Below, one piece after another: positions 1 to 64,000 of a DNA stretch of 64,000 bases. Under the pieces are notes generated by a model. The model saw only the letters and a list, made by a program, of their open reading frames with translations, was not told where the DNA came from and did not search any database. Source of the DNA: Mesorhizobium sp. B2-1-8. Lineage in GTDB: Bacteria > Pseudomonadota > Alphaproteobacteria > Rhizobiales > Rhizobiaceae. The first letter of the stretch is position 1. Each line of letters begins with the position of its first letter. The DNA lies in NCBI RefSeq assembly GCF_006442545.2, contig NZ_CP083952.1, positions 992,001 to 1,056,000 on the forward strand. Reading direction: 5' to 3'. The translations under genes were made by a program, and so were the position numbers.

Positions 1-204
1 GATGGTGCACCATTTGCTGTTTTCGATGCAGCCGTTGAGCGTCGCCGACTGGCCCGCGGCGAGCACGCCTATCACCGGGTATTGCGGACCCGGGCCGGCG
101 CGCACGTTGAGGTCGGTGACTGCCGAGACCGCGGTATCGGCCAACGCGGCACCCGACATCACGGTGAACACTCCGGCGATTGCGGGAAACAATACGGATT
201 TCAT
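1..204 (-). CDS. SH3b-domain exported protein (partial, C-terminus off window)
   Basis: Reads leftwards from ATG at 204-202 and is still open at the window edge, so only the first 68 codons are visible. Residues 1-22 form a signal peptide (basic Lys2, hydrophobic core, ALA^DT cleavage site). The mature part opens with a bacterial SH3 motif (LNVRAGPGPQYPVIGVL), followed by a Cys and a Trp-Cys pair. Such periplasmic SH3b proteins are thought to bind cell-wall peptides; the function here is inferred from the domain only. An AG-rich stretch (GGAGAGAAACC) directly before the ATG serves as ribosome binding site. Confidence 0.8.
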   Translation of the reverse strand, partial: MKSVLFPAIAGVFTVMSGAALADTAVSAVTDLNVRAGPGPQYPVIGVLAAGQSATLNGCIENSKWCTI

Positions 205-269
205 GGTTTCTCTCCGTTTTTTCGTGATCCCTCGGCGGTGAAAACGGGGTAGCGGCGCATGCGTTCCGG

Positions 270-1367
270 CTAAAACGCTTGCGCCAACTCACGATTTGTT
301 CCCGCTTCTTTCGGCAGACCGGTCACAAGATCGTGAACAAAGGCCAATTTTTGCGCCGTCACGTCCGAAATGACGAAGGGGTAGAGGTCGGGCAGGCCCA
401 TGCAGCGGTTGATCGAATTGGAGGCTTCCGACAGCACCAGCCAGCGCGCAAGGATCTTGTCGAAGGGCTCGGGCGTGTTTGCAGGCTCCGAAGGCGCTGC
501 CTGCAGCCGGCCGCCGGTATCGCCCCGCGGCAGTTCGTTCGCCTCCACCGTCTCCAGCCGGCCGAGCGGGAAGTTCAGGGCATGGACCATCTCCAGCGTG
601 TCGGTGATGTGCAGGTGATGGGCCCAGGTCTCGGCCCAGTCCTCCCACGGGTGCGAGGTGGCGTAGGCCGAGATGTGGTGCTGCTGCCAGTCGGGCGCGG
701 CGCCGTTGGCGTAGTAAGCCTTCAGCGCCTGTTCGTAATCGGCGCGTTCGTCGCCGAACAAAGCGCGGAACGCTTCCAGCCCTTGCGGATCGTCGCGGAT
801 CAGGCGGTCCCAGTAGTAATGGCCGAGTTCGTGGCGGAAATGGCCGAGCAGCGTGCGGTAATTCTCGCCCATCTCGATGCGACGTTTTTCGCGCTCGGCT
901 GAATCGGCCTCCGCGACGTTCAGCGTAATCCGGCCGTTGTCGTGACCGGTGAGAATCCGTTCGCCGCCCGGGCCGCCACCGATCGGATCGGCGAGGAAGT
1001 CGAAGGCCAGCCCGATCTCGTCCCTCGGGCTCTGCTTGGGCGCCACCGGCAGGTCGAAGGCGAGCAGCGAATAGATGGCGCGCTTCTTCGCCGCCTCGAC
1101 GCGGATCCAGCGGCGGCGGTTGCCGTCGACCGAGAGGTCGGGGATCAGCTGGTTCAGCACGCAGGCGCGGCAGAAGACCTGCCCCGGCTCGGCCATCCAG
1201 TTGCAGGCGCATTCGTCGGCATTGGTGCACTGGATGGCGCCGTCGACGCCGGACAAGACGAAGCGCCCGCCCTCGGGATCGTAGAGGACCAGACTGCTGC
1301 AGTTCAGGCACTGGGCGTTCTCGAAATAGAGACGGTGGCCGCAATGCGGGCAGTCGAAAAGTTTCAT
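270..1367 (-). CDS. Putative zinc-binding metallopeptidase (DUF2248 / peptidase Mx type)
   Basis: A 365-residue protein. The N-terminus is a zinc ribbon: CPHC at 6-9 and CLNC at 20-23, then further Cys at 47, 53, 55, 66 and 69, enough for a second metal site. A gluzincin motif HELGH lies at 179-183 in the context FRHELGHYYWD, followed by conserved HPWEDWAETWAHHLHITDT. This combination is characteristic of the DUF2248 family of putative intracellular metallopeptidases, whose substrates are unknown. No signal peptide is seen. Start is ATG at 1367 and the length fits the family. It faces the lytic transglycosylase gene across a 291-bp divergent gap. Confidence 0.85.
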   Translation of the reverse strand: MKLFDCPHCGHRLYFENAQCLNCSSLVLYDPEGGRFVLSGVDGAIQCTNADECACNWMAEPGQVFCRACVLNQLIPDLSVDGNRRRWIRVEAAKKRAIYSLLAFDLPVAPKQSPRDEIGLAFDFLADPIGGGPGGERILTGHDNGRITLNVAEADSAEREKRRIEMGENYRTLLGHFRHELGHYYWDRLIRDDPQGLEAFRALFGDERADYEQALKAYYANGAAPDWQQHHISAYATSHPWEDWAETWAHHLHITDTLEMVHALNFPLGRLETVEANELPRGDTGGRLQAAPSEPANTPEPFDKILARWLVLSEASNSINRCMGLPDLYPFVISDVTAQKLAFVHDLVTGLPKEAGTNRELAQAF

Positions 1368-1658
1368 CTCGGTCTCAATTCATCAGGGGGCACAAGATGC
1401 AGGCGGCCCGTGGCCAAACGCGAGCCACCGCCCGGTGTTCCGCGGTCCGTCGAGACTATTTCGCTTCGCTGGCCCAGGCGCCGATGCGGTCCATGGCCGA
1501 CATCAACCTCTTTCATGCCAGGGCCTCGCCACAATAATCCCTTGATCGTAGGCAAATTCCCCGGCATCCGCCAGCATCACGCCACAGACGGTGACAAATG
1601 CGCGTTTCGCTGGCAAATTCGCAATCGGGACGTGAATCAGGCAAACCAGGAGAACAAC
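1368..1658. promoter_or_regulatory. Divergent intergenic region
   Basis: The 291 bp separates the leftward metallopeptidase gene from the rightward transglycosylase gene and must hold both promoters. No convincing -35/-10 pair stands out. A 15-codon frame with a purine-rich site before it (1503-1456, minus strand) is present but unsupported. Confidence 0.4.
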
Positions 1659-2456
1659 ATGGCATTTCTTGCCAAGGGTAGGATTTTAGCAGCCGCGGTG
1701 GTGGCGGTGCTGGGGCTGGCAACGGGCGCGCAAGCGGCGGCCAGTTGCGGCAAGACCGGCGCCGGCTTCGACGCCTGGAAGCAGGACTTCGCCGCTGAGG
1801 CCAAATCCGACGGTGTCGGGTCCAGGGGCCTGGCCGCTCTGGCCGGCGCGACCTACGCAACGAGGACGATCTCCGCCGACCGCGCCATCCACAAGGCTTT
1901 CAGCGGCTCGGTGGATGATTTCATGAAACGCCGTGGCGGGTCGGCGATCATTTCCAGGGGCCGTTCGCTTAAGAAGTCGAACGCGGCGCTGTTCAGCCAG
2001 ATCGAAGCCAACTACGGCGTGTCGCCGGGCGTGCTGCTCGCCATCTGGGGGATGGAAACCGGCTTCGGTGCCTCGATGGGCAACCAGAACACGGTCTCCG
2101 CCATTTTGACGCTCGCCTATGATTGCCGCCGCCCCGACTATTTCCACCCGCACGCCATCGCGGCCCTGAAGCTGGTTGACCGCGGAGCGTTGACCTCCTC
2201 GTCGGTCGGTGCCATGCATGGCGAGATCGGCCACACGCAGTTCCTGCCCGGAAATGTCTTGAAGTATGCGGTCGGCAGCGGAAACCTGCGCGACAAGGCG
2301 ACCGCGTTGGCCTCCACCGCCAACTTCCTCAAGGGTCACGGCTGGCGGGCTGGCGCCAGCGCGCAGTCGAATATGGGCGCGATCGCCGGCTGGAATTCCG
2401 CAAGCGTCTATCAGCAGGCCATCGCCCGCATCGCCACCGCGATCGATGCCGACTGA
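1659..2456 (+). CDS. Lytic murein transglycosylase, MltB/GH103 type (SLT_2)
   Basis: The 265-residue product carries a signal peptide (residues 1-27, ending GAQAAA) and an MltB-like soluble lytic transglycosylase domain. Catalytic Glu is E133 in GMETGFGAS, followed by family signatures NQNTVSAILTLAYD and MHGEIGHTQFLPG. Enzymes of this family cleave the MurNAc-GlcNAc bond of peptidoglycan with 1,6-anhydro ring formation, in the periplasm. It is shorter than E. coli MltB, as is normal for the alphaproteobacterial exported form, and has no lipobox. The ATG at 1659 is chosen because the frame upstream is an antisense shadow and CCAGGAG precedes it at good spacing. Confidence 0.88.
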   Translation: MAFLAKGRILAAAVVAVLGLATGAQAAASCGKTGAGFDAWKQDFAAEAKSDGVGSRGLAALAGATYATRTISADRAIHKAFSGSVDDFMKRRGGSAIISRGRSLKKSNAALFSQIEANYGVSPGVLLAIWGMETGFGASMGNQNTVSAILTLAYDCRRPDYFHPHAIAALKLVDRGALTSSSVGAMHGEIGHTQFLPGNVLKYAVGSGNLRDKATALASTANFLKGHGWRAGASAQSNMGAIAGWNSASVYQQAIARIATAIDAD

Positions 2457-2481
2457 TCGAACCGTACGGCATTGAACGAAG

Positions 2482-2510
2482 AACCCGGCCTCCGCGCCGG
2501 GTTTTCATTT
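2482..2510. terminator. Bidirectional rho-independent terminator
   Basis: Perfect 8-bp stem AACCCGGC / GCCGGGTT (2482-2489 and 2496-2503) with a 6-nt loop, followed by TTTC. It lies between the converging transglycosylase and hypothetical genes. Confidence 0.75.
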
Positions 2511-3047
2511 CACGTCGAGCGCATAGGAGCAGCCGGCCAGCGTCTTGCCGGGATGGGACTCGACCGTCGAGACATTGAGCGTGATGCGCGTGGCAAGACT
2601 CACGCCGCCGGCGTCCTCGGTGCTTTCGGTCACGACCTTCTCGCCAAGGAATTTATCCGGTGTCGAGACCATCGCCGGGACGTCGATCTGGCGGGCGAGG
2701 TCCGGCGCGGCGATGCCATCAAGCACCGCCATCGGCCCTGTCGCGGTAAAGACGATCGTTCCGGTCTCGCGCCCGAAGACATGGACCGGGGCGGGCAAGT
2801 CATATTGGCGCAGGAACGGATTGACTGACGGAACCTCTTTCCAGCTCAGCGCCTTCGCGGCGCCGGGTTCGCCGGCTAGCCAGAAGGCAAGGCCGTTGTA
2901 GCTGGGCACGTCGGCCCGGCACTCGATGAGTGCGGCCAGGTCGAGCGAGGCGGGGTCATGGTCGTTGGCTTTGGCAACAGCCAAGCTTGCCAGGACAGCC
3001 AATGCGGGCAGGAAAGCGATTCCAGGAATGGCCGAGCGCCTGGGCAC
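2505..3047 (-). CDS. Exported hypothetical protein
   Basis: Product of 180 residues if started at GTG 3047. The frame extends upstream to an ATG at 3119, but that would overlap the preceding gene by 65 bp and put about 25 polar residues before the hydrophobic segment. The GTG start has GAGAG before it and gives a clean signal peptide (MPRRSAIPG, then FLPALAVLASLAVAKA). The mature protein has two Cys, one near each end (AALIECRADVP and TLAGCSYALDVK), which could pair in the periplasm. I recognise no family. It is 7 bp downstream of another small exported protein on the same strand, so the two are probably co-transcribed. Confidence 0.65.
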   Translation of the reverse strand: MPRRSAIPGIAFLPALAVLASLAVAKANDHDPASLDLAALIECRADVPSYNGLAFWLAGEPGAAKALSWKEVPSVNPFLRQYDLPAPVHVFGRETGTIVFTATGPMAVLDGIAAPDLARQIDVPAMVSTPDKFLGEKVVTESTEDAGGVSLATRITLNVSTVESHPGKTLAGCSYALDVK

Positions 3048-3054
3048 ATCACTC

Positions 3055-3492
3055 TCAATAATGCGCGTAGCCGCTCGCCGGGCATTTCTGGGAAGCGGGA
3101 ACCTGAAAAGTGCCGTCAATGCCGCTGCAGTTACGGAAGTTGGGCGACCGCGGCGCCTGGGATTGCGTGGGCGCAGTTGCCTTCGCCTTGCCCTTGAGGA
3201 CCATCCAGATCTCGGTCGGCTGGTCGAGCTGCAGCCTGTTTATGTCGGAATAGCTGATGCGGCCGCTGCGTATCCCATCGGCAATGCGCTGGCAGAACAA
3301 AGCGGGCATGCGCTCCTGCGAGACGCCCATGAACAAAGCCATGTCATGCTTGAACGTAAGGTCCGATGTGCGGGCTGAGGCAATACATTCGTTCATATCC
3401 ACCTTCGGGTCACGCTTGGCGCCTGCGTGTGAGGCCTGGCACACCGACAAGACGACGACCGCGCCAAGCAGAAGAGAAATGCTATTTTTCAC
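3055..3492 (-). CDS. Exported hypothetical protein, Rap1a/Tai-like architecture
   Basis: Product of 145 residues from GTG 3492; an ATG at 3573 in the same frame would add 27 residues that weaken the signal peptide. From the GTG, residues 1-24 are a signal peptide (KNSISLLLGAVVVLSVCQASHA). The mature part has the layout of small exported Rap1a/Tai-like proteins: M-N-E-C near the start, then a helical CQRIADGIRSG segment, with four Cys overall. That likeness is an impression, not a firm match. It is followed at 7 bp by a second exported protein gene. Confidence 0.6.
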   Translation of the reverse strand: MKNSISLLLGAVVVLSVCQASHAGAKRDPKVDMNECIASARTSDLTFKHDMALFMGVSQERMPALFCQRIADGIRSGRISYSDINRLQLDQPTEIWMVLKGKAKATAPTQSQAPRSPNFRNCSGIDGTFQVPASQKCPASGYAHY

Positions 3493-3600
3493 TGTCAAAA
3501 CCCCAAAACCCGCAAATGAACTTAAATGAAGCCGCCAAAAGGTCAAACAGGAACCGACTACAGGCAGCTTCATTTTGTCTATATTAGCGGTTGCAAATAG

Positions 3601-3624
3601 AAACCCGGCGTCTCCGCCGGGTTT
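3601..3624 (-). terminator. Hairpin terminator downstream of argG
   Basis: Perfect 10-bp stem AAACCCGGCG / CGCCGGGTTT with a 4-nt TCTC loop, 43 bp beyond the argG stop. The arm nearly repeats the terminator at 2482. The U tract on the argG strand is short (TTTC). Confidence 0.65.
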
Positions 3625-3666
3625 CTTGAATGTTGACTGACAAAGGTTCAGGTCGCTGTCTGGACA

Positions 3667-4890
<1,224 letters not shown>

Positions 4891-5083
4891 TTGGCAGTTC
4901 CGCGACAGGAGTTCTCGGCGCGCGAGGTATCACGCCGCTTCCAGGCTGCGCAAGAGATGAACACGAGACAGGTGGATGACACCACGATCGAGCAGAGCTG
5001 GATCAGCACTCTTGCCGTTCGGCCGCTGGCAAGAAGGGGCGGCATCCTCTATAGCCTGATGTCCCCAAGCCAAAGGGCCTGCC

Positions 5084-5725
5084 ATGTCCTTCATTCCCGA
5101 CATCACCACGCTGATCCAGTTCGCCATCGCCACCGTGATCCTGGCGATCACGCCAGGCCCTGACATGACGCTGTTCGTCTCGCGCACGCTGAGCCAGGGC
5201 CGGGCCACCGGCTTTGCCTCGATGGCCGGCGCGCTGTGCGGCACGCTGATCCACACCACGCTGGTGGTGGTCGGCATCTCGGCGCTGATCGTCGCCTCGC
5301 CGATGGCTTTCTTCGTGCTGAAGATCTTTGGCGCCGGTTATCTCGTCTTCCTGGCCTGGCAGGCGATCGCCAAGGGCTCGGCCTTTTCGCCGGAAAAGAA
5401 GACGGGTCCGCAGATTTCGCTGCTGCGCAGCTGGGCGGCGGGGCTCGGTGTCAACCTGCTCAATCCGAAGATCATCCTGTTCTTCATGACCTTCCTGCCG
5501 CAATTCGTCTCCGCGCACGATCCGAACGCGCCCGGGAAGCTGTTCTTCCTCGGCTCCATGTTCATCGTGCTGTCGATCCCGGTAACGGTACCGATGGTGC
5601 TGGCGGCGGAAAAATTCTCGGCGGCGATGAAGGCCAGCCCGCGCGTGACGCGGGTGGTCGACTATCTCTTTGCCGGCGTGTTCTCGGCCTTCGCGCTCAA
5701 GATCCTGACGGCCCAGGCGAAGTAG
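5084..5725 (+). CDS. LysE/RhtB-family amino acid exporter
   Basis: A 213-residue membrane protein with six predicted hydrophobic segments. The hallmark N-terminal motif ITPGPDMTLFVSRTLSQG at about residues 24-41 and LNPKIILFFMTFLPQF in the middle identify the LysE/RhtB (threonine/homoserine exporter) family. These proteins export amino acids or derivatives from the cytosol; substrate cannot be read from sequence. Its last 29 bp overlap the 3' end of the convergent membrane-protein gene. Confidence 0.9.
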   Translation: MSFIPDITTLIQFAIATVILAITPGPDMTLFVSRTLSQGRATGFASMAGALCGTLIHTTLVVVGISALIVASPMAFFVLKIFGAGYLVFLAWQAIAKGSAFSPEKKTGPQISLLRSWAAGLGVNLLNPKIILFFMTFLPQFVSAHDPNAPGKLFFLGSMFIVLSIPVTVPMVLAAEKFSAAMKASPRVTRVVDYLFAGVFSAFALKILTAQAK

Positions 5726-6179
5726 GCGCTTTCTCGTCCTTCCACCAGCTTCCGGCCCAGCGCCCGGCGCTGAGCCAGTAGAAGATGCCGCCGACCATGC
5801 CGCCGCCAATGACGGCCATGATGGCGCTGGTCTCGGTGACCGCGAACGTGGAATCGCGGATATTGTCGACCAGGCCGAGGAAAACCCCCGCTACCAGCGC
5901 GCCCGCCAGTGCGTAGAACAGCCAGTCGCGCCGGCCGAGGATTTCGGCAATCAGGATGACGAGCGCGGCCGGCGCGAAGCCGAAATAGGCGACGAACAGG
6001 GCGACGAAAGGAATTGAAAAATAGAGCGATGCCGTCGCCGCCAGATGGGCTTGCGCCGGCGCGTAGCCGAGCGAGGCCAGGAACAGGATGTTGAGGAAGG
6101 CGCTCGCCGCCAGCGAGGCGACGGCGTAGCCGAACAGGATGATGGCGAAGCGCACGATATAGGCGACGAGACGGTTCAT
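5697..6179 (-). CDS. Small integral membrane protein, unknown family
   Basis: Product of 160 residues from ATG 6179, with about four hydrophobic segments (for example FAIILFGYAVASLAASAFLNILF and LFYALAGALVAGVFLGL). Its ATG overlaps the stop of the upstream membrane gene (ATGA, 6179-6176), implying translational coupling. Both proteins share a short N-terminus with M-x-R-L-x-x-x-I, a central tract and a C-terminal Gly/Trp region (GGIFYWLSAGRW versus AAGWVYWRLAGHK). They may be ancient paralogues or partners. The C-terminal coding end runs 29 bp into the lysE-type gene on the other strand. I recognise no function. Confidence 0.75.
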   Translation of the reverse strand: MNRLVAYIVRFAIILFGYAVASLAASAFLNILFLASLGYAPAQAHLAATASLYFSIPFVALFVAYFGFAPAALVILIAEILGRRDWLFYALAGALVAGVFLGLVDNIRDSTFAVTETSAIMAVIGGGMVGGIFYWLSAGRWAGSWWKDEKAPTSPGPSGS

Positions 6180-6604
6180 CGGGGACCACCGCCCGCGGGA
6201 TGACCGGACTTGTGTCCGGCCAGACGCCAGTAGACCCAGCCGGCGGCAACGCCGGCCGCGGCCAGAAAACCGAGGAAGCCCGGATTGAAAACGAAGCCGC
6301 CAGCCGAGCCTGGGACAAAGACACCGAAGGCGATCGACGTGATCGCACCCGTGACGGCGAAGTAGAACCATCCTCGCAGCGCCAGCCGCTCGGCGAGGAC
6401 GATCGCCGGGCCGACGATCAGCAGCGCGCAGATCGCCACGGTCAACACGGCGAGTGGGAACGAGGCCAGCCAGTCAAATGTGAAAATGATCGACCAGTTG
6501 CCATCCTCGATCCCCGCCAGAAGAACGATCAGCAGCACCGGCACCAGGATCGAGGTCAGCACGGCGGCGATATAGCCGATTGCTATCATGGCGAGGCGCT
6601 TCAT
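6176..6604 (-). CDS. Small integral membrane protein, unknown family
   Basis: Product of 142 residues from ATG 6604, with four hydrophobic segments (MIAIGYIAAVLTSILVPVLLIVLL, then FPLAVLTVAICALLIVGPAIVL and two more). An alternative GTG at 6625 overlaps the rlmN stop as GTGA and would add seven residues (MSRSLAW); neither start has a clearly better ribosome site. The gene lies immediately after rlmN and is coupled by ATGA to the next membrane gene, so the three probably form one transcript. Function is unknown. Confidence 0.72.
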   Translation of the reverse strand: MKRLAMIAIGYIAAVLTSILVPVLLIVLLAGIEDGNWSIIFTFDWLASFPLAVLTVAICALLIVGPAIVLAERLALRGWFYFAVTGAITSIAFGVFVPGSAGGFVFNPGFLGFLAAAGVAAGWVYWRLAGHKSGHPAGGGPR

Positions 6605-6621
6605 CCAGGCAAGCGAGCGGC

Positions 6622-7857
6622 TCACACCTCGCCGTGCCCCGCGATCATCATGGCTTCCAGCGCCAGCCGGTCGACCTTGCGCATGCGTTCCGATTCCGAC
6701 TTCAGCTGGCCGCAGGCGGCCAGGATGTCGCGGCCGCGCGGCGTGCGGATCGGCGAGGCATAGCCGGCATTGTTGATATAATCGGCGAATTTCTCGATCG
6801 TCTCCCAATCCGAGCACTGGTAATTGGTGCCGGGCCACGGGTTGAACGGGATCAAATTGATCTTGGCCGGAATGCCCTTGAGCAGCTTGATCAGGCCCTT
6901 GGCGTCCTCGATGGAATCGTTGACGTCCTTCAGCATCACATATTCGAAGGTGATGCGCCTGGCGTTGGAGAGGCCGGGATAGGCCCGGCAGGCGGCGATC
7001 AGCTCCTTCAGCGGATACTTCTTGTTGATCGGCACCAAAAGGTCGCGCAGATCGTCATTGGTGGCATGCAGCGAGATCGCCAGCATGACGCCGATCTCCT
7101 CGCCGGTGCGGAAAATCTCGGGCACGACGCCGGAGGTCGACAGCGTGATGCGGCGCTTCGACAGGGAAAGGCCGTCGCCGTCGGAGGCGATCAACAGCGC
7201 CTTCTTGACCGCCTCGAAATTGTAGAGCGGCTCGCCCATGCCCATCATGACGATGTTGGAGACTTTTCTGCCCTCGGCCGGCACGATGGCGCCGTCGGGC
7301 GTGTCGCGGTCGGGGAAGTCGCCGAGCCGGTCGCGCGCGGTGAGCAGCTGGGCGAGGATTTCCTCGGCCGTCAAATTGCGCACCAGCTTCTGCGTGCCGG
7401 TATGGCAGAACGAGCAGGTCAGAGTGCAGCCGACCTGCGAGGAAATGCAGAGCGTGCCGCGGCCTTCCTCGGGGATATAGACGGTTTCGATTTCGACCGG
7501 CCGGCCGGCGCCGCGCGGCGGAAAGCGGAACAGCCACTTTCGCGTGCCGTCGGCGGAAATCTGCTCCTCGACGATTTCTGGTCGGGCGACGGTGAAATGC
7601 TTGTCGAGTTCGGCGCGCAGATCCTTGGAGATGTTGAACATGCCGGCGAAGTCGGAAACGCCGCGCACATACATCCAGTGCCAGAGCTGCTGGGCGCGCA
7701 TTTTCGCCTGACGCTCCGGCACGATGCCTGAAGCGACGAGGGCCTCGCCGAGTTCGGCCCGCGTCAGGCCGATCAGCGACGGTTTTTCGGCCGTCACGGC
7801 ACGGCCGCGCAACGCGTCGCGGGCGCCTTCTGCGGTAAGGTCGAGGGAAAGGGTCAT
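6622..7857 (-). CDS. rlmN: 23S rRNA (adenine2503-C2)/tRNA (A37-C2)-methyltransferase, radical SAM
   Basis: RlmN methylates C2 of A2503 in 23S rRNA and of A37 in some tRNAs by a radical SAM mechanism. The 411-residue protein has the cluster-binding CxxxCxxC at C144, C148 and C151 (CTLTCSFC), the preceding [12 protein letters not shown] strand, and the C-terminal catalytic Cys in [20 protein letters not shown] is the conserved SAM-contacting GEP motif. The start at 7857 gives a typical slightly extended rhizobial N-terminus. Two small membrane-protein genes follow directly. Confidence 0.96.
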
Positions 7858-7961
7858 GGCTCTACTGATATAAACGGTTTGCGGCCGATTTCATCCATCG
7901 GCCCGATGTCAAGCGCGGCGCATAGCACAGCTTGGCGGCGGAGTCATGCCGCAGCTATCGG

Positions 7962-8000
7962 GCAGCTTGTCCCGCCGCCGGGCCGCGGGGGACAAGCTGC
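7962..8000. repeat. Perfect 12-bp inverted repeat (hairpin)
   Basis: GCAGCTTGTCCC (7962-7973) and GGGACAAGCTGC (7989-8000) enclose a GC-rich 15-nt loop, in the gap between divergent rlmN and the Met-rich protein gene. There is no U tract, so it is not a simple terminator; an attenuator or small palindromic element is possible. Confidence 0.5.
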
Positions 8001-8125
8001 GACTGCCTTGTGCCGTTCCCCGGCGCGCGATCGATCACATATTCGTGTCGGCGCGTAACGGCCGGCGCGCCGTCCGCGAACCCTGAATGGGGCGACTGTG
8101 CCCCTGCACAATGGGAGTATGCGGA

Positions 8126-8425
8126 ATGAAATCGATCAAGCTCGCCGTCATCGCCGGCCTCGCCGCTCTTTGCGCCTCGCAGGCATTCGCCGAGGACACG
8201 ATGGGCACCATGACCATGATGAAAGGTGGACAAGTGACGGCGATCATGCCGGACGGGCACATGGGCACCATGATGCCGGACGCGAAGATGGGCGCCGACA
8301 TGATGAAGATGGCCAAGCCGATCAAGCATTGCATGATGATAATGACCGACGCCAAGGGCAAAGCCTATATGGTCGACACGTCGACCAAGAAGGCCCAGGC
8401 CGAATGTGAAAAAATGGCCATGTGA
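8126..8425 (+). CDS. Met-rich small exported protein
   Basis: Product of 99 residues with signal peptide 1-22 (MKSIKLAVIAGLAALCASQA, FA^ED). GGGAG lies 9 bp before the ATG at 8126. The mature part of about 77 residues contains 18 Met, many in MM, MxM or HM pairs (TMTMM, DGHMGTMM, DMMKMA, HCMMIM), plus single His and Cys residues. Methionine clusters in exported proteins typically bind Cu(I), but no established copper-chaperone domain is recognised, so this is inference. It stands alone, followed by a GC-rich hairpin. Confidence 0.75.
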   Translation: MKSIKLAVIAGLAALCASQAFAEDTMGTMTMMKGGQVTAIMPDGHMGTMMPDAKMGADMMKMAKPIKHCMMIMTDAKGKAYMVDTSTKKAQAECEKMAM

Positions 8426-8443
8426 CGATCTCGCCAGCGCTTG

Positions 8444-8470
8444 CCCGCCGGCTCGGAGGCCGGCGGGACG
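8444..8470 (+). terminator. Probable terminator hairpin
   Basis: Perfect 9-bp stem CCCGCCGGC / GCCGGCGGG (8444-8452, 8459-8467) with a 6-nt loop, 18 bp after the Met-rich protein stop. The downstream T content is weak, so efficiency is uncertain. Confidence 0.5.
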
Positions 8471-8630
8471 GGCAGCTTTCATTCGACTGAAGGCGACTTA
8501 TGCCCTTTTTGGAGCATGTTCGCGAGCGGCCGCCCCAACGCGGCGGCCCTTTTGTCCCTCCGATCGTCAGACTCTTACTTGATCGGCATCATGCCTGTGT
8601 TAGGGCTGGGTTTTCCCCACGAGGACACAC

Positions 8631-9989
8631 ATGGCCGGCCAATCGCGAAGACATCCCATGCTGCGGCGTTCGCAGGCGATGTGGGCCACGCGCCGTGTCT
8701 GGCAGCCGCGTCTGGTGTTCTGGGCCGGTGCGATCTCGATCGGCCTGATCAGCGTGTTGTTTGCCGTGTTGGCCGACAAGGCACAGGCGCTGTTCCATGT
8801 GTTGATCGGTGATGATGGCGGCTGGCGCTTCTATCTGCCGCTGGCGATCACACCGCTCGGCTTCGTCTTGTGCGCGTGGCTGGCGCACGCCTTCTTTCCG
8901 GGATCGCAAGGCAGCGGCATTCCGCAGGCGATCGCCGCCCGGCACCTGCGCGACGACGACGACCGCAGCCATATCCTGTCGCTCAAGCTGGTGGCGGGCA
9001 AGATCGTGCTCACCATCGTCGGGCTGTTCTGCGGCGCTTCCATCGGCCGCGAGGGGCCGACCGTGCAGGTTGGCGCGTCGCTGATGCTGCAGGCGGCGCG
9101 CTGGGGCGGCATGGCGCAGGCGCGCGGCCTGATCCTGGCGGGATCGGCCGCCGGCATAGCCGCCGCCTTCAACACGCCGCTCGCCGGCATCGTCTTCGCC
9201 ATCGAGGAGATGGGCCGTACCTATGAGTCACGCACCAACGGGCTGGTGCTGACGGCGGTCATCCTGGCCGGCCTGGCCTCGCTCGGCGTGCTCGGCAACT
9301 ACACCTATTTCGGCGTGTCCAAGGACACGATCTCGTCGTTTGCCGTCGACTGGCCGCTGGTGATTGCCTGCGGCGTCATCGGCGGCGGCTTTGGCGCCTT
9401 GTTCTCGTTGCTGGCGCTCAAGGCGACACGCAGGATTCGGCGCTGGCACGCGCTGCAGCCGCTGTGGCGCGCCCTGCTGGTGGCGGCGGTCTGCGGACTG
9501 GCGGTGGCGGTGATCGGCATCGTCTCGGGCGGGCTGACCTTCGGCACCGGCTACGCCCAGGCGCGCAGCGCGGTCGAAGGCATGCCGCTGCCCTGGTTCT
9601 TCTTCGCCGAGAAATTCGCGGCCGGGCTGCTGTCGATGATTTCAGGAATACCCGGCGGCATCTTCGCGCCCTCGCTGGCGGTCGGCGCCGGCATCGGCAG
9701 TTCGCTCGGCCTGGTGTTCGGCAGCAGCGCCGGCGTCGCGGCGCTGCTCGGCATGGCCGGCTATTTCGCCGGCGTGGTGCAGGCGCCGATGACCGCCTTC
9801 GTCATCATCCTCGAAATGACCGGCAATCACGACAATGTCATCGGCCTGATGCTGGCCTCGATGCTGGGCTACGGAACGGCGCGCCTGATCTCGCATGAGC
9901 CGCTCTACCACGCCCTGTCGCGGATCTTCATCGCCGAGGCGATCCGACGGCGGCGGGCGGAGGCCGCACCGGACTCGGGCCAGGGCTGA
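8631..9989 (+). CDS. ClC-family chloride channel or H+/Cl- antiporter
   Basis: The 452-residue polytopic inner-membrane protein has the three selectivity motifs of the ClC superfamily in order: GSGIPQ (near residue 90), GREGPTVQVGAS (near 135) and GGIFAPSLAVGAGIG (near 340). It has no C-terminal CBS domains. Such proteins conduct or exchange Cl- or related anions, often in acid response. Whether it is channel or antiporter depends on gating and proton glutamates that I cannot place reliably. The ATG at 8631 is used; a second ATG at 8658 is possible. Confidence 0.92.
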   Translation: MAGQSRRHPMLRRSQAMWATRRVWQPRLVFWAGAISIGLISVLFAVLADKAQALFHVLIGDDGGWRFYLPLAITPLGFVLCAWLAHAFFPGSQGSGIPQAIAARHLRDDDDRSHILSLKLVAGKIVLTIVGLFCGASIGREGPTVQVGASLMLQAARWGGMAQARGLILAGSAAGIAAAFNTPLAGIVFAIEEMGRTYESRTNGLVLTAVILAGLASLGVLGNYTYFGVSKDTISSFAVDWPLVIACGVIGGGFGALFSLLALKATRRIRRWHALQPLWRALLVAAVCGLAVAVIGIVSGGLTFGTGYAQARSAVEGMPLPWFFFAEKFAAGLLSMISGIPGGIFAPSLAVGAGIGSSLGLVFGSSAGVAALLGMAGYFAGVVQAPMTAFVIILEMTGNHDNVIGLMLASMLGYGTARLISHEPLYHALSRIFIAEAIRRRRAEAAPDSGQG

Positions 9990-9994
9990 AAAGC

Positions 9995-10022
9995 AAAGGC
10001 CGGGCGTCGCGGCCCGGCCTTT
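9995..10022. terminator. Strong bidirectional terminator
   Basis: Perfect 11-bp stem AAAGGCCGGGC / GCCCGGCCTTT with a 6-nt loop between the convergent ClC and ialB-type genes. Confidence 0.85.
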
Positions 10023-10042
10023 GGTTCAAAACCGAAGATAGC

Positions 10043-10546
10043 CTATTTGCACTTGGCGATCGAGGACAGCGCCGCCGAAATGCCCTTCAGCGAGAAGACA
10101 TAGCTCGTGGGATTGCCGCGGCCCGACTTCGCCGAAACCTTCATGTCGGAGCCGGTCTTCATCGCCGCGATCAGCACCGGTTCCTCGGCGGCGTTCTCGA
10201 CCCAGGCCGATTTTCCACGCGTGAACATCGAGAAGGTCTTCTTGTCGATGGTGACGGTGGCCTTGGAGCCTTCCTGGAAATTGTAGCCGGCGATGAACTG
10301 CGGCTCATAGGATACCTGCTGGCCGGGCCGCTGGCTGACGAAGAAGAACATGTCGCCGTGGTCGAGCGTCGGCGGCTGCTTGTCGGTCGGCACGGTCAGC
10401 ACGTAGCAGACCTTGCCGCCCGACGCCTGGTAACTGTAGGTGCCCCAGGCATTGTGCTGGCCGATCTTGGTCGCCTGCTGCGCCAGCGCCGGCGCTGCCG
10501 AGGCCGCCAGGACCAGGCTCGAAACTAGTGCTATCAATCCGCGCAT
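10043..10546 (-). CDS. Invasion-associated locus B (IalB) family exported protein
   Basis: The 167-residue protein has a clear signal peptide (residues 1-22, ending APALAQQ) and an IalB domain: W-G-x-Y near the start, a Cys in GGKVCYVLT, GYNFQEGSKATVTID, FSMFTRGKSAW, IAAMKTGSDMKV and the closing TSYVFSLKGISAALSSIAKC. IalB was named for an invasion locus of Bartonella, but homologues are ubiquitous in free-living Rhizobiales as periplasmic proteins of unclear role. The two Cys at the domain ends are the usual pair. The gene is apparently monocistronic. Confidence 0.9.
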   Translation of the reverse strand: MRGLIALVSSLVLAASAAPALAQQATKIGQHNAWGTYSYQASGGKVCYVLTVPTDKQPPTLDHGDMFFFVSQRPGQQVSYEPQFIAGYNFQEGSKATVTIDKKTFSMFTRGKSAWVENAAEEPVLIAAMKTGSDMKVSAKSGRGNPTSYVFSLKGISAALSSIAKCK

Positions 10547-10800
10547 CGTTTTTCCCGTATTCCAAATGGTGCGGAGGCGGGCCGCGTGGCGTCCTGCCGT
10601 CGCTTCATTTTGATTTAATCTGGGTTACCAAAAGGTGAATTCCCCAAGAGAAAAGGACCTTCACCCCAGGAAACCGCCGCCATCTCCGCACCGCCGCTTA
10701 TCAGCGGCTGGCACGGCGTCCCTCTGGGGACTTGGAGGCCACGAAAAAGGCAAGAATTTGACTGTTGACCGTCGCTGAGCGCCGGCCGACGCGGCGGGAT

Positions 10801-11163
10801 TCAGCCCTTGTCCGCGATGGCGTCCTTGGCGGCCTGCCGGTGCGCCGGCGTGATATGGGCGCTGACGGCGGTGATCGCGGCGGTCAGCACGGCGATGTCA
10901 TCCGTGAAGCCCAACCCGAAGATGAAGTCGGGGATCAGGTCGACCGGCAGGACGAAATAGCCGAGCGCGGCCACCAATATGCCCTTGGCGCGCAGCGGCG
11001 TGTTCTTGTCCATGGCGCAGTAATAGGCGGCGACGACGTCTTCCATGAACGGAATCTGCCGTGCTGCCTTCTTGGCCGTGCGCCAGAACTTTTCGCGCAC
11101 TTCGCCCTCGCCGCCCAGCCTGTCGCCAAAGCCAAAGAAGTCAAAACCGGATTCCTGCGCCAT
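10801..11163 (-). CDS. DUF1232 (YkvA-like) membrane-associated protein
   Basis: Product of 120 residues from ATG 11163, which has GGAGAG ideally placed before it; a longer reading from 11202 is unlikely. The central segment has the DUF1232 signature LRAKGILVAALGYFVLPVDL followed by IPDFIFGLGFTDDIAVL, where P-x-D-x-I-P-D sits between two short hydrophobic helices. The family is widespread and of unknown function. The N-terminus is acidic and Phe-rich (ESGFDFFGFGD). Confidence 0.88.
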   Translation of the reverse strand: MAQESGFDFFGFGDRLGGEGEVREKFWRTAKKAARQIPFMEDVVAAYYCAMDKNTPLRAKGILVAALGYFVLPVDLIPDFIFGLGFTDDIAVLTAAITAVSAHITPAHRQAAKDAIADKG

Positions 11164-11249
11164 CAATCTCTCCTTGAGGGTCCCATGCGCATGCTGGCGC
11201 ATTCCCGCCGATCAAAATGTGGTGAAAGCCGAACCCGGCTGCAAGATGC

Positions 11250-11276
11250 GGGCGCCGATTTGGCGGGTCGGCGCCC
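11250..11276 (-). repeat. Perfect 9-bp inverted repeat after phhB
   Basis: GGGCGCCGA (11250-11258) and TCGGCGCCC (11268-11276) flank a 9-nt loop, 26 bp beyond the phhB stop. It may be a weak terminator; there is no U run. Confidence 0.4.
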
Positions 11277-11301
11277 GCCGCGAGCATGGCCTGGCCTGTG
11301 T

Positions 11302-11598
11302 TCAGCCGCCGAAATAGCGGTTCATCTTCTTGGCCAGTTCGATATCGAGCGCCGTGACGCCGCCGGCGTCATGCGTGTTCAAAGTCACGTCGACCGTCTT
11401 GTAGACATTCGACCAGTCGGGATGATGGTCCATCTTCTCGGCGGCCAGCGCGACTCGGGTCATGAAGGCGAAGGCTTCGGAGAAGTTGTTGAAGGTGAAG
11501 ATGCGGCCGATCGAGGCGCCGTCCTTTGCCAGCGCCCAGCCGTCAAGCGCCGTCAGCGCTGCTTCGGCGGCTTCCCTGCCCAGTTTCTCTCTCGTCAT
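11302..11598 (-). CDS. phhB: 4a-hydroxytetrahydrobiopterin dehydratase (pterin-4a-carbinolamine dehydratase)
   Basis: The 98-residue protein is full length for the PCD/DCoH family. It has the active-site stretch [18 protein letters not shown], with the two adjacent catalytic His and the later aspartate in [13 protein letters not shown]. The enzyme dehydrates 4a-hydroxytetrahydropterin formed by phenylalanine hydroxylase. No phhA is present in this window, so the pterin role is family knowledge rather than context. Confidence 0.93.
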
Positions 11599-11645
11599 GT
11601 CCGCCTCCCGTGCTATTGCGCTGAAATCAACATAGCGCCGGATCC

Positions 11646-12164
11646 ATGATCGCGAAGCCTATAAATTCCATTCTTTTCGTCTGCCTCGGCAACATCTGCC
11701 GGTCGCCGCTGGCGGAAGGCGTGCTTCGCGCCGTGCTTTCGGAGCGCGGATGCGGTGGCGATGTCGTGCTCGATTCGGCCGCAACCAGCGGCTGGGAGGT
11801 CGGCTCCGCTCCCGATCCGCGCTCGATTGCCATCGCGTCGCGCCACGGCATCGACATCTCGCGGCAGCGGGCGCGCAAGATCATGCCGGAGGATTTTCAC
11901 CGCTTCGACCTGATCCTCGGCATGGACCGATCCAACGTCGCCGACCTGAAGGCGCTGGCGCCGGCGGCAGTGCGCGATCGCATCCACCTGTTCCTGGAAT
12001 TCGCCGAGGGAAAGCCGCTCGATGTGCCGGATCCCTATTACGAGGACCAGGAAGCGTTCGCTTCGGTCTACCGCATGATCCGCGAGGCATCGGAGGCGCT
12101 GGCGACACGGCTGGCGGCGCGCGTATCGACGCCGGACAGCGGCCAGGCTTCCTCGACGACATAG
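11646..12164 (+). CDS. Low-molecular-weight protein tyrosine phosphatase
   Basis: The 172-residue protein has the P-loop C-x5-R near the N-terminus ([15 protein letters not shown]; Cys13, Arg19) and the general-acid Asp in [13 protein letters not shown]. These are the diagnostic features of LMW-PTPases, which dephosphorylate tyrosine-phosphorylated proteins in the cytoplasm. The gene overlaps the 3' end of the opposing thpR-type gene by 97 bp; both reading frames remain open, so the C-terminal tail of each protein is constrained by the other. Confidence 0.92.
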
Positions 12165-12664
12165 GGGCCGCCGCCGACCGAATCGCGCGACGACATCAAG
12201 ACGAAGCGGCTGACGCGGAATGGCAGCGTCGAGAAATTGCCGCGCGCCGACAGATATTGGGCGACGTCGAGCGGGCTCGAATTGCGCAGGCGCGCCAGCG
12301 TCACATGCGGCATGAACTTGCGCGGATCGGCGGGGATGCCGAGCCGTTGGCAAATGCGCTCGATCTCGGCCTGAAGGGCGGCCAGATCGGGCGAGGGAGA
12401 GGCGCCCGCCCACACCGCATGCGGCTTCTTCTGGCCGAAAGCGCCGACACCCGACAGCGCCAGCGAGAAGGAAGGACGGTGCACCCGGTCGAGCGCGTTG
12501 GCGATCTCGTCGGCGACATGGCCTTCGACATCACCGATGAAGCGCAGCGTCAGATGGTAGTTTTCGACGTCGATCCAGCGGGCCCCGGGCAGGCCGCCGC
12601 GGAGCAGGGACAGCGAAAGGGCGGCATCACGCGGAATTTCGAGGGCGATGAAAAGACGCGGCAT
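12068..12664 (-). CDS. thpR: RNA 2',3'-cyclic phosphodiesterase (2'-5' RNA ligase family)
   Basis: Product of 198 residues from ATG 12664 (MPRLFIALEIP), the canonical start; upstream in-frame ATGs add non-homologous sequence. The two HxT motifs of the 2H phosphoesterase fold are HLTL at 37-40 and HVTL at 120-123. ThpR hydrolyses 2',3'-cyclic phosphate ends of RNA to 2'-phosphates. The last 32 codons lie antisense to the phosphatase gene. The C-terminal tail ([19 protein letters not shown]) is low in complexity and looks unconstrained. Confidence 0.9.
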   Translation of the reverse strand: MPRLFIALEIPRDAALSLSLLRGGLPGARWIDVENYHLTLRFIGDVEGHVADEIANALDRVHRPSFSLALSGVGAFGQKKPHAVWAGASPSPDLAALQAEIERICQRLGIPADPRKFMPHVTLARLRNSSPLDVAQYLSARGNFSTLPFRVSRFVLMSSRDSVGGGPYVVEEAWPLSGVDTRAASRVASASDASRIMR

Positions 12665-12792
12665 GAAGAGCCTCCCTTCCTCGAATCGAACTGTCATCCC
12701 TAGCGAATCATCGATGATCAAATGGAGCAAGTGGTTTGTTGGTCAAAGGCTTTGCTAAACGTTTCCCCAAGGGAAAGCGGCTTTATCGGATC

Positions 12793-13437
12793 TCACGAAC
12801 CTCCCGGCACCGCGGCGATGGCCTTTTCGACCGTCGGCAGGATGCGCTCGACCATCTGATCGACCCCTTTGGCGTTCGGATGCAAGCCGTCCTCGAGCTG
12901 CAAACTGGGCTGGCCGGCGACGCCGTCGAGAAAGAACGGGTAAAACGTAACGCCGTATTTCGCGGCGAGTTCCGGAAAGACGGCGTCGAAGGCGTTCTGG
13001 TAGTCGGCGCCGAGGTTGGGCGCGGCGCGCATGCCGGCCAGGAGCACGGCGATCTTGCGCTCCTCGAGCTTGCCCAGCATGGCGTCAAGGTTCTTCCGGG
13101 TGATGTCGGGCGAGACGCCACGCAGCATGTCGTTGGCGCCGAGTTCGAGGATCACAAGCCGCGTGCCGTCCGGCACCGACCAGTCGAGCCGCGCCAGGCC
13201 GCCGCTGGAGGTGTCGCCGGAGACGCCGGCATTGGCGACGGTGACGTCATGGCCCCTGGCGCGAAGGGCGGCCTGCAATTTGTCGGTAAAGCCCTCGCCC
13301 GGGCCAAGGCCGAACCCCGCCATCAGGCTGTCACCGAAGCCGACGATCTTGAATGGCTCGGCGCGCGCCGACGAAATGGCGCCGCAAATGGCGAGGAAAA
13401 CGATCAGGCCTGCGGCTATCAGGCGTTTGAAAGACAT
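12793..13437 (-). CDS. Exported SGNH-fold esterase (TesA-like arylesterase/lysophospholipase)
   Basis: Product of 214 residues from ATG 13437 with a signal peptide (residues 1-26, ending SSARA). The catalytic blocks of the SGNH family are present: GDSLMAG (Ser37), GVSGDTSSGG (block II Gly), ELGANDML (Asn102) and DGLHPNAKG (Asp183, His186). This is the layout of periplasmic TesA-type thioesterase/lysophospholipase L1. The gene is divergently transcribed from the ABC/FtsX-type transporter operon, an arrangement often seen for TesA with YbbA-YbbP, which supports the assignment. Confidence 0.92.
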   Translation of the reverse strand: MSFKRLIAAGLIVFLAICGAISSARAEPFKIVGFGDSLMAGFGLGPGEGFTDKLQAALRARGHDVTVANAGVSGDTSSGGLARLDWSVPDGTRLVILELGANDMLRGVSPDITRKNLDAMLGKLEERKIAVLLAGMRAAPNLGADYQNAFDAVFPELAAKYGVTFYPFFLDGVAGQPSLQLEDGLHPNAKGVDQMVERILPTVEKAIAAVPGGS

Positions 13438-13522
13438 GCGGCAGGCCCCATATGACAGAGAATTCTTCCGGCGGTGGCTTCCGACAGGCAGAGCCTCCCT
13501 TTCCATATAGGACGCTTTCATT

Positions 13523-14218
13523 TTGACAGAAGCCGTCATTGCGCTGAAAGACGTATCCCTGACGCTCGGCGAAGGGGCTTCGTCGGTCCATGTGCTGAAG
13601 GGCGTCAGCCTCGAAGTCGCGCGTGGCGAGGCGACGGGCATCGTCGGTCCGTCCGGGTCCGGCAAGTCGACATTGCTGATGGTGCTGGCAGGGCTGGAAA
13701 GAGTCGATTCGGGCACGGTACGAATCGCTGGCGAGCTGCTCAACGACAAAAGCGAGGATCAGATTGCTTCGTTTCGTGGCCGAAACATTGGCATCGTGTT
13801 CCAGTCCTTCCACCTCATCCCCAACATGACAGCGCTCGAGAACGTCGCGGTGCCGCTGGAACTGGCCGGCAACGCCGATCCGTTTTCGGTGGCGGAGCGG
13901 GAACTGGCGGCCGTGGGCCTCAGCGACCGCGTCACCCATTATCCCGGGGAACTCTCGGGTGGCGAGCAGCAGCGCGTGGCGATCGCCCGTGCGCTGGCAC
14001 CGTCGCCGCGCATCCTTATCGCCGACGAGCCGACCGGCAATCTCGACCAGGCGACGGGGCGGCAGGTCGCCGACCTTCTGTTCGCCAAGGCCGCCGAGCG
14101 CGGCATGACGCTGGTGCTGGTCACCCATGATCCGGCGCTCGCGGCGCGCTGTTCGCGCCAGGTGTCGATGCGCTCCGGCCGGATCGAAGCGCCGGCACCG
14201 GTCAAGGTCACCGCCTGA
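13523..14218 (+). CDS. ABC transporter ATP-binding protein, YbbA/LolD type
   Basis: A 231-residue single-domain ABC ATPase with Walker A GPSGSGKST (42-50), signature LSGGEQQR, Walker B ILIADEPT and the switch His in LVTHDP. The MacB/LolD/YbbA subfamily fits by length and by the FtsX-type permease encoded next. The start is read as TTG at 13523 with AGGA 10 bp upstream, because no ATG or GTG gives a better N-terminus. The stop overlaps the next start (TGATG at 14216-14220). With the divergent tesA-like gene this reproduces the ybbA-ybbP-tesA neighbourhood of many proteobacteria. The substrate is unknown. Confidence 0.93.
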   Translation: MTEAVIALKDVSLTLGEGASSVHVLKGVSLEVARGEATGIVGPSGSGKSTLLMVLAGLERVDSGTVRIAGELLNDKSEDQIASFRGRNIGIVFQSFHLIPNMTALENVAVPLELAGNADPFSVAERELAAVGLSDRVTHYPGELSGGEQQRVAIARALAPSPRILIADEPTGNLDQATGRQVADLLFAKAAERGMTLVLVTHDPALAARCSRQVSMRSGRIEAPAPVKVTA

Positions 14219-16767
14219 TGCCGCTGGCGCGGACCTTGAAGCTTGCCATCCGCTTCTCGCTGCGCGAGATGCGTGGCGGCCTGTCCGGCTTCCTCATCTT
14301 CCTCGCCTGCATCGCGCTCGGCGTCGCGGCCATCGGCGGCGTCAATTCGGTGGCCCGCTCCATCACCGCCGGTGTCGCCGATCAGGGCCAGACGCTGCTC
14401 GGCGGCGATCTTCGCTTCCAGATCAACCAGCGCGCCGCCAGCCAGGCCGAACGTGGCTTTCTCGACGGGCTGGGCATCGTTTCGCATACCGCCGGCATGC
14501 GCTCGATGGCGCGCCTGGCCGACGGATCCGACCAGGCGCTGGTCGAGGCCAAGGCGGTCGACGATGCCTATCCGCTCTATGGCGCGCTGGAAACCGAACC
14601 GGCGCTGTCGAAGCAGGAACTGTTCGGCAGGCAGTTCGGCGTTTTCGGCGCCGCGGCACCCGACCTTTTGTTCGAGCGGCTGCATCTCAAGATCGGCGAC
14701 CGGCTGAAGCTCGGCACCGCCATCTTCGAACTGCGCGCCAGGCTGGTGACCGAGCCCGACGCGGTCTCCGACGGGTTCGGCTTCGCGCCAAGGCTGATGA
14801 TCTCGACCGAGGCCCTGGCCGCCACCGGGCTGGTCCAGCCGGGTAGCCTGGTCGAGAACGCCTACAAGGTCCGGCTGCCCGCCGGTGCCGACGAGGCGCG
14901 GCTCAAGGCCATCCAGGACCAAGCGGCCAAGGATTTTCCGGAGGCCGGCTGGTCGATCCGCACGCGCAGCAATGCCGCACCGGCACTGTCTTCCAACATC
15001 GAACGCTTCTCGCAGTTCCTGACGCTGGTCGGGCTCACCGCGCTGGTGGTCGGCGGCGTCGGCGTCGCCAATGCGGTGCGTGCCTATCTCGACGGCAAGC
15101 GCGGCGTCATCGCCACCTTCAAGAGCCTGGGTGCGTCCGGCGGCTTCGTCTTTGCCGTCTACCTCGTGCAGATCCTGATCATCGCCTTGCTCGGTATCGG
15201 CGCCGGCCTTGTGCTGGGTACGCTGATGCCCTTTGTCGCAAGTGCCGCCCTGCAATCCGTCATTCCGGTGCCGGCGCAAGGCGGCTTCTATCCCGGCGCG
15301 CTGGCCATGGCGGCACTGTTCGGCCTGCTGGTGACGCTCGCCTTCGCGCTGCTGCCGCTCGGCCGCGCCCGCGACGTGCCGGCAACCGCGCTGTTCCGCG
15401 AGATGGGGCTGGAAGGCCGCGGCCTGCCGCGCCCCGTCTATGTCGTTTGCGCGCTCGGCATCGCGCTTTTCCTGGCGGCGCTGGCGATCTTGTTTTCGGG
15501 CGACCAGCGCATCGCCTCGATCTTCGTCGGCGCCACGATTTTTGCTTTCCTGGTGCTGAGGCTGGTCGGAGGACTGGTGCAATGGGCAGCCAGGAGAAGC
15601 CCGCGCGTGCGCTTTGTCGCGCTGAGACTCGCCATCGGCAACATCCACCGGCCCGGCGCGCTGACGCCGTCGGTGGTGCTGTCGCTGGGGCTTGGACTGA
15701 CTCTCCTGGTGACACTGGCGCTGATCGACGGGAATCTCAGGCGCCAGATCTCCGGCAACCTGCCGGAGCGGGCGCCGAACTTCTTCTTCGTCGACATCCA
15801 GGGCAGCGAAGTCGATGCCTTCTCCTCGCTGATCGCAAAGGAGGCGCCGCGGGGAACGTTGGCCAAGGTGCCGATGCTGCGGGGCCGGGTGATGGCGCTC
15901 AACGGCGTCGATGTCGACAAGCTCAAGGTGCCGGCCGAGGGCGCCTGGGTGCTGAAGGGAGATCGCGGCCTGACCTATGACGCCAGGCAGCCGGAGAACG
16001 CGACGCTGACCGAGGGCAACTGGTGGCCGGACAATTATGGCGGCGAGCCGCTGGTTTCGTTTTCCGACAAGGAAGGCAAGGAAATCGGGCTGAAGCTCGG
16101 CGACACCATCACCGTCAACGTGCTCGGCCGCAATGTCACGGCCCGGATCGCCAATTTCCGCCAGGTCGAATGGGAGACGATGGGCATCAATTTCGTCATG
16201 GTGTTCTCGCCCAACACATTCGCGGGCGCCCCGCATGGCTGGATAGCGACGCTGACCGAAAAGAACGCCTCGACGGCCGACGATGCGCGCGTCCTCAATG
16301 CCGTCACCCGCGCTTTCCCGGCCGTCACGACGGTGCGGGTCAAGGACGCGCTCGACATTGTCAACCGGCTGGTCGGTCAGCTCGGCACGGCGATCCGGGC
16401 AGCGGCCGGCGTGGCGCTGATCGCCTCGGTTCTGGTGCTTGCCGGCGCGCTTGCCGCCGGCAACCGGGCGCGCATCCATGACGCGGTGGTGCTGAAGACG
16501 CTGGGCGCGACGCGCACGACGCTGATATCGGCCTTCTCGCTGGAATACATGCTGATCGGGCTCGCCACCGCGATCTTCGCGCTCGCCGCCGGCAGCGCCG
16601 CCGCCTGGTTCGTCGTCGCGCGCATCATGGCCTTGCCGTCGCATTTCATGCCGGAGGTGGCGGTCGCCACGATTGCCTTTTCGCTGGTGATCACGGTCGG
16701 CATCGGCCTTGCCGGCACCTGGCGGGTGCTCGGCCACAAGGCGGCACCCGTGCTGCGAAACCTCTGA
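14218..16767 (+). CDS. FtsX-family ABC transporter permease, YbbP type
   Basis: The 849-residue protein has a membrane segment at residues 20-45, a large periplasmic region, then clustered membrane segments near 260-285, 310-335 and 355-385, a second block around 400-440 and a final FtsX domain at 715-849 (ALIASVLVLAGALAAGNRAR, then HDAVVLKTLGATR). Two FtsX-like domains with a large exported domain are typical of YbbP, thought to move lipophilic substrates or act mechanically on the envelope with YbbA. It is translationally coupled to the ATPase through TGATG. A run of 967 codons without a stop on the opposite strand is a composition artefact. Confidence 0.92.
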   Translation: MPLARTLKLAIRFSLREMRGGLSGFLIFLACIALGVAAIGGVNSVARSITAGVADQGQTLLGGDLRFQINQRAASQAERGFLDGLGIVSHTAGMRSMARLADGSDQALVEAKAVDDAYPLYGALETEPALSKQELFGRQFGVFGAAAPDLLFERLHLKIGDRLKLGTAIFELRARLVTEPDAVSDGFGFAPRLMISTEALAATGLVQPGSLVENAYKVRLPAGADEARLKAIQDQAAKDFPEAGWSIRTRSNAAPALSSNIERFSQFLTLVGLTALVVGGVGVANAVRAYLDGKRGVIATFKSLGASGGFVFAVYLVQILIIALLGIGAGLVLGTLMPFVASAALQSVIPVPAQGGFYPGALAMAALFGLLVTLAFALLPLGRARDVPATALFREMGLEGRGLPRPVYVVCALGIALFLAALAILFSGDQRIASIFVGATIFAFLVLRLVGGLVQWAARRSPRVRFVALRLAIGNIHRPGALTPSVVLSLGLGLTLLVTLALIDGNLRRQISGNLPERAPNFFFVDIQGSEVDAFSSLIAKEAPRGTLAKVPMLRGRVMALNGVDVDKLKVPAEGAWVLKGDRGLTYDARQPENATLTEGNWWPDNYGGEPLVSFSDKEGKEIGLKLGDTITVNVLGRNVTARIANFRQVEWETMGINFVMVFSPNTFAGAPHGWIATLTEKNASTADDARVLNAVTRAFPAVTTVRVKDALDIVNRLVGQLGTAIRAAAGVALIASVLVLAGALAAGNRARIHDAVVLKTLGATRTTLISAFSLEYMLIGLATAIFALAAGSAAAWFVVARIMALPSHFMPEVAVATIAFSLVITVGIGLAGTWRVLGHKAAPVLRNL

Positions 16768-16911
16768 TTCGCCGGCCGGCGCCGCCTGCTCCAGGTTAAA
16801 TCTTGGTAAGAATGCCATCCAAAACAGCCGGCGAAGCGGCATTTTGGCCTGTCACGAACCGTTACACCCGGTTACGGTCTTGTTCTCGACGCGAATAACC
16901 ATCATATTTCA

Positions 16912-16990
16912 GCACAGGCATGCTGGAGTCCCGCCAGCGGCGCCTGGGTCCGCAAGAGGCCCGACACCGGACGGGGCAGAAGCAACAGAG
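16912..16990 (+). ncRNA. ybhL-type leader RNA (cis-regulatory motif)
   Basis: The 5' region just before the BAX inhibitor-like gene contains a compact GC-rich structured segment with the hairpin-forming words GGCATGCTGGAGTCCCGCC and CAGCGGCGCCTGGGTCC, followed by CCGGACGGGGCAG. The ybhL RNA motif is a known conserved Rhizobiales structure found only upstream of ybhL (BAX inhibitor-1 type) genes, and this is that gene in that order of bacteria. I match it by position and general pattern, without a covariance-model score; the exact borders are approximate. Confidence 0.65.
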
Positions 16991-16998
16991 GATTTCCA

Positions 16999-17772
16999 AT
17001 GGCTGATCCCATTCGCAATTACCAGACGTCGGCGGTGCCCGGCGTCCGCGCCGACATCGACCAGGGCCTGCGCGCGTACATGATCAAGGTCTACAATCTG
17101 ATGGGGCTTGGCCTGCTCATTACCGGCCTTGCCGCGGTCGGCACGATCATGCTGGCCACCACCACCGACCCGGCCTCGGCCGTCGCGACGCTGCCGAGCG
17201 GCGAGATGCTGACCTCGTTCGGTTACGCGATCTTCGGTTCGCCGCTGCGCTGGGTTGTCATACTGGCGCCGCTGGCCGCAGTGTTCTTCTTGTCGTTCAG
17301 GATCCAGTCGATGAGCGTTGCCGCCGCGCAGACGACCTTCTGGGTCTATGCCGGTCTTGTCGGCCTGTCGCTGTCGTCGATCTTCCTGGTCTACACCACC
17401 GCCAGCGTCTCGCAGACCTTCTTCGCCACCGCCGCCGCCTTCGGCGCGTTGTCGCTGTTCGGCTATACGACCAAGCGCGACCTGACGGCGATGGGCTCGT
17501 TCCTGATCATGGGCGTGTTCGGCATCATCATCGCCATGGTGATCAACATCTTCCTGCATTCGTCGGCGCTCTCCTTCGCCATCTCGGCGATCGGCGTGCT
17601 GGTCTTCGCCGGCCTCACCGCCTACGACACGCAGAAGATCAAGGAGATGTATTTCGATGGCGACGCCTCGGACGTCGCCGGCCGCAAGGCGATCATGGGG
17701 GCGCTGAGGCTCTATCTCGACTTCATCAACCTGTTCATGTTCCTGCTGCAGTTCATGGGCGACCGCCGCTAA
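16999..17772 (+). CDS. BAX inhibitor-1 / YccA (YbhL) family membrane protein
   Basis: The 257-residue inner-membrane protein has seven predicted hydrophobic segments and the family C-terminal signature FAGLTAYDTQKIKEMY, with the Asp of the pH-sensitive di-aspartyl latch seen in TMBIM proteins. Homologues act as pH-sensitive calcium leak channels; the role in bacteria is unclear. It starts at ATG 16999 (MADPIRNYQTSAVPGVRAD) with AGAGGA upstream. It lies behind a ybhL-type RNA leader and is closed by a strong terminator, so it is a monocistronic, RNA-regulated unit. Confidence 0.93.
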   Translation: MADPIRNYQTSAVPGVRADIDQGLRAYMIKVYNLMGLGLLITGLAAVGTIMLATTTDPASAVATLPSGEMLTSFGYAIFGSPLRWVVILAPLAAVFFLSFRIQSMSVAAAQTTFWVYAGLVGLSLSSIFLVYTTASVSQTFFATAAAFGALSLFGYTTKRDLTAMGSFLIMGVFGIIIAMVINIFLHSSALSFAISAIGVLVFAGLTAYDTQKIKEMYFDGDASDVAGRKAIMGALRLYLDFINLFMFLLQFMGDRR

Positions 17773-17797
17773 GCGGTATTGGACCATCAACTCTCGG

Positions 17798-17825
17798 AAG
17801 GGCGGCCCAATGGCCGCCCTTTTCT
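17798..17825 (+). terminator. Strong rho-independent terminator
   Basis: Stem AAGGGCGGCC / GGCCGCCCTT with a 4-nt CAAT loop, followed by TTTCTTTT, 26 bp after the BAX inhibitor-like gene. Confidence 0.88.
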
Positions 17826-17877
17826 TTTGCGCGGGCCTCTGCTGTTGTTGAGGGCACATAAGAGGTTTGCATAGAGA

Positions 17878-18456
17878 ATGAGCAATATCGTGATCAGGTC
17901 GGCAACCCCGGCCGACCTCGACATCATCACGGAAATCTACGCCGACGCGGTCACCAACGGCACGGCGAGCTATGAGCTGGAGCCGCCCAGCCGCACCGAG
18001 ATGGGTACGCGATTCGCCACGCTCGCGGCCGCCGGCTTTCCCTATCTGGTGGCCGAGAAGGACGGCGCCGTGCTCGGCTATGCCTATGCCGGCCCCTTCC
18101 GGCCGCGCCCGGCCTATCGCTTCATCGTCGAGGATTCGGTCTATGTCGCGCCCGATGCCAAGGGCCAGGGCGTCGGCCTCAAGCTGATGCGGAGCCTGGT
18201 CGCGGCGGTCGAGGTGGCGGGCTTTCGCCAGATCGTCGCGGTGATCGGCGACGGCCACGCCGACAGCGCCTCGGTCAGGCTGCATGAGAAGCTCGGCTTC
18301 CGCCATTCCGGCCGCCTCGAAGGCTCCGGCTACAAGCACGGCCGCTGGCTGGACACGGTGTTCATGCAGCTATCGCTGAACGGCGGGGCATCGGTCCTAC
18401 CCGATCCGGACTCGTTGCCCGAGCGGAAATTCCGGAAGGGGGAATTGAAGAAGTGA
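17878..18456 (+). CDS. GNAT N-acetyltransferase, phosphinothricin/methionine sulfone acetyltransferase-like
   Basis: The 192-residue protein reads as a Pat/YncA-type GNAT enzyme: IRSATPADLDIITEIYADAV at the start, GYAYAGPFRPRPAYRFIVEDSVYV, the acetyl-CoA loop DAKGQGVGLKLM and the C-terminal LHEKLGFRHSGRLEGSGYKHGRWLDTVF. These enzymes acetylate the amino group of phosphinothricin or of methionine sulfoximine/sulfone. The C-terminal tail after about residue 168 is poorly conserved and its last codons contribute to a gene-end inverted repeat. Confidence 0.9.
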   Translation: MSNIVIRSATPADLDIITEIYADAVTNGTASYELEPPSRTEMGTRFATLAAAGFPYLVAEKDGAVLGYAYAGPFRPRPAYRFIVEDSVYVAPDAKGQGVGLKLMRSLVAAVEVAGFRQIVAVIGDGHADSASVRLHEKLGFRHSGRLEGSGYKHGRWLDTVFMQLSLNGGASVLPDPDSLPERKFRKGELKK

Positions 18457-18549
18457 AGAGGAATTGAAGAATTGAGGAACTGAAGAACGAAAGAAAAGGG
18501 TGCTTACGTCAGGCGCCGAGTGTCTTTTTCCTCAATTCCTCAATTCCCC
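18439..18549. repeat. Gene-end inverted repeat built of short GAATTGA-type units
   Basis: The left part carries GGGGAATTGA and then GGAATTGAAGAATTGAGGA; the right arm (18531-18549) is CTCAATTCCTCAATTCCCC. The left arm includes the last codons and stop of the GNAT gene and the right arm sits just before the DUF2794 stop, so the hairpin separates two convergent genes. The repeated 7-8 bp unit within each arm is shared in design, not sequence, with the elements at 26751 and 48912. Confidence 0.65.
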
Positions 18550-18558
18550 AATCCCGGC

Positions 18559-18939
18559 TCAAACCTGAACCAGCATCAGCTTGCTGTCGAAGACGCCAAG
18601 CACGCGGCCAAGCTCCTGGCCGCGTTTGAGGATGCGCCCGCCCGCGGCGATGACGGCGAAGGCGCCCTGTTTGCGCGCCAGTTTCGGATCCTTGACGATC
18701 TGGAACAGCGGCACTTCGCTGGCGCGGCGAAAGACGGAAAAGACAGCGCGGTCGGTGAGATGATCGATGGCGTAGTCGCGCCATTCGTTGGCGGCGACCA
18801 TGCGTCCGTAGAGCCTCAGGATCTGGTCCAGTTCACGCCGGTCGAAGCGGACCGGCTGGTCGAGGCGTCGCGCCTCGTGTAGCGGGATCAATATTGCGGA
18901 TGCGTCACCATCCCCCATCCCGCCGCCGTCATCAGTCAT
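18559..18939 (-). CDS. DUF2794 family protein
   Basis: Product of 126 residues from ATG 18939, preceded by GGATCGAGGC. The sequence FDRRELDQILRLYGRMVAANEWRDYAIDHL followed by AVFSVFRRASEVPLFQIVK and RQGAFAVIAAGGRILKRG is the conserved body of the alphaproteobacterial DUF2794 family. The function is unknown. An in-frame ATG at 19095 adds sequence without family resemblance and is not used. Confidence 0.85.
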   Translation of the reverse strand: MTDDGGGMGDGDASAILIPLHEARRLDQPVRFDRRELDQILRLYGRMVAANEWRDYAIDHLTDRAVFSVFRRASEVPLFQIVKDPKLARKQGAFAVIAAGGRILKRGQELGRVLGVFDSKLMLVQV

Positions 18940-19127
18940 GCCTCGATCCTTCAAAATGAATCTTTGCCAACCAAAATTGGCCTCTTCGCACCGCAATTGC
19001 AAGAGCCGGCGAAGCGAAGCCGGCGGCGGGCCGTTTCCGCCGCGTCCGGTCACGTTTGTGAAACGCTTGTTGGAATTGGTGATGCTTCGCCACATTTCTG
19101 CCTTTTTTTATCCGCGCTCCTGCCCCA

Positions 19128-19316
19128 ATGTCCGACGAATTTACCGGCGTTGCCTGAGACGGTTCGGTCCGGCACCGGCTCGTAAACCCCAAGCCCCCCG
19201 CCCACGGGTCTGCGTCGGATCGAACCAACCTCGGCCTTTTCCTCGGAAAAGCCAGGTGTGCGACGATCCCAAAACCTAAATGACCGACGTCAGAAGCAAG
19301 CTGACGTCGGTTTTTT
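19128..19316 (+). ncRNA. Candidate small RNA with intrinsic terminator
   Basis: Plus-strand structure without an annotated gene upstream on that strand. Three stems are visible: GGTTCGGTCCG (19161-19171) pairs with CGGATCGAACC (19216-19226); GGCCTTTTCC/GGAAAAGCC forms a tight hairpin at 19233-19253; and ACCGACGTCAG / CTGACGTCGGT (19283-19293, 19301-19311) followed by TTTTTTCG is a textbook terminator. No family was recognised. The 5' end is arbitrary and set at the ATG of a nine-codon frame (MSDEFTGVA). GC3 of the frame continuing beyond its stop is too low for coding here. Confidence 0.55.
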
Positions 19317-19521
19317 CGTTTTTGGACCCTTTTGCCCCGATTACAGCATGTCCCGGCGAACGGGATTCGCCCGACCTGCAGTAAGCTTCCAATTTTATGC
19401 ATGTCGTGTCCCGGAACCGAGGATACTTCAGGGCGGCATGCATCAAGGCGACCACTGGAACTCGGCGTAGAGCCCGAAGCCGCCAGCCCCGACATCCGCT
19501 ATTCAATTCCGTCGACCGTGC

Positions 19522-19562
19522 TTGCCATTTGCCGTTTCACTTAATAGGGTGTTAAGTGAAAC
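19522..19562 (+). promoter_or_regulatory. Promoter and perfect operator palindrome of XRE-cupin regulator
   Basis: GTTTCACTTAA (19534-19544) and TTAAGTGAAAC (19552-19562) are perfect 11-bp arms around a 7-bp spacer, ending 10 bp before the regulator's ATG. A -35-like TTGCCA (19522-19527) with 17-bp spacing to TAGGGT (19545-19550) would place the -10 inside the spacer, so a dimer bound here would block RNA polymerase. Autoregulation by the adjacent HTH protein is inferred from the position. Confidence 0.7.
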
Positions 19563-19572
19563 GGAGACGGCA

Positions 19573-20232
19573 ATGCCACGCGCATCGGACTCCACGGCAA
19601 AAGAATTGACTGGTGGGGCGGCCGCGCCAGATGGCGTCGGCGTCGGCCCTCGCATCAAGGCGTTGCGGACGGCGCGGCGCGTCTCGCTGCGCCAGCTCGC
19701 GGACATGACCGGTACGACGGCGAGCTTCATCAGCCAGCTCGAGCGCAATCTGTGCGGCGCCAACACAGGCACGCTGCTCAAGATCGCCGCCGCTCTCGAC
19801 CTCGGCATCAACGATCTGTTCGAGGACAATGCCCGCCCCCTGCACAAGGTGCTGAGGCGCGAGGAACGGCCGGTCCTGCCGGTCGGCGTGCAAGGCCGCA
19901 AGATGCTCCTGTCGCGGCGGCCGATCCACCAGTTCGAGGTCTATGCCGGTCATTTCGAAGTGGGCGGCTCGACCGGCGACGAGGCCTACGTCCACAGCGG
20001 CGAGCATGAAATGTTCATGGTGCTCAAGGGCACCGTCGAACTGACACTCGCCGACGAGCGCCATGTAATGCGCGAAGGCGACAGCGTCGAATACGCGACC
20101 TCGGTGCCGCACCGCACGGTCAATGTCGGCGACACGCCGGCGGAGGTGCTGTGGATCATCGCCCCGCCAACCGCCGGCGCGTTCGAACTCGATCAATACA
20201 GGCCCGGAAACCGCTCGCATCCGGGTGCATGA
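19573..20232 (+). CDS. XRE-family transcriptional regulator with C-terminal cupin (PuuR-like)
   Basis: Product of 219 residues. The N-terminal HTH_XRE occupies about 28-85 (IKALRTARRVSLRQLADMTG, TTASFISQLERNLCGANTGT), and a cupin_2 sensor domain about 130-205 (HSGEHEMFMVLKGTVEL, EGDSVEYATSVPHRTVNVGD). This is the PuuR architecture, in which the cupin senses a small metabolite and the HTH represses polyamine-catabolic genes. ATG 19573 is preceded by GGAGACGG and by a perfect palindromic operator. It is followed within 36 bp by a polyamine-type ABC transporter and an oxidase, which it probably controls. Confidence 0.9.
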   Translation: MPRASDSTAKELTGGAAAPDGVGVGPRIKALRTARRVSLRQLADMTGTTASFISQLERNLCGANTGTLLKIAAALDLGINDLFEDNARPLHKVLRREERPVLPVGVQGRKMLLSRRPIHQFEVYAGHFEVGGSTGDEAYVHSGEHEMFMVLKGTVELTLADERHVMREGDSVEYATSVPHRTVNVGDTPAEVLWIIAPPTAGAFELDQYRPGNRSHPGA

Positions 20233-20267
20233 AAACAAATGCGAGTGCTGCAATGGGAGAGTTGATC

Positions 20268-21338
20268 ATGAGACTGAGATTTGGACATGCGGCGTGCGTC
20301 GCCGTGCTTCTGGCGGCCACCGCCGCGCTCGCGCAATCCAAGCCGGTGGCGGGAGAGGTGGCTGAAGGCTCGCTGAAGGGCAAGACGCTGACCTTCGTGT
20401 CCTATGGCGGAATCTACCAGGACGGCCAGGCGGCCGCGCTCAAGGAGTTCGTCGACAAATCCGGCGTCAAGCTGCTCAATGACGGCCCGACGGAGATCGC
20501 CAAACTGCAGGCGCAGGTCGAGTCCGGCAATGTCACCTGGGACGTCGTCGATACCGACGATCTGCCGCCCTATGTCTATTGCGGCAAGCTGTTCCAGAAG
20601 CTCGATCTGACCAAGCTCGACGTCTCGAAAATCCCGGAAGGTCAAGTCGGCGAATGCTCGGTGCCGGCGATGAACTACGGTGTCGTGCTGATGTACAACA
20701 AGGAGAAGTACGGGGATAATCCGCCAAAGAGCTGGGCCGACTTCTTCGATACCCAAAAATTCCCAGGCGTGCGCGGGATCGACGGCTCCGGCAGCCCGAC
20801 CGGCGGCCTGCTGGAACAGGCTTTCAAGGTTGCCGGCGGCGACCCGAAGACGATGACGGTGGCCGATATCGACAAGGCCATCGATGTGGTCCGCAAGCTC
20901 GGCCCCGACACGATCTTCTGGAAGACCGGCGCCGAATCGCAGCAACTCGCCGAATCCGGCGAGGCCGACATGCTGATGATGTGGACGGGCCGCGCGATGA
21001 CGGCGGTCAAGAACGGCGCCAAATACGCGCCCGCCTGGCAGGACTGGCTGGTGGTGATGGACCAGATGACGATTCCCGTCGGCGTCAAGGATACGGATGC
21101 ATCCTACGCGCTGCTCAATGCCTATCTCGGCAAGCATGCCCAGGAGATATTGGCGGAGAAGACCTCCTACACGCCGATCAACAACGACGCGCAGCCCAAG
21201 GTCGACGCTTCCGTCGCCGCCTACCTGACCAATACGCCCGAACGCCAGAAGCAGGGCTACAAACAAAACTTCAAGTTCTGGGTCCCGAACTTCGCGGTGG
21301 CGCAGGAGAAGTGGTCGGCGCTGATGGCCGGCAACTGA
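20268..21338 (+). CDS. ABC transporter substrate-binding protein, spermidine/putrescine type
   Basis: The 356-residue periplasmic protein begins at ATG 20268 (GGGAGAG upstream; MRLRFGHAACVAVLLAATA then AALAQ cleavage). Earlier in-frame codons overlap the regulator gene. The mature part has PotD/PotF-type features: GKTLTFVSYGGIYQDGQ, WDVVDTDDLPPYVYCGKLF, VPAMNYGVVLMYNKEKYG, KSWADFFDTQKFPG and EKTSYTPINNDAQPK. It binds a polyamine-like ligand and delivers it to the two permeases encoded next. The exact ligand cannot be read. First gene of the transport operon. Confidence 0.93.
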   Translation: MRLRFGHAACVAVLLAATAALAQSKPVAGEVAEGSLKGKTLTFVSYGGIYQDGQAAALKEFVDKSGVKLLNDGPTEIAKLQAQVESGNVTWDVVDTDDLPPYVYCGKLFQKLDLTKLDVSKIPEGQVGECSVPAMNYGVVLMYNKEKYGDNPPKSWADFFDTQKFPGVRGIDGSGSPTGGLLEQAFKVAGGDPKTMTVADIDKAIDVVRKLGPDTIFWKTGAESQQLAESGEADMLMMWTGRAMTAVKNGAKYAPAWQDWLVVMDQMTIPVGVKDTDASYALLNAYLGKHAQEILAEKTSYTPINNDAQPKVDASVAAYLTNTPERQKQGYKQNFKFWVPNFAVAQEKWSALMAGN

Positions 21339-21359
21339 CTGGCTGACGGGACACAGACC

Positions 21360-22223
21360 GTGAGCGCGTCCGATCCAACCATTCCCGCTGTCGAAAGGCG
21401 CTGGGCATGGCGGCCGTACGCGCTCGCGCTGCCGGCGCTGCTCCTGCTCCTGGCGGTGATCGGCTATCCGCTGCTCACCATCGTCCTGCGCAGCCTGTCG
21501 GAGCCGGACTGGGGCCTGCAGAACTATATCTGGTTCTTCAGCGCGCCCATCAACCTCACCGTGCTCCAGCGGACCTACGTCATCTCGGCGTGGGTCACGC
21601 TGGTGTGCGTGATCTCAGCCTACCCTTACGCCTATCTGATGACCGCGGTCGGGCCGCGTGTGCGGCTGGTGCTGATGCTATGTGTGCTGATCCCGTTTTG
21701 GGTGAGCGGCGTGGTGCGCACCTTGTCCTGGGTGATCCTGCTGCAGGATTCAGGGGTCATCAACTCGATCCTGCGATCGCTCGGGCTCGGTGGCGTCAGG
21801 CTGATCCGTACCCAGACGGGCGTGGTCATCGGCATGGCGCAGGTTCTTTTGCCCTTCATGATCCTGCCGCTCTATTCGGTCATGAAAGGCATCGATCTCA
21901 GACTGATGCGTGCGGCGCAAAGTCTTGGCGCGCGACCATCCCGCGCCTTCTTCACCATCTACCTGCCGCTGTCGCTGCCGGGCGTCTATGCCGGGGCGAT
22001 CATCGTCTTCATCCTGGCGCTCGGCTTCTACATCACACCGGCTTTGCTCGGCGGACCGCGCTCGACCATGCTGTCCACCCTGGTGCAGACACAGGTGCTC
22101 AGCCTGCTGCAATGGGGCAGGGGCGGCGCGATGGGTGTGGTGCTGCTGGTCACGACCTTCGTGCTCTTGGCGCTCGCCGCGCCGGTGATGCGATCCAGGT
22201 ACCGGGACGCGGGGCGGCAGTGA
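21360..22223 (+). CDS. ABC transporter permease, PotB/PotH type
   Basis: The 287-residue membrane protein starts at GTG 21360, 21 bp after the binding-protein gene. It has six hydrophobic segments and the EAA-type cytoplasmic loop (RAAQSLGARPSRAFFTIYLPLSLPG) that docks to the ATPase. The N-terminal run YALALPALLLLLAVIGYPLLTI and position two in the operon match PotB/PotH. Its stop overlaps the next start (TGATG at 22221-22225), suggesting coupled synthesis of the heterodimeric permease. Confidence 0.93.
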   Translation: MSASDPTIPAVERRWAWRPYALALPALLLLLAVIGYPLLTIVLRSLSEPDWGLQNYIWFFSAPINLTVLQRTYVISAWVTLVCVISAYPYAYLMTAVGPRVRLVLMLCVLIPFWVSGVVRTLSWVILLQDSGVINSILRSLGLGGVRLIRTQTGVVIGMAQVLLPFMILPLYSVMKGIDLRLMRAAQSLGARPSRAFFTIYLPLSLPGVYAGAIIVFILALGFYITPALLGGPRSTMLSTLVQTQVLSLLQWGRGGAMGVVLLVTTFVLLALAAPVMRSRYRDAGRQ

Positions 22224-23020
22224 TGGAGATGAAGCCTCTCACCCGCGTCATCCTGGGCCTGGTCTGCCTGCTGGTGGCCATATGGCTGGTGGCGCCGACG
22301 CTGGTCGTGGTGCCGATGTCGTTCAACGAGAACAAGTCGCTGGCGTTTCCGCCGCAGGGCTTCTCCTGGCAGTGGTACCAGAATTTCGTCACCAACCCGG
22401 ATTGGTCGAACAGCTTCCTCAATTCGCTGAAGGTCGCCTCGATCGTCGCGGTGCTGGCGACGGTGCTCGGCACGCTCGCCGCCTTCGGCCTCGACCGCAT
22501 GAAAGCGCGGCCGGCAAACCTGCTGCGCATGCTGATGCTGACGCCGATGGTGGTGCCGGGCGTGGTGCTGGCGATCGGCATCTACGCGGTCTATCTCGAT
22601 ACGCGGCTTGTCGGCACGCTGCTCGGCTTCGTGCTCGCCCACACGATCCTTGCGCTGCCCTTCGTGCTGATTGCCGTCTCGGCCAATCTCGAAGTGTTCG
22701 ACAGGCGCCTCGAGACAGCCGCGGCGAGCCTGGGCGCGAGCGCGCTCACCACGTTCCGTACGGTGACGCTGCCGCTGATAGCGCCCGGCGTGCTGTCGGG
22801 CCTGTTGTTCGCCTTCGCCACCTCCTTCGACGAGATTGTCGTGTCGCTGTTCATCACCAATCCCTACCTCAAGACATTGCCGGTGCAGATCTATGCTTCC
22901 ATCACGCGCGACGCCGACCCGACGGTAGCGGCCGTCGGTACGATCCTGTTGCTTACCACCACGATGCTGATTGGCGGCGGCATGCTTCTTCTTGGCCGCG
23001 AGCGGAAAGGACGCCAATGA
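22223..23020 (+). CDS. ABC transporter permease, PotC/PotI type
   Basis: Product of 265 residues starting MEMKPLTRVILGLV at ATG 22223. The family marker PMSFNENKSLAFPPQGFSWQWY appears at the periplasmic side after the first membrane helix, and the EAA loop is TAAASLGASALTTFRTVTLPLIAPG. Position and motifs identify the second permease of a PotABCD-like importer. The last codons overlap the ATPase start by ATGA (23017-23020). Confidence 0.93.
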   Translation: MEMKPLTRVILGLVCLLVAIWLVAPTLVVVPMSFNENKSLAFPPQGFSWQWYQNFVTNPDWSNSFLNSLKVASIVAVLATVLGTLAAFGLDRMKARPANLLRMLMLTPMVVPGVVLAIGIYAVYLDTRLVGTLLGFVLAHTILALPFVLIAVSANLEVFDRRLETAAASLGASALTTFRTVTLPLIAPGVLSGLLFAFATSFDEIVVSLFITNPYLKTLPVQIYASITRDADPTVAAVGTILLLTTTMLIGGGMLLLGRERKGRQ

Positions 23021-24129
23021 ATCGGGGACAAGAGAGCAGGGGCGCGGCGATCGACCTCGACTCGATCAGCAAGGCCTATGGCAACTTCAAGGCGCTGGAC
23101 GGCGTGTCGCTGCACATCAAGGCCGGCGAGTTCATGACGCTGCTCGGGCCGAGCGGCTCCGGCAAGACGACGACGCTCAACGTCGTCGCCGGCTTCACCG
23201 AGGCCAGTTCGGGCGCGCTGGAAGTGGGCGGCAAGAGCGTCGTCGGCGTGCCGGCGCACAAGCGCAACATCGGCGTGGTGTTCCAGCATTACGCGCTGTT
23301 TCCGCACATGACGGTGAGCCGCAACGTCGCCTATCCGCTCGCCCTGCGCGGTGTGGCCGGCACCGAGCGCGAACGCCGCGTCCGCCAGGCGCTCGACATG
23401 GTCAAGATGGCGGATTTCGGCCACCGCTTTCCCAGCGAGCTTTCGGGCGGCCAGCAGCAGCGCGTGGCGCTGGCGCGCGCCATCGTCTTCGATCCGCCTC
23501 TGCTGTTGATGGACGAGCCGCTCGGCGCGCTCGACAAGAAGCTGCGCGAATGGCTGCAGCTCGAAATCAAGCGCATCCACCGCGAACTCGGCACCACCTT
23601 CGTCTATGTGACGCACGACCAGGAAGAGGCGCTGGTGCTGTCGGACCGCATCGCCGTGTTCAACCGGGGCCGCATCGAACAGATCGGCACCGGGCGCGAG
23701 CTGTATGACGAGCCGGCGACGCTGTTCGTCGGCAAGTTCATCGGCGATTCCACCGTGCTGCGCGGGGCCGCCGCCACCTCCGGCGGAGAGACGGCGATCG
23801 ACATAGCGGGCCAGAAGGTAGCGACAGCCAAGCGTCTCGCCAATGGCGGCAGGCCGGTCATGCTGCTGCGGCCCGAAAAGCTGGTACTCGCCCGCCGTGG
23901 TGCCGACGGCGATGGCCGCAACCGGCTCACCGGGCGTATCGGCGAAGCCATTTACCTCGGCTCCGGCTCCAAATACGAGGTCGATCTGGCCGACGGCTCG
24001 AAAGCCATCGTGCGCTCGACGCTGGAAGCAGACAATTTTGCCATCGGAGACGAGGTCGAGGTGCTGTTCGCCGGCGCCGACGTCAAGCTGCTCGCCGACG
24101 ACGACAAGGCCGATCTGACGCTTACCTGA
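23017..24129 (+). CDS. ABC transporter ATP-binding protein, PotA/PotG type
   Basis: The 370-residue ATPase has Walker A GPSGSGKTT (44-52), Q-loop VVFQHYALFPHMTV, signature LSGGQQQR, Walker B LLLMDEPLGALD and the switch His in YVTHDQEEAL. The C-terminal TOBE-like region is at about 290-360 (VMLLRPEKLVL, GEAIYLGSGSKYEVDL). It powers the uptake of the polyamine-like substrate with the two preceding permeases. An ATGA overlap couples it to the permease. The next gene, an oxidase, follows after a 72-bp gap that contains a palindromic element. Confidence 0.94.
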   Translation: MNRGQESRGAAIDLDSISKAYGNFKALDGVSLHIKAGEFMTLLGPSGSGKTTTLNVVAGFTEASSGALEVGGKSVVGVPAHKRNIGVVFQHYALFPHMTVSRNVAYPLALRGVAGTERERRVRQALDMVKMADFGHRFPSELSGGQQQRVALARAIVFDPPLLLMDEPLGALDKKLREWLQLEIKRIHRELGTTFVYVTHDQEEALVLSDRIAVFNRGRIEQIGTGRELYDEPATLFVGKFIGDSTVLRGAAATSGGETAIDIAGQKVATAKRLANGGRPVMLLRPEKLVLARRGADGDGRNRLTGRIGEAIYLGSGSKYEVDLADGSKAIVRSTLEADNFAIGDEVEVLFAGADVKLLADDDKADLTLT

Positions 24130-24145
24130 AACCCTTTGTTTTAAC

Positions 24146-24182
24146 GCAACTCCGGACGGAAAACCGCCTTTCCCGGAATTGC
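24146..24182. repeat. Palindromic element, GCAATTCCGG family (copy 1)
   Basis: GCAACTCCGG at the left and CCCGGAATTGC at the right flank a centre GACGGAAAACCGCCTTT. It matches the copy at 35636-35679 (same termini, same ACGGAAAACCGC core) and is shorter. It sits between the ATPase and the oxidase genes. Confidence 0.65.
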
Positions 24183-24201
24183 CTTTCGAAAGCAGTCCGC
24201 A

Positions 24202-25587
24202 ATGCAAGCCAAGCACAATGGCGACGTGTCGTTCTGGTATGCCGATATCGGCGGCACCCCCGCTTATCGGCCGCCCTTGCTCGGCGACATCGAGGCCGAT
24301 GTCTGCATCGTCGGCGCCGGCTACACCGGCCTGTGGACCGCCTATTATTTGAAGAAGGCGCAGCCTGCGCTGCGCATCGTCATCGTCGAGAAGGAGTTCG
24401 CCGGCTTCGGCGCCTCCGGCCGCAATGGCGGCTGGCTGTCGGGCGGTTTCAGCTGGTCGCGCGAGAAATACGCAAAAACCTCGTCGCGCGGCGCCGTGAT
24501 CGACATGCAGCGCGCCATGTTCGGTACGGTCGACGAGGTGATCGCGGTGACGGAGGCCGAGGGCATCGATGCCGATATCCGCCGCGTCGACAACATCACC
24601 GTCGCCACCAATGCCGCGCAGTTGCAGCGCGCCAGGGCCGAATACGAGGAGCTGCTGGGCTGGGAGATGCCGCCGGAGCGGCTGGCCTTCCTCGACGCGC
24701 GGGAGGCGCGCCAGCGCATCGCCATCGACAAGGTGCTGGGCGCCTTTGTCGTGCGCAACGTCGCGCGTGTACAGCCGGCCAAGCTGGTCCAGGGCCTGGC
24801 GGCCGCGGTCGCGCGGCTCGGCGTGCCGATCTACGAGCAGACGCAGGTGCTGGCGATCGAGAAGGGCAAGGTCACCACCACCAGAGGTATCGTGCGGGCG
24901 CAAAAGATCGTCCGCGCCACCGAAGGGTTCACGGCGGGCATTCCCGGCTACGAGCGTCTCTGGCTGCCGCTGAACAGCGCCATCGTGGTGACCGAGAAGC
25001 TGCCGCAAAAGCTCTGGGACGCGATCGGCTGGAACGGTTACGAGGTGCTGGGCGATGCCGCCCACACCTATTGCTATGCACAGCGCACGCGCGAAGGCCG
25101 CATCGCCATGGGCGGGCGCGGCGTGCCCTACCGCTTCGGCTCGCGCACCGATGTGCGCGGCCAGACCCAGCAGGCGACCATCGATCAGTTGCACGAGGTG
25201 CTGACCAGGCTGTTGCCGCAGACCAAAGGCGTGCGCCTCGACCATGCCTGGTGCGGCACGCTCGGTGTGCCGCGCGACTGGTGCACAACATCAGGTTTCG
25301 ACCGTGAGAGTGGCATCGGCTGGGCTGGCGGCTATGTCGGGCTGGGCGTTTCGAGCTCCAACCTGTCGGGCCGCACCTTGCGCGACCTCGTGCTCGGCCA
25401 CGATACCGAACTGACCCGGCTGCCCTGGGTCAACCGCACGGTCAAGAAATGGGAGCCTGAACCGCTGCGTTGGCTCGGCGTCCACACCATGTACCAGCTC
25501 TATCGCATCGCCGACCGGCGTGAAGCAAACGGCTTGGGCCGGACCTCACGTCTTGCCGCCTTTGCCGATCGCCTGACCGGACACTGA
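24202..25587 (+). CDS. FAD-dependent oxidoreductase, DAO family (gamma-glutamylputrescine oxidase-like)
   Basis: The 461-residue protein starts with a tail typical of PuuB-like enzymes (SFWYADIGGTP) and has the FAD-binding GAGYTG at 38-43 after ADVCIV, then VEKEFAGFGASGRNGGWLSGG. The C-terminal GYVGLGVSSSNLSGRTLRDLVLG completes the flavin site. Such enzymes oxidise the primary amine of gamma-glutamylputrescine or related polyamine adducts. With the PuuR-like regulator and PotABCD-like transporter it makes a coherent uptake-and-oxidation unit; no gamma-glutamyl ligase gene is visible here, so the true substrate remains uncertain. Confidence 0.9.
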   Translation: MQAKHNGDVSFWYADIGGTPAYRPPLLGDIEADVCIVGAGYTGLWTAYYLKKAQPALRIVIVEKEFAGFGASGRNGGWLSGGFSWSREKYAKTSSRGAVIDMQRAMFGTVDEVIAVTEAEGIDADIRRVDNITVATNAAQLQRARAEYEELLGWEMPPERLAFLDAREARQRIAIDKVLGAFVVRNVARVQPAKLVQGLAAAVARLGVPIYEQTQVLAIEKGKVTTTRGIVRAQKIVRATEGFTAGIPGYERLWLPLNSAIVVTEKLPQKLWDAIGWNGYEVLGDAAHTYCYAQRTREGRIAMGGRGVPYRFGSRTDVRGQTQQATIDQLHEVLTRLLPQTKGVRLDHAWCGTLGVPRDWCTTSGFDRESGIGWAGGYVGLGVSSSNLSGRTLRDLVLGHDTELTRLPWVNRTVKKWEPEPLRWLGVHTMYQLYRIADRREANGLGRTSRLAAFADRLTGH

Positions 25588-25645
25588 AAGCATTCGAGGG
25601 AGATGTGTAACGGTTTCCGTCTGGATCGCGCCGAACCGCGTGACG

Positions 25646-26455
25646 TTACAGCTGGCGCTCCAGGGAGGTCTCGGATCCGGGCCTGTGGATGAAAGCCGCG
25701 CCCAGGATCGGGCCCGGGAGGCCATCCTTGCCGACCGACTGCAAAAGCACGGCGCAGCCGGCCTTCTTGGTGATCTCGCTCAGCGGCAATTCGTAGCGCT
25801 GCGCCTTGCCGTGCCACATGCCGGCGGTCTGGATCCCGGTGACCGCGTTCCAATAGGTCATCTTGCGGCCGGAATTCTCGCCCTGGCCGATCTTGACCGT
25901 CTGCGGCGCGTCGAAATAGACGATGACGACATGGGCGTCGTTCGGGCCGGTGCCGGCATCGCCGGTGTCGATGATCACGCGGTCGCCGGTGCGGCTGATC
26001 TTGATGGGCACACGCATGCCTTCGCCGGCACGGGCCATGCGGGCAAGCGCGCCGTCGACCTCGCCGCGATTGGCGCCGTTGACATGCATCCGGCCGTTCA
26101 GGACGGCTTGCGGCGTATAGACGGAACGGCTGCTGAAATAGCGCATATAGTCATATTGCCGCTCGGTGTTTTCCTTGCGGCTCAGCGTGTCCTTCCAGCC
26201 GAGATAGTCCCAGTAATCGACGTGATAGGCGAGCGCGACAAGGTCTTGCCTGGTGGCGAGTTCGGCGAAGAACGCGTCCGCCGGCGGGCAGGAACTGCAG
26301 CCTTGGCTGGTGAACAGTTCGACCACGCCGAGCGGCCGGTCGGGCTTTTCGGCCTGGGCCCTTTCGGGCTCGCTGGCATGGCCAGCACCGGGAAAAGCCG
26401 AGAAGGCCAGCGTGAAGGCTGCCAGCCACAATGATCGTCGCGAGGCCATGACCAT
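25646..26455 (-). CDS. DUF1223 exported thioredoxin-fold protein
   Basis: The 269-residue product has a signal peptide (residues 1-27, ending GAGHA). The mature protein opens with VVELFTSQGCSSCPPADAFF, a CxxC thioredoxin-like active site, followed by ALAYHVDYWDYLGWKDT and RQYDYMRYF, and YTPQAVLNG. This is the DUF1223 family, thought to be periplasmic redox or binding proteins of unknown function. The CSSC is intact. ATG 26455 is chosen over 26449 because GGGA lies at good spacing before it. Confidence 0.9.
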   Translation of the reverse strand: MVMASRRSLWLAAFTLAFSAFPGAGHASEPERAQAEKPDRPLGVVELFTSQGCSSCPPADAFFAELATRQDLVALAYHVDYWDYLGWKDTLSRKENTERQYDYMRYFSSRSVYTPQAVLNGRMHVNGANRGEVDGALARMARAGEGMRVPIKISRTGDRVIIDTGDAGTGPNDAHVVIVYFDAPQTVKIGQGENSGRKMTYWNAVTGIQTAGMWHGKAQRYELPLSEITKKAGCAVLLQSVGKDGLPGPILGAAFIHRPGSETSLERQL

Positions 26456-26635
26456 TCCAATTCCCGCCGGTGGTGCCGGCTTTGTTCTGCTTTGCCCAAA
26501 TATGTGGCAGAACGGGAAGTCAACGGGAAGTCACGTTGCGGTGAAATTTTACCGCGGCAATCGTGAGGTAAGGCCGCAATAGGAGAAGCCACTGCATTTC
26601 AAGGCGTGGTTCGATTCGGCGGCGGCATCATCCCC

Positions 26636-26752
26636 ATGAGGCAGGTTCTCCTGACCCCTGTCGATCTCTATTGCGAGCGAATCGGCCTGGACTTTGGTCC
26701 GAACCGGTCAATGCTTCGACAAACCTTGCCTTCATCGCAGCGGAACTGTGGT
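26636..26752 (+). pseudogene. Remnant of a ceramidase-family gene (N-terminus only)
   Basis: From ATG 26636 the frame reads MRQVLLTPVDLYCERIG, the typical start of bacterial ceramidase-like membrane proteins. At the next codons one base appears lost: restoring a C after GGC gives PGLWSEPVNASTNLAFIAAE in the next frame, the continuation expected for the family. The sequence then stops at the GTAGGGGA tandem repeat at 26751. So this is a frameshifted and truncated fragment of about 38 codons. The homology is my reading from family memory, not an alignment. Confidence 0.6.
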
Positions 26753-26840
26753 AGGGGAGTAGGGGAGTAGGGGAGTAGGGGAGTAGGTTACCCGTTCCCG
26801 GCCTAGTTTCCTTTTTCCTACTCCTTACTCCCCTATTCCC
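26751..26840. repeat. Gene-end inverted repeat with (GTAGGGGA) tandem units
   Basis: The left arm is about four and a half tandem copies of the 8-bp unit GTAGGGGA (26751-26787). The right arm (26815-26840) is its near complement, CCTACTCCTTACTCCCC then TATTCCC. Together they can form a long hairpin directly downstream of the acnA stop on the minus strand, a plausible terminator. Confidence 0.7.
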
Positions 26841-26846
26841 TTGTTG

Positions 26847-29537
<2,691 letters not shown>

Positions 29538-29734
29538 GTGCGATCCTTGTCTGTTCAGCCTGAAAGGGAACGGACGCCGATGGCATGCAATCACGCGCAA
29601 AGGTGCGGGTACGGCCATTTCCGCTGTCCGCTCCCAAGCAACCCGAGCCGTTCAAGGCGGCGCGTGCGCTGGTCCGGCGCTAATTCTGTTCCCGAGCCGA
29701 CCGCTGGCACGGATGACCCGGATATAGAGAATTT

Positions 29735-29751
29735 TCTGGAATAGTTCTAGA
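29735..29751. promoter_or_regulatory. Irr/ICE-box-like palindrome in acnA-ccmA gap
   Basis: TCTGGAA-TAG-TTCTAGA is an imperfect 7-3-7 inverted repeat. Read on the minus strand it is TCTAGAA-CTA-TTCCAGA, close to the rhizobial iron-control element TTTAGAA-N3-TTCTAAA bound by Irr. It lies 198 bp upstream of acnA and 68 bp upstream of ccmA, genes for an iron-sulphur enzyme and for haem handling. Assignment is by resemblance only. Confidence 0.45.
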
Positions 29752-29818
29752 CAGTTGCAAAGCAAATTTGTGCGATGCGGCAGCGACGGTGCCGCATCGT
29801 TCCAGGGACAGGCATGGG

Positions 29819-30430
29819 ATGCGGCTGATCGCCGAAAATCTGGGCGGCGAGCGCGGCGGCGCGACGGTGTTCTCCGGCATCGGGTTTGTGCTGGAGGCCG
29901 GACAGGCGCTGATCGTCACCGGGCCGAACGGTTCGGGCAAATCGACCTTGCTCAGGGTGGTCGCCGGACTGCTGCCGAAAGCCGAAGGCCGCCTGCTGCT
30001 CGAAGGCGGCGGCGACGAATTCCCCTCGATCGCCTCGGCCTGCCACTATCTCGGCCACCAGAACGCGATGAAGACGGCGCTGAGCGTGACCGAGAATTTG
30101 CGCTTCTGGCGGGAGTTCCATGGCGAAGGCCGGCTCGATGTCGAGGAGGCGCTGGAAACAGTCGGGCTGGGCGGCATCGGCCATTTGCCGTTCGGCTATC
30201 TCTCGACCGGACAGCGACGCCGCGCGGCGATCGCGAAACTTCTGGTCAGCCACCGGCCGTTGTGGCTGCTGGATGAGCCGACGGCGGGGCTGGACAAGGC
30301 CTCGGAGGCGCGGTTCGCGGGACTGATGCGCGGGCATTGCGCGGATGGCGGGATGATCGTGGCGGCGACGCATCTGCCGCTGGGATTGGAGGGGGCGAAG
30401 GCGCTGGCAATGGGGCAGAGCTTTCCATGA
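29819..30430 (+). CDS. ccmA: Cytochrome c biogenesis ABC ATPase CcmA
   Basis: A 203-residue ABC ATPase with Walker A GPNGSGKST (about 38-46), a Ccm-type signature LSTGQRRR in place of LSGGQ, Walker B LWLLDEPTAGLD and the helix ending VAATHLPLG. It energises release of holo-CcmE from the CcmABCD haem-handling complex. ATG 29819 is chosen since the frame upstream is not conserved. It opens the ccm operon, but a long palindromic repeat separates it from ccmB. Confidence 0.94.
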   Translation: MRLIAENLGGERGGATVFSGIGFVLEAGQALIVTGPNGSGKSTLLRVVAGLLPKAEGRLLLEGGGDEFPSIASACHYLGHQNAMKTALSVTENLRFWREFHGEGRLDVEEALETVGLGGIGHLPFGYLSTGQRRRAAIAKLLVSHRPLWLLDEPTAGLDKASEARFAGLMRGHCADGGMIVAATHLPLGLEGAKALAMGQSFP

Positions 30431-30442
30431 TTGCGCTTTACG

Positions 30443-30602
30443 GCGCCCCCCTCTGCCCTGCCGGGCATCTCCCCCACGAGGGGGGAGATTGGATGTTGTC
30501 TCGGCTTTCGCCAATCTCCAACGTCTCAAAAGAGGCGCGATGGTCGAAGCTGCCGATCTCCCCCCTCGTGGGGGAGATGTCCGGCAGGACAGAGGGGGGC
30601 GC
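30443..30602. repeat. Long rhizobial palindromic element between ccmA and ccmB
   Basis: Two nearly complementary arms of 48 bp (30443-30490 and 30555-30602; about 45 matches) begin GCGCCCCCCTCTGCCCTGCC and end GGCAGGACAGAGGGGGGCGC, with the inner CTCCCCCACGAGGGGGGAG. They are separated by a 64-bp loop. This is a common mobile-type intergenic palindrome of Rhizobiales; here it lies inside an operon and would form a strong hairpin in the ccmA-ccmB mRNA. Confidence 0.85.
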
Positions 30603-30638
30603 GACAGGACGCCAGCTTCAACAGGGGACCACATCGTA

Positions 30639-31304
30639 ATGTGGTCCCTCCTCCTCCGCGACATCCGCCTTTCGATCCGCGCCGGCGGCGGCGCGTTGAC
30701 CGGCGTCATCTTCTTCCTCGCCGTCATCGCCACCATCCCGTTCGGCGTCGGGCCGGACCTCAAGCTCTTGGCCCGCATCGGCCCGGCGATCCTGTGGATC
30801 GGGGCGCTGCTTGCCTGCCTGCTCGGGCTCGACCGGCTGTTCCAGGCCGACCGCGAGGACGGCTCACTCGATCTGCTGGTGCTCGGCAACGACCGGCACA
30901 TGCTGGCGCTGACGGTGCTGGTGAAATGCGTGGCGCATTGGGCGGGCAGCGTCTTGCCGCTGGTGGTCGCCGCGCCGCTGCTCGGCCTGTTCATGAACAT
31001 GGAGCCGTTGGCGATCGGCGCCACGGCGCTGACGCTTCTGGTCGGCACGCCGGCCATCACCTTCATCGGCGCCGTGGGCGCCGCGGTGGCGGTGGCGCTG
31101 CCGCGTGGCGGGCTCTTGATCTCGGTGCTGGTGCTGCCGCTGACCATCCCGGTGCTGATCTTCGGCGTTTCGGCAAGCTATGGCGCGACGGCCAATCCCG
31201 ATCCGTTCCTGCAGCCTTTCCTCATTCTTGCCGCGCTGACCTTGTTCCTTGCGGTGCTGGGCCCCGTGGCCGCGGCGCTGGCGCTACGCCATGGTACGGA
31301 TTGA
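30639..31304 (+). CDS. ccmB: Haem exporter protein CcmB
   Basis: Product of 221 residues from ATG 30639 (MWSLLLRDIRLSIRAGGG), the standard CcmB N-terminus. Six hydrophobic segments follow, with the DRLFQADREDGSLDLL cytoplasmic loop diagnostic for CcmB. It is the membrane subunit of CcmAB that works with CcmC, CcmD and CcmE in cytochrome c maturation. Its TGA at 31302-31304 overlaps the ATG of an Imm50-like gene (TGATG), where ccmC would be expected. Confidence 0.94.
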   Translation: MWSLLLRDIRLSIRAGGGALTGVIFFLAVIATIPFGVGPDLKLLARIGPAILWIGALLACLLGLDRLFQADREDGSLDLLVLGNDRHMLALTVLVKCVAHWAGSVLPLVVAAPLLGLFMNMEPLAIGATALTLLVGTPAITFIGAVGAAVAVALPRGGLLISVLVLPLTIPVLIFGVSASYGATANPDPFLQPFLILAALTLFLAVLGPVAAALALRHGTD

Positions 31305-31687
31305 TGTGGCCGCTACGCATTGAAAACCCGATCTTCCTGCAGAACATCTACGGCAACTATCCCGATCTGTCGTCCGTCGAGATCACATCAGCAGCGATGA
31401 ACCGCGACGGCCCCAGCATGCACCTCTCGTTTATGTCGACAGTGCTTCCCTATCGTCCGCCGGCCAAATGGGGTGAGTTCAACGCAGTGTCTTTCGGGCT
31501 CGAATTCATCGGGATCGAGACGATCAGCCTGCGCAAATTCCAGAGCAACGGCTTGAGCGCCATTAGGATGTGGGATGACGCAGGCAAAATTCTGCTCACC
31601 TGTGAAGGCACCGTACGGCTTTCGCTGACATGCCAAGCTATGCGTATTTCCAGTATTTGGGGTTTTTTGCTGTCGAAGGCGCCATAA
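31304..31687 (+). CDS. Imm50-like protein in the place of ccmC
   Basis: A 127-residue soluble protein coupled to ccmB by TGATG. It starts MWPLRIENPIFLQNIYGNYPD and has the alternating pattern VEITSAAMNRDGPSMHLSF, KWGEFNAVSFGLEFIGIETISL and a C-terminal EGTVRLSLTCQAMRISSIW, which resembles the immunity protein 50 family linked to polymorphic toxins. The codon composition is less GC-rich than ccmA/ccmB. No toxin gene lies nearby. It has no membrane segments, and so is not a CcmC. Assignment to Imm50 is from pattern memory; its presence in this operon is odd. Confidence 0.55.
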   Translation: MWPLRIENPIFLQNIYGNYPDLSSVEITSAAMNRDGPSMHLSFMSTVLPYRPPAKWGEFNAVSFGLEFIGIETISLRKFQSNGLSAIRMWDDAGKILLTCEGTVRLSLTCQAMRISSIWGFLLSKAP

Positions 31688-31765
31688 CCGCAAATCTGCC
31701 GCAGACGCCATTCATTGCGGCGGACGGCCGCCCCAGTTATGAACTGGCAAGCCTTGGATCGAGAG

Positions 31766-31939
31766 ATGAGCCCGCACGCCCTTTACGTCACCGCCGCCTA
31801 CGCCATCACGGCGATCGTGCTGGCCGGACTGATCGGCTGGATCCTGCTCGACCAGCGGGCACGCAAGCGCGAACTCGCCGAACTCGAGGCGGCCGGGGTG
31901 CGGCGGCGCTCCGACAAGACCGGGGCGGGAAAGCCGTGA
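31766..31939 (+). CDS. ccmD: Haem exporter accessory protein CcmD
   Basis: Product of 57 residues from ATG 31766, preceded by GGATCGAGAG. It is a single-span membrane protein: MSPHALYVTAAYAITAIVLA then GLIGWILLDQRARKRELAELE, the standard CcmD layout with a basic, coiled cytoplasmic tail ending RRRSDKTGAGKP. CcmD bridges CcmC and CcmE in haem delivery. The GTG of ccmG overlaps its stop (GTGA at 31936-31939). Confidence 0.9.
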   Translation: MSPHALYVTAAYAITAIVLAGLIGWILLDQRARKRELAELEAAGVRRRSDKTGAGKP

Positions 31940-32514
31940 GCAGCGAAACCGAAACGCCGCCGCCAGTCCGTCGCCGCCTGTTCGTGTTTTTGCCGCTGCT
32001 GGTCTTCCTCGGCCTGGCCGGACTGTTCCTGTCGCAGCTGTTGTCGGGGCGCGATGTCTCGGAAGTGCCGTCGGCCTTGATCGGTCTGCCGGCACCGCAA
32101 ACCAACCTGCCGCCCCTGGAGGGCAGCAATCTGCCCGGGCTCGATTCGAAAGCCTTCGCCGGCAAGGTCACGCTGGTCAACGTCTTTGCGTCGTGGTGCG
32201 CGCCATGCAGGGAAGAACACCCGGTGCTTCTGGCGCTGGCGCAGGACAAGCGATTCGCGATGGCGGCGCTGAATTACAAGGACCGGCCGGAAAACGCCCG
32301 CCGCTTCCTCGGCGACCTCGGCAACCCGTTCCAGGCGATCGGCGTCGACGAAGCCGGCCGCACGGCGATCGACTGGGGTGTCTATGGCGTGCCGGAAACC
32401 TTCGTCATCGGCAAGGATGGCAAGATAGCCTACAAGCATGTCGGCCCGCTGACGGCCGAGTCCGCCACGGAGCTTCTGCTGCCGCAGATCGACAAGGCGC
32501 TCGCGGCGTATTGA
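31936..32514 (+). CDS. ccmG: Thiol:disulfide interchange protein CcmG/DsbE
   Basis: The 192-residue protein has an N-terminal membrane anchor (RRRLFVFLPLLVFLGLAGLFL) and a periplasmic thioredoxin domain with the active site ASWCAPCREEHP and the CcmG/ResA-type insert before GVYGVPETFVIGKDGKIAYKHVGPL. It reduces the apocytochrome c haem-binding Cys in the periplasm. Translation is coupled to ccmD. An inverted-repeat element begins right after the stop. Confidence 0.94.
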   Translation: MSSETETPPPVRRRLFVFLPLLVFLGLAGLFLSQLLSGRDVSEVPSALIGLPAPQTNLPPLEGSNLPGLDSKAFAGKVTLVNVFASWCAPCREEHPVLLALAQDKRFAMAALNYKDRPENARRFLGDLGNPFQAIGVDEAGRTAIDWGVYGVPETFVIGKDGKIAYKHVGPLTAESATELLLPQIDKALAAY

Positions 32515-32515
32515 T

Positions 32516-32632
32516 ATTCAGGTGATGCCGGCCTGCAAATGGAGGCGTCCCGCGCTTCCGGCGCTCACGTGCTTAAGTACGCTCCGCTCCGGTTCTCGGA
32601 AACCACCATTTTCGGCTCGGCCTGACCTGAAT
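32516..32632. repeat. ATTCAGGT...ACCTGAAT element, long copy
   Basis: Terminal perfect inverted 8-mers ATTCAGGT (32516-32523) and ACCTGAAT (32625-32632) bound a 117-bp segment that starts GATGCCGGCC and ends GGCCTG. A 31-bp copy with the same ends is at 43229-43259. It begins 2 bp after the ccmG stop and may act as terminator. Confidence 0.65.
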
Positions 32633-32674
32633 CTCAAAGCGCCTGGGCGGCGCCGAGACACTCGACTGAAGAAA

Positions 32675-32842
32675 TCAGCCGTAGATCTGCTTGTGGATCT
32701 GGTAGAGCATTTCCGAGCGGTCGGCGCGCATGTCGGCCAGATCGCGGCTGGAGAAGCTGTCGATTTCGGCGACGAGGCGGTTGTAGTGCTTGCGCTTGGC
32801 GATGCTGCTGCGAGCGCGGGTCATGAGATCGTTGAAGATCAT
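32675..32842 (-). CDS. DUF1127 (YjiS-like) small protein
   Basis: Product of 55 residues from ATG 32842 (AAGGAACC upstream). Sequence MIFNDLMTRARSSIAKRKHY then RLVAEIDSFSSRDLADMRADR is the usual DUF1127 pattern with a basic N-terminal helix and a YxxLxxxxDxxLxDxGxxR-like core, here SRDLADMRADR. Small DUF1127 proteins in alphaproteobacteria affect phosphate and carbon responses and RNA turnover. The gene is preceded by a perfect 15-bp inverted repeat at 32916-32955. Confidence 0.82.
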   Translation of the reverse strand: MIFNDLMTRARSSIAKRKHYNRLVAEIDSFSSRDLADMRADRSEMLYQIHKQIYG

Positions 32843-32915
32843 AGCAAGGTTCCTTCTGTGCCGCATTCTCGCGGCTGGTTCTTCCTCCCTTGATCGATAC
32901 GGAACATGACATAGT

Positions 32916-32955
32916 AATGGTGCATTGCAAAAAGAAGATGTTGCAATGCACCATT
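32916..32955 (-). promoter_or_regulatory. Perfect 15-bp palindrome upstream of DUF1127 gene
   Basis: AATGGTGCATTGCAA (32916-32930) and TTGCAATGCACCATT (32941-32955) are exact complements around a 10-nt AAAGAAGATG centre, 74 bp before the DUF1127 start. Operator for a dimeric regulator is the simplest reading; a hairpin in an mRNA leader is also possible. Confidence 0.55.
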
Positions 32956-33093
32956 GCACGCAGCGCATAGCCGGTTAATGGCGTCCTAAGGCACGTCCTG
33001 TCCGTTTTGTCTTACAAATTGCGCATACCCCGTCTTGCCAGATCGGTCGCGGGCTGGCTTGATCCGGCGTCACGTGATGCCGGGAGGAAATGC

Positions 33094-34014
33094 ATGGCGG
33101 CCGCAGATTATTACGAAATTCTCGATCCGCGTTTCGCGCGCCTGTTCAACGGCAACGCGCAAGTGGAGAAACTGTTCACGGGTTGCCGCTGGGCTGAAGG
33201 GCCGGCCTGGTTCGCCGCCGGCCGCTATGTCGTTTGGTCGGACATTCCGAACAACCGCATGCTGCGCTTTGACGAAACCGACGGCAGCGTCAGCGTGTTC
33301 CGGCAGCCGTCGGGGAATTCCAACGGCAACACCGTCGACCGGCAGGGCCGGCTGGTCACCTGCGAGCATTCGGGCCGCCGCGTCAGCCGCACCGAGCATG
33401 ACGGCTCGGTCACCACCATCGCCGCCAAATGGAAGGGCAAGCCGCTGAACTCGCCCAACGACGTGGTGGTGAAGTCCGACGGCTCGATCTGGTTCACCGA
33501 CCCGACCTATGGCATCGACACCGACTATGAAGGCGACAAGGCCGAGAGCGAGATCGGCGCCTGCCATGTCTACCGGGTCGACCCCGACAGCGGTGAGGTC
33601 GAAGCGGTGATCACCGATATGGTCAGGCCGAACGGGCTCGCCTTCTCGCTCGACGAAAGCCTGCTCTACGTCGTCGACACCGGCCGCACGCATGGCGCGC
33701 AGAATCCGGCGCATATGCGGGTGTTCAATGTCGGCAAGCACGGCAAGAAGGTTTCGGGCGGTAAGGTGTTCGCGGACTGCACATCAGGCCTGTTCGACGG
33801 CTTCCGGCTCGATGCCGACGGGCGTATCTGGACCAGCGCGGCCGACGGCATCCATTGCTACGATCCGGACGGCACGCTGATCGGCAAGGTCAAGGTGCTG
33901 GAGGTGACCGCCAATTGCGTGTTCGGCGGCGCCAAGCTGAACTGCCTCTACATCGCCGGCACCACCTCGCTTTATGCGGTGCGGCTGATGGTGAACGGGG
34001 CCAAGACGTACTGA
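33094..34014 (+). CDS. SMP-30/gluconolactonase/LRE family lactonase
   Basis: Product of 306 residues from ATG 33094, with GGGAGGA before it (an upstream ATG at 33007 lacks a site). It has the SMP-30 beta-propeller marks: WAEGPAWFAAGRYVVWSDIPNNRMLR, GNSNGNTVDRQGRLVTCEHSGRR, LNSPNDVVVKSDGSIWFTDPTYG and RPNGLAFSLDESLLYVVDTG. These supply metal ligands Glu, Asn and Asp. Family enzymes open sugar lactones. A tautomerase gene follows 23 bp downstream, which suggests a shared catabolic role that I cannot specify. Confidence 0.92.
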   Translation: MAAADYYEILDPRFARLFNGNAQVEKLFTGCRWAEGPAWFAAGRYVVWSDIPNNRMLRFDETDGSVSVFRQPSGNSNGNTVDRQGRLVTCEHSGRRVSRTEHDGSVTTIAAKWKGKPLNSPNDVVVKSDGSIWFTDPTYGIDTDYEGDKAESEIGACHVYRVDPDSGEVEAVITDMVRPNGLAFSLDESLLYVVDTGRTHGAQNPAHMRVFNVGKHGKKVSGGKVFADCTSGLFDGFRLDADGRIWTSAADGIHCYDPDGTLIGKVKVLEVTANCVFGGAKLNCLYIAGTTSLYAVRLMVNGAKTY

Positions 34015-34037
34015 TCAGGAATGAACGGGAGGACGCC

Positions 34038-34247
34038 ATGCCATTCGTCAATATCCGCATCGTCAAGGAAGTGATCGCCGCCGATCCGGCCGGCAAGAAG
34101 GCTGACATCGCCAGGAAAGTCACGGCGGCCATCATGGACGCCACCGGGCTTGGCAATGACGATGTCTGGGTGATCTTCGAGGAGGTCAACGCCCGCGACT
34201 GGTATGTCGGCAAGACCGATGTCGAGACATTGCGGGGGAAGAAGTAA
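34038..34247 (+). CDS. 4-oxalocrotonate tautomerase family protein
   Basis: The 69-residue protein has Pro1 after removal of Met (MPFVNIRIVKEVIAADPAGKK), the catalytic base of this superfamily, and the conserved Arg/Trp region VIFEEVNARDWYVG. The length is typical of a 4-OT monomer. The gene directly follows the lactonase on the same strand with GGGAGGA upstream of its ATG. The substrate is unknown. A long palindromic repeat starts 4 bp after its stop. Confidence 0.88.
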   Translation: MPFVNIRIVKEVIAADPAGKKADIARKVTAAIMDATGLGNDDVWVIFEEVNARDWYVGKTDVETLRGKK

Positions 34248-34251
34248 GGTG

Positions 34252-34415
34252 CCTCTTCCTTCTCCCGTTGTGGGAGAAGGTGGCCTCGCGAAGCGAGGTC
34301 GGATGAGGGGTATTCCAGGGAACACCAACGCCTCATTCCGCTGGAACACCCCTCAACCGTCTCGGCGCTGCGCGCCGATCCACCTTCTCCCACAAGAAGG
34401 GGAGAAGGAAGAGAG
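34252..34415. repeat. Long rhizobial palindromic element after the tautomerase gene
   Basis: Arms of about 65 bp starting CTCTTCCTTCTCCC and ending GGGAGAAGGAAGAG. The left arm also has GGTGGCCTCGCGAAGCGAGGTC and GGATGAGGGG, complemented on the right as CCCCTCAACCGTCTCGGCGC and GATCCACCTTCTCCC. Similar in type to the elements at 30443 and within ftsY. Confidence 0.8.
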
Positions 34416-34423
34416 GCCGCCGC

Positions 34424-34954
34424 TCATCGCGTGCGGATGAAATCCGCGAAGGCAGCCAGCGCGTCGCGCATCGCAAGCACGTTCACCGGGTCGGCCAGAA
34501 TGCTCTCTACCTCCGGCGGCTTCTTGCCGAGCAGGGCAATTTCCAATCCGCCATCATAAAGCGCGAACGACATCGTCCGCATGATCTCCGCCAGAGCCGC
34601 GCGGGCATGGAGCGAGCGTGCCGAGGCGTGCGCCAGCATGGCCGATTTGGCCACGGCGGCGTCGCGCGAGACCAGCCAGTCGAGCGCGTTCTTCAGCCCG
34701 CCCGGCACGCCATGGGCATATTCGGGGCAGGAGACGATGACACCGTCGGCGCCGGTGACGGCGTCGATCAGGTCGGAGGCTTCACGCGGCGTCCGCTCGC
34801 CCTCGTCGTCGGGGTTGAAGATCGGTAGTCGGCCAAGTCCGTCATAGACGGTGACGAGGCAGCCCTCGGGCGCGTTCAGCGCCAATGCCGCGACCAGGGC
34901 CGAATTGGTGGAGGCGGCCCGCAGGCTGCCCGAGATGGCAAGAAGATTGAGCAA
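34424..34954 (-). CDS. NADPH-dependent FMN reductase family protein
   Basis: Product of 176 residues read from TTG 34954 (M-LNLLAISGSLRAASTNSALVAAL); a GTG at 34996 in the same frame, overlapping the upstream gene's stop, would add 14 residues and remains possible. The flavin phosphate loop GSLRAASTN and the isoalloxazine-contacting CPEYAHGVPGGLKNALDWLVS identify the family of NAD(P)H:FMN/quinone reductases. Residue numbering near the start is unsure. It follows the pyridoxamine-oxidase-like gene, with which it may be co-transcribed as a redox pair. Confidence 0.85.
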   Translation of the reverse strand: MLNLLAISGSLRAASTNSALVAALALNAPEGCLVTVYDGLGRLPIFNPDDEGERTPREASDLIDAVTGADGVIVSCPEYAHGVPGGLKNALDWLVSRDAAVAKSAMLAHASARSLHARAALAEIMRTMSFALYDGGLEIALLGKKPPEVESILADPVNVLAMRDALAAFADFIRTR

Positions 34955-34989
34955 GACAGGCAAGTCCGGGCGATTCGTGGGCCGAAACC

Positions 34990-35610
34990 CTACCACATCG
35001 TTTGCTTGTACTCGTCGTCCAGCCAGCGGTCGGTCGCCTCGGCCGAATCGGCCAATGCCAGCTGGTCGCGCAGGATCTGGCCGAGCGTCGGCAGCGTCGC
35101 GCGGTCGAACCAGCTCTCCGGCTTCCACAGATCGGAGCGCATGAATGCCTTGGCGCAATGCATGTAGGCGGCCTTGACTGCGACCACGATGACGCTTTGC
35201 GGCGCCTTGCCGTCGACGGCGAGGCGCTCGCGCAAAGTGGCATCCACGGTGATGCGGGCTTCGCCGTTGACGCGCAGAGTCTCGTTCATGCCCGGGATGA
35301 GAAAGAGCAGCCCGACCGAGGGATTGCGCAGGATGTTCTCCAGCGTATCCAGCCGGTTGTTGCCGGGCCGGTCGGGGATGGCGATCGTCTTCTCGTCGAG
35401 AATGGCGGTGAAACCGGGCTTGTCGCCTTTCGGGGTGACGTCGGCATTGCCTTCGCCATCGGACGAGCCGATCAGCACGAACGGGCTCTTGCCGATGAAG
35501 GAGCGGCAATGGCCGTCGAGCGCCTTCAGTTCCTTGCGGATCGAGCCATCGGTCGAACGTGGGGTCTTGTAGATCGTCCGCAGCTCTTCCTGGGTGGTGA
35601 CGAATTCCAT
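34990..35610 (-). CDS. Pyridoxamine 5'-phosphate oxidase-like flavoprotein (MSMEG_1061/alr4036 group)
   Basis: Product of 206 residues from ATG 35610 with GGGGAGAG before it. The split-barrel motifs SFIGKSPFVLIGSSDGEGNADVTPKGD, RPGNNRLDTLENILRNPSVGLLF and IPGMNETLRVNGEARIT characterise a group of FMN-binding proteins related to PNPOx. No specific substrate is known for this group. It lies 36 bp upstream of the NADPH-FMN reductase on the same strand, so the pair may share flavin chemistry. Confidence 0.85.
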   Translation of the reverse strand: MEFVTTQEELRTIYKTPRSTDGSIRKELKALDGHCRSFIGKSPFVLIGSSDGEGNADVTPKGDKPGFTAILDEKTIAIPDRPGNNRLDTLENILRNPSVGLLFLIPGMNETLRVNGEARITVDATLRERLAVDGKAPQSVIVVAVKAAYMHCAKAFMRSDLWKPESWFDRATLPTLGQILRDQLALADSAEATDRWLDDEYKQTMW

Positions 35611-35635
35611 GGCTCTCCCCTTTGTTTGTCTCGAC

Positions 35636-35679
35636 GCAATTCCGGACGGAAAACCGCTACACACTTTTCCTGGAATTGC
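35636..35679. repeat. Palindromic element, GCAATTCCGG family (copy 2, best)
   Basis: GCAATTCCGG at 35636-35645 and GGAATTGC at 35672-35679 frame a core ACGGAAAACCGCTACACAC then TTTTCCT. Same family as 24146-24182 and a partial copy at 41953. It sits between the PNPOx-like gene and yciB. Confidence 0.75.
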
Positions 35680-35680
35680 T

Positions 35681-36355
35681 CTATTTGCCGGCGTTCTCTT
35701 CCCCGCCGGCCTTGTCGTCGAGCGAATGGCGCAGGATCAGCGGCATCTGGCTGAAGGTGAACAGAAGCGTGATCGGCATGATGCCCCAGACCTTGAAGGT
35801 AACCCAGGTGTCGGTGGAAAAATTGCGCCAGACAACTTCGTTGACGACGGCCAGGAACAGGAAGAACAGGCCCCAGCGGAAGGTGAGCTTGCGCCAGCCT
35901 TCGGCATCGAGCTTGAAGGCGGACTCGAAGACATAGCCGAGCAGCGAGCGACCGAAGAAGAGGCCGCCGAGCAGCACGCCGCCGAACAGGGTGTTGACGA
36001 TGGTCGGCTTCATCTTGATGAAGATGTCGTCCTGCAGATAGAGCGTCAACGCGCCGAAGATGAAGACGACGACGCCCGACACCATCGGCATGATCGGCAA
36101 GGTCCGGGTGAGCAGCCACGAGGCGATCAACGCGATCGCGGTCGCGGCCATGAACAGGCCGGTGGCGACGAAGATAGGGCCGCCAAACTCGGCCAGCACG
36201 GGTAATTTCTGCGTCAGCCACTCGCCGCGCGCATTGGCGAAGAAGAAGACCATCAACGGTCCAAGCTCCAGCGCCAGCTTGAGCACGGGATTGACGCCTT
36301 CCTTCTTCTCTTTCTGCGGGTCGGACGGATCGCGTTCGAGAATGGGTGGGTTCAT
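35681..36355 (-). CDS. yciB: Septation protein A / inner membrane-spanning protein YciB
   Basis: Product of 224 residues from ATG 36355, preceded by AAGGAAACC. Hydrophobic segments include [57 protein letters not shown] and [20 protein letters not shown]; the YciB/IspZ signature [18 protein letters not shown] is present. It is an inner-membrane protein affecting envelope and septation in Enterobacteria. It is often followed in Rhizobiales by ftsY upstream, as here (ftsY, 54 bp away on the same strand). Confidence 0.92.
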
Positions 36356-36409
36356 GGTTTCCTTCTTACGCACGATCCAATCCGGAAGCACTTCCGGCAT
36401 CGTGCTTGT

Positions 36410-38320
36410 TCAAGCCACGCCAGCGATCGCCCTGGCGAATTCGCTTGCCGAGAAAGGTTCGAGGTCGTCGACCTGTTCGCCGACGCCGATGAAATAGACC
36501 GGCAATCTGTGCTTTGCCGCGATCGCCACCAGAATACCGCCGCGCGCCGTGCCGTCCAGCTTGGTCATCACCAGGCCATTGACGCCGGCGACATTGCGGA
36601 AGATCTCGACTTGGTTGAGCGCGTTCTGTCCGGTGGTGGCGTCGACCGTCTGCAGCACCGTGTGCGGCGCTTCGGGATCGAGCTTGCCCAGCACGCGGAC
36701 GATCTTTTCCAGCTCCGCCATCAGTTCGGTCTTGTTCTGCAGCCGGCCGGCGGTGTCGATGATCAGCACGTCGGAGCCCGCTTCTTTTGCCCGTTCGAAG
36801 GCGTCGTAGGCGAGACCGGCGGCATCGGCGCCGAGCTTCGAGGCAATGACCGGTGATTTCGTGCGCTCGCCCCAGATCTTCAGCTGTTCGATCGCGGCGG
36901 CGCGAAAGGTGTCGCCGGCGGCCAGCATCACCGACAGGCCGCCATCGGTCAGCTTGGCGGCGAGCTTGCCGATCGTCGTGGTCTTGCCGGTGCCGTTGAC
37001 GCCAACCACCAGGATGACATGCGGTTTGTGCGAAAGGTCGAGCTCGAGCGATTTTGCGACCGGGGCGAGCACCTTCTCCACCTCGGCCGCCATGACGGCG
37101 CGCACCTCCGTGTCGGAGACGTCCTTGCCGTAGCGGCTCGAGGCCAGTGAATCAGTGACGCGCAACGCCGTTTCCACGCCGAGATCGGCGCGGATCAGCA
37201 CGTCCTCCAGGTCCTGCAGCGTCTCCTCGTCCAGCTTGCGCTTGGTGAAGACGCCGGCAATGTTGCCGGTCAGTTCGCGCGAGGACCGGGCAAGCCCGTC
37301 CCGCATGCGCTGGAACCAGGATCGCCTCTGCGCCGGCTCGGCCGCCTTTACCGGCTCGGCCTTCTGCTCGACCTTCTTGGCGACCGTCACCTTGCCGGGC
37401 GCGGGTTTTGGTTCGGGTTGCGGGACCGATTGAGGCTCGGGCGCAACCTCGGCAATGACCGGTTGTGTTTCGACCGGTGCAGGCTGGCGAATGGGAGGGG
37501 CGATTTCCGCCGGTGGAGCGGTTTCGATCGGAGATGGGATAATTTCCACAGGCTGGCGCTGCCCCTCACCCTCTCCCCGTGAAGGACGGGGAGAGGGGGG
37601 CGTCAGCGTCGAGCTTTTTTCTTTGACGCGGGGGCTGGCATCGCGATCAGCTTCCTTCTCCCCGTCCCTATACGGGGAGAAGGTGCCGGCAGGCGGATGA
37701 GGGGCAGCGTCGGCCTTGGAAGTCGGCTGCTCGGAGGCAGCCGATGGAGGCACTTCAACCGGCGATGGCGTAGGCACTTCGACCGGTGCAGGCACCTCGG
37801 CGGGCACTTCGACCGGCGGCGTCGGCACTTCGACGGGCGCGGGTTCCGGTTGCCTTTCCGGGCGCGACGGGACGATCTCCGGCTCGGACGGCGCGGGTGG
37901 TGGCACTTCTTGCGGCTGTGGCTCGGGCGTGGGCTCCGGCACGATCGGCGTCGTCGGGACCTCTTCGGGCGCGGGCGGTTCAGGCGTCTCGGGCGGGGGT
38001 GCCGGTTTCTCATCGGGCGCAGGCTCCGGCTGCGGCTCCGGTTCTGACGGAACGATCGGCTCCGGCGCTGGCGGAATGGTGGGGACAGGTTCGGGCTTGG
38101 GCTCCTCGCGCTCCGGTCCAGGCGCGGCCTGGACCGGAATGGGTTCTTCCGCCGTCGGCTCCTCGCGCTTCAAAAACTCCGGCACCGCCAGCTCGGCCGC
38201 CGGCTTCAGCGCGTCGAGCTGGTCCCATTTGATCGGCGGCAGCGGGGCGGTTTCGTCGACGCGCTCCTCGACGACCTCCTTCTTGCCGAACGAAAATATC
38301 TTCTTGAAAAAACCAGCCAT
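36410..38320 (-). CDS. ftsY: Signal recognition particle receptor FtsY
   Basis: The 636-residue protein is longer than typical FtsY because residues 40-320 form a Pro/Glu/Ala-rich linker. Residues about 206-254 are encoded by a palindromic repeat. The conserved NG domain starts near 330 (SWFQRMRDGLARSSRELTGN) and contains G1 GVNGTGKTTTIGKLA, DTAGR and TKLDGTARGG. FtsY binds SRP-ribosome complexes at the membrane for co-translational targeting. The start at MAGFFKKIFSFGKKE is canonical. It lies downstream of mtaB and dapF on the same strand. Confidence 0.95.
   Translation of the reverse strand: MAGFFKKIFSFGKKEVVEERVDETAPLPPIKWDQLDALKPAAELAVPEFLKREEPTAEEPIPVQAAPGPEREEPKPEPVPTIPPAPEPIVPSEPEPQPEPAPDEKPAPPPETPEPPAPEEVPTTPIVPEPTPEPQPQEVPPPAPSEPEIVPSRPERQPEPAPVEVPTPPVEVPAEVPAPVEVPTPSPVEVPPSAASEQPTSKADAAPHPPAGTFSPYRDGEKEADRDASPRVKEKSSTLTPPSPRPSRGEGEGQRQPVEIIPSPIETAPPAEIAPPIRQPAPVETQPVIAEVAPEPQSVPQPEPKPAPGKVTVAKKVEQKAEPVKAAEPAQRRSWFQRMRDGLARSSRELTGNIAGVFTKRKLDEETLQDLEDVLIRADLGVETALRVTDSLASSRYGKDVSDTEVRAVMAAEVEKVLAPVAKSLELDLSHKPHVILVVGVNGTGKTTTIGKLAAKLTDGGLSVMLAAGDTFRAAAIEQLKIWGERTKSPVIASKLGADAAGLAYDAFERAKEAGSDVLIIDTAGRLQNKTELMAELEKIVRVLGKLDPEAPHTVLQTVDATTGQNALNQVEIFRNVAGVNGLVMTKLDGTARGGILVAIAAKHRLPVYFIGVGEQVDDLEPFSASEFARAIAGVA
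37561..37705. repeat. Palindromic element inserted in frame in ftsY
   Basis: 145 bp with ends GCCCCTCA (37561-37568) and TGAGGGGC (37698-37705). It contains CTCTCCCCGTGAAGGACGGGGAGAG near the left end and CTTCTCCCCGTCCCTATACGGGGAGAAGG near the right, with AGGTGCCGGCAGGCGGATGAGGGGC, a common rhizobial intergenic palindrome terminus. It encodes FtsY residues about 206-254, giving an Arg/Ser/Pro-rich stretch (SPYRDGEKEAD, PSPRPSRGEGEGQ) unlike the acidic linker on both sides. Confidence 0.85.
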
Positions 38321-38332
38321 GCTCTTGCGTTC

Positions 38333-39658
38333 TCAGGCGGCGTGGGCGGCAAGGGGGGCGGCTATCAGCCTGATGCCATCGTGGCCGGTTATATCAGCTT
38401 CGACGATCTCTCCCGGCGCTCCGGTGCCGAGTGCGGCAAGCGTGAACCCTTCGGTGCGGCCGAGGCCATCGCGCTCGATCAGGATCGACTGGCGGCTGCC
38501 GGCGAGCGAAGAGAGATGCCTGACATAGGCTGCTTCGCCGGCGGCGCGCAGCCGGGCGGCGCGCTGCTTGACCAGCTCGCGGCGAACCTGCGGCATGCGC
38601 GCGGCGGGCGTGCCTTCGCGCGGTGAAAACGGGAAGACGTGGAGATGGGTCAGGCCGCATTCCTCGACGATTTCCAGCGAATTCTCGAACATGGCGTCGG
38701 TCTCGGTCGGGAAGCCGGCGATGATGTCGGCGCCGAAAACAATGCCGGGACGCAGCTTGCGCACATCCTCGCAAAAGCGGATCGACTGGTCGCGCAGATG
38801 CCGGCGCTTCATGCGCTTGAGGATCATGTCGTCGCCCGACTGCAGCGACAGATGCAGATGCGGCATCAGCCGCGGCTCGGTGGCGATGGCGTCGAGCAAG
38901 TCCTCGTCGGCCTCGATGGAATCGATGGAAGACAGCCGCAGGCGCTTCACGTCGGGCACCTGTTTCAGAATGGTCTTCACCAGCTTGCCGAGCTTCGGCG
39001 CACCCGGCAGGTCGGCGCCGAAAGACGTCATGTCGACGCCGGTCAGCACGATCTCGGCATAGCCGTTGCCCGCCAGCCGCTTGACCTGCTCGACCACGGC
39101 GCCCATCGGCACCGAGCGCGAATTGCCGCGGCCATAGGGGATTATGCAGAAGGTGCAGCGATGGTCGCAGCCGTTCTGCACCTGCACGAAGGCGCGTGCC
39201 CGGCCCTCGATGGCGTCGACCATGTGGCCGGCGGTCTCGCGCACCGAGAAGATGTCGTTGACGCGCGCCTTCTCGGTGTCGTTGACACCGAAATCAGGCA
39301 GCGCGCGATAGGAATTGGCCTTGAGCTTCTCCTCATTGCCAAGGACCAGATCGACCTCGTCCATGGCGGCGAATTTTTCGGGCTCGGTCTGCGCGGCGCA
39401 GCCGGTGACGATGATGCGCGCGGCCGGGTTGTCGCGGCGCGCCTTGCGGATCGCCTGCCTGGCCTGGCGCACCGCTTCGCCGGTGACGGCACAGGTGTTG
39501 ACGATCACGGCGCCACCTGCCAGCGCGGCGAGGCCCGCACTTTCGGCCTCGCGCCGCATCACTTCGGACTCATAGGTGTTGAGGCGGCAGCCGAAGGTCA
39601 CCACGTCGATGCGGCCGGGCTGCTTCGCCACGTCGACGCCTTTGGCAAGAGCGGACAT
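38333..39658 (-). CDS. mtaB: tRNA (N6-threonylcarbamoyladenosine37-C2)-methylthiotransferase MtaB
   Basis: Product of 441 residues from ATG 39658, which overlaps the dapF stop as TGATG. The N-terminal UPF0004 domain has the first cluster Cys (TFGCRLNTYES, Cys24; then VNTCAVTGEA, and VTGCAAQTEPEKF). The radical SAM cluster is CDHRCTFCIIPYGRG and the TRAM domain closes the protein. MtaB converts t6A37 to ms2t6A37. Downstream lie ftsY and yciB on the same strand, a usual rhizobial order. Confidence 0.93.
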   Translation of the reverse strand: MSALAKGVDVAKQPGRIDVVTFGCRLNTYESEVMRREAESAGLAALAGGAVIVNTCAVTGEAVRQARQAIRKARRDNPAARIIVTGCAAQTEPEKFAAMDEVDLVLGNEEKLKANSYRALPDFGVNDTEKARVNDIFSVRETAGHMVDAIEGRARAFVQVQNGCDHRCTFCIIPYGRGNSRSVPMGAVVEQVKRLAGNGYAEIVLTGVDMTSFGADLPGAPKLGKLVKTILKQVPDVKRLRLSSIDSIEADEDLLDAIATEPRLMPHLHLSLQSGDDMILKRMKRRHLRDQSIRFCEDVRKLRPGIVFGADIIAGFPTETDAMFENSLEIVEECGLTHLHVFPFSPREGTPAARMPQVRRELVKQRAARLRAAGEAAYVRHLSSLAGSRQSILIERDGLGRTEGFTLAALGTGAPGEIVEADITGHDGIRLIAAPLAAHAA

Positions 39659-40542
39659 CAGGCCGCGCTTTCGGTGTCGCGGGTCCATTTCCCGGTGGAC
39701 GGATCGAAGCTGCCGGAAAATTCCCATTCGGCCGCGCCGGTCAGGATGACGTGGTCGTCATCGCGCCACTCGACGTGCAGCGTGCCGCCGCCGGGAGTCA
39801 AAAGGTTGACGCTGCGGCTCGTGCGCCTGGTGCGCGCCGCGGCAACGACAGCCGCGCAGGAGGCGGTGCCGCAGGCCTTGGTCAGGCCGGCGCCGCGCTC
39901 CCAGGTGCGGATGATCATGCTGTCGGGCGAGGTGACCTGCGCGATGGTTATGTTGGCGCGCTCGGGAAAGATCGGATGGTTTTCGAGCAGCGGACCGAAA
40001 CGGTCGAGTTCATAAGTCCAGACGTCGTCATCGACCCAGAAGATGGCGTGCGGGTTGCCCATCGAGACGGCGGAGGGCGAATGCAGCACCGGCGCGTCGA
40101 TCGGGCCGACCTGCAATTCGATCATGCGGGTGTCGCGGAACTCCTCGGCCAGCGGAATGTCGCGCCAGCCGAAGCGCGGCGTGCCCATGTCGACCGAGAT
40201 CGAGCCGTCGGCGTGTTCGCGGGCATTGAGGATGCCGGCCACGGTCTCGAAGGTGAAGGTCTTTTCGCCGGTTTCGGCGGCCAATGCCTGGACGACGCAG
40301 CGCATGCCGTTGCCGCAAGCCTGCGCGCCTGACCCGTCGGAATTCAGGATGTCGACGAAATAGGCAGTGCCCGGCGTCCTGGCGTCGTGGATCGCCATGA
40401 TCTGGTCGAACCGCGTCGCCGCGTCGGCGTTGAGCGCGATGGCGGCGGCGGCCGTCACCCGATCCGCGCGGCCACGCATGTCGGCAACGATGATCTCGTT
40501 GCCGATGCCGTTCATCTTGGCGAAAGGGGCCGTGCCTGCCAT
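39658..40542 (-). CDS. dapF: Diaminopimelate epimerase
   Basis: DapF interconverts LL- and meso-diaminopimelate for lysine and peptidoglycan. The 294-residue product from ATG 40542 has both catalytic Cys: Cys76 in [15 protein letters not shown] and Cys224 in [13 protein letters not shown]. Asn-rich substrate contacts ([25 protein letters not shown]) are present. The upstream extension in frame has no homology. It precedes mtaB through TGATG, so translation is coupled. Confidence 0.96.
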
Positions 40543-40628
40543 TGCTCCGAAAATTCCATGTCCGTTCGGCGCTATATGGCGGAAACGGGCAGGAATTACC
40601 AGTGCGCAGCCGCTTTCAAGCGCCGGAG

Positions 40629-40790
40629 TTACGTGACCGCGAAGACCCCGAACAAGATCAACAGGAAGATGATGAGGACGATGCCGATGAGAATACGCGC
40701 GCCGGTGGCGGCGGCGCCGGCCAGCGCCGGCATGCCGAGCAGGCTCGCCGCGGCGGCGATGATCAGGAGAATGATGATCCATCTAAGCAT
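40629..40790 (-). CDS. DUF1328 small membrane protein (YtjA-like)
   Basis: The 53-residue product from ATG 40790 has two hydrophobic helices: [19 protein letters not shown] then [19 protein letters not shown]. It matches the DUF1328 family (motif F-L/LGF in others; here [15 protein letters not shown] between helices). Function is unknown, membership is clear by length and pattern. AGGCG precedes its start. It is 87 bp upstream of dapF on the same strand. Confidence 0.85.
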
Positions 40791-40864
40791 GGGAACGCCT
40801 CGCAAGCCGAACACATTGAAACCGGTTGAAAAACGCGGCTGTCGGGCTTGGGTTCCCGAGGCCA

Positions 40865-41875
40865 TCAAATCCGGGGCACGTCCCAGACCTCGCCGGGCCG
40901 CAAGGCACGGAAATGCTCTCGCGGCACGCCTTCGGCGTCCAGCGCTTCGACCAGCTTCCGCACCGGCTCGTCGAACGGCTCGTCGGTGAGCTGGAAGGTG
41001 CCCCAATGGCAGCCGGCGGCGAAGGCGGCGTTGCACAACAACATGCCCTGGACCGCTTCCTCGGGGTTCTGGTGCTGCGGCGCCATGAACCAGCGTGGCT
41101 CGTAGGCGCCGATCGGCAGGATGGCGAAGCGGAAGCCGCCATGTTTTTCCGCCATCAGCCGGTAGTTGATGCCATCGTGGAACCCGGTATCGCCGGCAAA
41201 ATAGATATTTCCGCCCGGCGTCTCGATGACGAAGCCGGCCCACAGTGCCATGCGCCGGTCGCGCGCCCCGCGCGCCGACCAATGATGCGCGGGCTCGACG
41301 TGGATGGCGGTGCCGCCCGAGACATCGAACCTGTCGCTCCAGTCATGCGCGGAAAGCCGCATGCCAGGCACGGCGGCGGCGATGATGGCATCGTTGCCGA
41401 GCGGCGTCACCACCAGCGGATCGTGCTTCTCCTTCAGCCACCTCAGCGTGGCAAGGTCGAGATGGTCATAATGGTTGTGGCTGACCAGCACGAGGTCGAT
41501 CGCCGGCAGATCGCCAAAGGCGATACCTGGTGGATTGACGCGGCTGGGTCCGGCAAAGGAGAACGGCGAGGTGCGTTGCGACCAGACCGGATCGGTGAGG
41601 ATGTTCAGCCCGACGGTCTGGATCAGCAAGGTGGAATGGCCGACCATGGTCACGGTCAGATCGGCGCCTTCGACCGTCGCGGCCGGCTTTGCCGGCGCGA
41701 AGGGGCTTCGGCTGGCAGGCGGCCATTTCGAGCGTTGGCCGCTGAACCGCCATTTCAGCAGGTCCGTAAAGGAGCCGGGCATCCGGCCGCCGGGATTGAA
41801 GAACAGGGTGCCGTCGAAATGATCGCTGGGCGGGCCGCTGTAGTAGCGGTTGACGGCTTTCTTCCTTGCGGCCAA
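40865..41875 (-). CDS. MBL-fold metallohydrolase (NAPE-PLD/UlaG-like)
   Basis: The 336-residue protein has the metallo-beta-lactamase motif SHNHYDHLD at about 131-139 and the second site LPIGAYEPRWFM after YFAGDTGFHDG. N-terminal NRYYSGPPSDHFDG is typical of the NAPE-PLD-like subgroup of the fold. The substrate in bacteria is not known; these enzymes hydrolyse phosphodiesters or lactones. It is a cytoplasmic protein with no signal peptide. Confidence 0.9.
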   Translation of the reverse strand: MAARKKAVNRYYSGPPSDHFDGTLFFNPGGRMPGSFTDLLKWRFSGQRSKWPPASRSPFAPAKPAATVEGADLTVTMVGHSTLLIQTVGLNILTDPVWSQRTSPFSFAGPSRVNPPGIAFGDLPAIDLVLVSHNHYDHLDLATLRWLKEKHDPLVVTPLGNDAIIAAAVPGMRLSAHDWSDRFDVSGGTAIHVEPAHHWSARGARDRRMALWAGFVIETPGGNIYFAGDTGFHDGINYRLMAEKHGGFRFAILPIGAYEPRWFMAPQHQNPEEAVQGMLLCNAAFAAGCHWGTFQLTDEPFDEPVRKLVEALDAEGVPREHFRALRPGEVWDVPRI

Positions 41876-41952
41876 GGTCTGCGCTCCGGCGGGTTTCGGT
41901 CAACTCTTTGTGTTTTCGCGCATTTCCCTAGGGAAAGCGCTGCCCGTTTTGC

Positions 41953-41981
41953 CCGGGAAAACCGCTGCGCACTTTTCCTGG
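41953..41981. repeat. Partial copy of the GCAATTCCGG palindromic family
   Basis: CCGGGAAAACCGCTGCGC then ACTTTTCCTGG matches the core of the 35636 copy; the outer arms are lost. It lies upstream of the MBL hydrolase gene in the divergent gap. Confidence 0.5.
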
Positions 41982-42091
41982 AGACGTCCTAGACATAAGC
42001 CCTGCCGCGGCTGGCGCAAGCGTTTGCCGGCCGAAGGCCAAGGGCGGAGAAACGGCCTCGGCTAGGATCGCGGGGTCGAGAGGACGATGCC

Positions 42092-42535
42092 ATGGCGATG
42101 AAGCGGACCAAGACCCCCTGGATGAAGGCCGAGGATTTCGGCCGCTCGCTGCCGCCCGGCATCGGCGTCAACCTGCTGGTATCGGACATTGTGGCGATGG
42201 AGGCCTTCTGCCGCGACGTGCTTGGTGCCCAAGTGATCTGTGCCGACGAGGATTTCGCGGCGATCGAGCTTCTGGGATCGGTGTTCATGCTGCATGCCGA
42301 CCATTCCTATCTCGACAATCCGATGACGGGCTCCATCGCGGGCGCGGAGACGCGCGGCGCCGGCATCGAGCTGCGCCTCTATGGTGCCGATCCCGACGCG
42401 GTCGAGGCGGCGGCGCTGGACCATGGCCACATCGTGCTGGCCGGCGCGATCGACAAACCGCATGGTCTGCGCGAGTGCTATATCGTTGGACCGGATGGAT
42501 ATGTGTTCGTGCCGAGCGCGCCGCTCGCCGGATGA
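42092..42535 (+). CDS. VOC/glyoxalase-fold protein
   Basis: Product of 147 residues. The core GIGVNLLVSDIVAMEAFCRDVLGAQVICADEDFAAIELLG is the typical beta-alpha-beta start of the vicinal oxygen chelate fold, followed by VFMLHADHSY and the second half GIELRLYGADPDAVEAAALDHG and ECYIVGPDGYVFVPS. Metal-ligand His residues of known glyoxalases are only partly preserved, so enzymatic activity is uncertain. The gene is flanked by the MBL and Omp19-like genes with no obvious operon. Confidence 0.83.
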   Translation: MAMKRTKTPWMKAEDFGRSLPPGIGVNLLVSDIVAMEAFCRDVLGAQVICADEDFAAIELLGSVFMLHADHSYLDNPMTGSIAGAETRGAGIELRLYGADPDAVEAAALDHGHIVLAGAIDKPHGLRECYIVGPDGYVFVPSAPLAG

Positions 42536-42671
42536 GTGCGATAAATTTGCAACAATCTTGCCGCAAACTCTATTTTAACCATATCGGGTTGAAATTTCGC
42601 CACCTTCTCCATCTTGGTGGAAGTGAGATTGCGCGGACGGCGTCCCCCAGCCGAATCCGACGGAGGTTGTA

Positions 42672-43211
42672 ATGAATTTTTCGAAAGGCGGCCTGGTGGC
42701 CGTATCCCTGGCGGCACTCGTTGCGAGCGGCTGCTCAACCTCACGGTTCTCGTCGATGGACGACCAGCAACCGGCGCCGCTGCAGGCGGCGCCTGCCGGC
42801 CAGGTGAGCTCCAACCAGCTGCCGCCGCCGGCCTCCCCCGGCACCACCGACCCGTCGCAATTCCCGACCGCGCCGGCAAACACGCAGGTTGCTTCCCTGC
42901 CGCCGGACGGCGCGGCGCCGGCAGGCGCCGCGGATCTCAACGCGGGAAGCGTCGCCGGTGTCTGGAACGTCAGCGTCTCCGGCCAGAGCTGCAAGGTGGC
43001 GACGCCGCAGACCAAGTTCGGCGCCGGCTTCCGCGCCGGCCCGCTGCATTGCCCGCCGCCGATCGACGGCATCAAGTCCTGGAACGTCGCCGGCAAGCAG
43101 CTGACGCTCTATGACGAGAATGGCGGCTCGCTGGCGCGGCTCTATTCGTCGGGAGGCTCGAAATTCGACGGCCAGACTTCCAACGGACAGCCAATTTCGC
43201 TTACGAGGTAA
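42672..43211 (+). CDS. Omp19/Inh-family protease-inhibitor lipoprotein
   Basis: The 179-residue protein has a lipobox (LAALVASGC; Cys21) for lipid attachment, then a Pro/Ala-rich linker to about residue 85, and an AprI/Inh beta-barrel domain: AGVWNVSVSGQSCKVATPQTKFG, AGPLHCPPPIDGIKSWNVAGKQLTLYDENGG. The Cys pair (SGQSCKV, LHCPP) forms the domain disulfide. Brucella Omp19, of the same family and size, inhibits host proteases; the role in this species is inferred. GACGGAGG precedes its ATG. Confidence 0.9.
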   Translation: MNFSKGGLVAVSLAALVASGCSTSRFSSMDDQQPAPLQAAPAGQVSSNQLPPPASPGTTDPSQFPTAPANTQVASLPPDGAAPAGAADLNAGSVAGVWNVSVSGQSCKVATPQTKFGAGFRAGPLHCPPPIDGIKSWNVAGKQLTLYDENGGSLARLYSSGGSKFDGQTSNGQPISLTR

Positions 43212-43228
43212 GCCTAGATGTGCTGACA

Positions 43229-43259
43229 TTCAGGTGATGCCGGCGGCCTGACCTGAATC
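43229..43259. repeat. ATTCAGGT...ACCTGAAT element, short copy
   Basis: ATTCAGGT (43229-43236) and ACCTGAAT (43252-43259) bound a 15-bp centre GATGCCGGCGGCCTG. Same ends as the 117-bp copy at 32516, with the middle missing. It starts 18 bp after the lipoprotein gene's stop. Confidence 0.65.
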
Positions 43260-43309
43260 TCGACACACCCTCTCTCTTGGGCATCCTGCTCTGAACAACG
43301 ACGTGACCG

Positions 43310-44506
43310 ATGCATCTGCGTGACGGCCTCCAGACCCATGTGACCGTCAGGCAGCGCTACGATCATCTGGTGGAAACCGGCGCGATCGGACGCGATGCCG
43401 CGCAGGAAGAGATCGCCGCCGCGCTCGACCGGCTGATCGACGAGATTTCAGCCAAGCGGCTGGCGCAGAAGTCCAGTGCGCTGGGCTGGCTGTTTGCCCG
43501 CAAGCGCGAGACGCATGAGGCGGTCAAGGGCCTCTACATCCATGGCAGCGTCGGGCGCGGCAAGACCATGCTGATGGACATGTTCTTCGAGCTCTTGCCG
43601 GTCAGGCGCAAGCGCCGCGTCCATTTCAACGACTTCATGGCCGACGTGCAGGACCGCATCCAGAAGCACCGGCAGGCGCGCAAGGAAGGCGCGGTCAGGG
43701 AAGACGATCCGATCCCGCCGGTGGCCAAGGCGCTCGCCGAGCAGGCCTGGGTGCTGTGCTTCGACGAGTTCTCGGTCACCGACATCGCCGACGCCATGAT
43801 CCTGTCCAGGCTGTTCTCGGCGCTGTTCGCCAATGGGGTCGTGCTGGTCGCCACTTCGAACGTGGCGCCGCAAAACCTTTACCGTGACGGGTTGAACCGC
43901 CAGCTTTTCCTGCCGTTCATCGCCATATTGGAGCGCCACACGCAGGTGCTGTCGCTGGACAGCGTCAAGGACTACCGGCTGGAAAAGCTCGCCCGCACGC
44001 CGGTCTATGTCACGCCGGTGGGTGCGGCGGCTGACCAGACGCTCGACGAGGCCTGGCAGGCGATGACGCGCGGGGCGCCGACGGCCGAGACGTCGCTGAC
44101 ACTGAAGGGCCGCAAGGTAGCCGTGCCTGCCGCCGCAGGCGATGCCGCGCGTTTCTCCTTCGCCGACCTCTGCGAAAAGCCGCTCGGCGCGCGCGATTAC
44201 CTGGCGATCGCCGGCCGGTTTTCGACCGTCTTCATCGACCATGTGCCGGTGTTGGGCGAAGGCAAGCGCAACGAGGCCAAGCGCTTCATCCTGTTGATCG
44301 ACACACTCTACGACCATCACATGCGCCTGGTGATGAGCGCCGAGGCGCCGCCGCACGAGCTTTATGTGGCCAAGCGCGGCGTCGAGGTGTTCGAATTCGA
44401 GCGCACGGCCTCCCGACTGATCGAGATGCAGAGCCGCGACTGGCTGGAGGATTGGGCGGAGCGGCGGAAGGCGAAGGCGGAAGTGCAGCAGCAGGTACAG
44501 GCCTGA
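43310..44506 (+). CDS. zapE: Cell division protein ZapE (AFG1-type ATPase)
   Basis: The 398-residue AAA-type ATPase has Walker A GSVGRGKT at 79-86, Walker B VLCFDEFSVTDIADAM and the sensor region VLVATSNVAPQNLYRDGLNR. It is the length of ZapE/AFG1, which associates with the Z-ring in E. coli. In Rhizobiales it usually precedes mdh and sucCDAB as here. Between zapE and mdh there is a decayed GNAT fragment. Confidence 0.93.
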   Translation: MHLRDGLQTHVTVRQRYDHLVETGAIGRDAAQEEIAAALDRLIDEISAKRLAQKSSALGWLFARKRETHEAVKGLYIHGSVGRGKTMLMDMFFELLPVRRKRRVHFNDFMADVQDRIQKHRQARKEGAVREDDPIPPVAKALAEQAWVLCFDEFSVTDIADAMILSRLFSALFANGVVLVATSNVAPQNLYRDGLNRQLFLPFIAILERHTQVLSLDSVKDYRLEKLARTPVYVTPVGAAADQTLDEAWQAMTRGAPTAETSLTLKGRKVAVPAAAGDAARFSFADLCEKPLGARDYLAIAGRFSTVFIDHVPVLGEGKRNEAKRFILLIDTLYDHHMRLVMSAEAPPHELYVAKRGVEVFEFERTASRLIEMQSRDWLEDWAERRKAKAEVQQQVQA

Positions 44507-44686
44507 AATAGCCGGAAGCCGCGTTCCGACCCTGCGATCGGCGATTGCCACGATCATGAAATGGCCCGATTAAGCGAGATAGCTGGCAAGGCGATCGGGC
44601 CGCACCGGCTCGTCGAACGCATCGTCGGCAACCCGCATCACAAGGGCGTCATATCAGGGATTGAGCCTTCTGATCTCGATCGTCAT
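44507..44686 (-). pseudogene. GNAT acetyltransferase remnant with two stop codons
   Basis: On the minus strand from ATG 44686: MTIEIRRLNP, TGA, YDALVMRVADDAFDEPVRPD, RLASYLA, TAA, then SGHFMIVAIADRRVG. Reading through the stops reproduces the N-terminus of a common GNAT subfamily (pattern RRL-x-P-x-D-A-x-L-x-x-RVADDVFDEPV, AYLA, H-x-MIVA). The catalytic C-terminal half is missing and the fragment abuts the zapE stop. A dead gene. Confidence 0.65.
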
Positions 44687-45869
<1,183 letters not shown>

Positions 45870-45917
45870 CCCCGTCCAAACGTCACCCCCCGGCAATCGA
45901 CCTGGAGATAGTTCCCG

Positions 45918-47111
<1,194 letters not shown>

Positions 47112-47115
47112 GCCG

Positions 47116-47487
47116 GTGCCTCCACGCAAGATAAATCTGGTCGAGGCGGCGGATCGGACGATCACCGAGGTGTTCGATCCGCACATTGCCGGCGACGTCA
47201 ATGACAGCCAGGCCAAGGTCGCCAAGTTCGGCGAGGCCTTCGATTGGCATGCGCATGACAATGAGGACGAAGCCTTCCTCGTGCTGCGCGGCAGGATCGC
47301 CATCGATTTCCGCGACGGTCCGGTCGAACTCGGCGAGGGCGACTTCATCGTCGTACCGAGGGGCACCGAGCACCGACCACGCTCGCTCACCCAAGAGCCG
47401 GTGGTGTTGATGTTCGAGCCGGCGACGACGCTCAACACCGGCAACGCCAAGAGCGATCTCACCGTCACCGATCTGAAGCGGCTCTGA
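47116..47487 (+). CDS. Cupin-domain protein inserted between sucC and sucD
   Basis: A 123-residue single-domain cupin starting at GTG 47116. Motif 1 [22 protein letters not shown] gives the His-His-Glu metal ligands, and motif 2 [17 protein letters not shown] gives the final His. Members of this small cupin group are common in Rhizobiales, with unknown substrates. It sits 4 bp after the sucC stop, with the DUF1579 gene 3 bp after its own stop, so it is translated on the suc mRNA. Confidence 0.85.
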
Positions 47488-47490
47488 CCC

Positions 47491-47988
47491 ATGAACGCGG
47501 CGTCCTTCTCTTCGCTCTCGGCCGACCATCAGCGCCTGCAGGCGCTGGTCGGCGCGTGGCGCGGCGAGGAAGAGGTGGCGGACACGCAATGGGCCGATGG
47601 CGGCGCGGCGACCAGCGAAGTGCTGGCGGAAGCGGAGTTCGGCGGCCAGTTCGTGGTGCAGCGTTATCGTCAGCGCCGCGACGGCACGATTTCGTTCGGT
47701 TCGCATAACGTGTTCGGCGTCGACCATCAGAACGGCGTCGTGACCATGCACCAGTTCGATTCGATGGGCTTCGTGCCGGTGTCGCCTGCCACCGGCATGT
47801 GGAACGGCAGTGAACTCACTCTTGAGCGGTCGTCGCCGCGCGGCTTTGCGCGTGTGACGTATGCTTTCGACGATACCGACACCTACCGCATGCGATTGCA
47901 TTTCAAACCCGCTGGCAGCGATGGCTGGCAAGACATGGTGAGCGGCGTCTACCGGCGCGTCTCGCCTTCCTCGATCAACGGTTTTTAG
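47491..47988 (+). CDS. DUF1579-like protein inserted between sucC and sucD
   Basis: The 165-residue protein has the DUF1579/lipocalin-like pattern LVGAWRGEEEVADTQW, then AEAEFGGQFVVQRYRQRRDG, FGSHNVFGVDHQNGVVTMHQFDSMG and RVTYAFDDTDTYRMRLHFKPAGSDGWQDMVSGVYRR. No signal peptide. Function is unknown. It is co-transcribed with the cupin and sucD, which starts 12 bp after its stop. Confidence 0.78.
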   Translation: MNAASFSSLSADHQRLQALVGAWRGEEEVADTQWADGGAATSEVLAEAEFGGQFVVQRYRQRRDGTISFGSHNVFGVDHQNGVVTMHQFDSMGFVPVSPATGMWNGSELTLERSSPRGFARVTYAFDDTDTYRMRLHFKPAGSDGWQDMVSGVYRRVSPSSINGF

Positions 47989-48000
47989 AAAAGGGCTCCG

Positions 48001-48903
48001 ATGTCCATTCTCGTCGACAAGAACACCAAGGTGCTGGTGCAGGGCCTGACCGGCAAGACCGGTACGTTCCATACCGAACAGGCGCTGGCCTATCACGGGA
48101 CAAAAATGGTCGGCGGCATCCACCCGAAGAAGGGCGGCGAGACCTGGACTGGCGCGAAGGGCGAGAGCCTGCCGATCTTCGCCACGGTCGCGGAAGGCAA
48201 GGAAAGGACGGGCGCCAACGCTTCCGTCATCTACGTGCCGCCGGCGGGCGCGGGCGAAGCCATCATCGAGGCGATCGAGGCGGAGATCCCGCTGATCGTC
48301 TGCATCACCGAAGGCATTCCGGTGATGGACATGGTCAGGGTCAAGGCACGGCTCGACCGCTCGGCCTCGCGGCTGATCGGACCGAACTGCCCGGGCGTGC
48401 TCACCCCCGACGAATGCAAGATCGGCATCATGCCCGGAAACATCTTCCGCAAGGGCTCGGTCGGCGTTGTTTCGCGCTCGGGAACACTTACCTATGAGGC
48501 TGTGTTCCAGACCACCAATGTCGGTCTCGGCCAGACCACCGCCGTCGGCATCGGCGGCGACCCCGTCAAGGGCACCGAGTTCATCGACATGCTCGAGATG
48601 TTCCTCGCCGACGACGAGACCAAGTCGATCATCATGATCGGCGAGATCGGCGGTTCGGCCGAGGAAGACGCCGCGCAGTTCCTCAAGGACGAGGCCAAGC
48701 GCGGCCGCAGGAAACCGATGGCGGGCTTCATCGCTGGGCGCACCGCGCCGGCCGGCCGCACCATGGGCCATGCGGGCGCGGTCATCTCCGGCGGCAAGGG
48801 CGGCGCCGAAGACAAGATCGCGGCGATGGAATCGGCCGGCATCAAGGTTTCGCCCTCACCGGCGCGGCTGGGCACGACCCTGGTTGAGGCGATCAAGGGC
48901 TAA
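48001..48903 (+). CDS. sucD: Succinyl-CoA synthetase alpha subunit
   Basis: The 300-residue subunit has the CoA-binding Rossmann start [25 protein letters not shown] segment, [17 protein letters not shown] and the phosphohistidine His257 in [17 protein letters not shown]. It forms the alpha/beta enzyme with SucC encoded 890 bp upstream. It is followed by a gene-end tandem-repeat hairpin before sucA. Confidence 0.97.
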
Positions 48904-48911
48904 GGCAGTAG

Positions 48912-49018
48912 TGAATAGTGAGTAGGCAGTAGTCAGTAGTGAAAAAGGGAAGAATGAGCGAGTAGCAGCTGAGTGGGATTTCCATCTTTCTACTCACTAC
49001 TGACTACTCACTATTCCC
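48912..49018. repeat. Gene-end inverted repeat of TAGTGA/GTAGTCA units
   Basis: The left part carries GAATAGTGAGTAG and GTAGTCAGTAGTGA (48913-48942) and the right arm (48990-49018) CTACTCACTACTGAC then TACTCACTATTCCCT, its near complement. It lies between sucD and sucA, 9 bp after the sucD stop. A terminator or mRNA stabiliser is possible. Same design as 18439 and 26751. Confidence 0.65.
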
Positions 49019-49053
49019 TCGAAAGGAGACGGAGCCAGGCTCCGCGGACAAAA

Positions 49054-52038
49054 ATGGCACGACAAGATCAGGCCAACGACCAGTTTTCGCTCACCTCGTT
49101 CCTTTATGGCGGCAATGCCGATTACATCGACGCGCTCTACGCCGCCTATGAGGACGATCCCGCCTCGGTCAATCCCGAATGGCAGGAGTTCTTCGCCGGG
49201 CTGAAGGACGATGCCGGCGATGTGCGCAGGAACGCCAAGGGCGCCTCATGGGCCAAACCCTCCTGGCCGCTGCAGGCCAATGGCGAACTGGTGTCGGCGC
49301 TCGACGGCAATTGGGGCATCGTCGAAAAGCACCTGGAAAAGAAGGTCAAGGACAAGGCCGTCACCAACGGTGTCGTGCTGTCCGACGCCGATGTGCATCA
49401 GGCGACACGCGATTCGGTGCGCGCCATCATGATGATCCGCGCCTTCCGCATGCGCGGCCATCTGCACGCCAATCTCGACCCGCTCGGCATCGCCAAGCTC
49501 GAAGACTATAACGAGCTGTCGCCGGAGAATTACGGCTTCACCGAAGCCGACTACGACCGGCCGATCTTCCTCGACAATGTGCTCGGGCTCGAATTCGGCA
49601 GTATCCGGCAGATGCTGGAGATCCTGGCCCGCACCTATTGCTCGACGCTCGGCGTCGAGTTCATGCATATTTCCGATCCCGAGGAGAAGGCCTGGATCCA
49701 GGCGCGTATCGAGGGTGCCGACAAGGAGATTTCCTTCACCGCCACCGGCAAGAAGGCCATCCTGCAGAAGCTGGTCGAGGCGGAAGGCTTCGAGCAGTTC
49801 ATCGACGTCAAGTACAAGGGCACCAAGCGCTTCGGCCTCGATGGCGGCGAATCACTGATCCCGGCGCTGGAGCAGATCGTCAAGCGCGGCGGCCAGCTCG
49901 GAATGAAGGAGATCGTGCTCGGCATGGCGCATCGCGGCCGGCTGAACGTGCTGTCGCAGGTGATGGCCAAGCCGCACCGCGCCATCTTCCACGAGTTCAA
50001 GGGCGGCTCGGCCGCCCCCGACGAGGTCGAGGGCTCGGGCGACGTGAAGTACCATCTCGGCGCCTCGTCGGACCGCGAGTTCGACGGCAACAAGGTGCAT
50101 TTGTCGCTGACCGCCAACCCCTCGCATCTGGAGATCGTCGATCCCGTCGTGATGGGCAAGGCGCGCGCCAAGCAGGATTCCCTGTTCGGCCGCGGCCGCG
50201 AGGAGATCGTGCCGCTGGAAGAGCGGGCCAAGGTGCTGCCGCTCTTGCTGCACGGCGACGCCGCCTTCGCCGGCCAGGGCGTGATCGCCGAAATCCTCGG
50301 CCTGTCGGGCCTGCGTGGCCATCGCGTCGCCGGCACGCTGCATTTCATCATCAACAACCAGATCGGCTTCACCACCAATCCGCGCTTCTCGCGCTCGTCG
50401 CCCTATCCGTCCGACGTCGCCAAGATGATCGAGGCGCCGATCTTCCACGTCAATGGCGACGACCCGGAAGCCGTGGTGCACGCCACCAAGGTGGCGATCG
50501 AGTTCCGCATGAAGTTCCACAAGCCGGTGGTCGTGGACATGTTCTGCTACCGTCGCTTCGGTCACAATGAGGGCGACGAACCGGCCTTCACGCAGCCGCT
50601 CATGTACCGCAACATCCGCACCCACAAGACGACGGTGCAGATCTATGGCGACCGGCTGATCGCCGAAGGCCACATCACCCAGGCCGAGCTCGACCAGCTC
50701 AAGGCCGACTGGCGTGCGCATCTGGAAGCCGAATGGGAAGTCGGCCAGGCCTACAAGCCCAACAAGGCCGACTGGCTGGACGGCGCCTGGTCGGGCCTGC
50801 GCACGGCCGACAACCAGGACGAGACAAGGCGCGGCAAGACCGCCGTGCCGGTCAAGACGCTGAAGGAAATCGGCAAGAAGCTGACCGAGGTGCCGAAGGG
50901 TTTCGAAGCGCACAAGACGATTATCCGCTTCCTCGAGAACCGGCGCCAGGCGATCGAGTCCGGCGAAGGCATCGACTGGTCGACGGCGGAGGCGCTGGCC
51001 TTCGGCGCGATCCTGCTCGACGGCAATCCGATCCGGCTTTCGGGCCAGGATTCCGAGCGCGGCACCTTCTCGCAGCGTCACTCCGTGCTTTACGACCAGC
51101 GCGACGAGACCCGCTACATCCCGCTCAACAATCTGTCGGCGGCGCAGGCCGGCTACGAAGTCATCAACTCGATGCTGTCGGAAGAAGCGGTGCTCGGCTT
51201 CGAATATGGCTACAGCCTGGCCGAGCCGAAGGCGCTGACCCTGTGGGAAGCGCAGTTCGGCGACTTCGCCAACGGCGCCCAGGTGGTGTTCGACCAGTTC
51301 ATCTCGTCGGGCGAGCGCAAATGGCTCAGAATGTCGGGCCTCGTCTGCCTGCTGCCGCATGGCTATGAAGGCCAGGGCCCGGAACATTCTTCCGCCCGGC
51401 TGGAGCGCTTCCTGCAGCTTTGCGCCGAAGACAATATGCAGGTGGCGAACTGCACGACGCCGGCCAACTACTTCCACATCTTGCGCCGGCAGCTGAAGCG
51501 CGACTTCCGCAAGCCGCTGATCCTGATGACGCCGAAATCGCTGCTGCGCCACAAGCGGGCGGTGTCGACGCTGCCGGAAATCTCGGGCGAAAGCTCGTTC
51601 CACCGGCTGCTGTGGGACGACGCCCAGCTGTTGCCGAACCAGGCGATCAAGCTGACCAAGGATTCCAAGATCCGCCGCGTCGTGCTGTGCTCGGGCAAGG
51701 TCTATTACGACCTCTATGAAGAGCGCGAGAAGCGCGGCATCAACGACATCTATCTGCTGCGCGTCGAACAGCTCTATCCGTTCCCGGCCAAGGCGCTGAT
51801 CACCGAGCTGTCACGCTTCCGCAACGCGGAGATGGTGTGGTGCCAGGAGGAGCCCAAGAACATGGGCGCCTGGTCGTTCATCGATCCGTATCTGGAATGG
51901 GTGCTGGCGCATATCGACGCCAAGCATCAGCGGGTGCGCTACACCGGCCGGCCGGCGGCCGCGTCGCCGGCGACCGGACTGATGTCGAAGCACCTTGCCC
52001 AGCTCGCCGCGTTGCTCGAAGACGCGCTCGGCGAATAA
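49054..52038 (+). CDS. sucA: 2-oxoglutarate dehydrogenase E1 component
   Basis: The 994-residue ThDP-dependent E1 subunit starts at ATG 49054 (MARQDQANDQFSLTSFLYGGNADYI). ThDP motif region is at VNGDDPEAVVHATKVAIEFRMKFHKPVVVDMFCYRRFGHNEGDEP, with GMAHRGRLNVLSQVMAKPHRAIFHEFKG before it. It decarboxylates 2-oxoglutarate and loads the succinyl group on SucB. An upstream in-frame ATG within the repeat is not used because homology starts later. Confidence 0.97.
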   Translation: MARQDQANDQFSLTSFLYGGNADYIDALYAAYEDDPASVNPEWQEFFAGLKDDAGDVRRNAKGASWAKPSWPLQANGELVSALDGNWGIVEKHLEKKVKDKAVTNGVVLSDADVHQATRDSVRAIMMIRAFRMRGHLHANLDPLGIAKLEDYNELSPENYGFTEADYDRPIFLDNVLGLEFGSIRQMLEILARTYCSTLGVEFMHISDPEEKAWIQARIEGADKEISFTATGKKAILQKLVEAEGFEQFIDVKYKGTKRFGLDGGESLIPALEQIVKRGGQLGMKEIVLGMAHRGRLNVLSQVMAKPHRAIFHEFKGGSAAPDEVEGSGDVKYHLGASSDREFDGNKVHLSLTANPSHLEIVDPVVMGKARAKQDSLFGRGREEIVPLEERAKVLPLLLHGDAAFAGQGVIAEILGLSGLRGHRVAGTLHFIINNQIGFTTNPRFSRSSPYPSDVAKMIEAPIFHVNGDDPEAVVHATKVAIEFRMKFHKPVVVDMFCYRRFGHNEGDEPAFTQPLMYRNIRTHKTTVQIYGDRLIAEGHITQAELDQLKADWRAHLEAEWEVGQAYKPNKADWLDGAWSGLRTADNQDETRRGKTAVPVKTLKEIGKKLTEVPKGFEAHKTIIRFLENRRQAIESGEGIDWSTAEALAFGAILLDGNPIRLSGQDSERGTFSQRHSVLYDQRDETRYIPLNNLSAAQAGYEVINSMLSEEAVLGFEYGYSLAEPKALTLWEAQFGDFANGAQVVFDQFISSGERKWLRMSGLVCLLPHGYEGQGPEHSSARLERFLQLCAEDNMQVANCTTPANYFHILRRQLKRDFRKPLILMTPKSLLRHKRAVSTLPEISGESSFHRLLWDDAQLLPNQAIKLTKDSKIRRVVLCSGKVYYDLYEEREKRGINDIYLLRVEQLYPFPAKALITELSRFRNAEMVWCQEEPKNMGAWSFIDPYLEWVLAHIDAKHQRVRYTGRPAAASPATGLMSKHLAQLAALLEDALGE

Positions 52039-52074
52039 AGCAGAATAGAACTGAAGAAAGAACGGACAGGCACA

Positions 52075-53352
52075 ATGGCTACCGAAATCCGCGTCCCCAC
52101 CCTTGGCGAATCCGTCACCGAAGCGACCGTCGGCAAATGGTTCAAGAAGGTCGGCGACGCCATTGCCGCCGACGAGCCGCTGCTCGAGCTCGAGACCGAC
52201 AAGGTGACGGTGGAGGTGCCCGCCGCCGCCGCCGGCACGCTCGGCGAAATCACGGTCAAGGAGGGCGAGACTGTCGGCGTCGGCGCCCTGCTCGGGTCGA
52301 TTTCGGTAGGTGGTGCTGCTGCTCCCGCGACCAAGCCGCAAGCGGTGGCGCAGGCTTCGAGCCCCGATGCGGCATCCACCACCAAGCAGGCCGCAGCCGA
52401 GACCGCCAAGGTTGCCGGCGACGCCAGCCCGGTCGAACCGCGCACCATGCCGCCGGCGCCGGCGGCGGCCAAACTGATCGCCGAGCACAATCTTTCGGTC
52501 GACCAGCTTTCCGGCTCGGGCAAGCGCGGCCAGGTGCTGAAGGGTGACGTGCTCGACGCCATCGCCAAGGGTGCGCCGTCGCAGCCGGCCGAAACGCCAA
52601 AGGCGGCGCCGGCACCGGTTGCCGCGCGCGCGCCGTCGTCGGGCGATGATGCATCGCGCGAGGAGCGCGTGCGCATGACCAAGCTGCGCCAGACCATCGC
52701 GCGCCGCCTCAAGGAAGCGCAGTCGACCGCCGCCATGCTGACCACCTTCAACGAGGTCGACATGTCGGCTGTGATGGCGCTGAGGACCAAATACAAGGAC
52801 GTGTTCGAGAAGAAGCATGGCGTGAAGCTCGGCTTCATGGGCTTCTTCACCAAGGCCGTCACGCACGCGCTGAAGGAAATCCCCTCGGTCAATGCCGAGA
52901 TCGACGGCACTGACATCATCTTCAAGAACTATGCCCATATCGGCGTCGCCGTCGGCACCGAGAAGGGTCTCGTGGTTCCGGTCGTGCGCGATGCCGACCA
53001 GATGTCGATCGCCGAGATCGAGAAGGATATCGGCCGGCTGGGCATCGCCGCGCGTGATGGCAAGCTGTCGGTCGCCGACATGCAGGGCGGCACGTTCACC
53101 ATCTCCAATGGCGGCGTCTACGGGTCGCTGATGTCGACGCCGATCCTCAACGCGCCGCAGTCGGGTATTCTCGGCATGCACAAGATCCAGGACCGGCCGG
53201 TCGTGGTCGGCGGCCAGATCGTCATCCGGCCGATGATGTACCTGGCGCTCAGCTACGATCACCGCATCGTCGACGGCAAGGAAGCCGTGACCTTCCTCGT
53301 GCGGGTCAAGGAAAGCCTGGAGGATCCCGAGCGGCTGGTGCTCGATCTTTAG
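52075..53352 (+). CDS. sucB: Dihydrolipoamide succinyltransferase (2-oxoglutarate dehydrogenase E2)
   Basis: The 425-residue subunit has an N-terminal lipoyl domain with the lipoylated Lys43 in [13 protein letters not shown], an Ala/Pro linker, an E3-binding domain at about 125-160 ([34 protein letters not shown]) and the catalytic domain with [12 protein letters not shown]. It forms the core of the complex with SucA and LpdA. It is 36 bp after sucA. Confidence 0.96.
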
Positions 53353-53362
53353 GGGTGGTTCG

Positions 53363-53944
53363 GTGGCTGTGTCCGTCGAGCCCATCGACCTGTTCGAGCT
53401 TGTAACGACAGGCCGGGCGGGGCCGATCGAACTCGGCAAAAGCAGCCGCGAAACGGTTCGAGACTTGATAGATCCGGAGGATCTGCGCGCCGACAATCAT
53501 TTTCGCCATGGAGACACCGAGTCGGCGTGGTGCATCTATGGCACGAATTGCGAGTTCTTCTTCAGTCCCGATTTTCGCTTGCGGTCGATCAGCGTCGAAC
53601 CTGTCTTCGGAAGGGTGCAATCGGGTGGGACGATGCCGACCTGGCACGGTCATCTCGATGTTGATGTGGGGCGGCATCCAGCAATTTTTGCAGGCACAAG
53701 GCCGATAGCCGTACATACTTTGCCCAAGGCACTGCAGTTCCTGAACGAACGCGAATTCAAGTGGGCAATCGGCAGCGGTGGTGAGCGCGATATTAATATC
53801 GAGATCGCGGAGGGTTCTCGCATCTTGACCATCAAATACGAGGTGAACACCATTCCGGTCGACGGCGATAAAAACGTTGTCTTCGAGATCGATTATTTCT
53901 TGTCTGCGATTTTCATCCTCGATCACGATGTTCAAGGCGGGTAG
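53363..53944 (+). CDS. Hypothetical protein of lower GC in the suc operon
   Basis: A 193-residue protein from GTG 53363, 10 bp after sucB. No family is recognised. It is soluble and rich in beta-strand patterns (CIYGTNCEFFFSPDFRLRSISVEPVFG, NEREFKWAIGSGGERDINIEIAEGSRIL). The start resembles small proteins with an LGKSRETVRDLI helix. Visible GC is lower than in sucB, suggesting acquisition or low expression. An immunity-protein role is only a guess. Confidence 0.65.
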   Translation: MAVSVEPIDLFELVTTGRAGPIELGKSSRETVRDLIDPEDLRADNHFRHGDTESAWCIYGTNCEFFFSPDFRLRSISVEPVFGRVQSGGTMPTWHGHLDVDVGRHPAIFAGTRPIAVHTLPKALQFLNEREFKWAIGSGGERDINIEIAEGSRILTIKYEVNTIPVDGDKNVVFEIDYFLSAIFILDHDVQGG

Positions 53945-53950
53945 ATAACA

Positions 53951-54466
53951 GTGAGGGTCTGTTCCTTCCTGTCCGAAAACTTGTCGACCGCGTCGATAGC
54001 AGTCGCTGCGGCGGCCCTTCCAGCAGCGGCGTTCGGCGCCTGTCCGATCGAGCTTGCCGTCTATGGCGACAGCCAGAGCGGCACCGAGATCGACTTTACC
54101 CCGACGGGCACGTCCGCCACCGTCACCAACACGTTCAGGCTGATCCTCGACAACAATGTGGTGCTGAACGGTATCGTCATGTGGACGATGGACGTGGCGC
54201 GGCCAAACGGCGCGCTGATGTACAAATGCCCGGAAGGTGACGTCACCGGCGAGGAGCTTGCCGCCTGCACGCTGTGGAACGGCGTCATCTACATGTCCGA
54301 CGACAAGGGCACTGTCGGGCTGCTGCCGGCCGAGGGCGTCGAGGCGCCGAAAACGCTGATCCTGCCCGATCTCGGGCCGGTGCTTCGGCAGTCCCAGGCC
54401 TATGGCGGCAGCGGTTTTTCGAAAGTGCCGTCGGATGTGTTCGCGATGAAGGGATGCCAGGAATGA
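53951..54466 (+). CDS. Exported hypothetical protein
   Basis: A 171-residue protein from GTG 53951, 6 bp after the previous gene. A signal peptide is likely (VAAAALPAAAFGACP). The mature sequence has Cys in FGACPIEL, MYKCPEGD, LAACTLW and MKGCQE, so two disulfides are possible. No family is recognised. It is coupled to the SDR gene by ATGA (54463-54466). Confidence 0.7.
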   Translation: MRVCSFLSENLSTASIAVAAAALPAAAFGACPIELAVYGDSQSGTEIDFTPTGTSATVTNTFRLILDNNVVLNGIVMWTMDVARPNGALMYKCPEGDVTGEELAACTLWNGVIYMSDDKGTVGLLPAEGVEAPKTLILPDLGPVLRQSQAYGGSGFSKVPSDVFAMKGCQE

Positions 54467-55218
54467 GCGCGACGCAAAAAGTGCTGCTGGTCAGCGGCGG
54501 CAGCCGCGGCATCGGCGCCGCCATCTGCCGGCTCGGAGCCAAGGCCGGCTACCGCGTCGCGGTCAACTATGCCTCGAACAAGGCTGCCGCCGATGCGCTG
54601 GTCGTCGAAATCAAGGGCGGCGGCGGCGAGGCCGTTGCCGTCAGGGGCGATGTCGGCAAGGAAACCGATATCGTGGCCATGTTCGGCGCCGTCGACCACG
54701 CCTTTGGCCGGCTCGACGCCTTCGTCAACAATGCCGGCATCGTCGACGTCAAGGCGCGCGTCGATGAGATGGATATGTCGCGGCTGGAACGCATGATGCG
54801 CATCAATGTCGTGGGCTCGTTCCTATGCGCCCGCGAGGCGGTCAAGCGCATGTCGACGCGGCATGGCGGGTCGGGCGGTGCGATCGTCAACATCTCATCG
54901 GCGGCGGCGACGCTGGGCTCGCCGGGCGAATATGTCGATTATGCCGCCTCCAAGGGCGCCATCGACACCTTCACCATCGGCCTTGCCCGCGAGGTGGCGC
55001 TGGAAGGCATCCGCGTCAATGCGGTGCGCCCGGGCATCATCGACACCGACATCCATGCCTCGGGCGGCCAACCGGACCGGATAGAACGGGTCCGCGACCT
55101 GCTGCCGATGAAGAGAACGGGAACGGCGGATGAAGTCGCCGGCGCGGTCCTCTATCTTTTATCCGACGCCGCGTCCTATACGACGGGCGCGATCCTGAAT
55201 GTCAGCGGCGGCCGCTGA
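54463..55218 (+). CDS. SDR-family oxidoreductase
   Basis: The 251-residue short-chain dehydrogenase/reductase has the nucleotide loop GGSRGIGAAI at about 12-21, the NAG motif VNNAGIVD, catalytic Ser in NISSAAATLGSPGEY and YxxxK as YAASK, then RVNAVRPGIIDTDIH. The substrate is unknown. It is translationally coupled to the preceding exported-protein gene and is 24 bp upstream of lpdA; in related rhizobia an SDR gene occupies the same place. Confidence 0.9.
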   Translation: MSATQKVLLVSGGSRGIGAAICRLGAKAGYRVAVNYASNKAAADALVVEIKGGGGEAVAVRGDVGKETDIVAMFGAVDHAFGRLDAFVNNAGIVDVKARVDEMDMSRLERMMRINVVGSFLCAREAVKRMSTRHGGSGGAIVNISSAAATLGSPGEYVDYAASKGAIDTFTIGLAREVALEGIRVNAVRPGIIDTDIHASGGQPDRIERVRDLLPMKRTGTADEVAGAVLYLLSDAASYTTGAILNVSGGR

Positions 55219-55242
55219 GCCCCAAGCAAAAGGGAAACAAAC

Positions 55243-56649
55243 ATGGCTTATGACGTGGTTATCATCGGCTCGGGACCGGGCGGCTATGTCTGCGCCATCA
55301 AGGCGGCACAGCTCGGGCTGAAGGTCGCGGTGATCGAGAAGAACGCGACCTTCGGCGGCACCTGCCTCAACATCGGCTGCATCCCGTCCAAGGCGCTGCT
55401 TCATGCCTCCGAAATGTTCGCCGAGGCCGGCCATTCCTTCGACACGCTCGGTGTCGAAATCCCGGCACCCAAGCTGAATTTGAAGAAAATGATGGCCCAC
55501 AAGGACGCGACGGTGTCGTCCAACGTCAACGGCGTCGCCTTCCTGTTCAAGAAGAACAAGATCGACAGTTTTCGCGGCATCGGCAAGGTGATCGCCGCCG
55601 GCAAGGTGTCGGTGACCGGCGAGGACGGCAAGGTCGAGGAGATCGAGACCAAGAACGTCGTCATCGCCACCGGTTCCGACGTCGCCGGCATTCCCGGCGT
55701 CAAGGTCGACTTCGACGAGAAAATCATCGTGTCGTCGACCGGTGCGCTGTCGCTGGAGAAGGTGCCCAGCCGTCTGGTGGTGGTCGGCGGCGGTGTCATC
55801 GGGCTCGAACTCGGCTCGGTCTGGGCCCGGCTCGGCGCCAAGGTCACCGTGGTCGAGTTCCTCGACACCATTTTGGGCGGCATGGACGGCGAGGTGTCGA
55901 AACAGTTCCAGCGTCTTTTGTCGAAGCAGGGATTCGAGTTCAAGCTCGGCGCCAAGGTCACCGGCGTCGCCAAGGCCAAGAAGGGCGCGACCGTTACCTT
56001 CGAGCCGGTCAAGGGCGGCGCCTCCGAAACCATCGATGCCGACGTGGTGTTGATCTCGACCGGGCGCCGTGCCCTTTCGGACAGCCTCGGCCTCAAGGAA
56101 GCCGGGGTCGAGGTCGACGAGCGCGGCCGGGTCAAGACCGACGGGCATCTCAGGACCAATGTTCCCGGCATCTACGCCATCGGCGATGTGATCGCCGGGC
56201 CGATGCTGGCGCACAAGGCCGAGGACGAGGGCGTGGCGGTGGCCGAGACCATCGCCGGCCAGGCCGGGCATGTGAACTATGACGTCATTCCGAGCGTCGT
56301 CTACACCAGTCCGGAGATCGCCTCGGTCGGCAAGACCGAGGAAGAGCTGAAGAAGGCCGGCATCGACTTCAAGGTCGGCAAATTTCCCTTCACCGCCAAC
56401 GGCCGCGCACGCGCCATGCTGCACACCGACGGGTTCGTGAAGATCCTGGCCGACAAGCAGAGCGACCGCGTGCTCGGTGTCCATATCGTCGGCTTCGGCG
56501 CCGGCGAGATGATCCACGAGGCAGCAGTGCTGATGGAGTTCGGCGGCTCGTCGGAAGACCTCGCCCGCACCTGCCACGCGCATCCGACGATGTCGGAAGC
56601 GGTGAAGGAAGCGGCACTGGCCACCTTCTTCAAGCCGATCCACATTTAA
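55243..56649 (+). CDS. lpdA: Dihydrolipoamide dehydrogenase (E3)
   Basis: The 468-residue flavoprotein has the FAD GSGPGG motif at 9-14, redox Cys41/Cys46 in GGTCLNIGCIPSK, the NAD-binding GGGVIGLELGSVW, and the C-terminal catalytic His in CHAHPTMSEAVKEA. It reoxidises dihydrolipoamide of SucB with NAD. Its position ends the suc operon. An E3 shared with pyruvate dehydrogenase is possible, but the operon suggests the 2-oxoglutarate complex. Confidence 0.96.
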   Translation: MAYDVVIIGSGPGGYVCAIKAAQLGLKVAVIEKNATFGGTCLNIGCIPSKALLHASEMFAEAGHSFDTLGVEIPAPKLNLKKMMAHKDATVSSNVNGVAFLFKKNKIDSFRGIGKVIAAGKVSVTGEDGKVEEIETKNVVIATGSDVAGIPGVKVDFDEKIIVSSTGALSLEKVPSRLVVVGGGVIGLELGSVWARLGAKVTVVEFLDTILGGMDGEVSKQFQRLLSKQGFEFKLGAKVTGVAKAKKGATVTFEPVKGGASETIDADVVLISTGRRALSDSLGLKEAGVEVDERGRVKTDGHLRTNVPGIYAIGDVIAGPMLAHKAEDEGVAVAETIAGQAGHVNYDVIPSVVYTSPEIASVGKTEEELKKAGIDFKVGKFPFTANGRARAMLHTDGFVKILADKQSDRVLGVHIVGFGAGEMIHEAAVLMEFGGSSEDLARTCHAHPTMSEAVKEAALATFFKPIHI

Positions 56650-56718
56650 GGGGCGTCCAACGCTTCGTCATCCAGGGCGGAGCAGCCGCCGCGCTCCCCT
56701 GTTGGTGTCGCGGCATGG

Positions 56719-56741
56719 ATCCTCGGGTCAAGCCCGAGGAT
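56719..56741. repeat. Palindrome ATCCTCGGG...CCCGAGGAT
   Basis: Perfect 9-bp arms with a 5-nt TCAAG loop in the lpdA downstream region, part of a TGGATCCTCGGGTC...GAGGATGACGA repeat that is common in rhizobia. Confidence 0.6.
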
Positions 56742-56766
56742 GACGATGGCGTCGCCCAAAACAAAG

Positions 56767-56788
56767 CGGCCCGCCTTTCAGCGGGCCG
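56767..56788. terminator. Terminator hairpin between lpdA and Pro/Ala-rich gene
   Basis: Perfect 8-bp stem CGGCCCGC / GCGGGCCG (56767-56774, 56781-56788) with a 6-nt loop, followed by TTCGTCTTT. It serves two convergent genes. Confidence 0.6.
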
Positions 56789-56810
56789 TTCGTCTTTGAT
56801 ATCGAGCCGC

Positions 56811-57131
56811 TTACTGGGCCGGCGCAGGCGCTGGTGCAGGCGCGGGAGCCGGTGCAGGCGCGGGAGCCGGCGCTGGTGCCGGAGCGGGCGCTGGCGCCGG
56901 GGCGGGCGCGGGAGCCGGCGCGGGTTCGGCGGGCTTCATCGGTTCAGCCGGTGCCGGCGCCGGGGCCGGTGTGCTGGCTGCTGGCGGCTCGGCGGGTGCC
57001 GGATGCTCACCCCTTCTTCCGAAAACGTAATACGCGACAATCGCCAGAATAACGACGACCAGCGCAATCAGCCAAGGGCTGCCGCCGCCGCCGCCGCTTG
57101 GCCTGGGAGAGTCGTTTGGTGTGTTCGCCAT
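56811..57131 (-). CDS. Membrane-anchored Pro/Ala-repeat protein
   Basis: The 106-residue protein has a Gly-rich soluble start (SPRPSGGGGGS), one membrane span (PWLIALVVVILAIVAYYVFG) and then a C-terminal tail with about twenty AP pairs. At DNA level the tail is imperfect 12- and 18-bp units of GGCGCTGGTGCC/GGCGCAGGAGCC type, which could vary in number by slippage. The product looks like a cell-envelope spacer. No family or function is recognised. Confidence 0.65.
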   Translation of the reverse strand: MANTPNDSPRPSGGGGGSPWLIALVVVILAIVAYYVFGRRGEHPAPAEPPAASTPAPAPAPAEPMKPAEPAPAPAPAPAPAPAPAPAPAPAPAPAPAPAPAPAPAQ

Positions 57132-57258
57132 GAAAGTGTCCTCCGTGGATGAAAATTATCAATCAACAGACATCAACGCGCCATCGTTGAACAGGTTTCA
57201 CGCTAGCGGAGGGACACGCCGAAAATACGACGGTCAGATCCGCCAGCTGCCATCCGAC

Positions 57259-57420
57259 TCAATTGACAGCGGTGACAGTATAGCCGGCTTTGCGGAAATC
57301 CTCGACCAGTCCCTCTGGACCGGGAAGATGCAGTGCGCCAACCGCGATGAATACGTCGGCCAGGCGGCGTTTCGCCACGCAGCGAGCCACACCAGCCGAT
57401 GCTATCGTTGGTTACGAGGG
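57259..57420 (-). pseudogene. C-terminal fragment of a TraB/GumN gene
   Basis: On the minus strand the frame reads GVARCVAKRRLADVFIAVGA then LHLPGPEGLVEDFRKAGYTV and TAVN before TGA at 57261. The 80 bp at 57272-57351 match the 3' end of the intact TraB/GumN gene (57927-58006) with about five differences. There is no start codon or signal peptide, so it is a remnant. It lies on the other side of the DUF2867 gene. Confidence 0.75.
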
Positions 57421-57430
57421 ATTTGCCGGT

Positions 57431-57907
57431 ATGACGCCAACTGCACAGACTTTTCCTGATCCCAAAGGTGCTCTTGCCGGCGCTCAGTTCGCCGACCGAT
57501 ATGTGCTGATAACCGATGGCCTTGCCCTGACCGCCATTGGCGCGGCCGAACGCGTGCTGGGGCGGACACCGGGATGGGTCGGCCGGCTGACGCAACTGCG
57601 CAACCTTGCGGTCAGGCCATTTGGGCTGAAAACGGGGGCGGAACCCGACGCACCGCCGGAAAGCAGGATCGGCATATTTCCGCTCATCAGCCAGGCACAT
57701 GGCAGGGTCGTCCTTGGACTGGACGACCGGCATCTCGATTTCCGCATCCTGGTGGAGGTGAACGATCTCGGCGCGGGCCGGCAGGAGGTGGCTGCGTCGA
57801 CGATCGTGAAGACGCACAATCTGCTTGGGCGGACCTATCTCGCCATCATCATGCCGTTTCACCGCATCATCGTTCCGGCGATGCTGGCTCAGGTCTTGAT
57901 CAAATAG
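57431..57907 (+). CDS. DUF2867-family protein
   Basis: Product of 158 residues from ATG 57431, weakly preceded by GAGGG. The pattern FADRYVLITDGLALTAIGAAERVLGRTPGWVGRLTQLRN, GIFPLISQAHGRVVLGLDDRHLDFRILVEV and TIVKTHNLLGRTYLAIIMPFHRIIVPAMLAQV is characteristic of DUF2867 proteins of unknown function. It is transcribed against the TraB/GumN gene (3 bp gap), between the fragment and the intact copy of that gene. Confidence 0.83.
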   Translation: MTPTAQTFPDPKGALAGAQFADRYVLITDGLALTAIGAAERVLGRTPGWVGRLTQLRNLAVRPFGLKTGAEPDAPPESRIGIFPLISQAHGRVVLGLDDRHLDFRILVEVNDLGAGRQEVAASTIVKTHNLLGRTYLAIIMPFHRIIVPAMLAQVLIK

Positions 57908-57910
57908 GGC

Positions 57911-58981
57911 TTAAAGCCCCACCGCCGTGACAGTATAGCCGGCTTTACGAAAATCCTCGACCAGTCCCTCTGGACCGGGAAGATGCAGCGCGCCGACCGC
58001 CATGAAGGCGTTGCCCTTGGCCAGGATCGGCCCGGCATGATCGACCATCACCTTGTTGCGGCTGGTGATCATGGTCTCCTCGAAGGCGGCATAGCCCGCG
58101 GGGTCGTTCTGCTCGTCGGGCATGGCGGCGCGGAACAGCGGCCAGAACATGCCGGTGTCGCCACGCTGGTAGAGCACGATCATGGTTTCGTTGATGTCGT
58201 TCACCTTGTCGCCCAGCTTCAGCGTGTCGACCAGACCCTTCATGTGAAAGGCGAGTGGCAGCGAGGCCATGGCGCGCAGCTGGCTCTCGGCCGTTTCCAA
58301 TCCTTCCACCGGCTTGCCGGCCGCCTTGGCGCTCTCGGCCAGCTTGACGTCGAGCACCGGCGCGCCGCTGGACTGGCGGGCGAGTTCGCAAGCCGGAAGC
58401 GCCATCATGGCTGACAGCATCCACGGCTTCATCTTGGCGACCGTTGCCGGCGGGATGCCGCGCGCGTCAAGCGCTGCGTTCATCGCCGCCGCGTCGTCCG
58501 GCGACAGCAATGACGACAGCGTCGTGGAGTCGGTGAACATCATCAGGTCCGGCTCCTTCAGCATCGCCGTCATCATCTTCTGCTTGTCGAGCACGTCGGT
58601 GGTTTCGATGATGAGGGTGCCGGCGGCGTCAAAGGCCTTCTGTGCATATGCCGGCAGCGTGGTGACGCGCGGATCGGTCATGTGCATGGTGCCGAACAGG
58701 TAGGATGGCTGTTCGCCTGATTTTTCCAGCTTCCATAGCAGGCCCTTGCCGTTGAGCGTGGCGGCCGCCTCCGCCTCGATCTTGTCGTAAGTGGCAGGGC
58801 TGCCCTTCTGCAAGGCCGACAGCATGTCGGCGCCGGTGCAGGCCGGGATTTCCGCGTGCGCCCTGCCGGCGGCGAACAGCAGGACAGCAAGGAAGGACAG
58901 GAAAAACAGCACGTTGAGCGCGACAAGCAGTTTCAGCGAGACGGAAGCTGCACGGTCGGCGATGGCGATGACGCGTTTCAT
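57911..58981 (-). CDS. TraB/GumN-family exported protein
   Basis: Product of 356 residues from ATG 58981 with a signal peptide or anchor (residues 1-43). GLLWKLEKSGEQPSYLFGTMHMTDPRV carries the GxxH-type motif and the C-terminal FMAVGALHLPGPEGLV the second conserved His. These are the marks of the TraB/GumN family, possibly periplasmic metalloproteases. The 3' end of the gene is duplicated at 57272-57351. Confidence 0.88.
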   Translation of the reverse strand: MKRVIAIADRAASVSLKLLVALNVLFFLSFLAVLLFAAGRAHAEIPACTGADMLSALQKGSPATYDKIEAEAAATLNGKGLLWKLEKSGEQPSYLFGTMHMTDPRVTTLPAYAQKAFDAAGTLIIETTDVLDKQKMMTAMLKEPDLMMFTDSTTLSSLLSPDDAAAMNAALDARGIPPATVAKMKPWMLSAMMALPACELARQSSGAPVLDVKLAESAKAAGKPVEGLETAESQLRAMASLPLAFHMKGLVDTLKLGDKVNDINETMIVLYQRGDTGMFWPLFRAAMPDEQNDPAGYAAFEETMITSRNKVMVDHAGPILAKGNAFMAVGALHLPGPEGLVEDFRKAGYTVTAVGL

Positions 58982-59043
58982 GATCCCATTACTAGGACCG
59001 AAAAGCGGCAAAACCGTTAATCGGGACCGCAAAATTGAAGGGT

Positions 59044-59982
59044 TCATGCCCTCGGATGAGCGGATTCGTAGATTTCCAGCAGTCTTGCGGTGTCGACGCC
59101 GGTGTAGATCTGCGTTGTCGACAGGCTGGCGTGGCCGAGCAATTCCTGGATGGTGCGCAAATCGCCGCCTCGGCCGAGCAGATGGGTGGCGAAGGAATGG
59201 CGCAAGGCATGCGGCGTCGCGGTGTCGGGCAGGTTGAGCGCCGAGCGCAGTTTGGCCATGGCGCGCTGGATGATGGCCGGGTTGAGCGGGCCGCCGCGCG
59301 CGCCGCGAAACAGCAGCCCCTTCGGATCGAGATGGTAGGGGCACAGCCGGCGGTATTCGGCGATCGCCCGGAGCGCCACCGGCAGCACCGGCACCAGCCG
59401 CGTCTTGCCGCCTTTGCCGGTGACGCGCAACACGGTGTCGGCTTCCGATGCCAGATCGGCGGCGCCGAGGCCAAGCGCTTCCGAAATGCGCAGGCCCGAA
59501 CCATAGAGCAGCGTCAGCACGGCGGCGTTGCGGGCGGCGATCCAGGGTTCTTCCGCCAGCTGACCCTCGACGGAGACCACGTGCCTGGCATCGCTCGCCG
59601 TCAGCGGCTTGGGCAGCGATTTGGGCTGGCGTGGCGCGCGCAAGGCAGCCGCACCTGCCGCATTGGCCAGGCCTCGCCGTTCGAGGAAGCGCAGCAGTGA
59701 ACGGATGCCGGCCAATCCGCGGCCAAGCGTGCGTGCGCCGGCACCGGCATTGCGGCGGGCGGCGAGGAAGCCGCGCAGGTCGGCCGGGCGCAGGTCGGCG
59801 ATATCTGAAATGCCGGGCGGTCCGCCGATATGGCCGGTGAGGAAGTGCAGGAACTGACGCGTGTCCCGCTCATACGCCTCGACGGTCTCCGGTGACAGCC
59901 GGCGTTCGCGCGCCAGCATCTTCAGCCAGTTTTCACGCGCCGACTGGAGATCGGGCTTTGCCGGGATGAGGAATTCCTGCAT
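59044..59982 (-). CDS. xerC: Tyrosine recombinase XerC
   Basis: The 312-residue recombinase has a core-binding SAM-like domain (residues 10-110) and the catalytic tetrad in the C-terminus: Arg in YGSGLRISEAL, then HALRHSFATHLL, LGHASLSTTQIY with the nucleophile Tyr in TTQIYT. It resolves chromosome dimers with its partner at dif. XerC and XerD cannot be separated reliably by eye; placement after lpdA favours XerC in Rhizobiales. Start ATG 59982. Confidence 0.85.
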   Translation of the reverse strand: MQEFLIPAKPDLQSARENWLKMLARERRLSPETVEAYERDTRQFLHFLTGHIGGPPGISDIADLRPADLRGFLAARRNAGAGARTLGRGLAGIRSLLRFLERRGLANAAGAAALRAPRQPKSLPKPLTASDARHVVSVEGQLAEEPWIAARNAAVLTLLYGSGLRISEALGLGAADLASEADTVLRVTGKGGKTRLVPVLPVALRAIAEYRRLCPYHLDPKGLLFRGARGGPLNPAIIQRAMAKLRSALNLPDTATPHALRHSFATHLLGRGGDLRTIQELLGHASLSTTQIYTGVDTARLLEIYESAHPRA

Positions 59983-60042
59983 GGGGGTCTTTTCCGGTTC
60001 GCCGTCATTTTCCGGCAGCCGGGTTAGGAACCGGTGAAGAGC

Positions 60043-60060
60043 CCGTCATTGAAATGACGG
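60043..60060. repeat. Perfect hairpin CCGTCATT / AATGACGG
   Basis: An 8-bp stem with 2-nt centre in the xerC-rimM divergent gap, 39 bp before rimM. It may be a regulatory stem or DNA operator. The word CCGTCATT also occurs at 60002. Confidence 0.4.
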
Positions 60061-60098
60061 CGAGGCGGCGCTAGAGCAGGGGCAAAGGATTTTTCGCC

Positions 60099-60695
60099 AT
60101 GAGCAAGCTGCAAAACCCCGTCCAGATGGCCGTGATCGGTGCAGCGCACGGCATCAAGGGCGAGCTCAGGGTGAAAACCTTCACCGGCGATCCAATGGCG
60201 CTGGCCGACTACGGCCCGCTCTACGCCAGGGACGGCCGGGCTTTCCAGATAACGGACATAAGGCCGGCCAACACCGTCGTCGTGGTGCGGTTCAAGGGCG
60301 TCAGCGACCGCAACGCGGCCGAGGCGCTCGCCGGTACGGAACTGTTCGTCGACCGCTCGATGCTGCCGGACGACGGCGAGGAAGACGAATTCTACCATGC
60401 CGACCTGATCGGGTTGGAAATCCGGGATGACACCGGTGCTGTCATCGGCAAGGTCGTCGCGGTGCACAATTTCGGTGGCGGCGACATTCTCGATGTGACG
60501 CTCGAGGGGCGCAAGGGTGTGCTGATCCCATTCACGCAGGCCGCCGTGCCGCAGGTGTCGATCGCCGAGGGTTTCGTCCGCGTCGACCCGGTCGCGGCCG
60601 GGCTGGTCGAGGAGGATGGCGAAGCGTCGCGCGAGGATGATTTCGACCCGAAGGGCAGGCCGCGCGGACCGCGTGACGCCGGGGGCAACCGGTGA
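60099..60695 (+). CDS. rimM: Ribosome maturation factor RimM
   Basis: The 198-residue protein has an N-terminal RimM barrel ([21 protein letters not shown]) and a C-terminal PRC barrel ([51 protein letters not shown]). It assists 16S rRNA processing around the 30S head. Its stop overlaps trmD (GTGA at 60692-60695). The tail of about 25 residues is charged and not conserved. Confidence 0.95.
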
Positions 60696-61390
60696 GTTTT
60701 GCCGCGTCGGTGCTGACGCTCTATCCCGAGATGTTTCCGGGGGCGCTCGGCCTATCGTTGGCCGGGCGGGCGCTGGAGGCCGGCACATGGTCGCTGGATG
60801 CGATCCAGATCCGCGACTTCGCCGCCGACAAGCATCGCACCGTCGACGACACGCCGGCCGGCGGCGGCGCCGGCATGGTGATGCGCGCCGATGTGCTGGC
60901 CAGGGCGATCGACCATGCCTCGCCAGCGGGCGATGTGCGCCCACGCCTGCTGATGAGCCCGCGCGGCAAACCACTGACGCAGGCCCGCGTGCGCGAACTG
61001 GCCGCCGGGCCAGGCGCCGTTATCCTGTGTGGCCGCTTCGAAGGCGTCGACCAGCGGGTGATCGACGCGCGGGGATTGGAGGAAGTCTCGATCGGCGATT
61101 TCATTCTGTCCGGCGGCGAGCCCGCGGCACTTGTGCTGCTCGACGCGGTGGTGCGGCTGCTACCCGGCGTGATGGGCAATGCCGTGTCGGGCGAGGAAGA
61201 GAGTTTCGAGAACGGCCTGCTCGAACATCCGCACTACACACGGCCGCAGGAATTCGAAGGCCGGGAGATTCCCGAAGTTCTGATCTCCGGCAACCACAAG
61301 AAGATCGCCGCCTGGCGGCGTGAGCAGTCGGAAAGACTGACGCAAGAGCGGCGACCCGATCTTCTGGGTGCTCAGCCTTTGCTGAAGTAA
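60692..61390 (+). CDS. trmD: tRNA (guanine37-N1)-methyltransferase
   Basis: The 232-residue SPOUT enzyme starts with GTG and has the knot motifs [32 protein letters not shown] and [15 protein letters not shown], then catalytic Asp region. It methylates G37 of tRNAs with a G36. It follows rimM by GTGA overlap. Its last 19 bp overlap the convergent TSUP gene; rplS, usually next in the operon, is instead 1.06 kb away. Confidence 0.96.
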
Positions 61391-62124
61391 TAAAAAGCCA
61401 GAAACAGGCCGACGGCGATGACGAAGCCGCGCACCACGTTCTGCGGCACGCGCTTGGCGATCCAGACGCCGGCATAGCCGCCCAGCGCGCCTCCCGGGAT
61501 CATGATGATCGCCTGCGGCCAGGCGACGACGCCTCCCGAGACGAAGACGACGATGGCGATTGCGGCGATGACCACGGCCAGCATGTTCTTGAGCGCGTTT
61601 AGCCGGTGGTAGTCGCCGGCCTGGGTCAGGCCGAGCGTCGCCAGCATCATCACGCCCATGCCGGCGCCGAAGAAGCCGCCATAGATGGCGGTGATGAATT
61701 GCGCGAGTGAACCGGCGAGCGATCCCACGGCCGCTTCATGTCCGGGTTTGGGTGCCGGCTTCAGCCAGGGCCCGGCGGCGAACAGCGCCGTCGCGCCCAA
61801 AAGCAGCCATGGCACCAGGGCGCGAAAGGACGGATTGTCGAGCGCCAGCAAGATCAGCGCGCCGGCCAGCGCACCAATCGCCGAGATCAGGCACAGCAGC
61901 AGCGCGCCGCGCCAGAAATGCCTGATGTCTGCCCAGTAGGCGAGCGTCGAGGTGATGTAACCGGGAAATTGCGTCACCGAGGAGGTGGCGTTGGCCACGA
62001 TCGGCGGCACACCGACCAATGTCATGGCGCCGAAGGTGATGAAGGTGCCGCCACCGGCGACCGCGTTGGCGGCGCCTGACAGAAAGCCCGCCAGGAGCAG
62101 CAGGACAGCATCGAGAACAGACAT
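61372..62124 (-). CDS. TSUP (TauE/SafE) family sulfite/anion permease
   Basis: The 250-residue membrane protein has seven to eight hydrophobic segments and the TSUP start [23 protein letters not shown], with a second related half ([21 protein letters not shown]). TSUP proteins carry sulfite, sulfonates or organic anions; substrate unknown. It is inserted opposite to the ribosomal operon between trmD and rplS, and its 3' end overlaps trmD. Confidence 0.9.
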
Positions 62125-62454
62125 GGAAGGCCGCCGTGAAGAAGTGTGCTATAAGGAAGCTTGCCGGACCGGCGCAACCCGGCACGGCAGGATTATGATG
62201 GTGCCATGCCGGGAGCCGTGCCGGCAAAAAATGCATGGGCAAGGCGTGACAAAGCGCCGAAATAGCTGTATGTGCCCGCCCGTACCGGCAAGAACAATCT
62301 TCCGGACCCGTCAACAATGACGGTGTAGTCGCCCCTGCCCGATGTCTAGGAGACAAATGTCTTGGAGACAAAGGACATAGCCGAGCGGTCAATGGAACTG
62401 CAAGGTAAGCGTAGGGCGCTCTGACTGTCGGAAGAACAAGAAGTGGATTTTTAG
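62125..62454 (+). promoter_or_regulatory. rplS promoter and long 5' leader
   Basis: TGCTATAAG (62147-62155) is a good extended -10, with a poor -35, giving a leader of nearly 300 nt. The leader holds a 10-bp perfect stem CCGGCACGGC / GCCGTGCCGG (62180-62189, 62215-62224), the CCGTCA-ACAA-TGACGG hairpin (62308-62323) and two tandem 15-bp repeats ATGTCTAGGAGACAA / ATGTCTTGGAGACAA (62342-62371), each with a GTCT-AGAC palindrome. No family is recognised. L19 autoregulation is possible. Confidence 0.5.
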
Positions 62455-63000
62455 ATGGATCTCATCCGTCAGCTCGAGGCCGAACAGGCCGCCAAGATCG
62501 AAGCCAAGCGCAAGCTTCCCGAATTCCAGCCCGGCGACACCGTGCGCGTCCAGGTCCGCGTGACCGAAGGCACCCGCACCCGCGTCCAGGCTTATGAAGG
62601 CGTCGTCATCGCCCGTTCCGGCTCCGGCTTCCAGGAAAATTTCACCGTCCGCAAGATCTCCTACGGCGAAGGCGTCGAGCGCGTGTTCCCGGTTTTTTCG
62701 CCGATGGTCGAAGGCGTCGAGATCGTGCGCCGCGGCAAGGTGCGTCGCGCCAAGCTCTATTACCTGCGCGATCGTCGCGGCAAGTCGGCCCGTATTTCGG
62801 AAAACACCGGCGTGCGCGCCCGCAAGCTCAACGATGAGGAGCGCGACGCGCTGAACGCCGAGAAGGCCCGCATCGAGGCCGAGAAGGTCGCCGCCGCCCA
62901 GGCGCTGGCCGCCGAGACGGCAGCCAAGGAAGCCGCCGAGAAGAAGGCGGCCGCCGAGGCCGAGGCAGCCAAGGCCGCCGAAGCGACTCCCGCCGAATAA
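62455..63000 (+). CDS. rplS: 50S ribosomal protein L19
   Basis: The 181-residue protein has the L19 domain at 1-120: [96 protein letters not shown]. The C-terminal Ala/Glu/Lys-rich helical tail (residues 135-181) is a rhizobial extension. It is located at the 30S-50S interface. Strong terminator downstream. Confidence 0.97.
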
Positions 63001-63022
63001 GATTTCGACGAAGGCTTTTTTG

Positions 63023-63050
63023 AAAAGGCGGCTTCGGCCGCCTTTTTTCG
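63023..63050 (+). terminator. Strong terminator after rplS
   Basis: Stem AAAAGGCGGC (63023-63032) / GCCGCCTTTT (63037-63046) with a stable TTCG tetraloop and six T. Confidence 0.93.
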
Positions 63051-63090
63051 ATTCACCAGACTGTGAACGCTTTCAGCTCCGGAATGCTGG

Positions 63091-63140
63091 TTGACGCCCA
63101 ATTATATCGTGTACTAAATAATCGTTCACAATATGATTGG
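63091..63140 (+). promoter_or_regulatory. ohr promoter with spaced inverted repeat
   Basis: CCAATTATATCG (63098-63109) and CAATATGATTGG (63129-63140) match as an inverted repeat at 10 of 12 positions. A -35 TTGACG (63091-63096) and a -10 TAAATA (63115-63120, 18 bp) lie on and between the arms. The gene for an OhrR-type repressor follows ohr, so this is a likely operator; it does not match the classical OhrR box. Confidence 0.5.
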
Positions 63141-63150
63141 AGACTACGAT

Positions 63151-63564
63151 ATGGCACTCTACACCACACAGGCCCACGTAACCGGCGGTCGCGCCGGCCA
63201 TGGCGAGACCAGCGACAGCCTGCTCAAGCTCGATTTGGCGATGCCCAAGGAGCTCGGCGGACCGGGCGGCGCCACCAATCCCGAGCAGCTCTTCGCCATC
63301 GGCTATGCCGCCTGCTTCGAAAGCGCCGTCCGCTTCGTCGCGCGTAAGCAGAAACTGCCGCTCGAGGATGCCGCGATAAGTTCGACGGTCAGCCTGCTCC
63401 CCGACGGCGAGGGCTTCAGGCTCGGCGTCGCGTTGGCAGTGGACACGAAAGGCCTTGATCAGGCGGCGGCGGAAGCGCTTGTATCGGCGGCGCACCAGGT
63501 TTGTCCCTATTCGAACGCCATCAGGGGCAATGTCGAGGTGGCGCTTTCGGTAAAGGCGGCATGA
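63151..63564 (+). CDS. ohr: Organic hydroperoxide resistance protein Ohr
   Basis: Product of 137 residues from ATG 63151 (GGAGAC upstream). Both redox Cys are present: Cys55 in IGYAACFESAVRF and Cys118 in AHQVCPYSNAIRGN. Ohr reduces organic and lipid hydroperoxides with lipoyl partners. The start MALYTTQAHVTGGRAGH is the family's. It overlaps the downstream regulator by ATGA (63561-63564), as in other ohr-ohrR pairs. Lipoylated proteins such as the SucB and LpdA of this window can supply electrons. Confidence 0.95.
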   Translation: MALYTTQAHVTGGRAGHGETSDSLLKLDLAMPKELGGPGGATNPEQLFAIGYAACFESAVRFVARKQKLPLEDAAISSTVSLLPDGEGFRLGVALAVDTKGLDQAAAEALVSAAHQVCPYSNAIRGNVEVALSVKAA

Positions 63565-64000
63565 CGACAAAGGTCGAAACGAAAGCCACAGACGTCCCGG
63601 CGGGGGCCGCCGGGGCGATCCCGGTGCCACGGCTCGATCAGCAGCTCTGCTTCGCGCTCTATTCGGCGAGCGGTCTGATGACCAAGCTCTACCGGCCGTT
63701 GCTCGATCCGCTCGGCCTGACCTATCCGCAATATCTGGCGATGCTGGCGCTGTGGGAACGCGCGCCGAGCACGGTGGGCGACCTTGGCGAAGCGCTCGGC
63801 CTGGATTCGGCGACGCTGACGCCGCTGCTCAAGCGGATGGAGGCGGGCGGCCTCGTCACCCGCCGGCGCGATGCCGCCGACGAGCGCCGGGTGCTGGTCG
63901 AGCCGACGGCCAAGGGCCAGGCGCTGCGCGCCCGCATGAAGGATGTGGCCGCCGCGCTTGCCTGCAGCGTGCCGCTCGGACCAGGCGAAGCGAAGTCCTT
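63561..64000 (+). CDS. ohrR: MarR-family regulator OhrR (partial, C-terminus off window)
   Basis: 146 codons are visible and open to the edge, starting MTTKVETKATDV at 63561. The peroxidatic Cys is Cys30 in LDQQLCFALYSASGLMTKLYRPLL, the hallmark of OhrR. The winged helix follows: LTYPQYLAMLALWE, LDSATLTPLLKRMEAGGLVTRRRDAADERRVLVEPTAKG. It senses organic peroxides by Cys oxidation and represses ohr. It is coupled to ohr by ATGA. Confidence 0.93.
   Translation, partial: MTTKVETKATDVPAGAAGAIPVPRLDQQLCFALYSASGLMTKLYRPLLDPLGLTYPQYLAMLALWERAPSTVGDLGEALGLDSATLTPLLKRMEAGGLVTRRRDAADERRVLVEPTAKGQALRARMKDVAAALACSVPLGPGEAKS

Follow-up and report, generated by a model that had tools for sequence, protein, structure and literature searches.

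The window, by which we mean the whole 64,000-nucleotide stretch of the Mesorhizobium sp. B2-1-8 genome analysed here, carries a set of cytochrome c maturation (ccm) genes on the plus strand. The gene for the haem exporter ATP-binding subunit, ccmA (approximately 29819–30430), scores 226.7 bits against TIGR01189 (cut-off 131.6); its frame opens at 29768 and the start codon was picked by eye. It is followed by ccmB (30639–31304; TIGR01190, 258.7 bits), an Imm50-family gene encoding 127 aa (31304–31687; PF15594, 69 bits), ccmD (31766–31939; TIGR03141, 66.9 bits) and the DsbE-family gene ccmG (31936–32514; TIGR00385, 177.2 bits), the GTG start of which overlaps the ccmD stop. The Imm50 gene is coupled to ccmB through a TGATG at 31302–31306, where the ccmB stop (31302–31304) overlaps the Imm50 start, and its own stop codon lies at 31685–31687. 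A promoter-like element, TTGCGG-N16-TTATGA, was found on the plus strand at 31715–31742 and follows a pattern common to the corresponding gaps of the genus. The neighbourhood of the Imm50 gene in the window comprises ccmA, ccmB, ccmD, ccmG, a gluconolactonase-like gene, and a minus-strand gene beside the operon that we take to be acnA.

The distance from the ccmB stop to the ccmD start is 461 bp, and a family search of this gap returned no match to ccmC. An earlier, sequence-only reading had described ccmB coupled to Imm50 by TGATG and followed by ccmD and ccmG without ccmC, and this arrangement is borne out by the open reading frames and the family profiles. The assignment of the 127-aa protein to Imm50, proposed in the same reading, is far above chance (E = 5e-19; score cut-off 27.1 bits). 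The window has the same order of ccmA, ccmB, ccmD and ccmG beside acnA as the Rhizobiales System I ccmABCDG operon; unlike that operon, it has Imm50 in the gap and ccmC behind ndvA.

Two repeats lie around these genes. The ccmA-ccmB intergenic region contains an inverted repeat (30443–30602) with two 50-nt arms (30443–30492 and 30553–30602; 94% complementary) and a 60-nt loop. In the window the core of this palindrome matches at its two arms only, and 12 of 284 loci contain it in exact form, four of these being copies of the same place. A looser form, scored anywhere in each of 33 ccm loci of the genus, is present in 20 of them, including 8/11 with Imm50 and 12/22 without. The inverted repeat between ccmA and ccmB that had been noticed in the sequence is therefore real, but its frequency in loci of both kinds identifies it as a dispersed repeat, and it does not bear out the rearrangement that had been suggested; it also lies away from the ccmC site. 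A second element of 117 bp (32516–32632; ends ATTCAGGT...ACCTGAAT) is located just behind ccmG. Four congeners (G015, G093, G113 and G154) have a similar element between ccmB and ccmD, and it is therefore a dispersed repeat as well.

Position of ccmC in this genome and its relatives

In the Mesorhizobium sp. B2-1-8 genome, a search for the cytochrome c assembly family gave two matches, ccmF (a 664-aa frame) and ccmC (253 aa). The ccmC gene is intact and present in one copy (C1:4631562–4632320, minus strand), scores 267.3 bits against TIGR01191 (cut-off 186) and contains the WWD haem-binding motif (WGTWWVWD at residue 124). The role of the WWD domain is treated in the available part of PMC12077264. 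The gene is 3.6 Mb from ccmAB and ccmD and on the opposite strand, so that it does not belong to one operon with them, and it lies behind ndvA, also called chvA (TIGR01192, 975 bits). At this locus (L246:7560–10206) ccmC stands in line behind ndvA/chvA, and the large frame upstream of ndvA is presumably a cyclic glucan synthase; ccmC may be transcribed together with these glucan genes or solely from a promoter of its own close to its ATG. The genes ccmI, ccmE and ccmF are grouped at another place. As in Rhizobiales System I, ccmC, ccmE, ccmF and ccmI are all encoded, and, judged from these genes together with ccmA, ccmB, ccmD and ccmG (ccmH was outside the profile test), the Ccm pathway looks complete. 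The window operon lacks ccmC because the intact gene sits at another chromosomal place, which was one of the possibilities raised by the sequence-only reading. Another possibility, that c-type maturation through the Ccm route (System I) had been lost, is unlikely given an intact ccmC together with ccmI, ccmE and ccmF, and was rejected on the strength of these genes.

The same position of ccmC was found throughout the genus. Among 146 Mesorhizobium genomes, ccmB was matched in 145 and ccmC in 143. All 145 ccmB loci were read, and the counts given here use the 143 with ccmD; two loci without a ccmD match in the stretch (G085 and G110) were dropped. In G110 the contig stops 340 bases past ccmB. 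In G085 (L195, from approximately 820) a transposase-like frame, which we take to be IS110-like, follows the short frame described below and opens right where ccmD should start, and ccmD is seemingly interrupted or displaced. None of the 143 loci has ccmC between ccmB and ccmD. In all 25 Mesorhizobium ccmC loci that were read, ndvA adjoins ccmC, as it does in 8 of 28 ccmC loci of other genera. Three genomes gave no ccmC match. In two of them (G093 and G117) ndvA is cut by a contig end, which explains the missing match; in the third, the draft G149, no close ndvA was found either.

To place the genus in its family, 121 genomes drawn evenly from the larger group were used, of which 120 have both ccmB and ccmC. 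The two genes are no more than 3 kb apart on one strand in 96 of the 120 and are split in the other 24. Two Mesorhizobium genomes and eight other genera among the split ones have ccmC beside ndvA; the ccmC loci of the remaining 14 were read in part. Another kind of split was seen in one of these 14, G194 (L097), where ccmC, ccmD and ccmG stand together approximately 369 kb from ccmAB. From these comparisons, the ccmC relocation is, as far as gene positions can tell, shared and old, and the rule in the genus rather than specific to this strain. The junction without ccmC recurs in 143/143 genus loci, and Imm50 is present in only 11/143. Among titles and the beginnings of abstracts, with the subscription literature mostly outside the scope, no paper on the placement of ccmC in Mesorhizobium was found.

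Distribution of Imm50 and structure of the ccmB-ccmD gap

A close Imm50 homologue was detected in 11 of the 146 Mesorhizobium genomes, and all 11 copies lie within the ccmB-ccmD gap (143 loci read) with their start coupled to ccmB by TGATG. Eight of the copies are intact and three are broken. The window gene is the only PF15594 match in its own genome. In a tree built from ccmB and ccmD-ccmG of the 143 loci, the 11 carriers require 11 changes of Imm50 state, compared with a mean of 10.7 for shuffled labels, and 10 of these 11 changes are forced by well-supported branches. The carriers are scattered over the tree and are no better clustered than shuffled labels. The loci of G100 and G135 resemble Imm50 alleles that have lost the gene by deletion. 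The named close relatives of the protein all come from Mesorhizobium or Allomesorhizobium. A scan for Imm50 gave 11 named records, which probably overlap in part with the genus genomes counted separately; all 11 have Imm50 between ccmB and ccmD, and in two the match to the family is partial.

Beyond the genus, the PF15594 profile matches 5 of 394 family genomes, namely that of B2-1-8 itself, G246, G228, G224 and G455. In G246 and G228 Imm50 is located in the ccmB-ccmD gap, and both genera also have the moved ccmC. The order in G455 is ccmA-ccmB-Imm50-ccmC-ccmD-ccmG, with an intact ccmC (258 aa, 268.8 bits) and an Imm50 match of 49 bits, which shows that Imm50 and an in-operon ccmC are compatible. 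The copy in G224 (L260, approximately 7820–8197) is divergent (33% identity), contains one stop and is the only one found away from ccm genes. Confinement to one locus, G224 excepted, is not what one would expect of a mobile immunity gene and might point to a function tied to this place. The proposal that Imm50 stands in place of ccmC is not supported: ccmC is also missing from the 132 Imm50-free Mesorhizobium loci, and G455 has both genes.

In the 132 Imm50-free Mesorhizobium loci, the ccmB-ccmD gap measures 99–270 bp. A promoter-like pattern (TTGC.., 15–17 bases, a box of TAA or TAT type) is present in 135 of the 143 genus loci, compared with 84 of 2860 base-shuffled gaps, and its spacer is exactly 16 in 130 of the 135. 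Behind it stands a short frame, here called the stub, which was counted in 130 loci that share kinship and are not independent trials. G100 and G135 were left out of this count because their Imm50-deleted-looking alleles have no stub. Under a strict rule, with an ATG just behind the box and a frame running to a TGA that overlaps the ccmD start, the stub is found in 119/130 loci; among the others, the ATG is out of frame in one and missing from this place in ten. When any in-frame ATG is allowed, 129/130 loci have a stub of 7–21 codons, the exception being G106. In G140 the stub has 25 codons by a different frame rule. The TGA overlaps ccmD because ccmD begins with ATGA. In the window the promoter-like element at 31715–31742 is kept and the stub is absent.

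A like promoter element precedes ccmC in 22/25 Mesorhizobium and 6/8 sister ndvA loci, and in 19/21 loci where ccmC stands beside ccmD. In 16/25 in-operon loci, ccmC ends on the ccmD start with the same kind of overlap as the stub. The best of the 129 stubs against the CcmC N terminus, that of G050, agrees in 9 of 15 residues, a score reached by 5 of 200000 shuffles. Four of the 129, including G050, resemble this N terminus at p ≤ 0.05, which is about the chance rate, and the remaining stubs compared show no likeness to it beyond chance. Beyond their boxes the likeness of the two promoters is suggestive at most: the ungapped score of the surrounding sequence is not significant (reached by 59180 of 100000 shuffles) and the gapped scores are borderline (964 and 271 of 20000). 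A deletion scar, sought as the leftover Imm50 start TGATGTGG, was rejected; it occurs in only 13/132 Imm50-free loci, and the reading is too weak since ccmB too starts with ATGTGG. The stub is likely to be a fossil of the original ccmC, kept for its coupling to ccmD, and the element at 31715–31742 in the window is read as a putative promoter left by that gene.

Selection, composition and predicted fold of Imm50

The eight intact Imm50 copies are under purifying selection, with dN/dS of 0.06–0.23 in 27 of 28 pairs and an undefined value in the other pair. Their dS is 0.39–2.22 in 26 pairs, compared with 0.30–0.61 in ccmB, and codon bias of ccmB may account for part of this gap. For the pair G104/G144 (L068 and L069), the Imm50 dS of 0.13 is below the ccmB dS of 0.36, which suggests a recent exchange. 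Imm50 has a G+C content of 54%, against 69% for ccmB (70% and 90% at third positions), pointing to a gene of foreign make-up.

The best of five AlphaFold models of the Imm50 protein has a pLDDT of 91.6, the others 75–79, and is mostly beta, with eight strands and one short helix. The Imm50 family is likewise described as mostly beta in the part of PMC3482391 at hand. No PDB entry matches the model at E ≤ 0.001. The weak matches include 5v77, an uncharacterised Neisseria protein (E = 0.003), and at rank 3 8owu, a chain of the toxin/immunity complex PT7/PIM7 (E = 0.013). A profile search for a solved Imm50 relative gave none at E ≤ 1. The nucleases Tox-HHH and Ntox24 are named as partner toxins of Imm50 in the same portion of PMC3482391, and the Rhs toxin Tox-HNH-EHHH in the accessible text of PMC10469887.

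The window protein resembles the PF15594 immunity family of polymorphic toxin systems in score, in length (approximately 127 aa) and in its mostly beta model. Unlike Imm50 in that setting, it has no neighbouring toxin and is embedded in a core operon for cytochrome c assembly: no toxin gene adjoins Imm50 in the window or in the 11 named records, where the flanks are ccm genes. The gene fits the pattern of orphan immunity, that is, a member of an immunity family without an adjacent effector and patchy in relatives. Orphan immunity genes have been reported for gut bacteria and Serratia (available parts of PMC12247911 and PMC10539506). Like the orphan genes in those parts, window Imm50 is toxin-less and patchy in relatives; unlike them, it is a single gene in a housekeeping operon and its protection is putative. 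The most likely reading of Imm50 is an orphan immunity protein of long standing, a function suggested by its family name and modelled fold.

Origin of the junction and its implications

In our judgement, with a probability of approximately 80%, two unrelated events came together at one spot, the relocation of ccmC and a separate entry of Imm50. In the ancestor of Mesorhizobium and at least eight other genera, ccmC would have taken up its place behind ndvA/chvA, and the copy left between ccmB and ccmD would have shrunk to a stub comprising a promoter, a start region and a stop overlapping the ccmD start. With CcmC encoded at the other locus, the CcmABCD-CcmE haem relay should run normally. A low-GC Imm50 gene would have entered between ccmB and the ccmC promoter, either before the ccmC move or apart from it, leaving the scattered minority that carries it today. 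The simplest account is one Imm50 insertion before the ccmC move followed by many losses; a separate insertion at the same place in G455 is possible. The Imm50 protein would be made by read-through and by start/stop coupling from ccmB, and, being soluble and mostly beta, would bind a nuclease domain delivered by a competitor.

Several other explanations of Imm50 at this junction were weighed. The one that survives best, at odds of perhaps one in six, holds that Imm50 is a neutral insertion in decay that no longer has a function; the patchy distribution, the three broken copies and the apparent deletions in G100 and G135 agree with it, but in the eight intact copies, which have diverged to a dS of as much as 2.2, dN/dS does not exceed 0.23 in any of the 27 measurable pairs. 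That the Ccm pathway recruited Imm50, to regulate CcmB or CcmD or to partner one of them, and that it thereby compensates for ccmC at the other locus, is improbable. The TGATG coupling and the place in the ccm gap, both in 11/11 carriers, and the purifying selection across the intact copies would suit such a role, and against it stand the 132/143 loci without Imm50, the 3/11 broken copies and the presence of Imm50 beside an in-operon ccmC in G455. Even less credible is a single event in which Imm50 replaced ccmC, with later loss of Imm50 from the other members of the genus. In its favour, the G246 locus has Imm50 flanked by ccmB and a stub-like frame, so that the two could already have been present in the ancestor of the genera with a moved ccmC. 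The intact ccmC of G455 speaks against a single event, unless Imm50 was gained there independently, as does the position of Imm50 upstream of the putative residual ccmC promoter rather than across the ccmC coding site. An assembly error joining ccmB to ccmD can be dismissed, because the ccmC-less junction in 143/143 genus loci, ccmC beside ndvA in 25/25 and ccmB-Imm50-ccmD in 11/11 named records recur in other assemblies.

Within the preferred account of two unrelated events, the stub may have acquired a use. We tentatively propose, at somewhat less than even odds, that the abandoned ccmC is kept genus-wide as a promoter and a micro-ORF (mostly 15–21 codons) that would serve as an on-ramp for the translation of ccmD. 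The junction would then have a second form, the Imm50 allele, in which the micro-ORF is lacking, and both forms would coexist in close species through repeated loss and at least one exchange.

Taken together, the observation of the sequence-only reading stands and its interpretation was half right; what lies behind it is for the most part ordinary biology, a gene that has moved and an immunity gene that has strayed in. The seeming paradox of a Ccm operon without its haem-loading subunit is removed, and the loss of a pathway is unsafe to infer from one operon. If Imm50 is read correctly, core operons can house orphan immunity genes, and surveys restricted to secretion loci miss them. If the stub is what it appears to be, the ccm locus of Mesorhizobium offers a well-sampled case of a relocated gene with a remnant kept for translational coupling, and this conserved stub, with its possible role in ccmD expression, is the part that deserves a second look.
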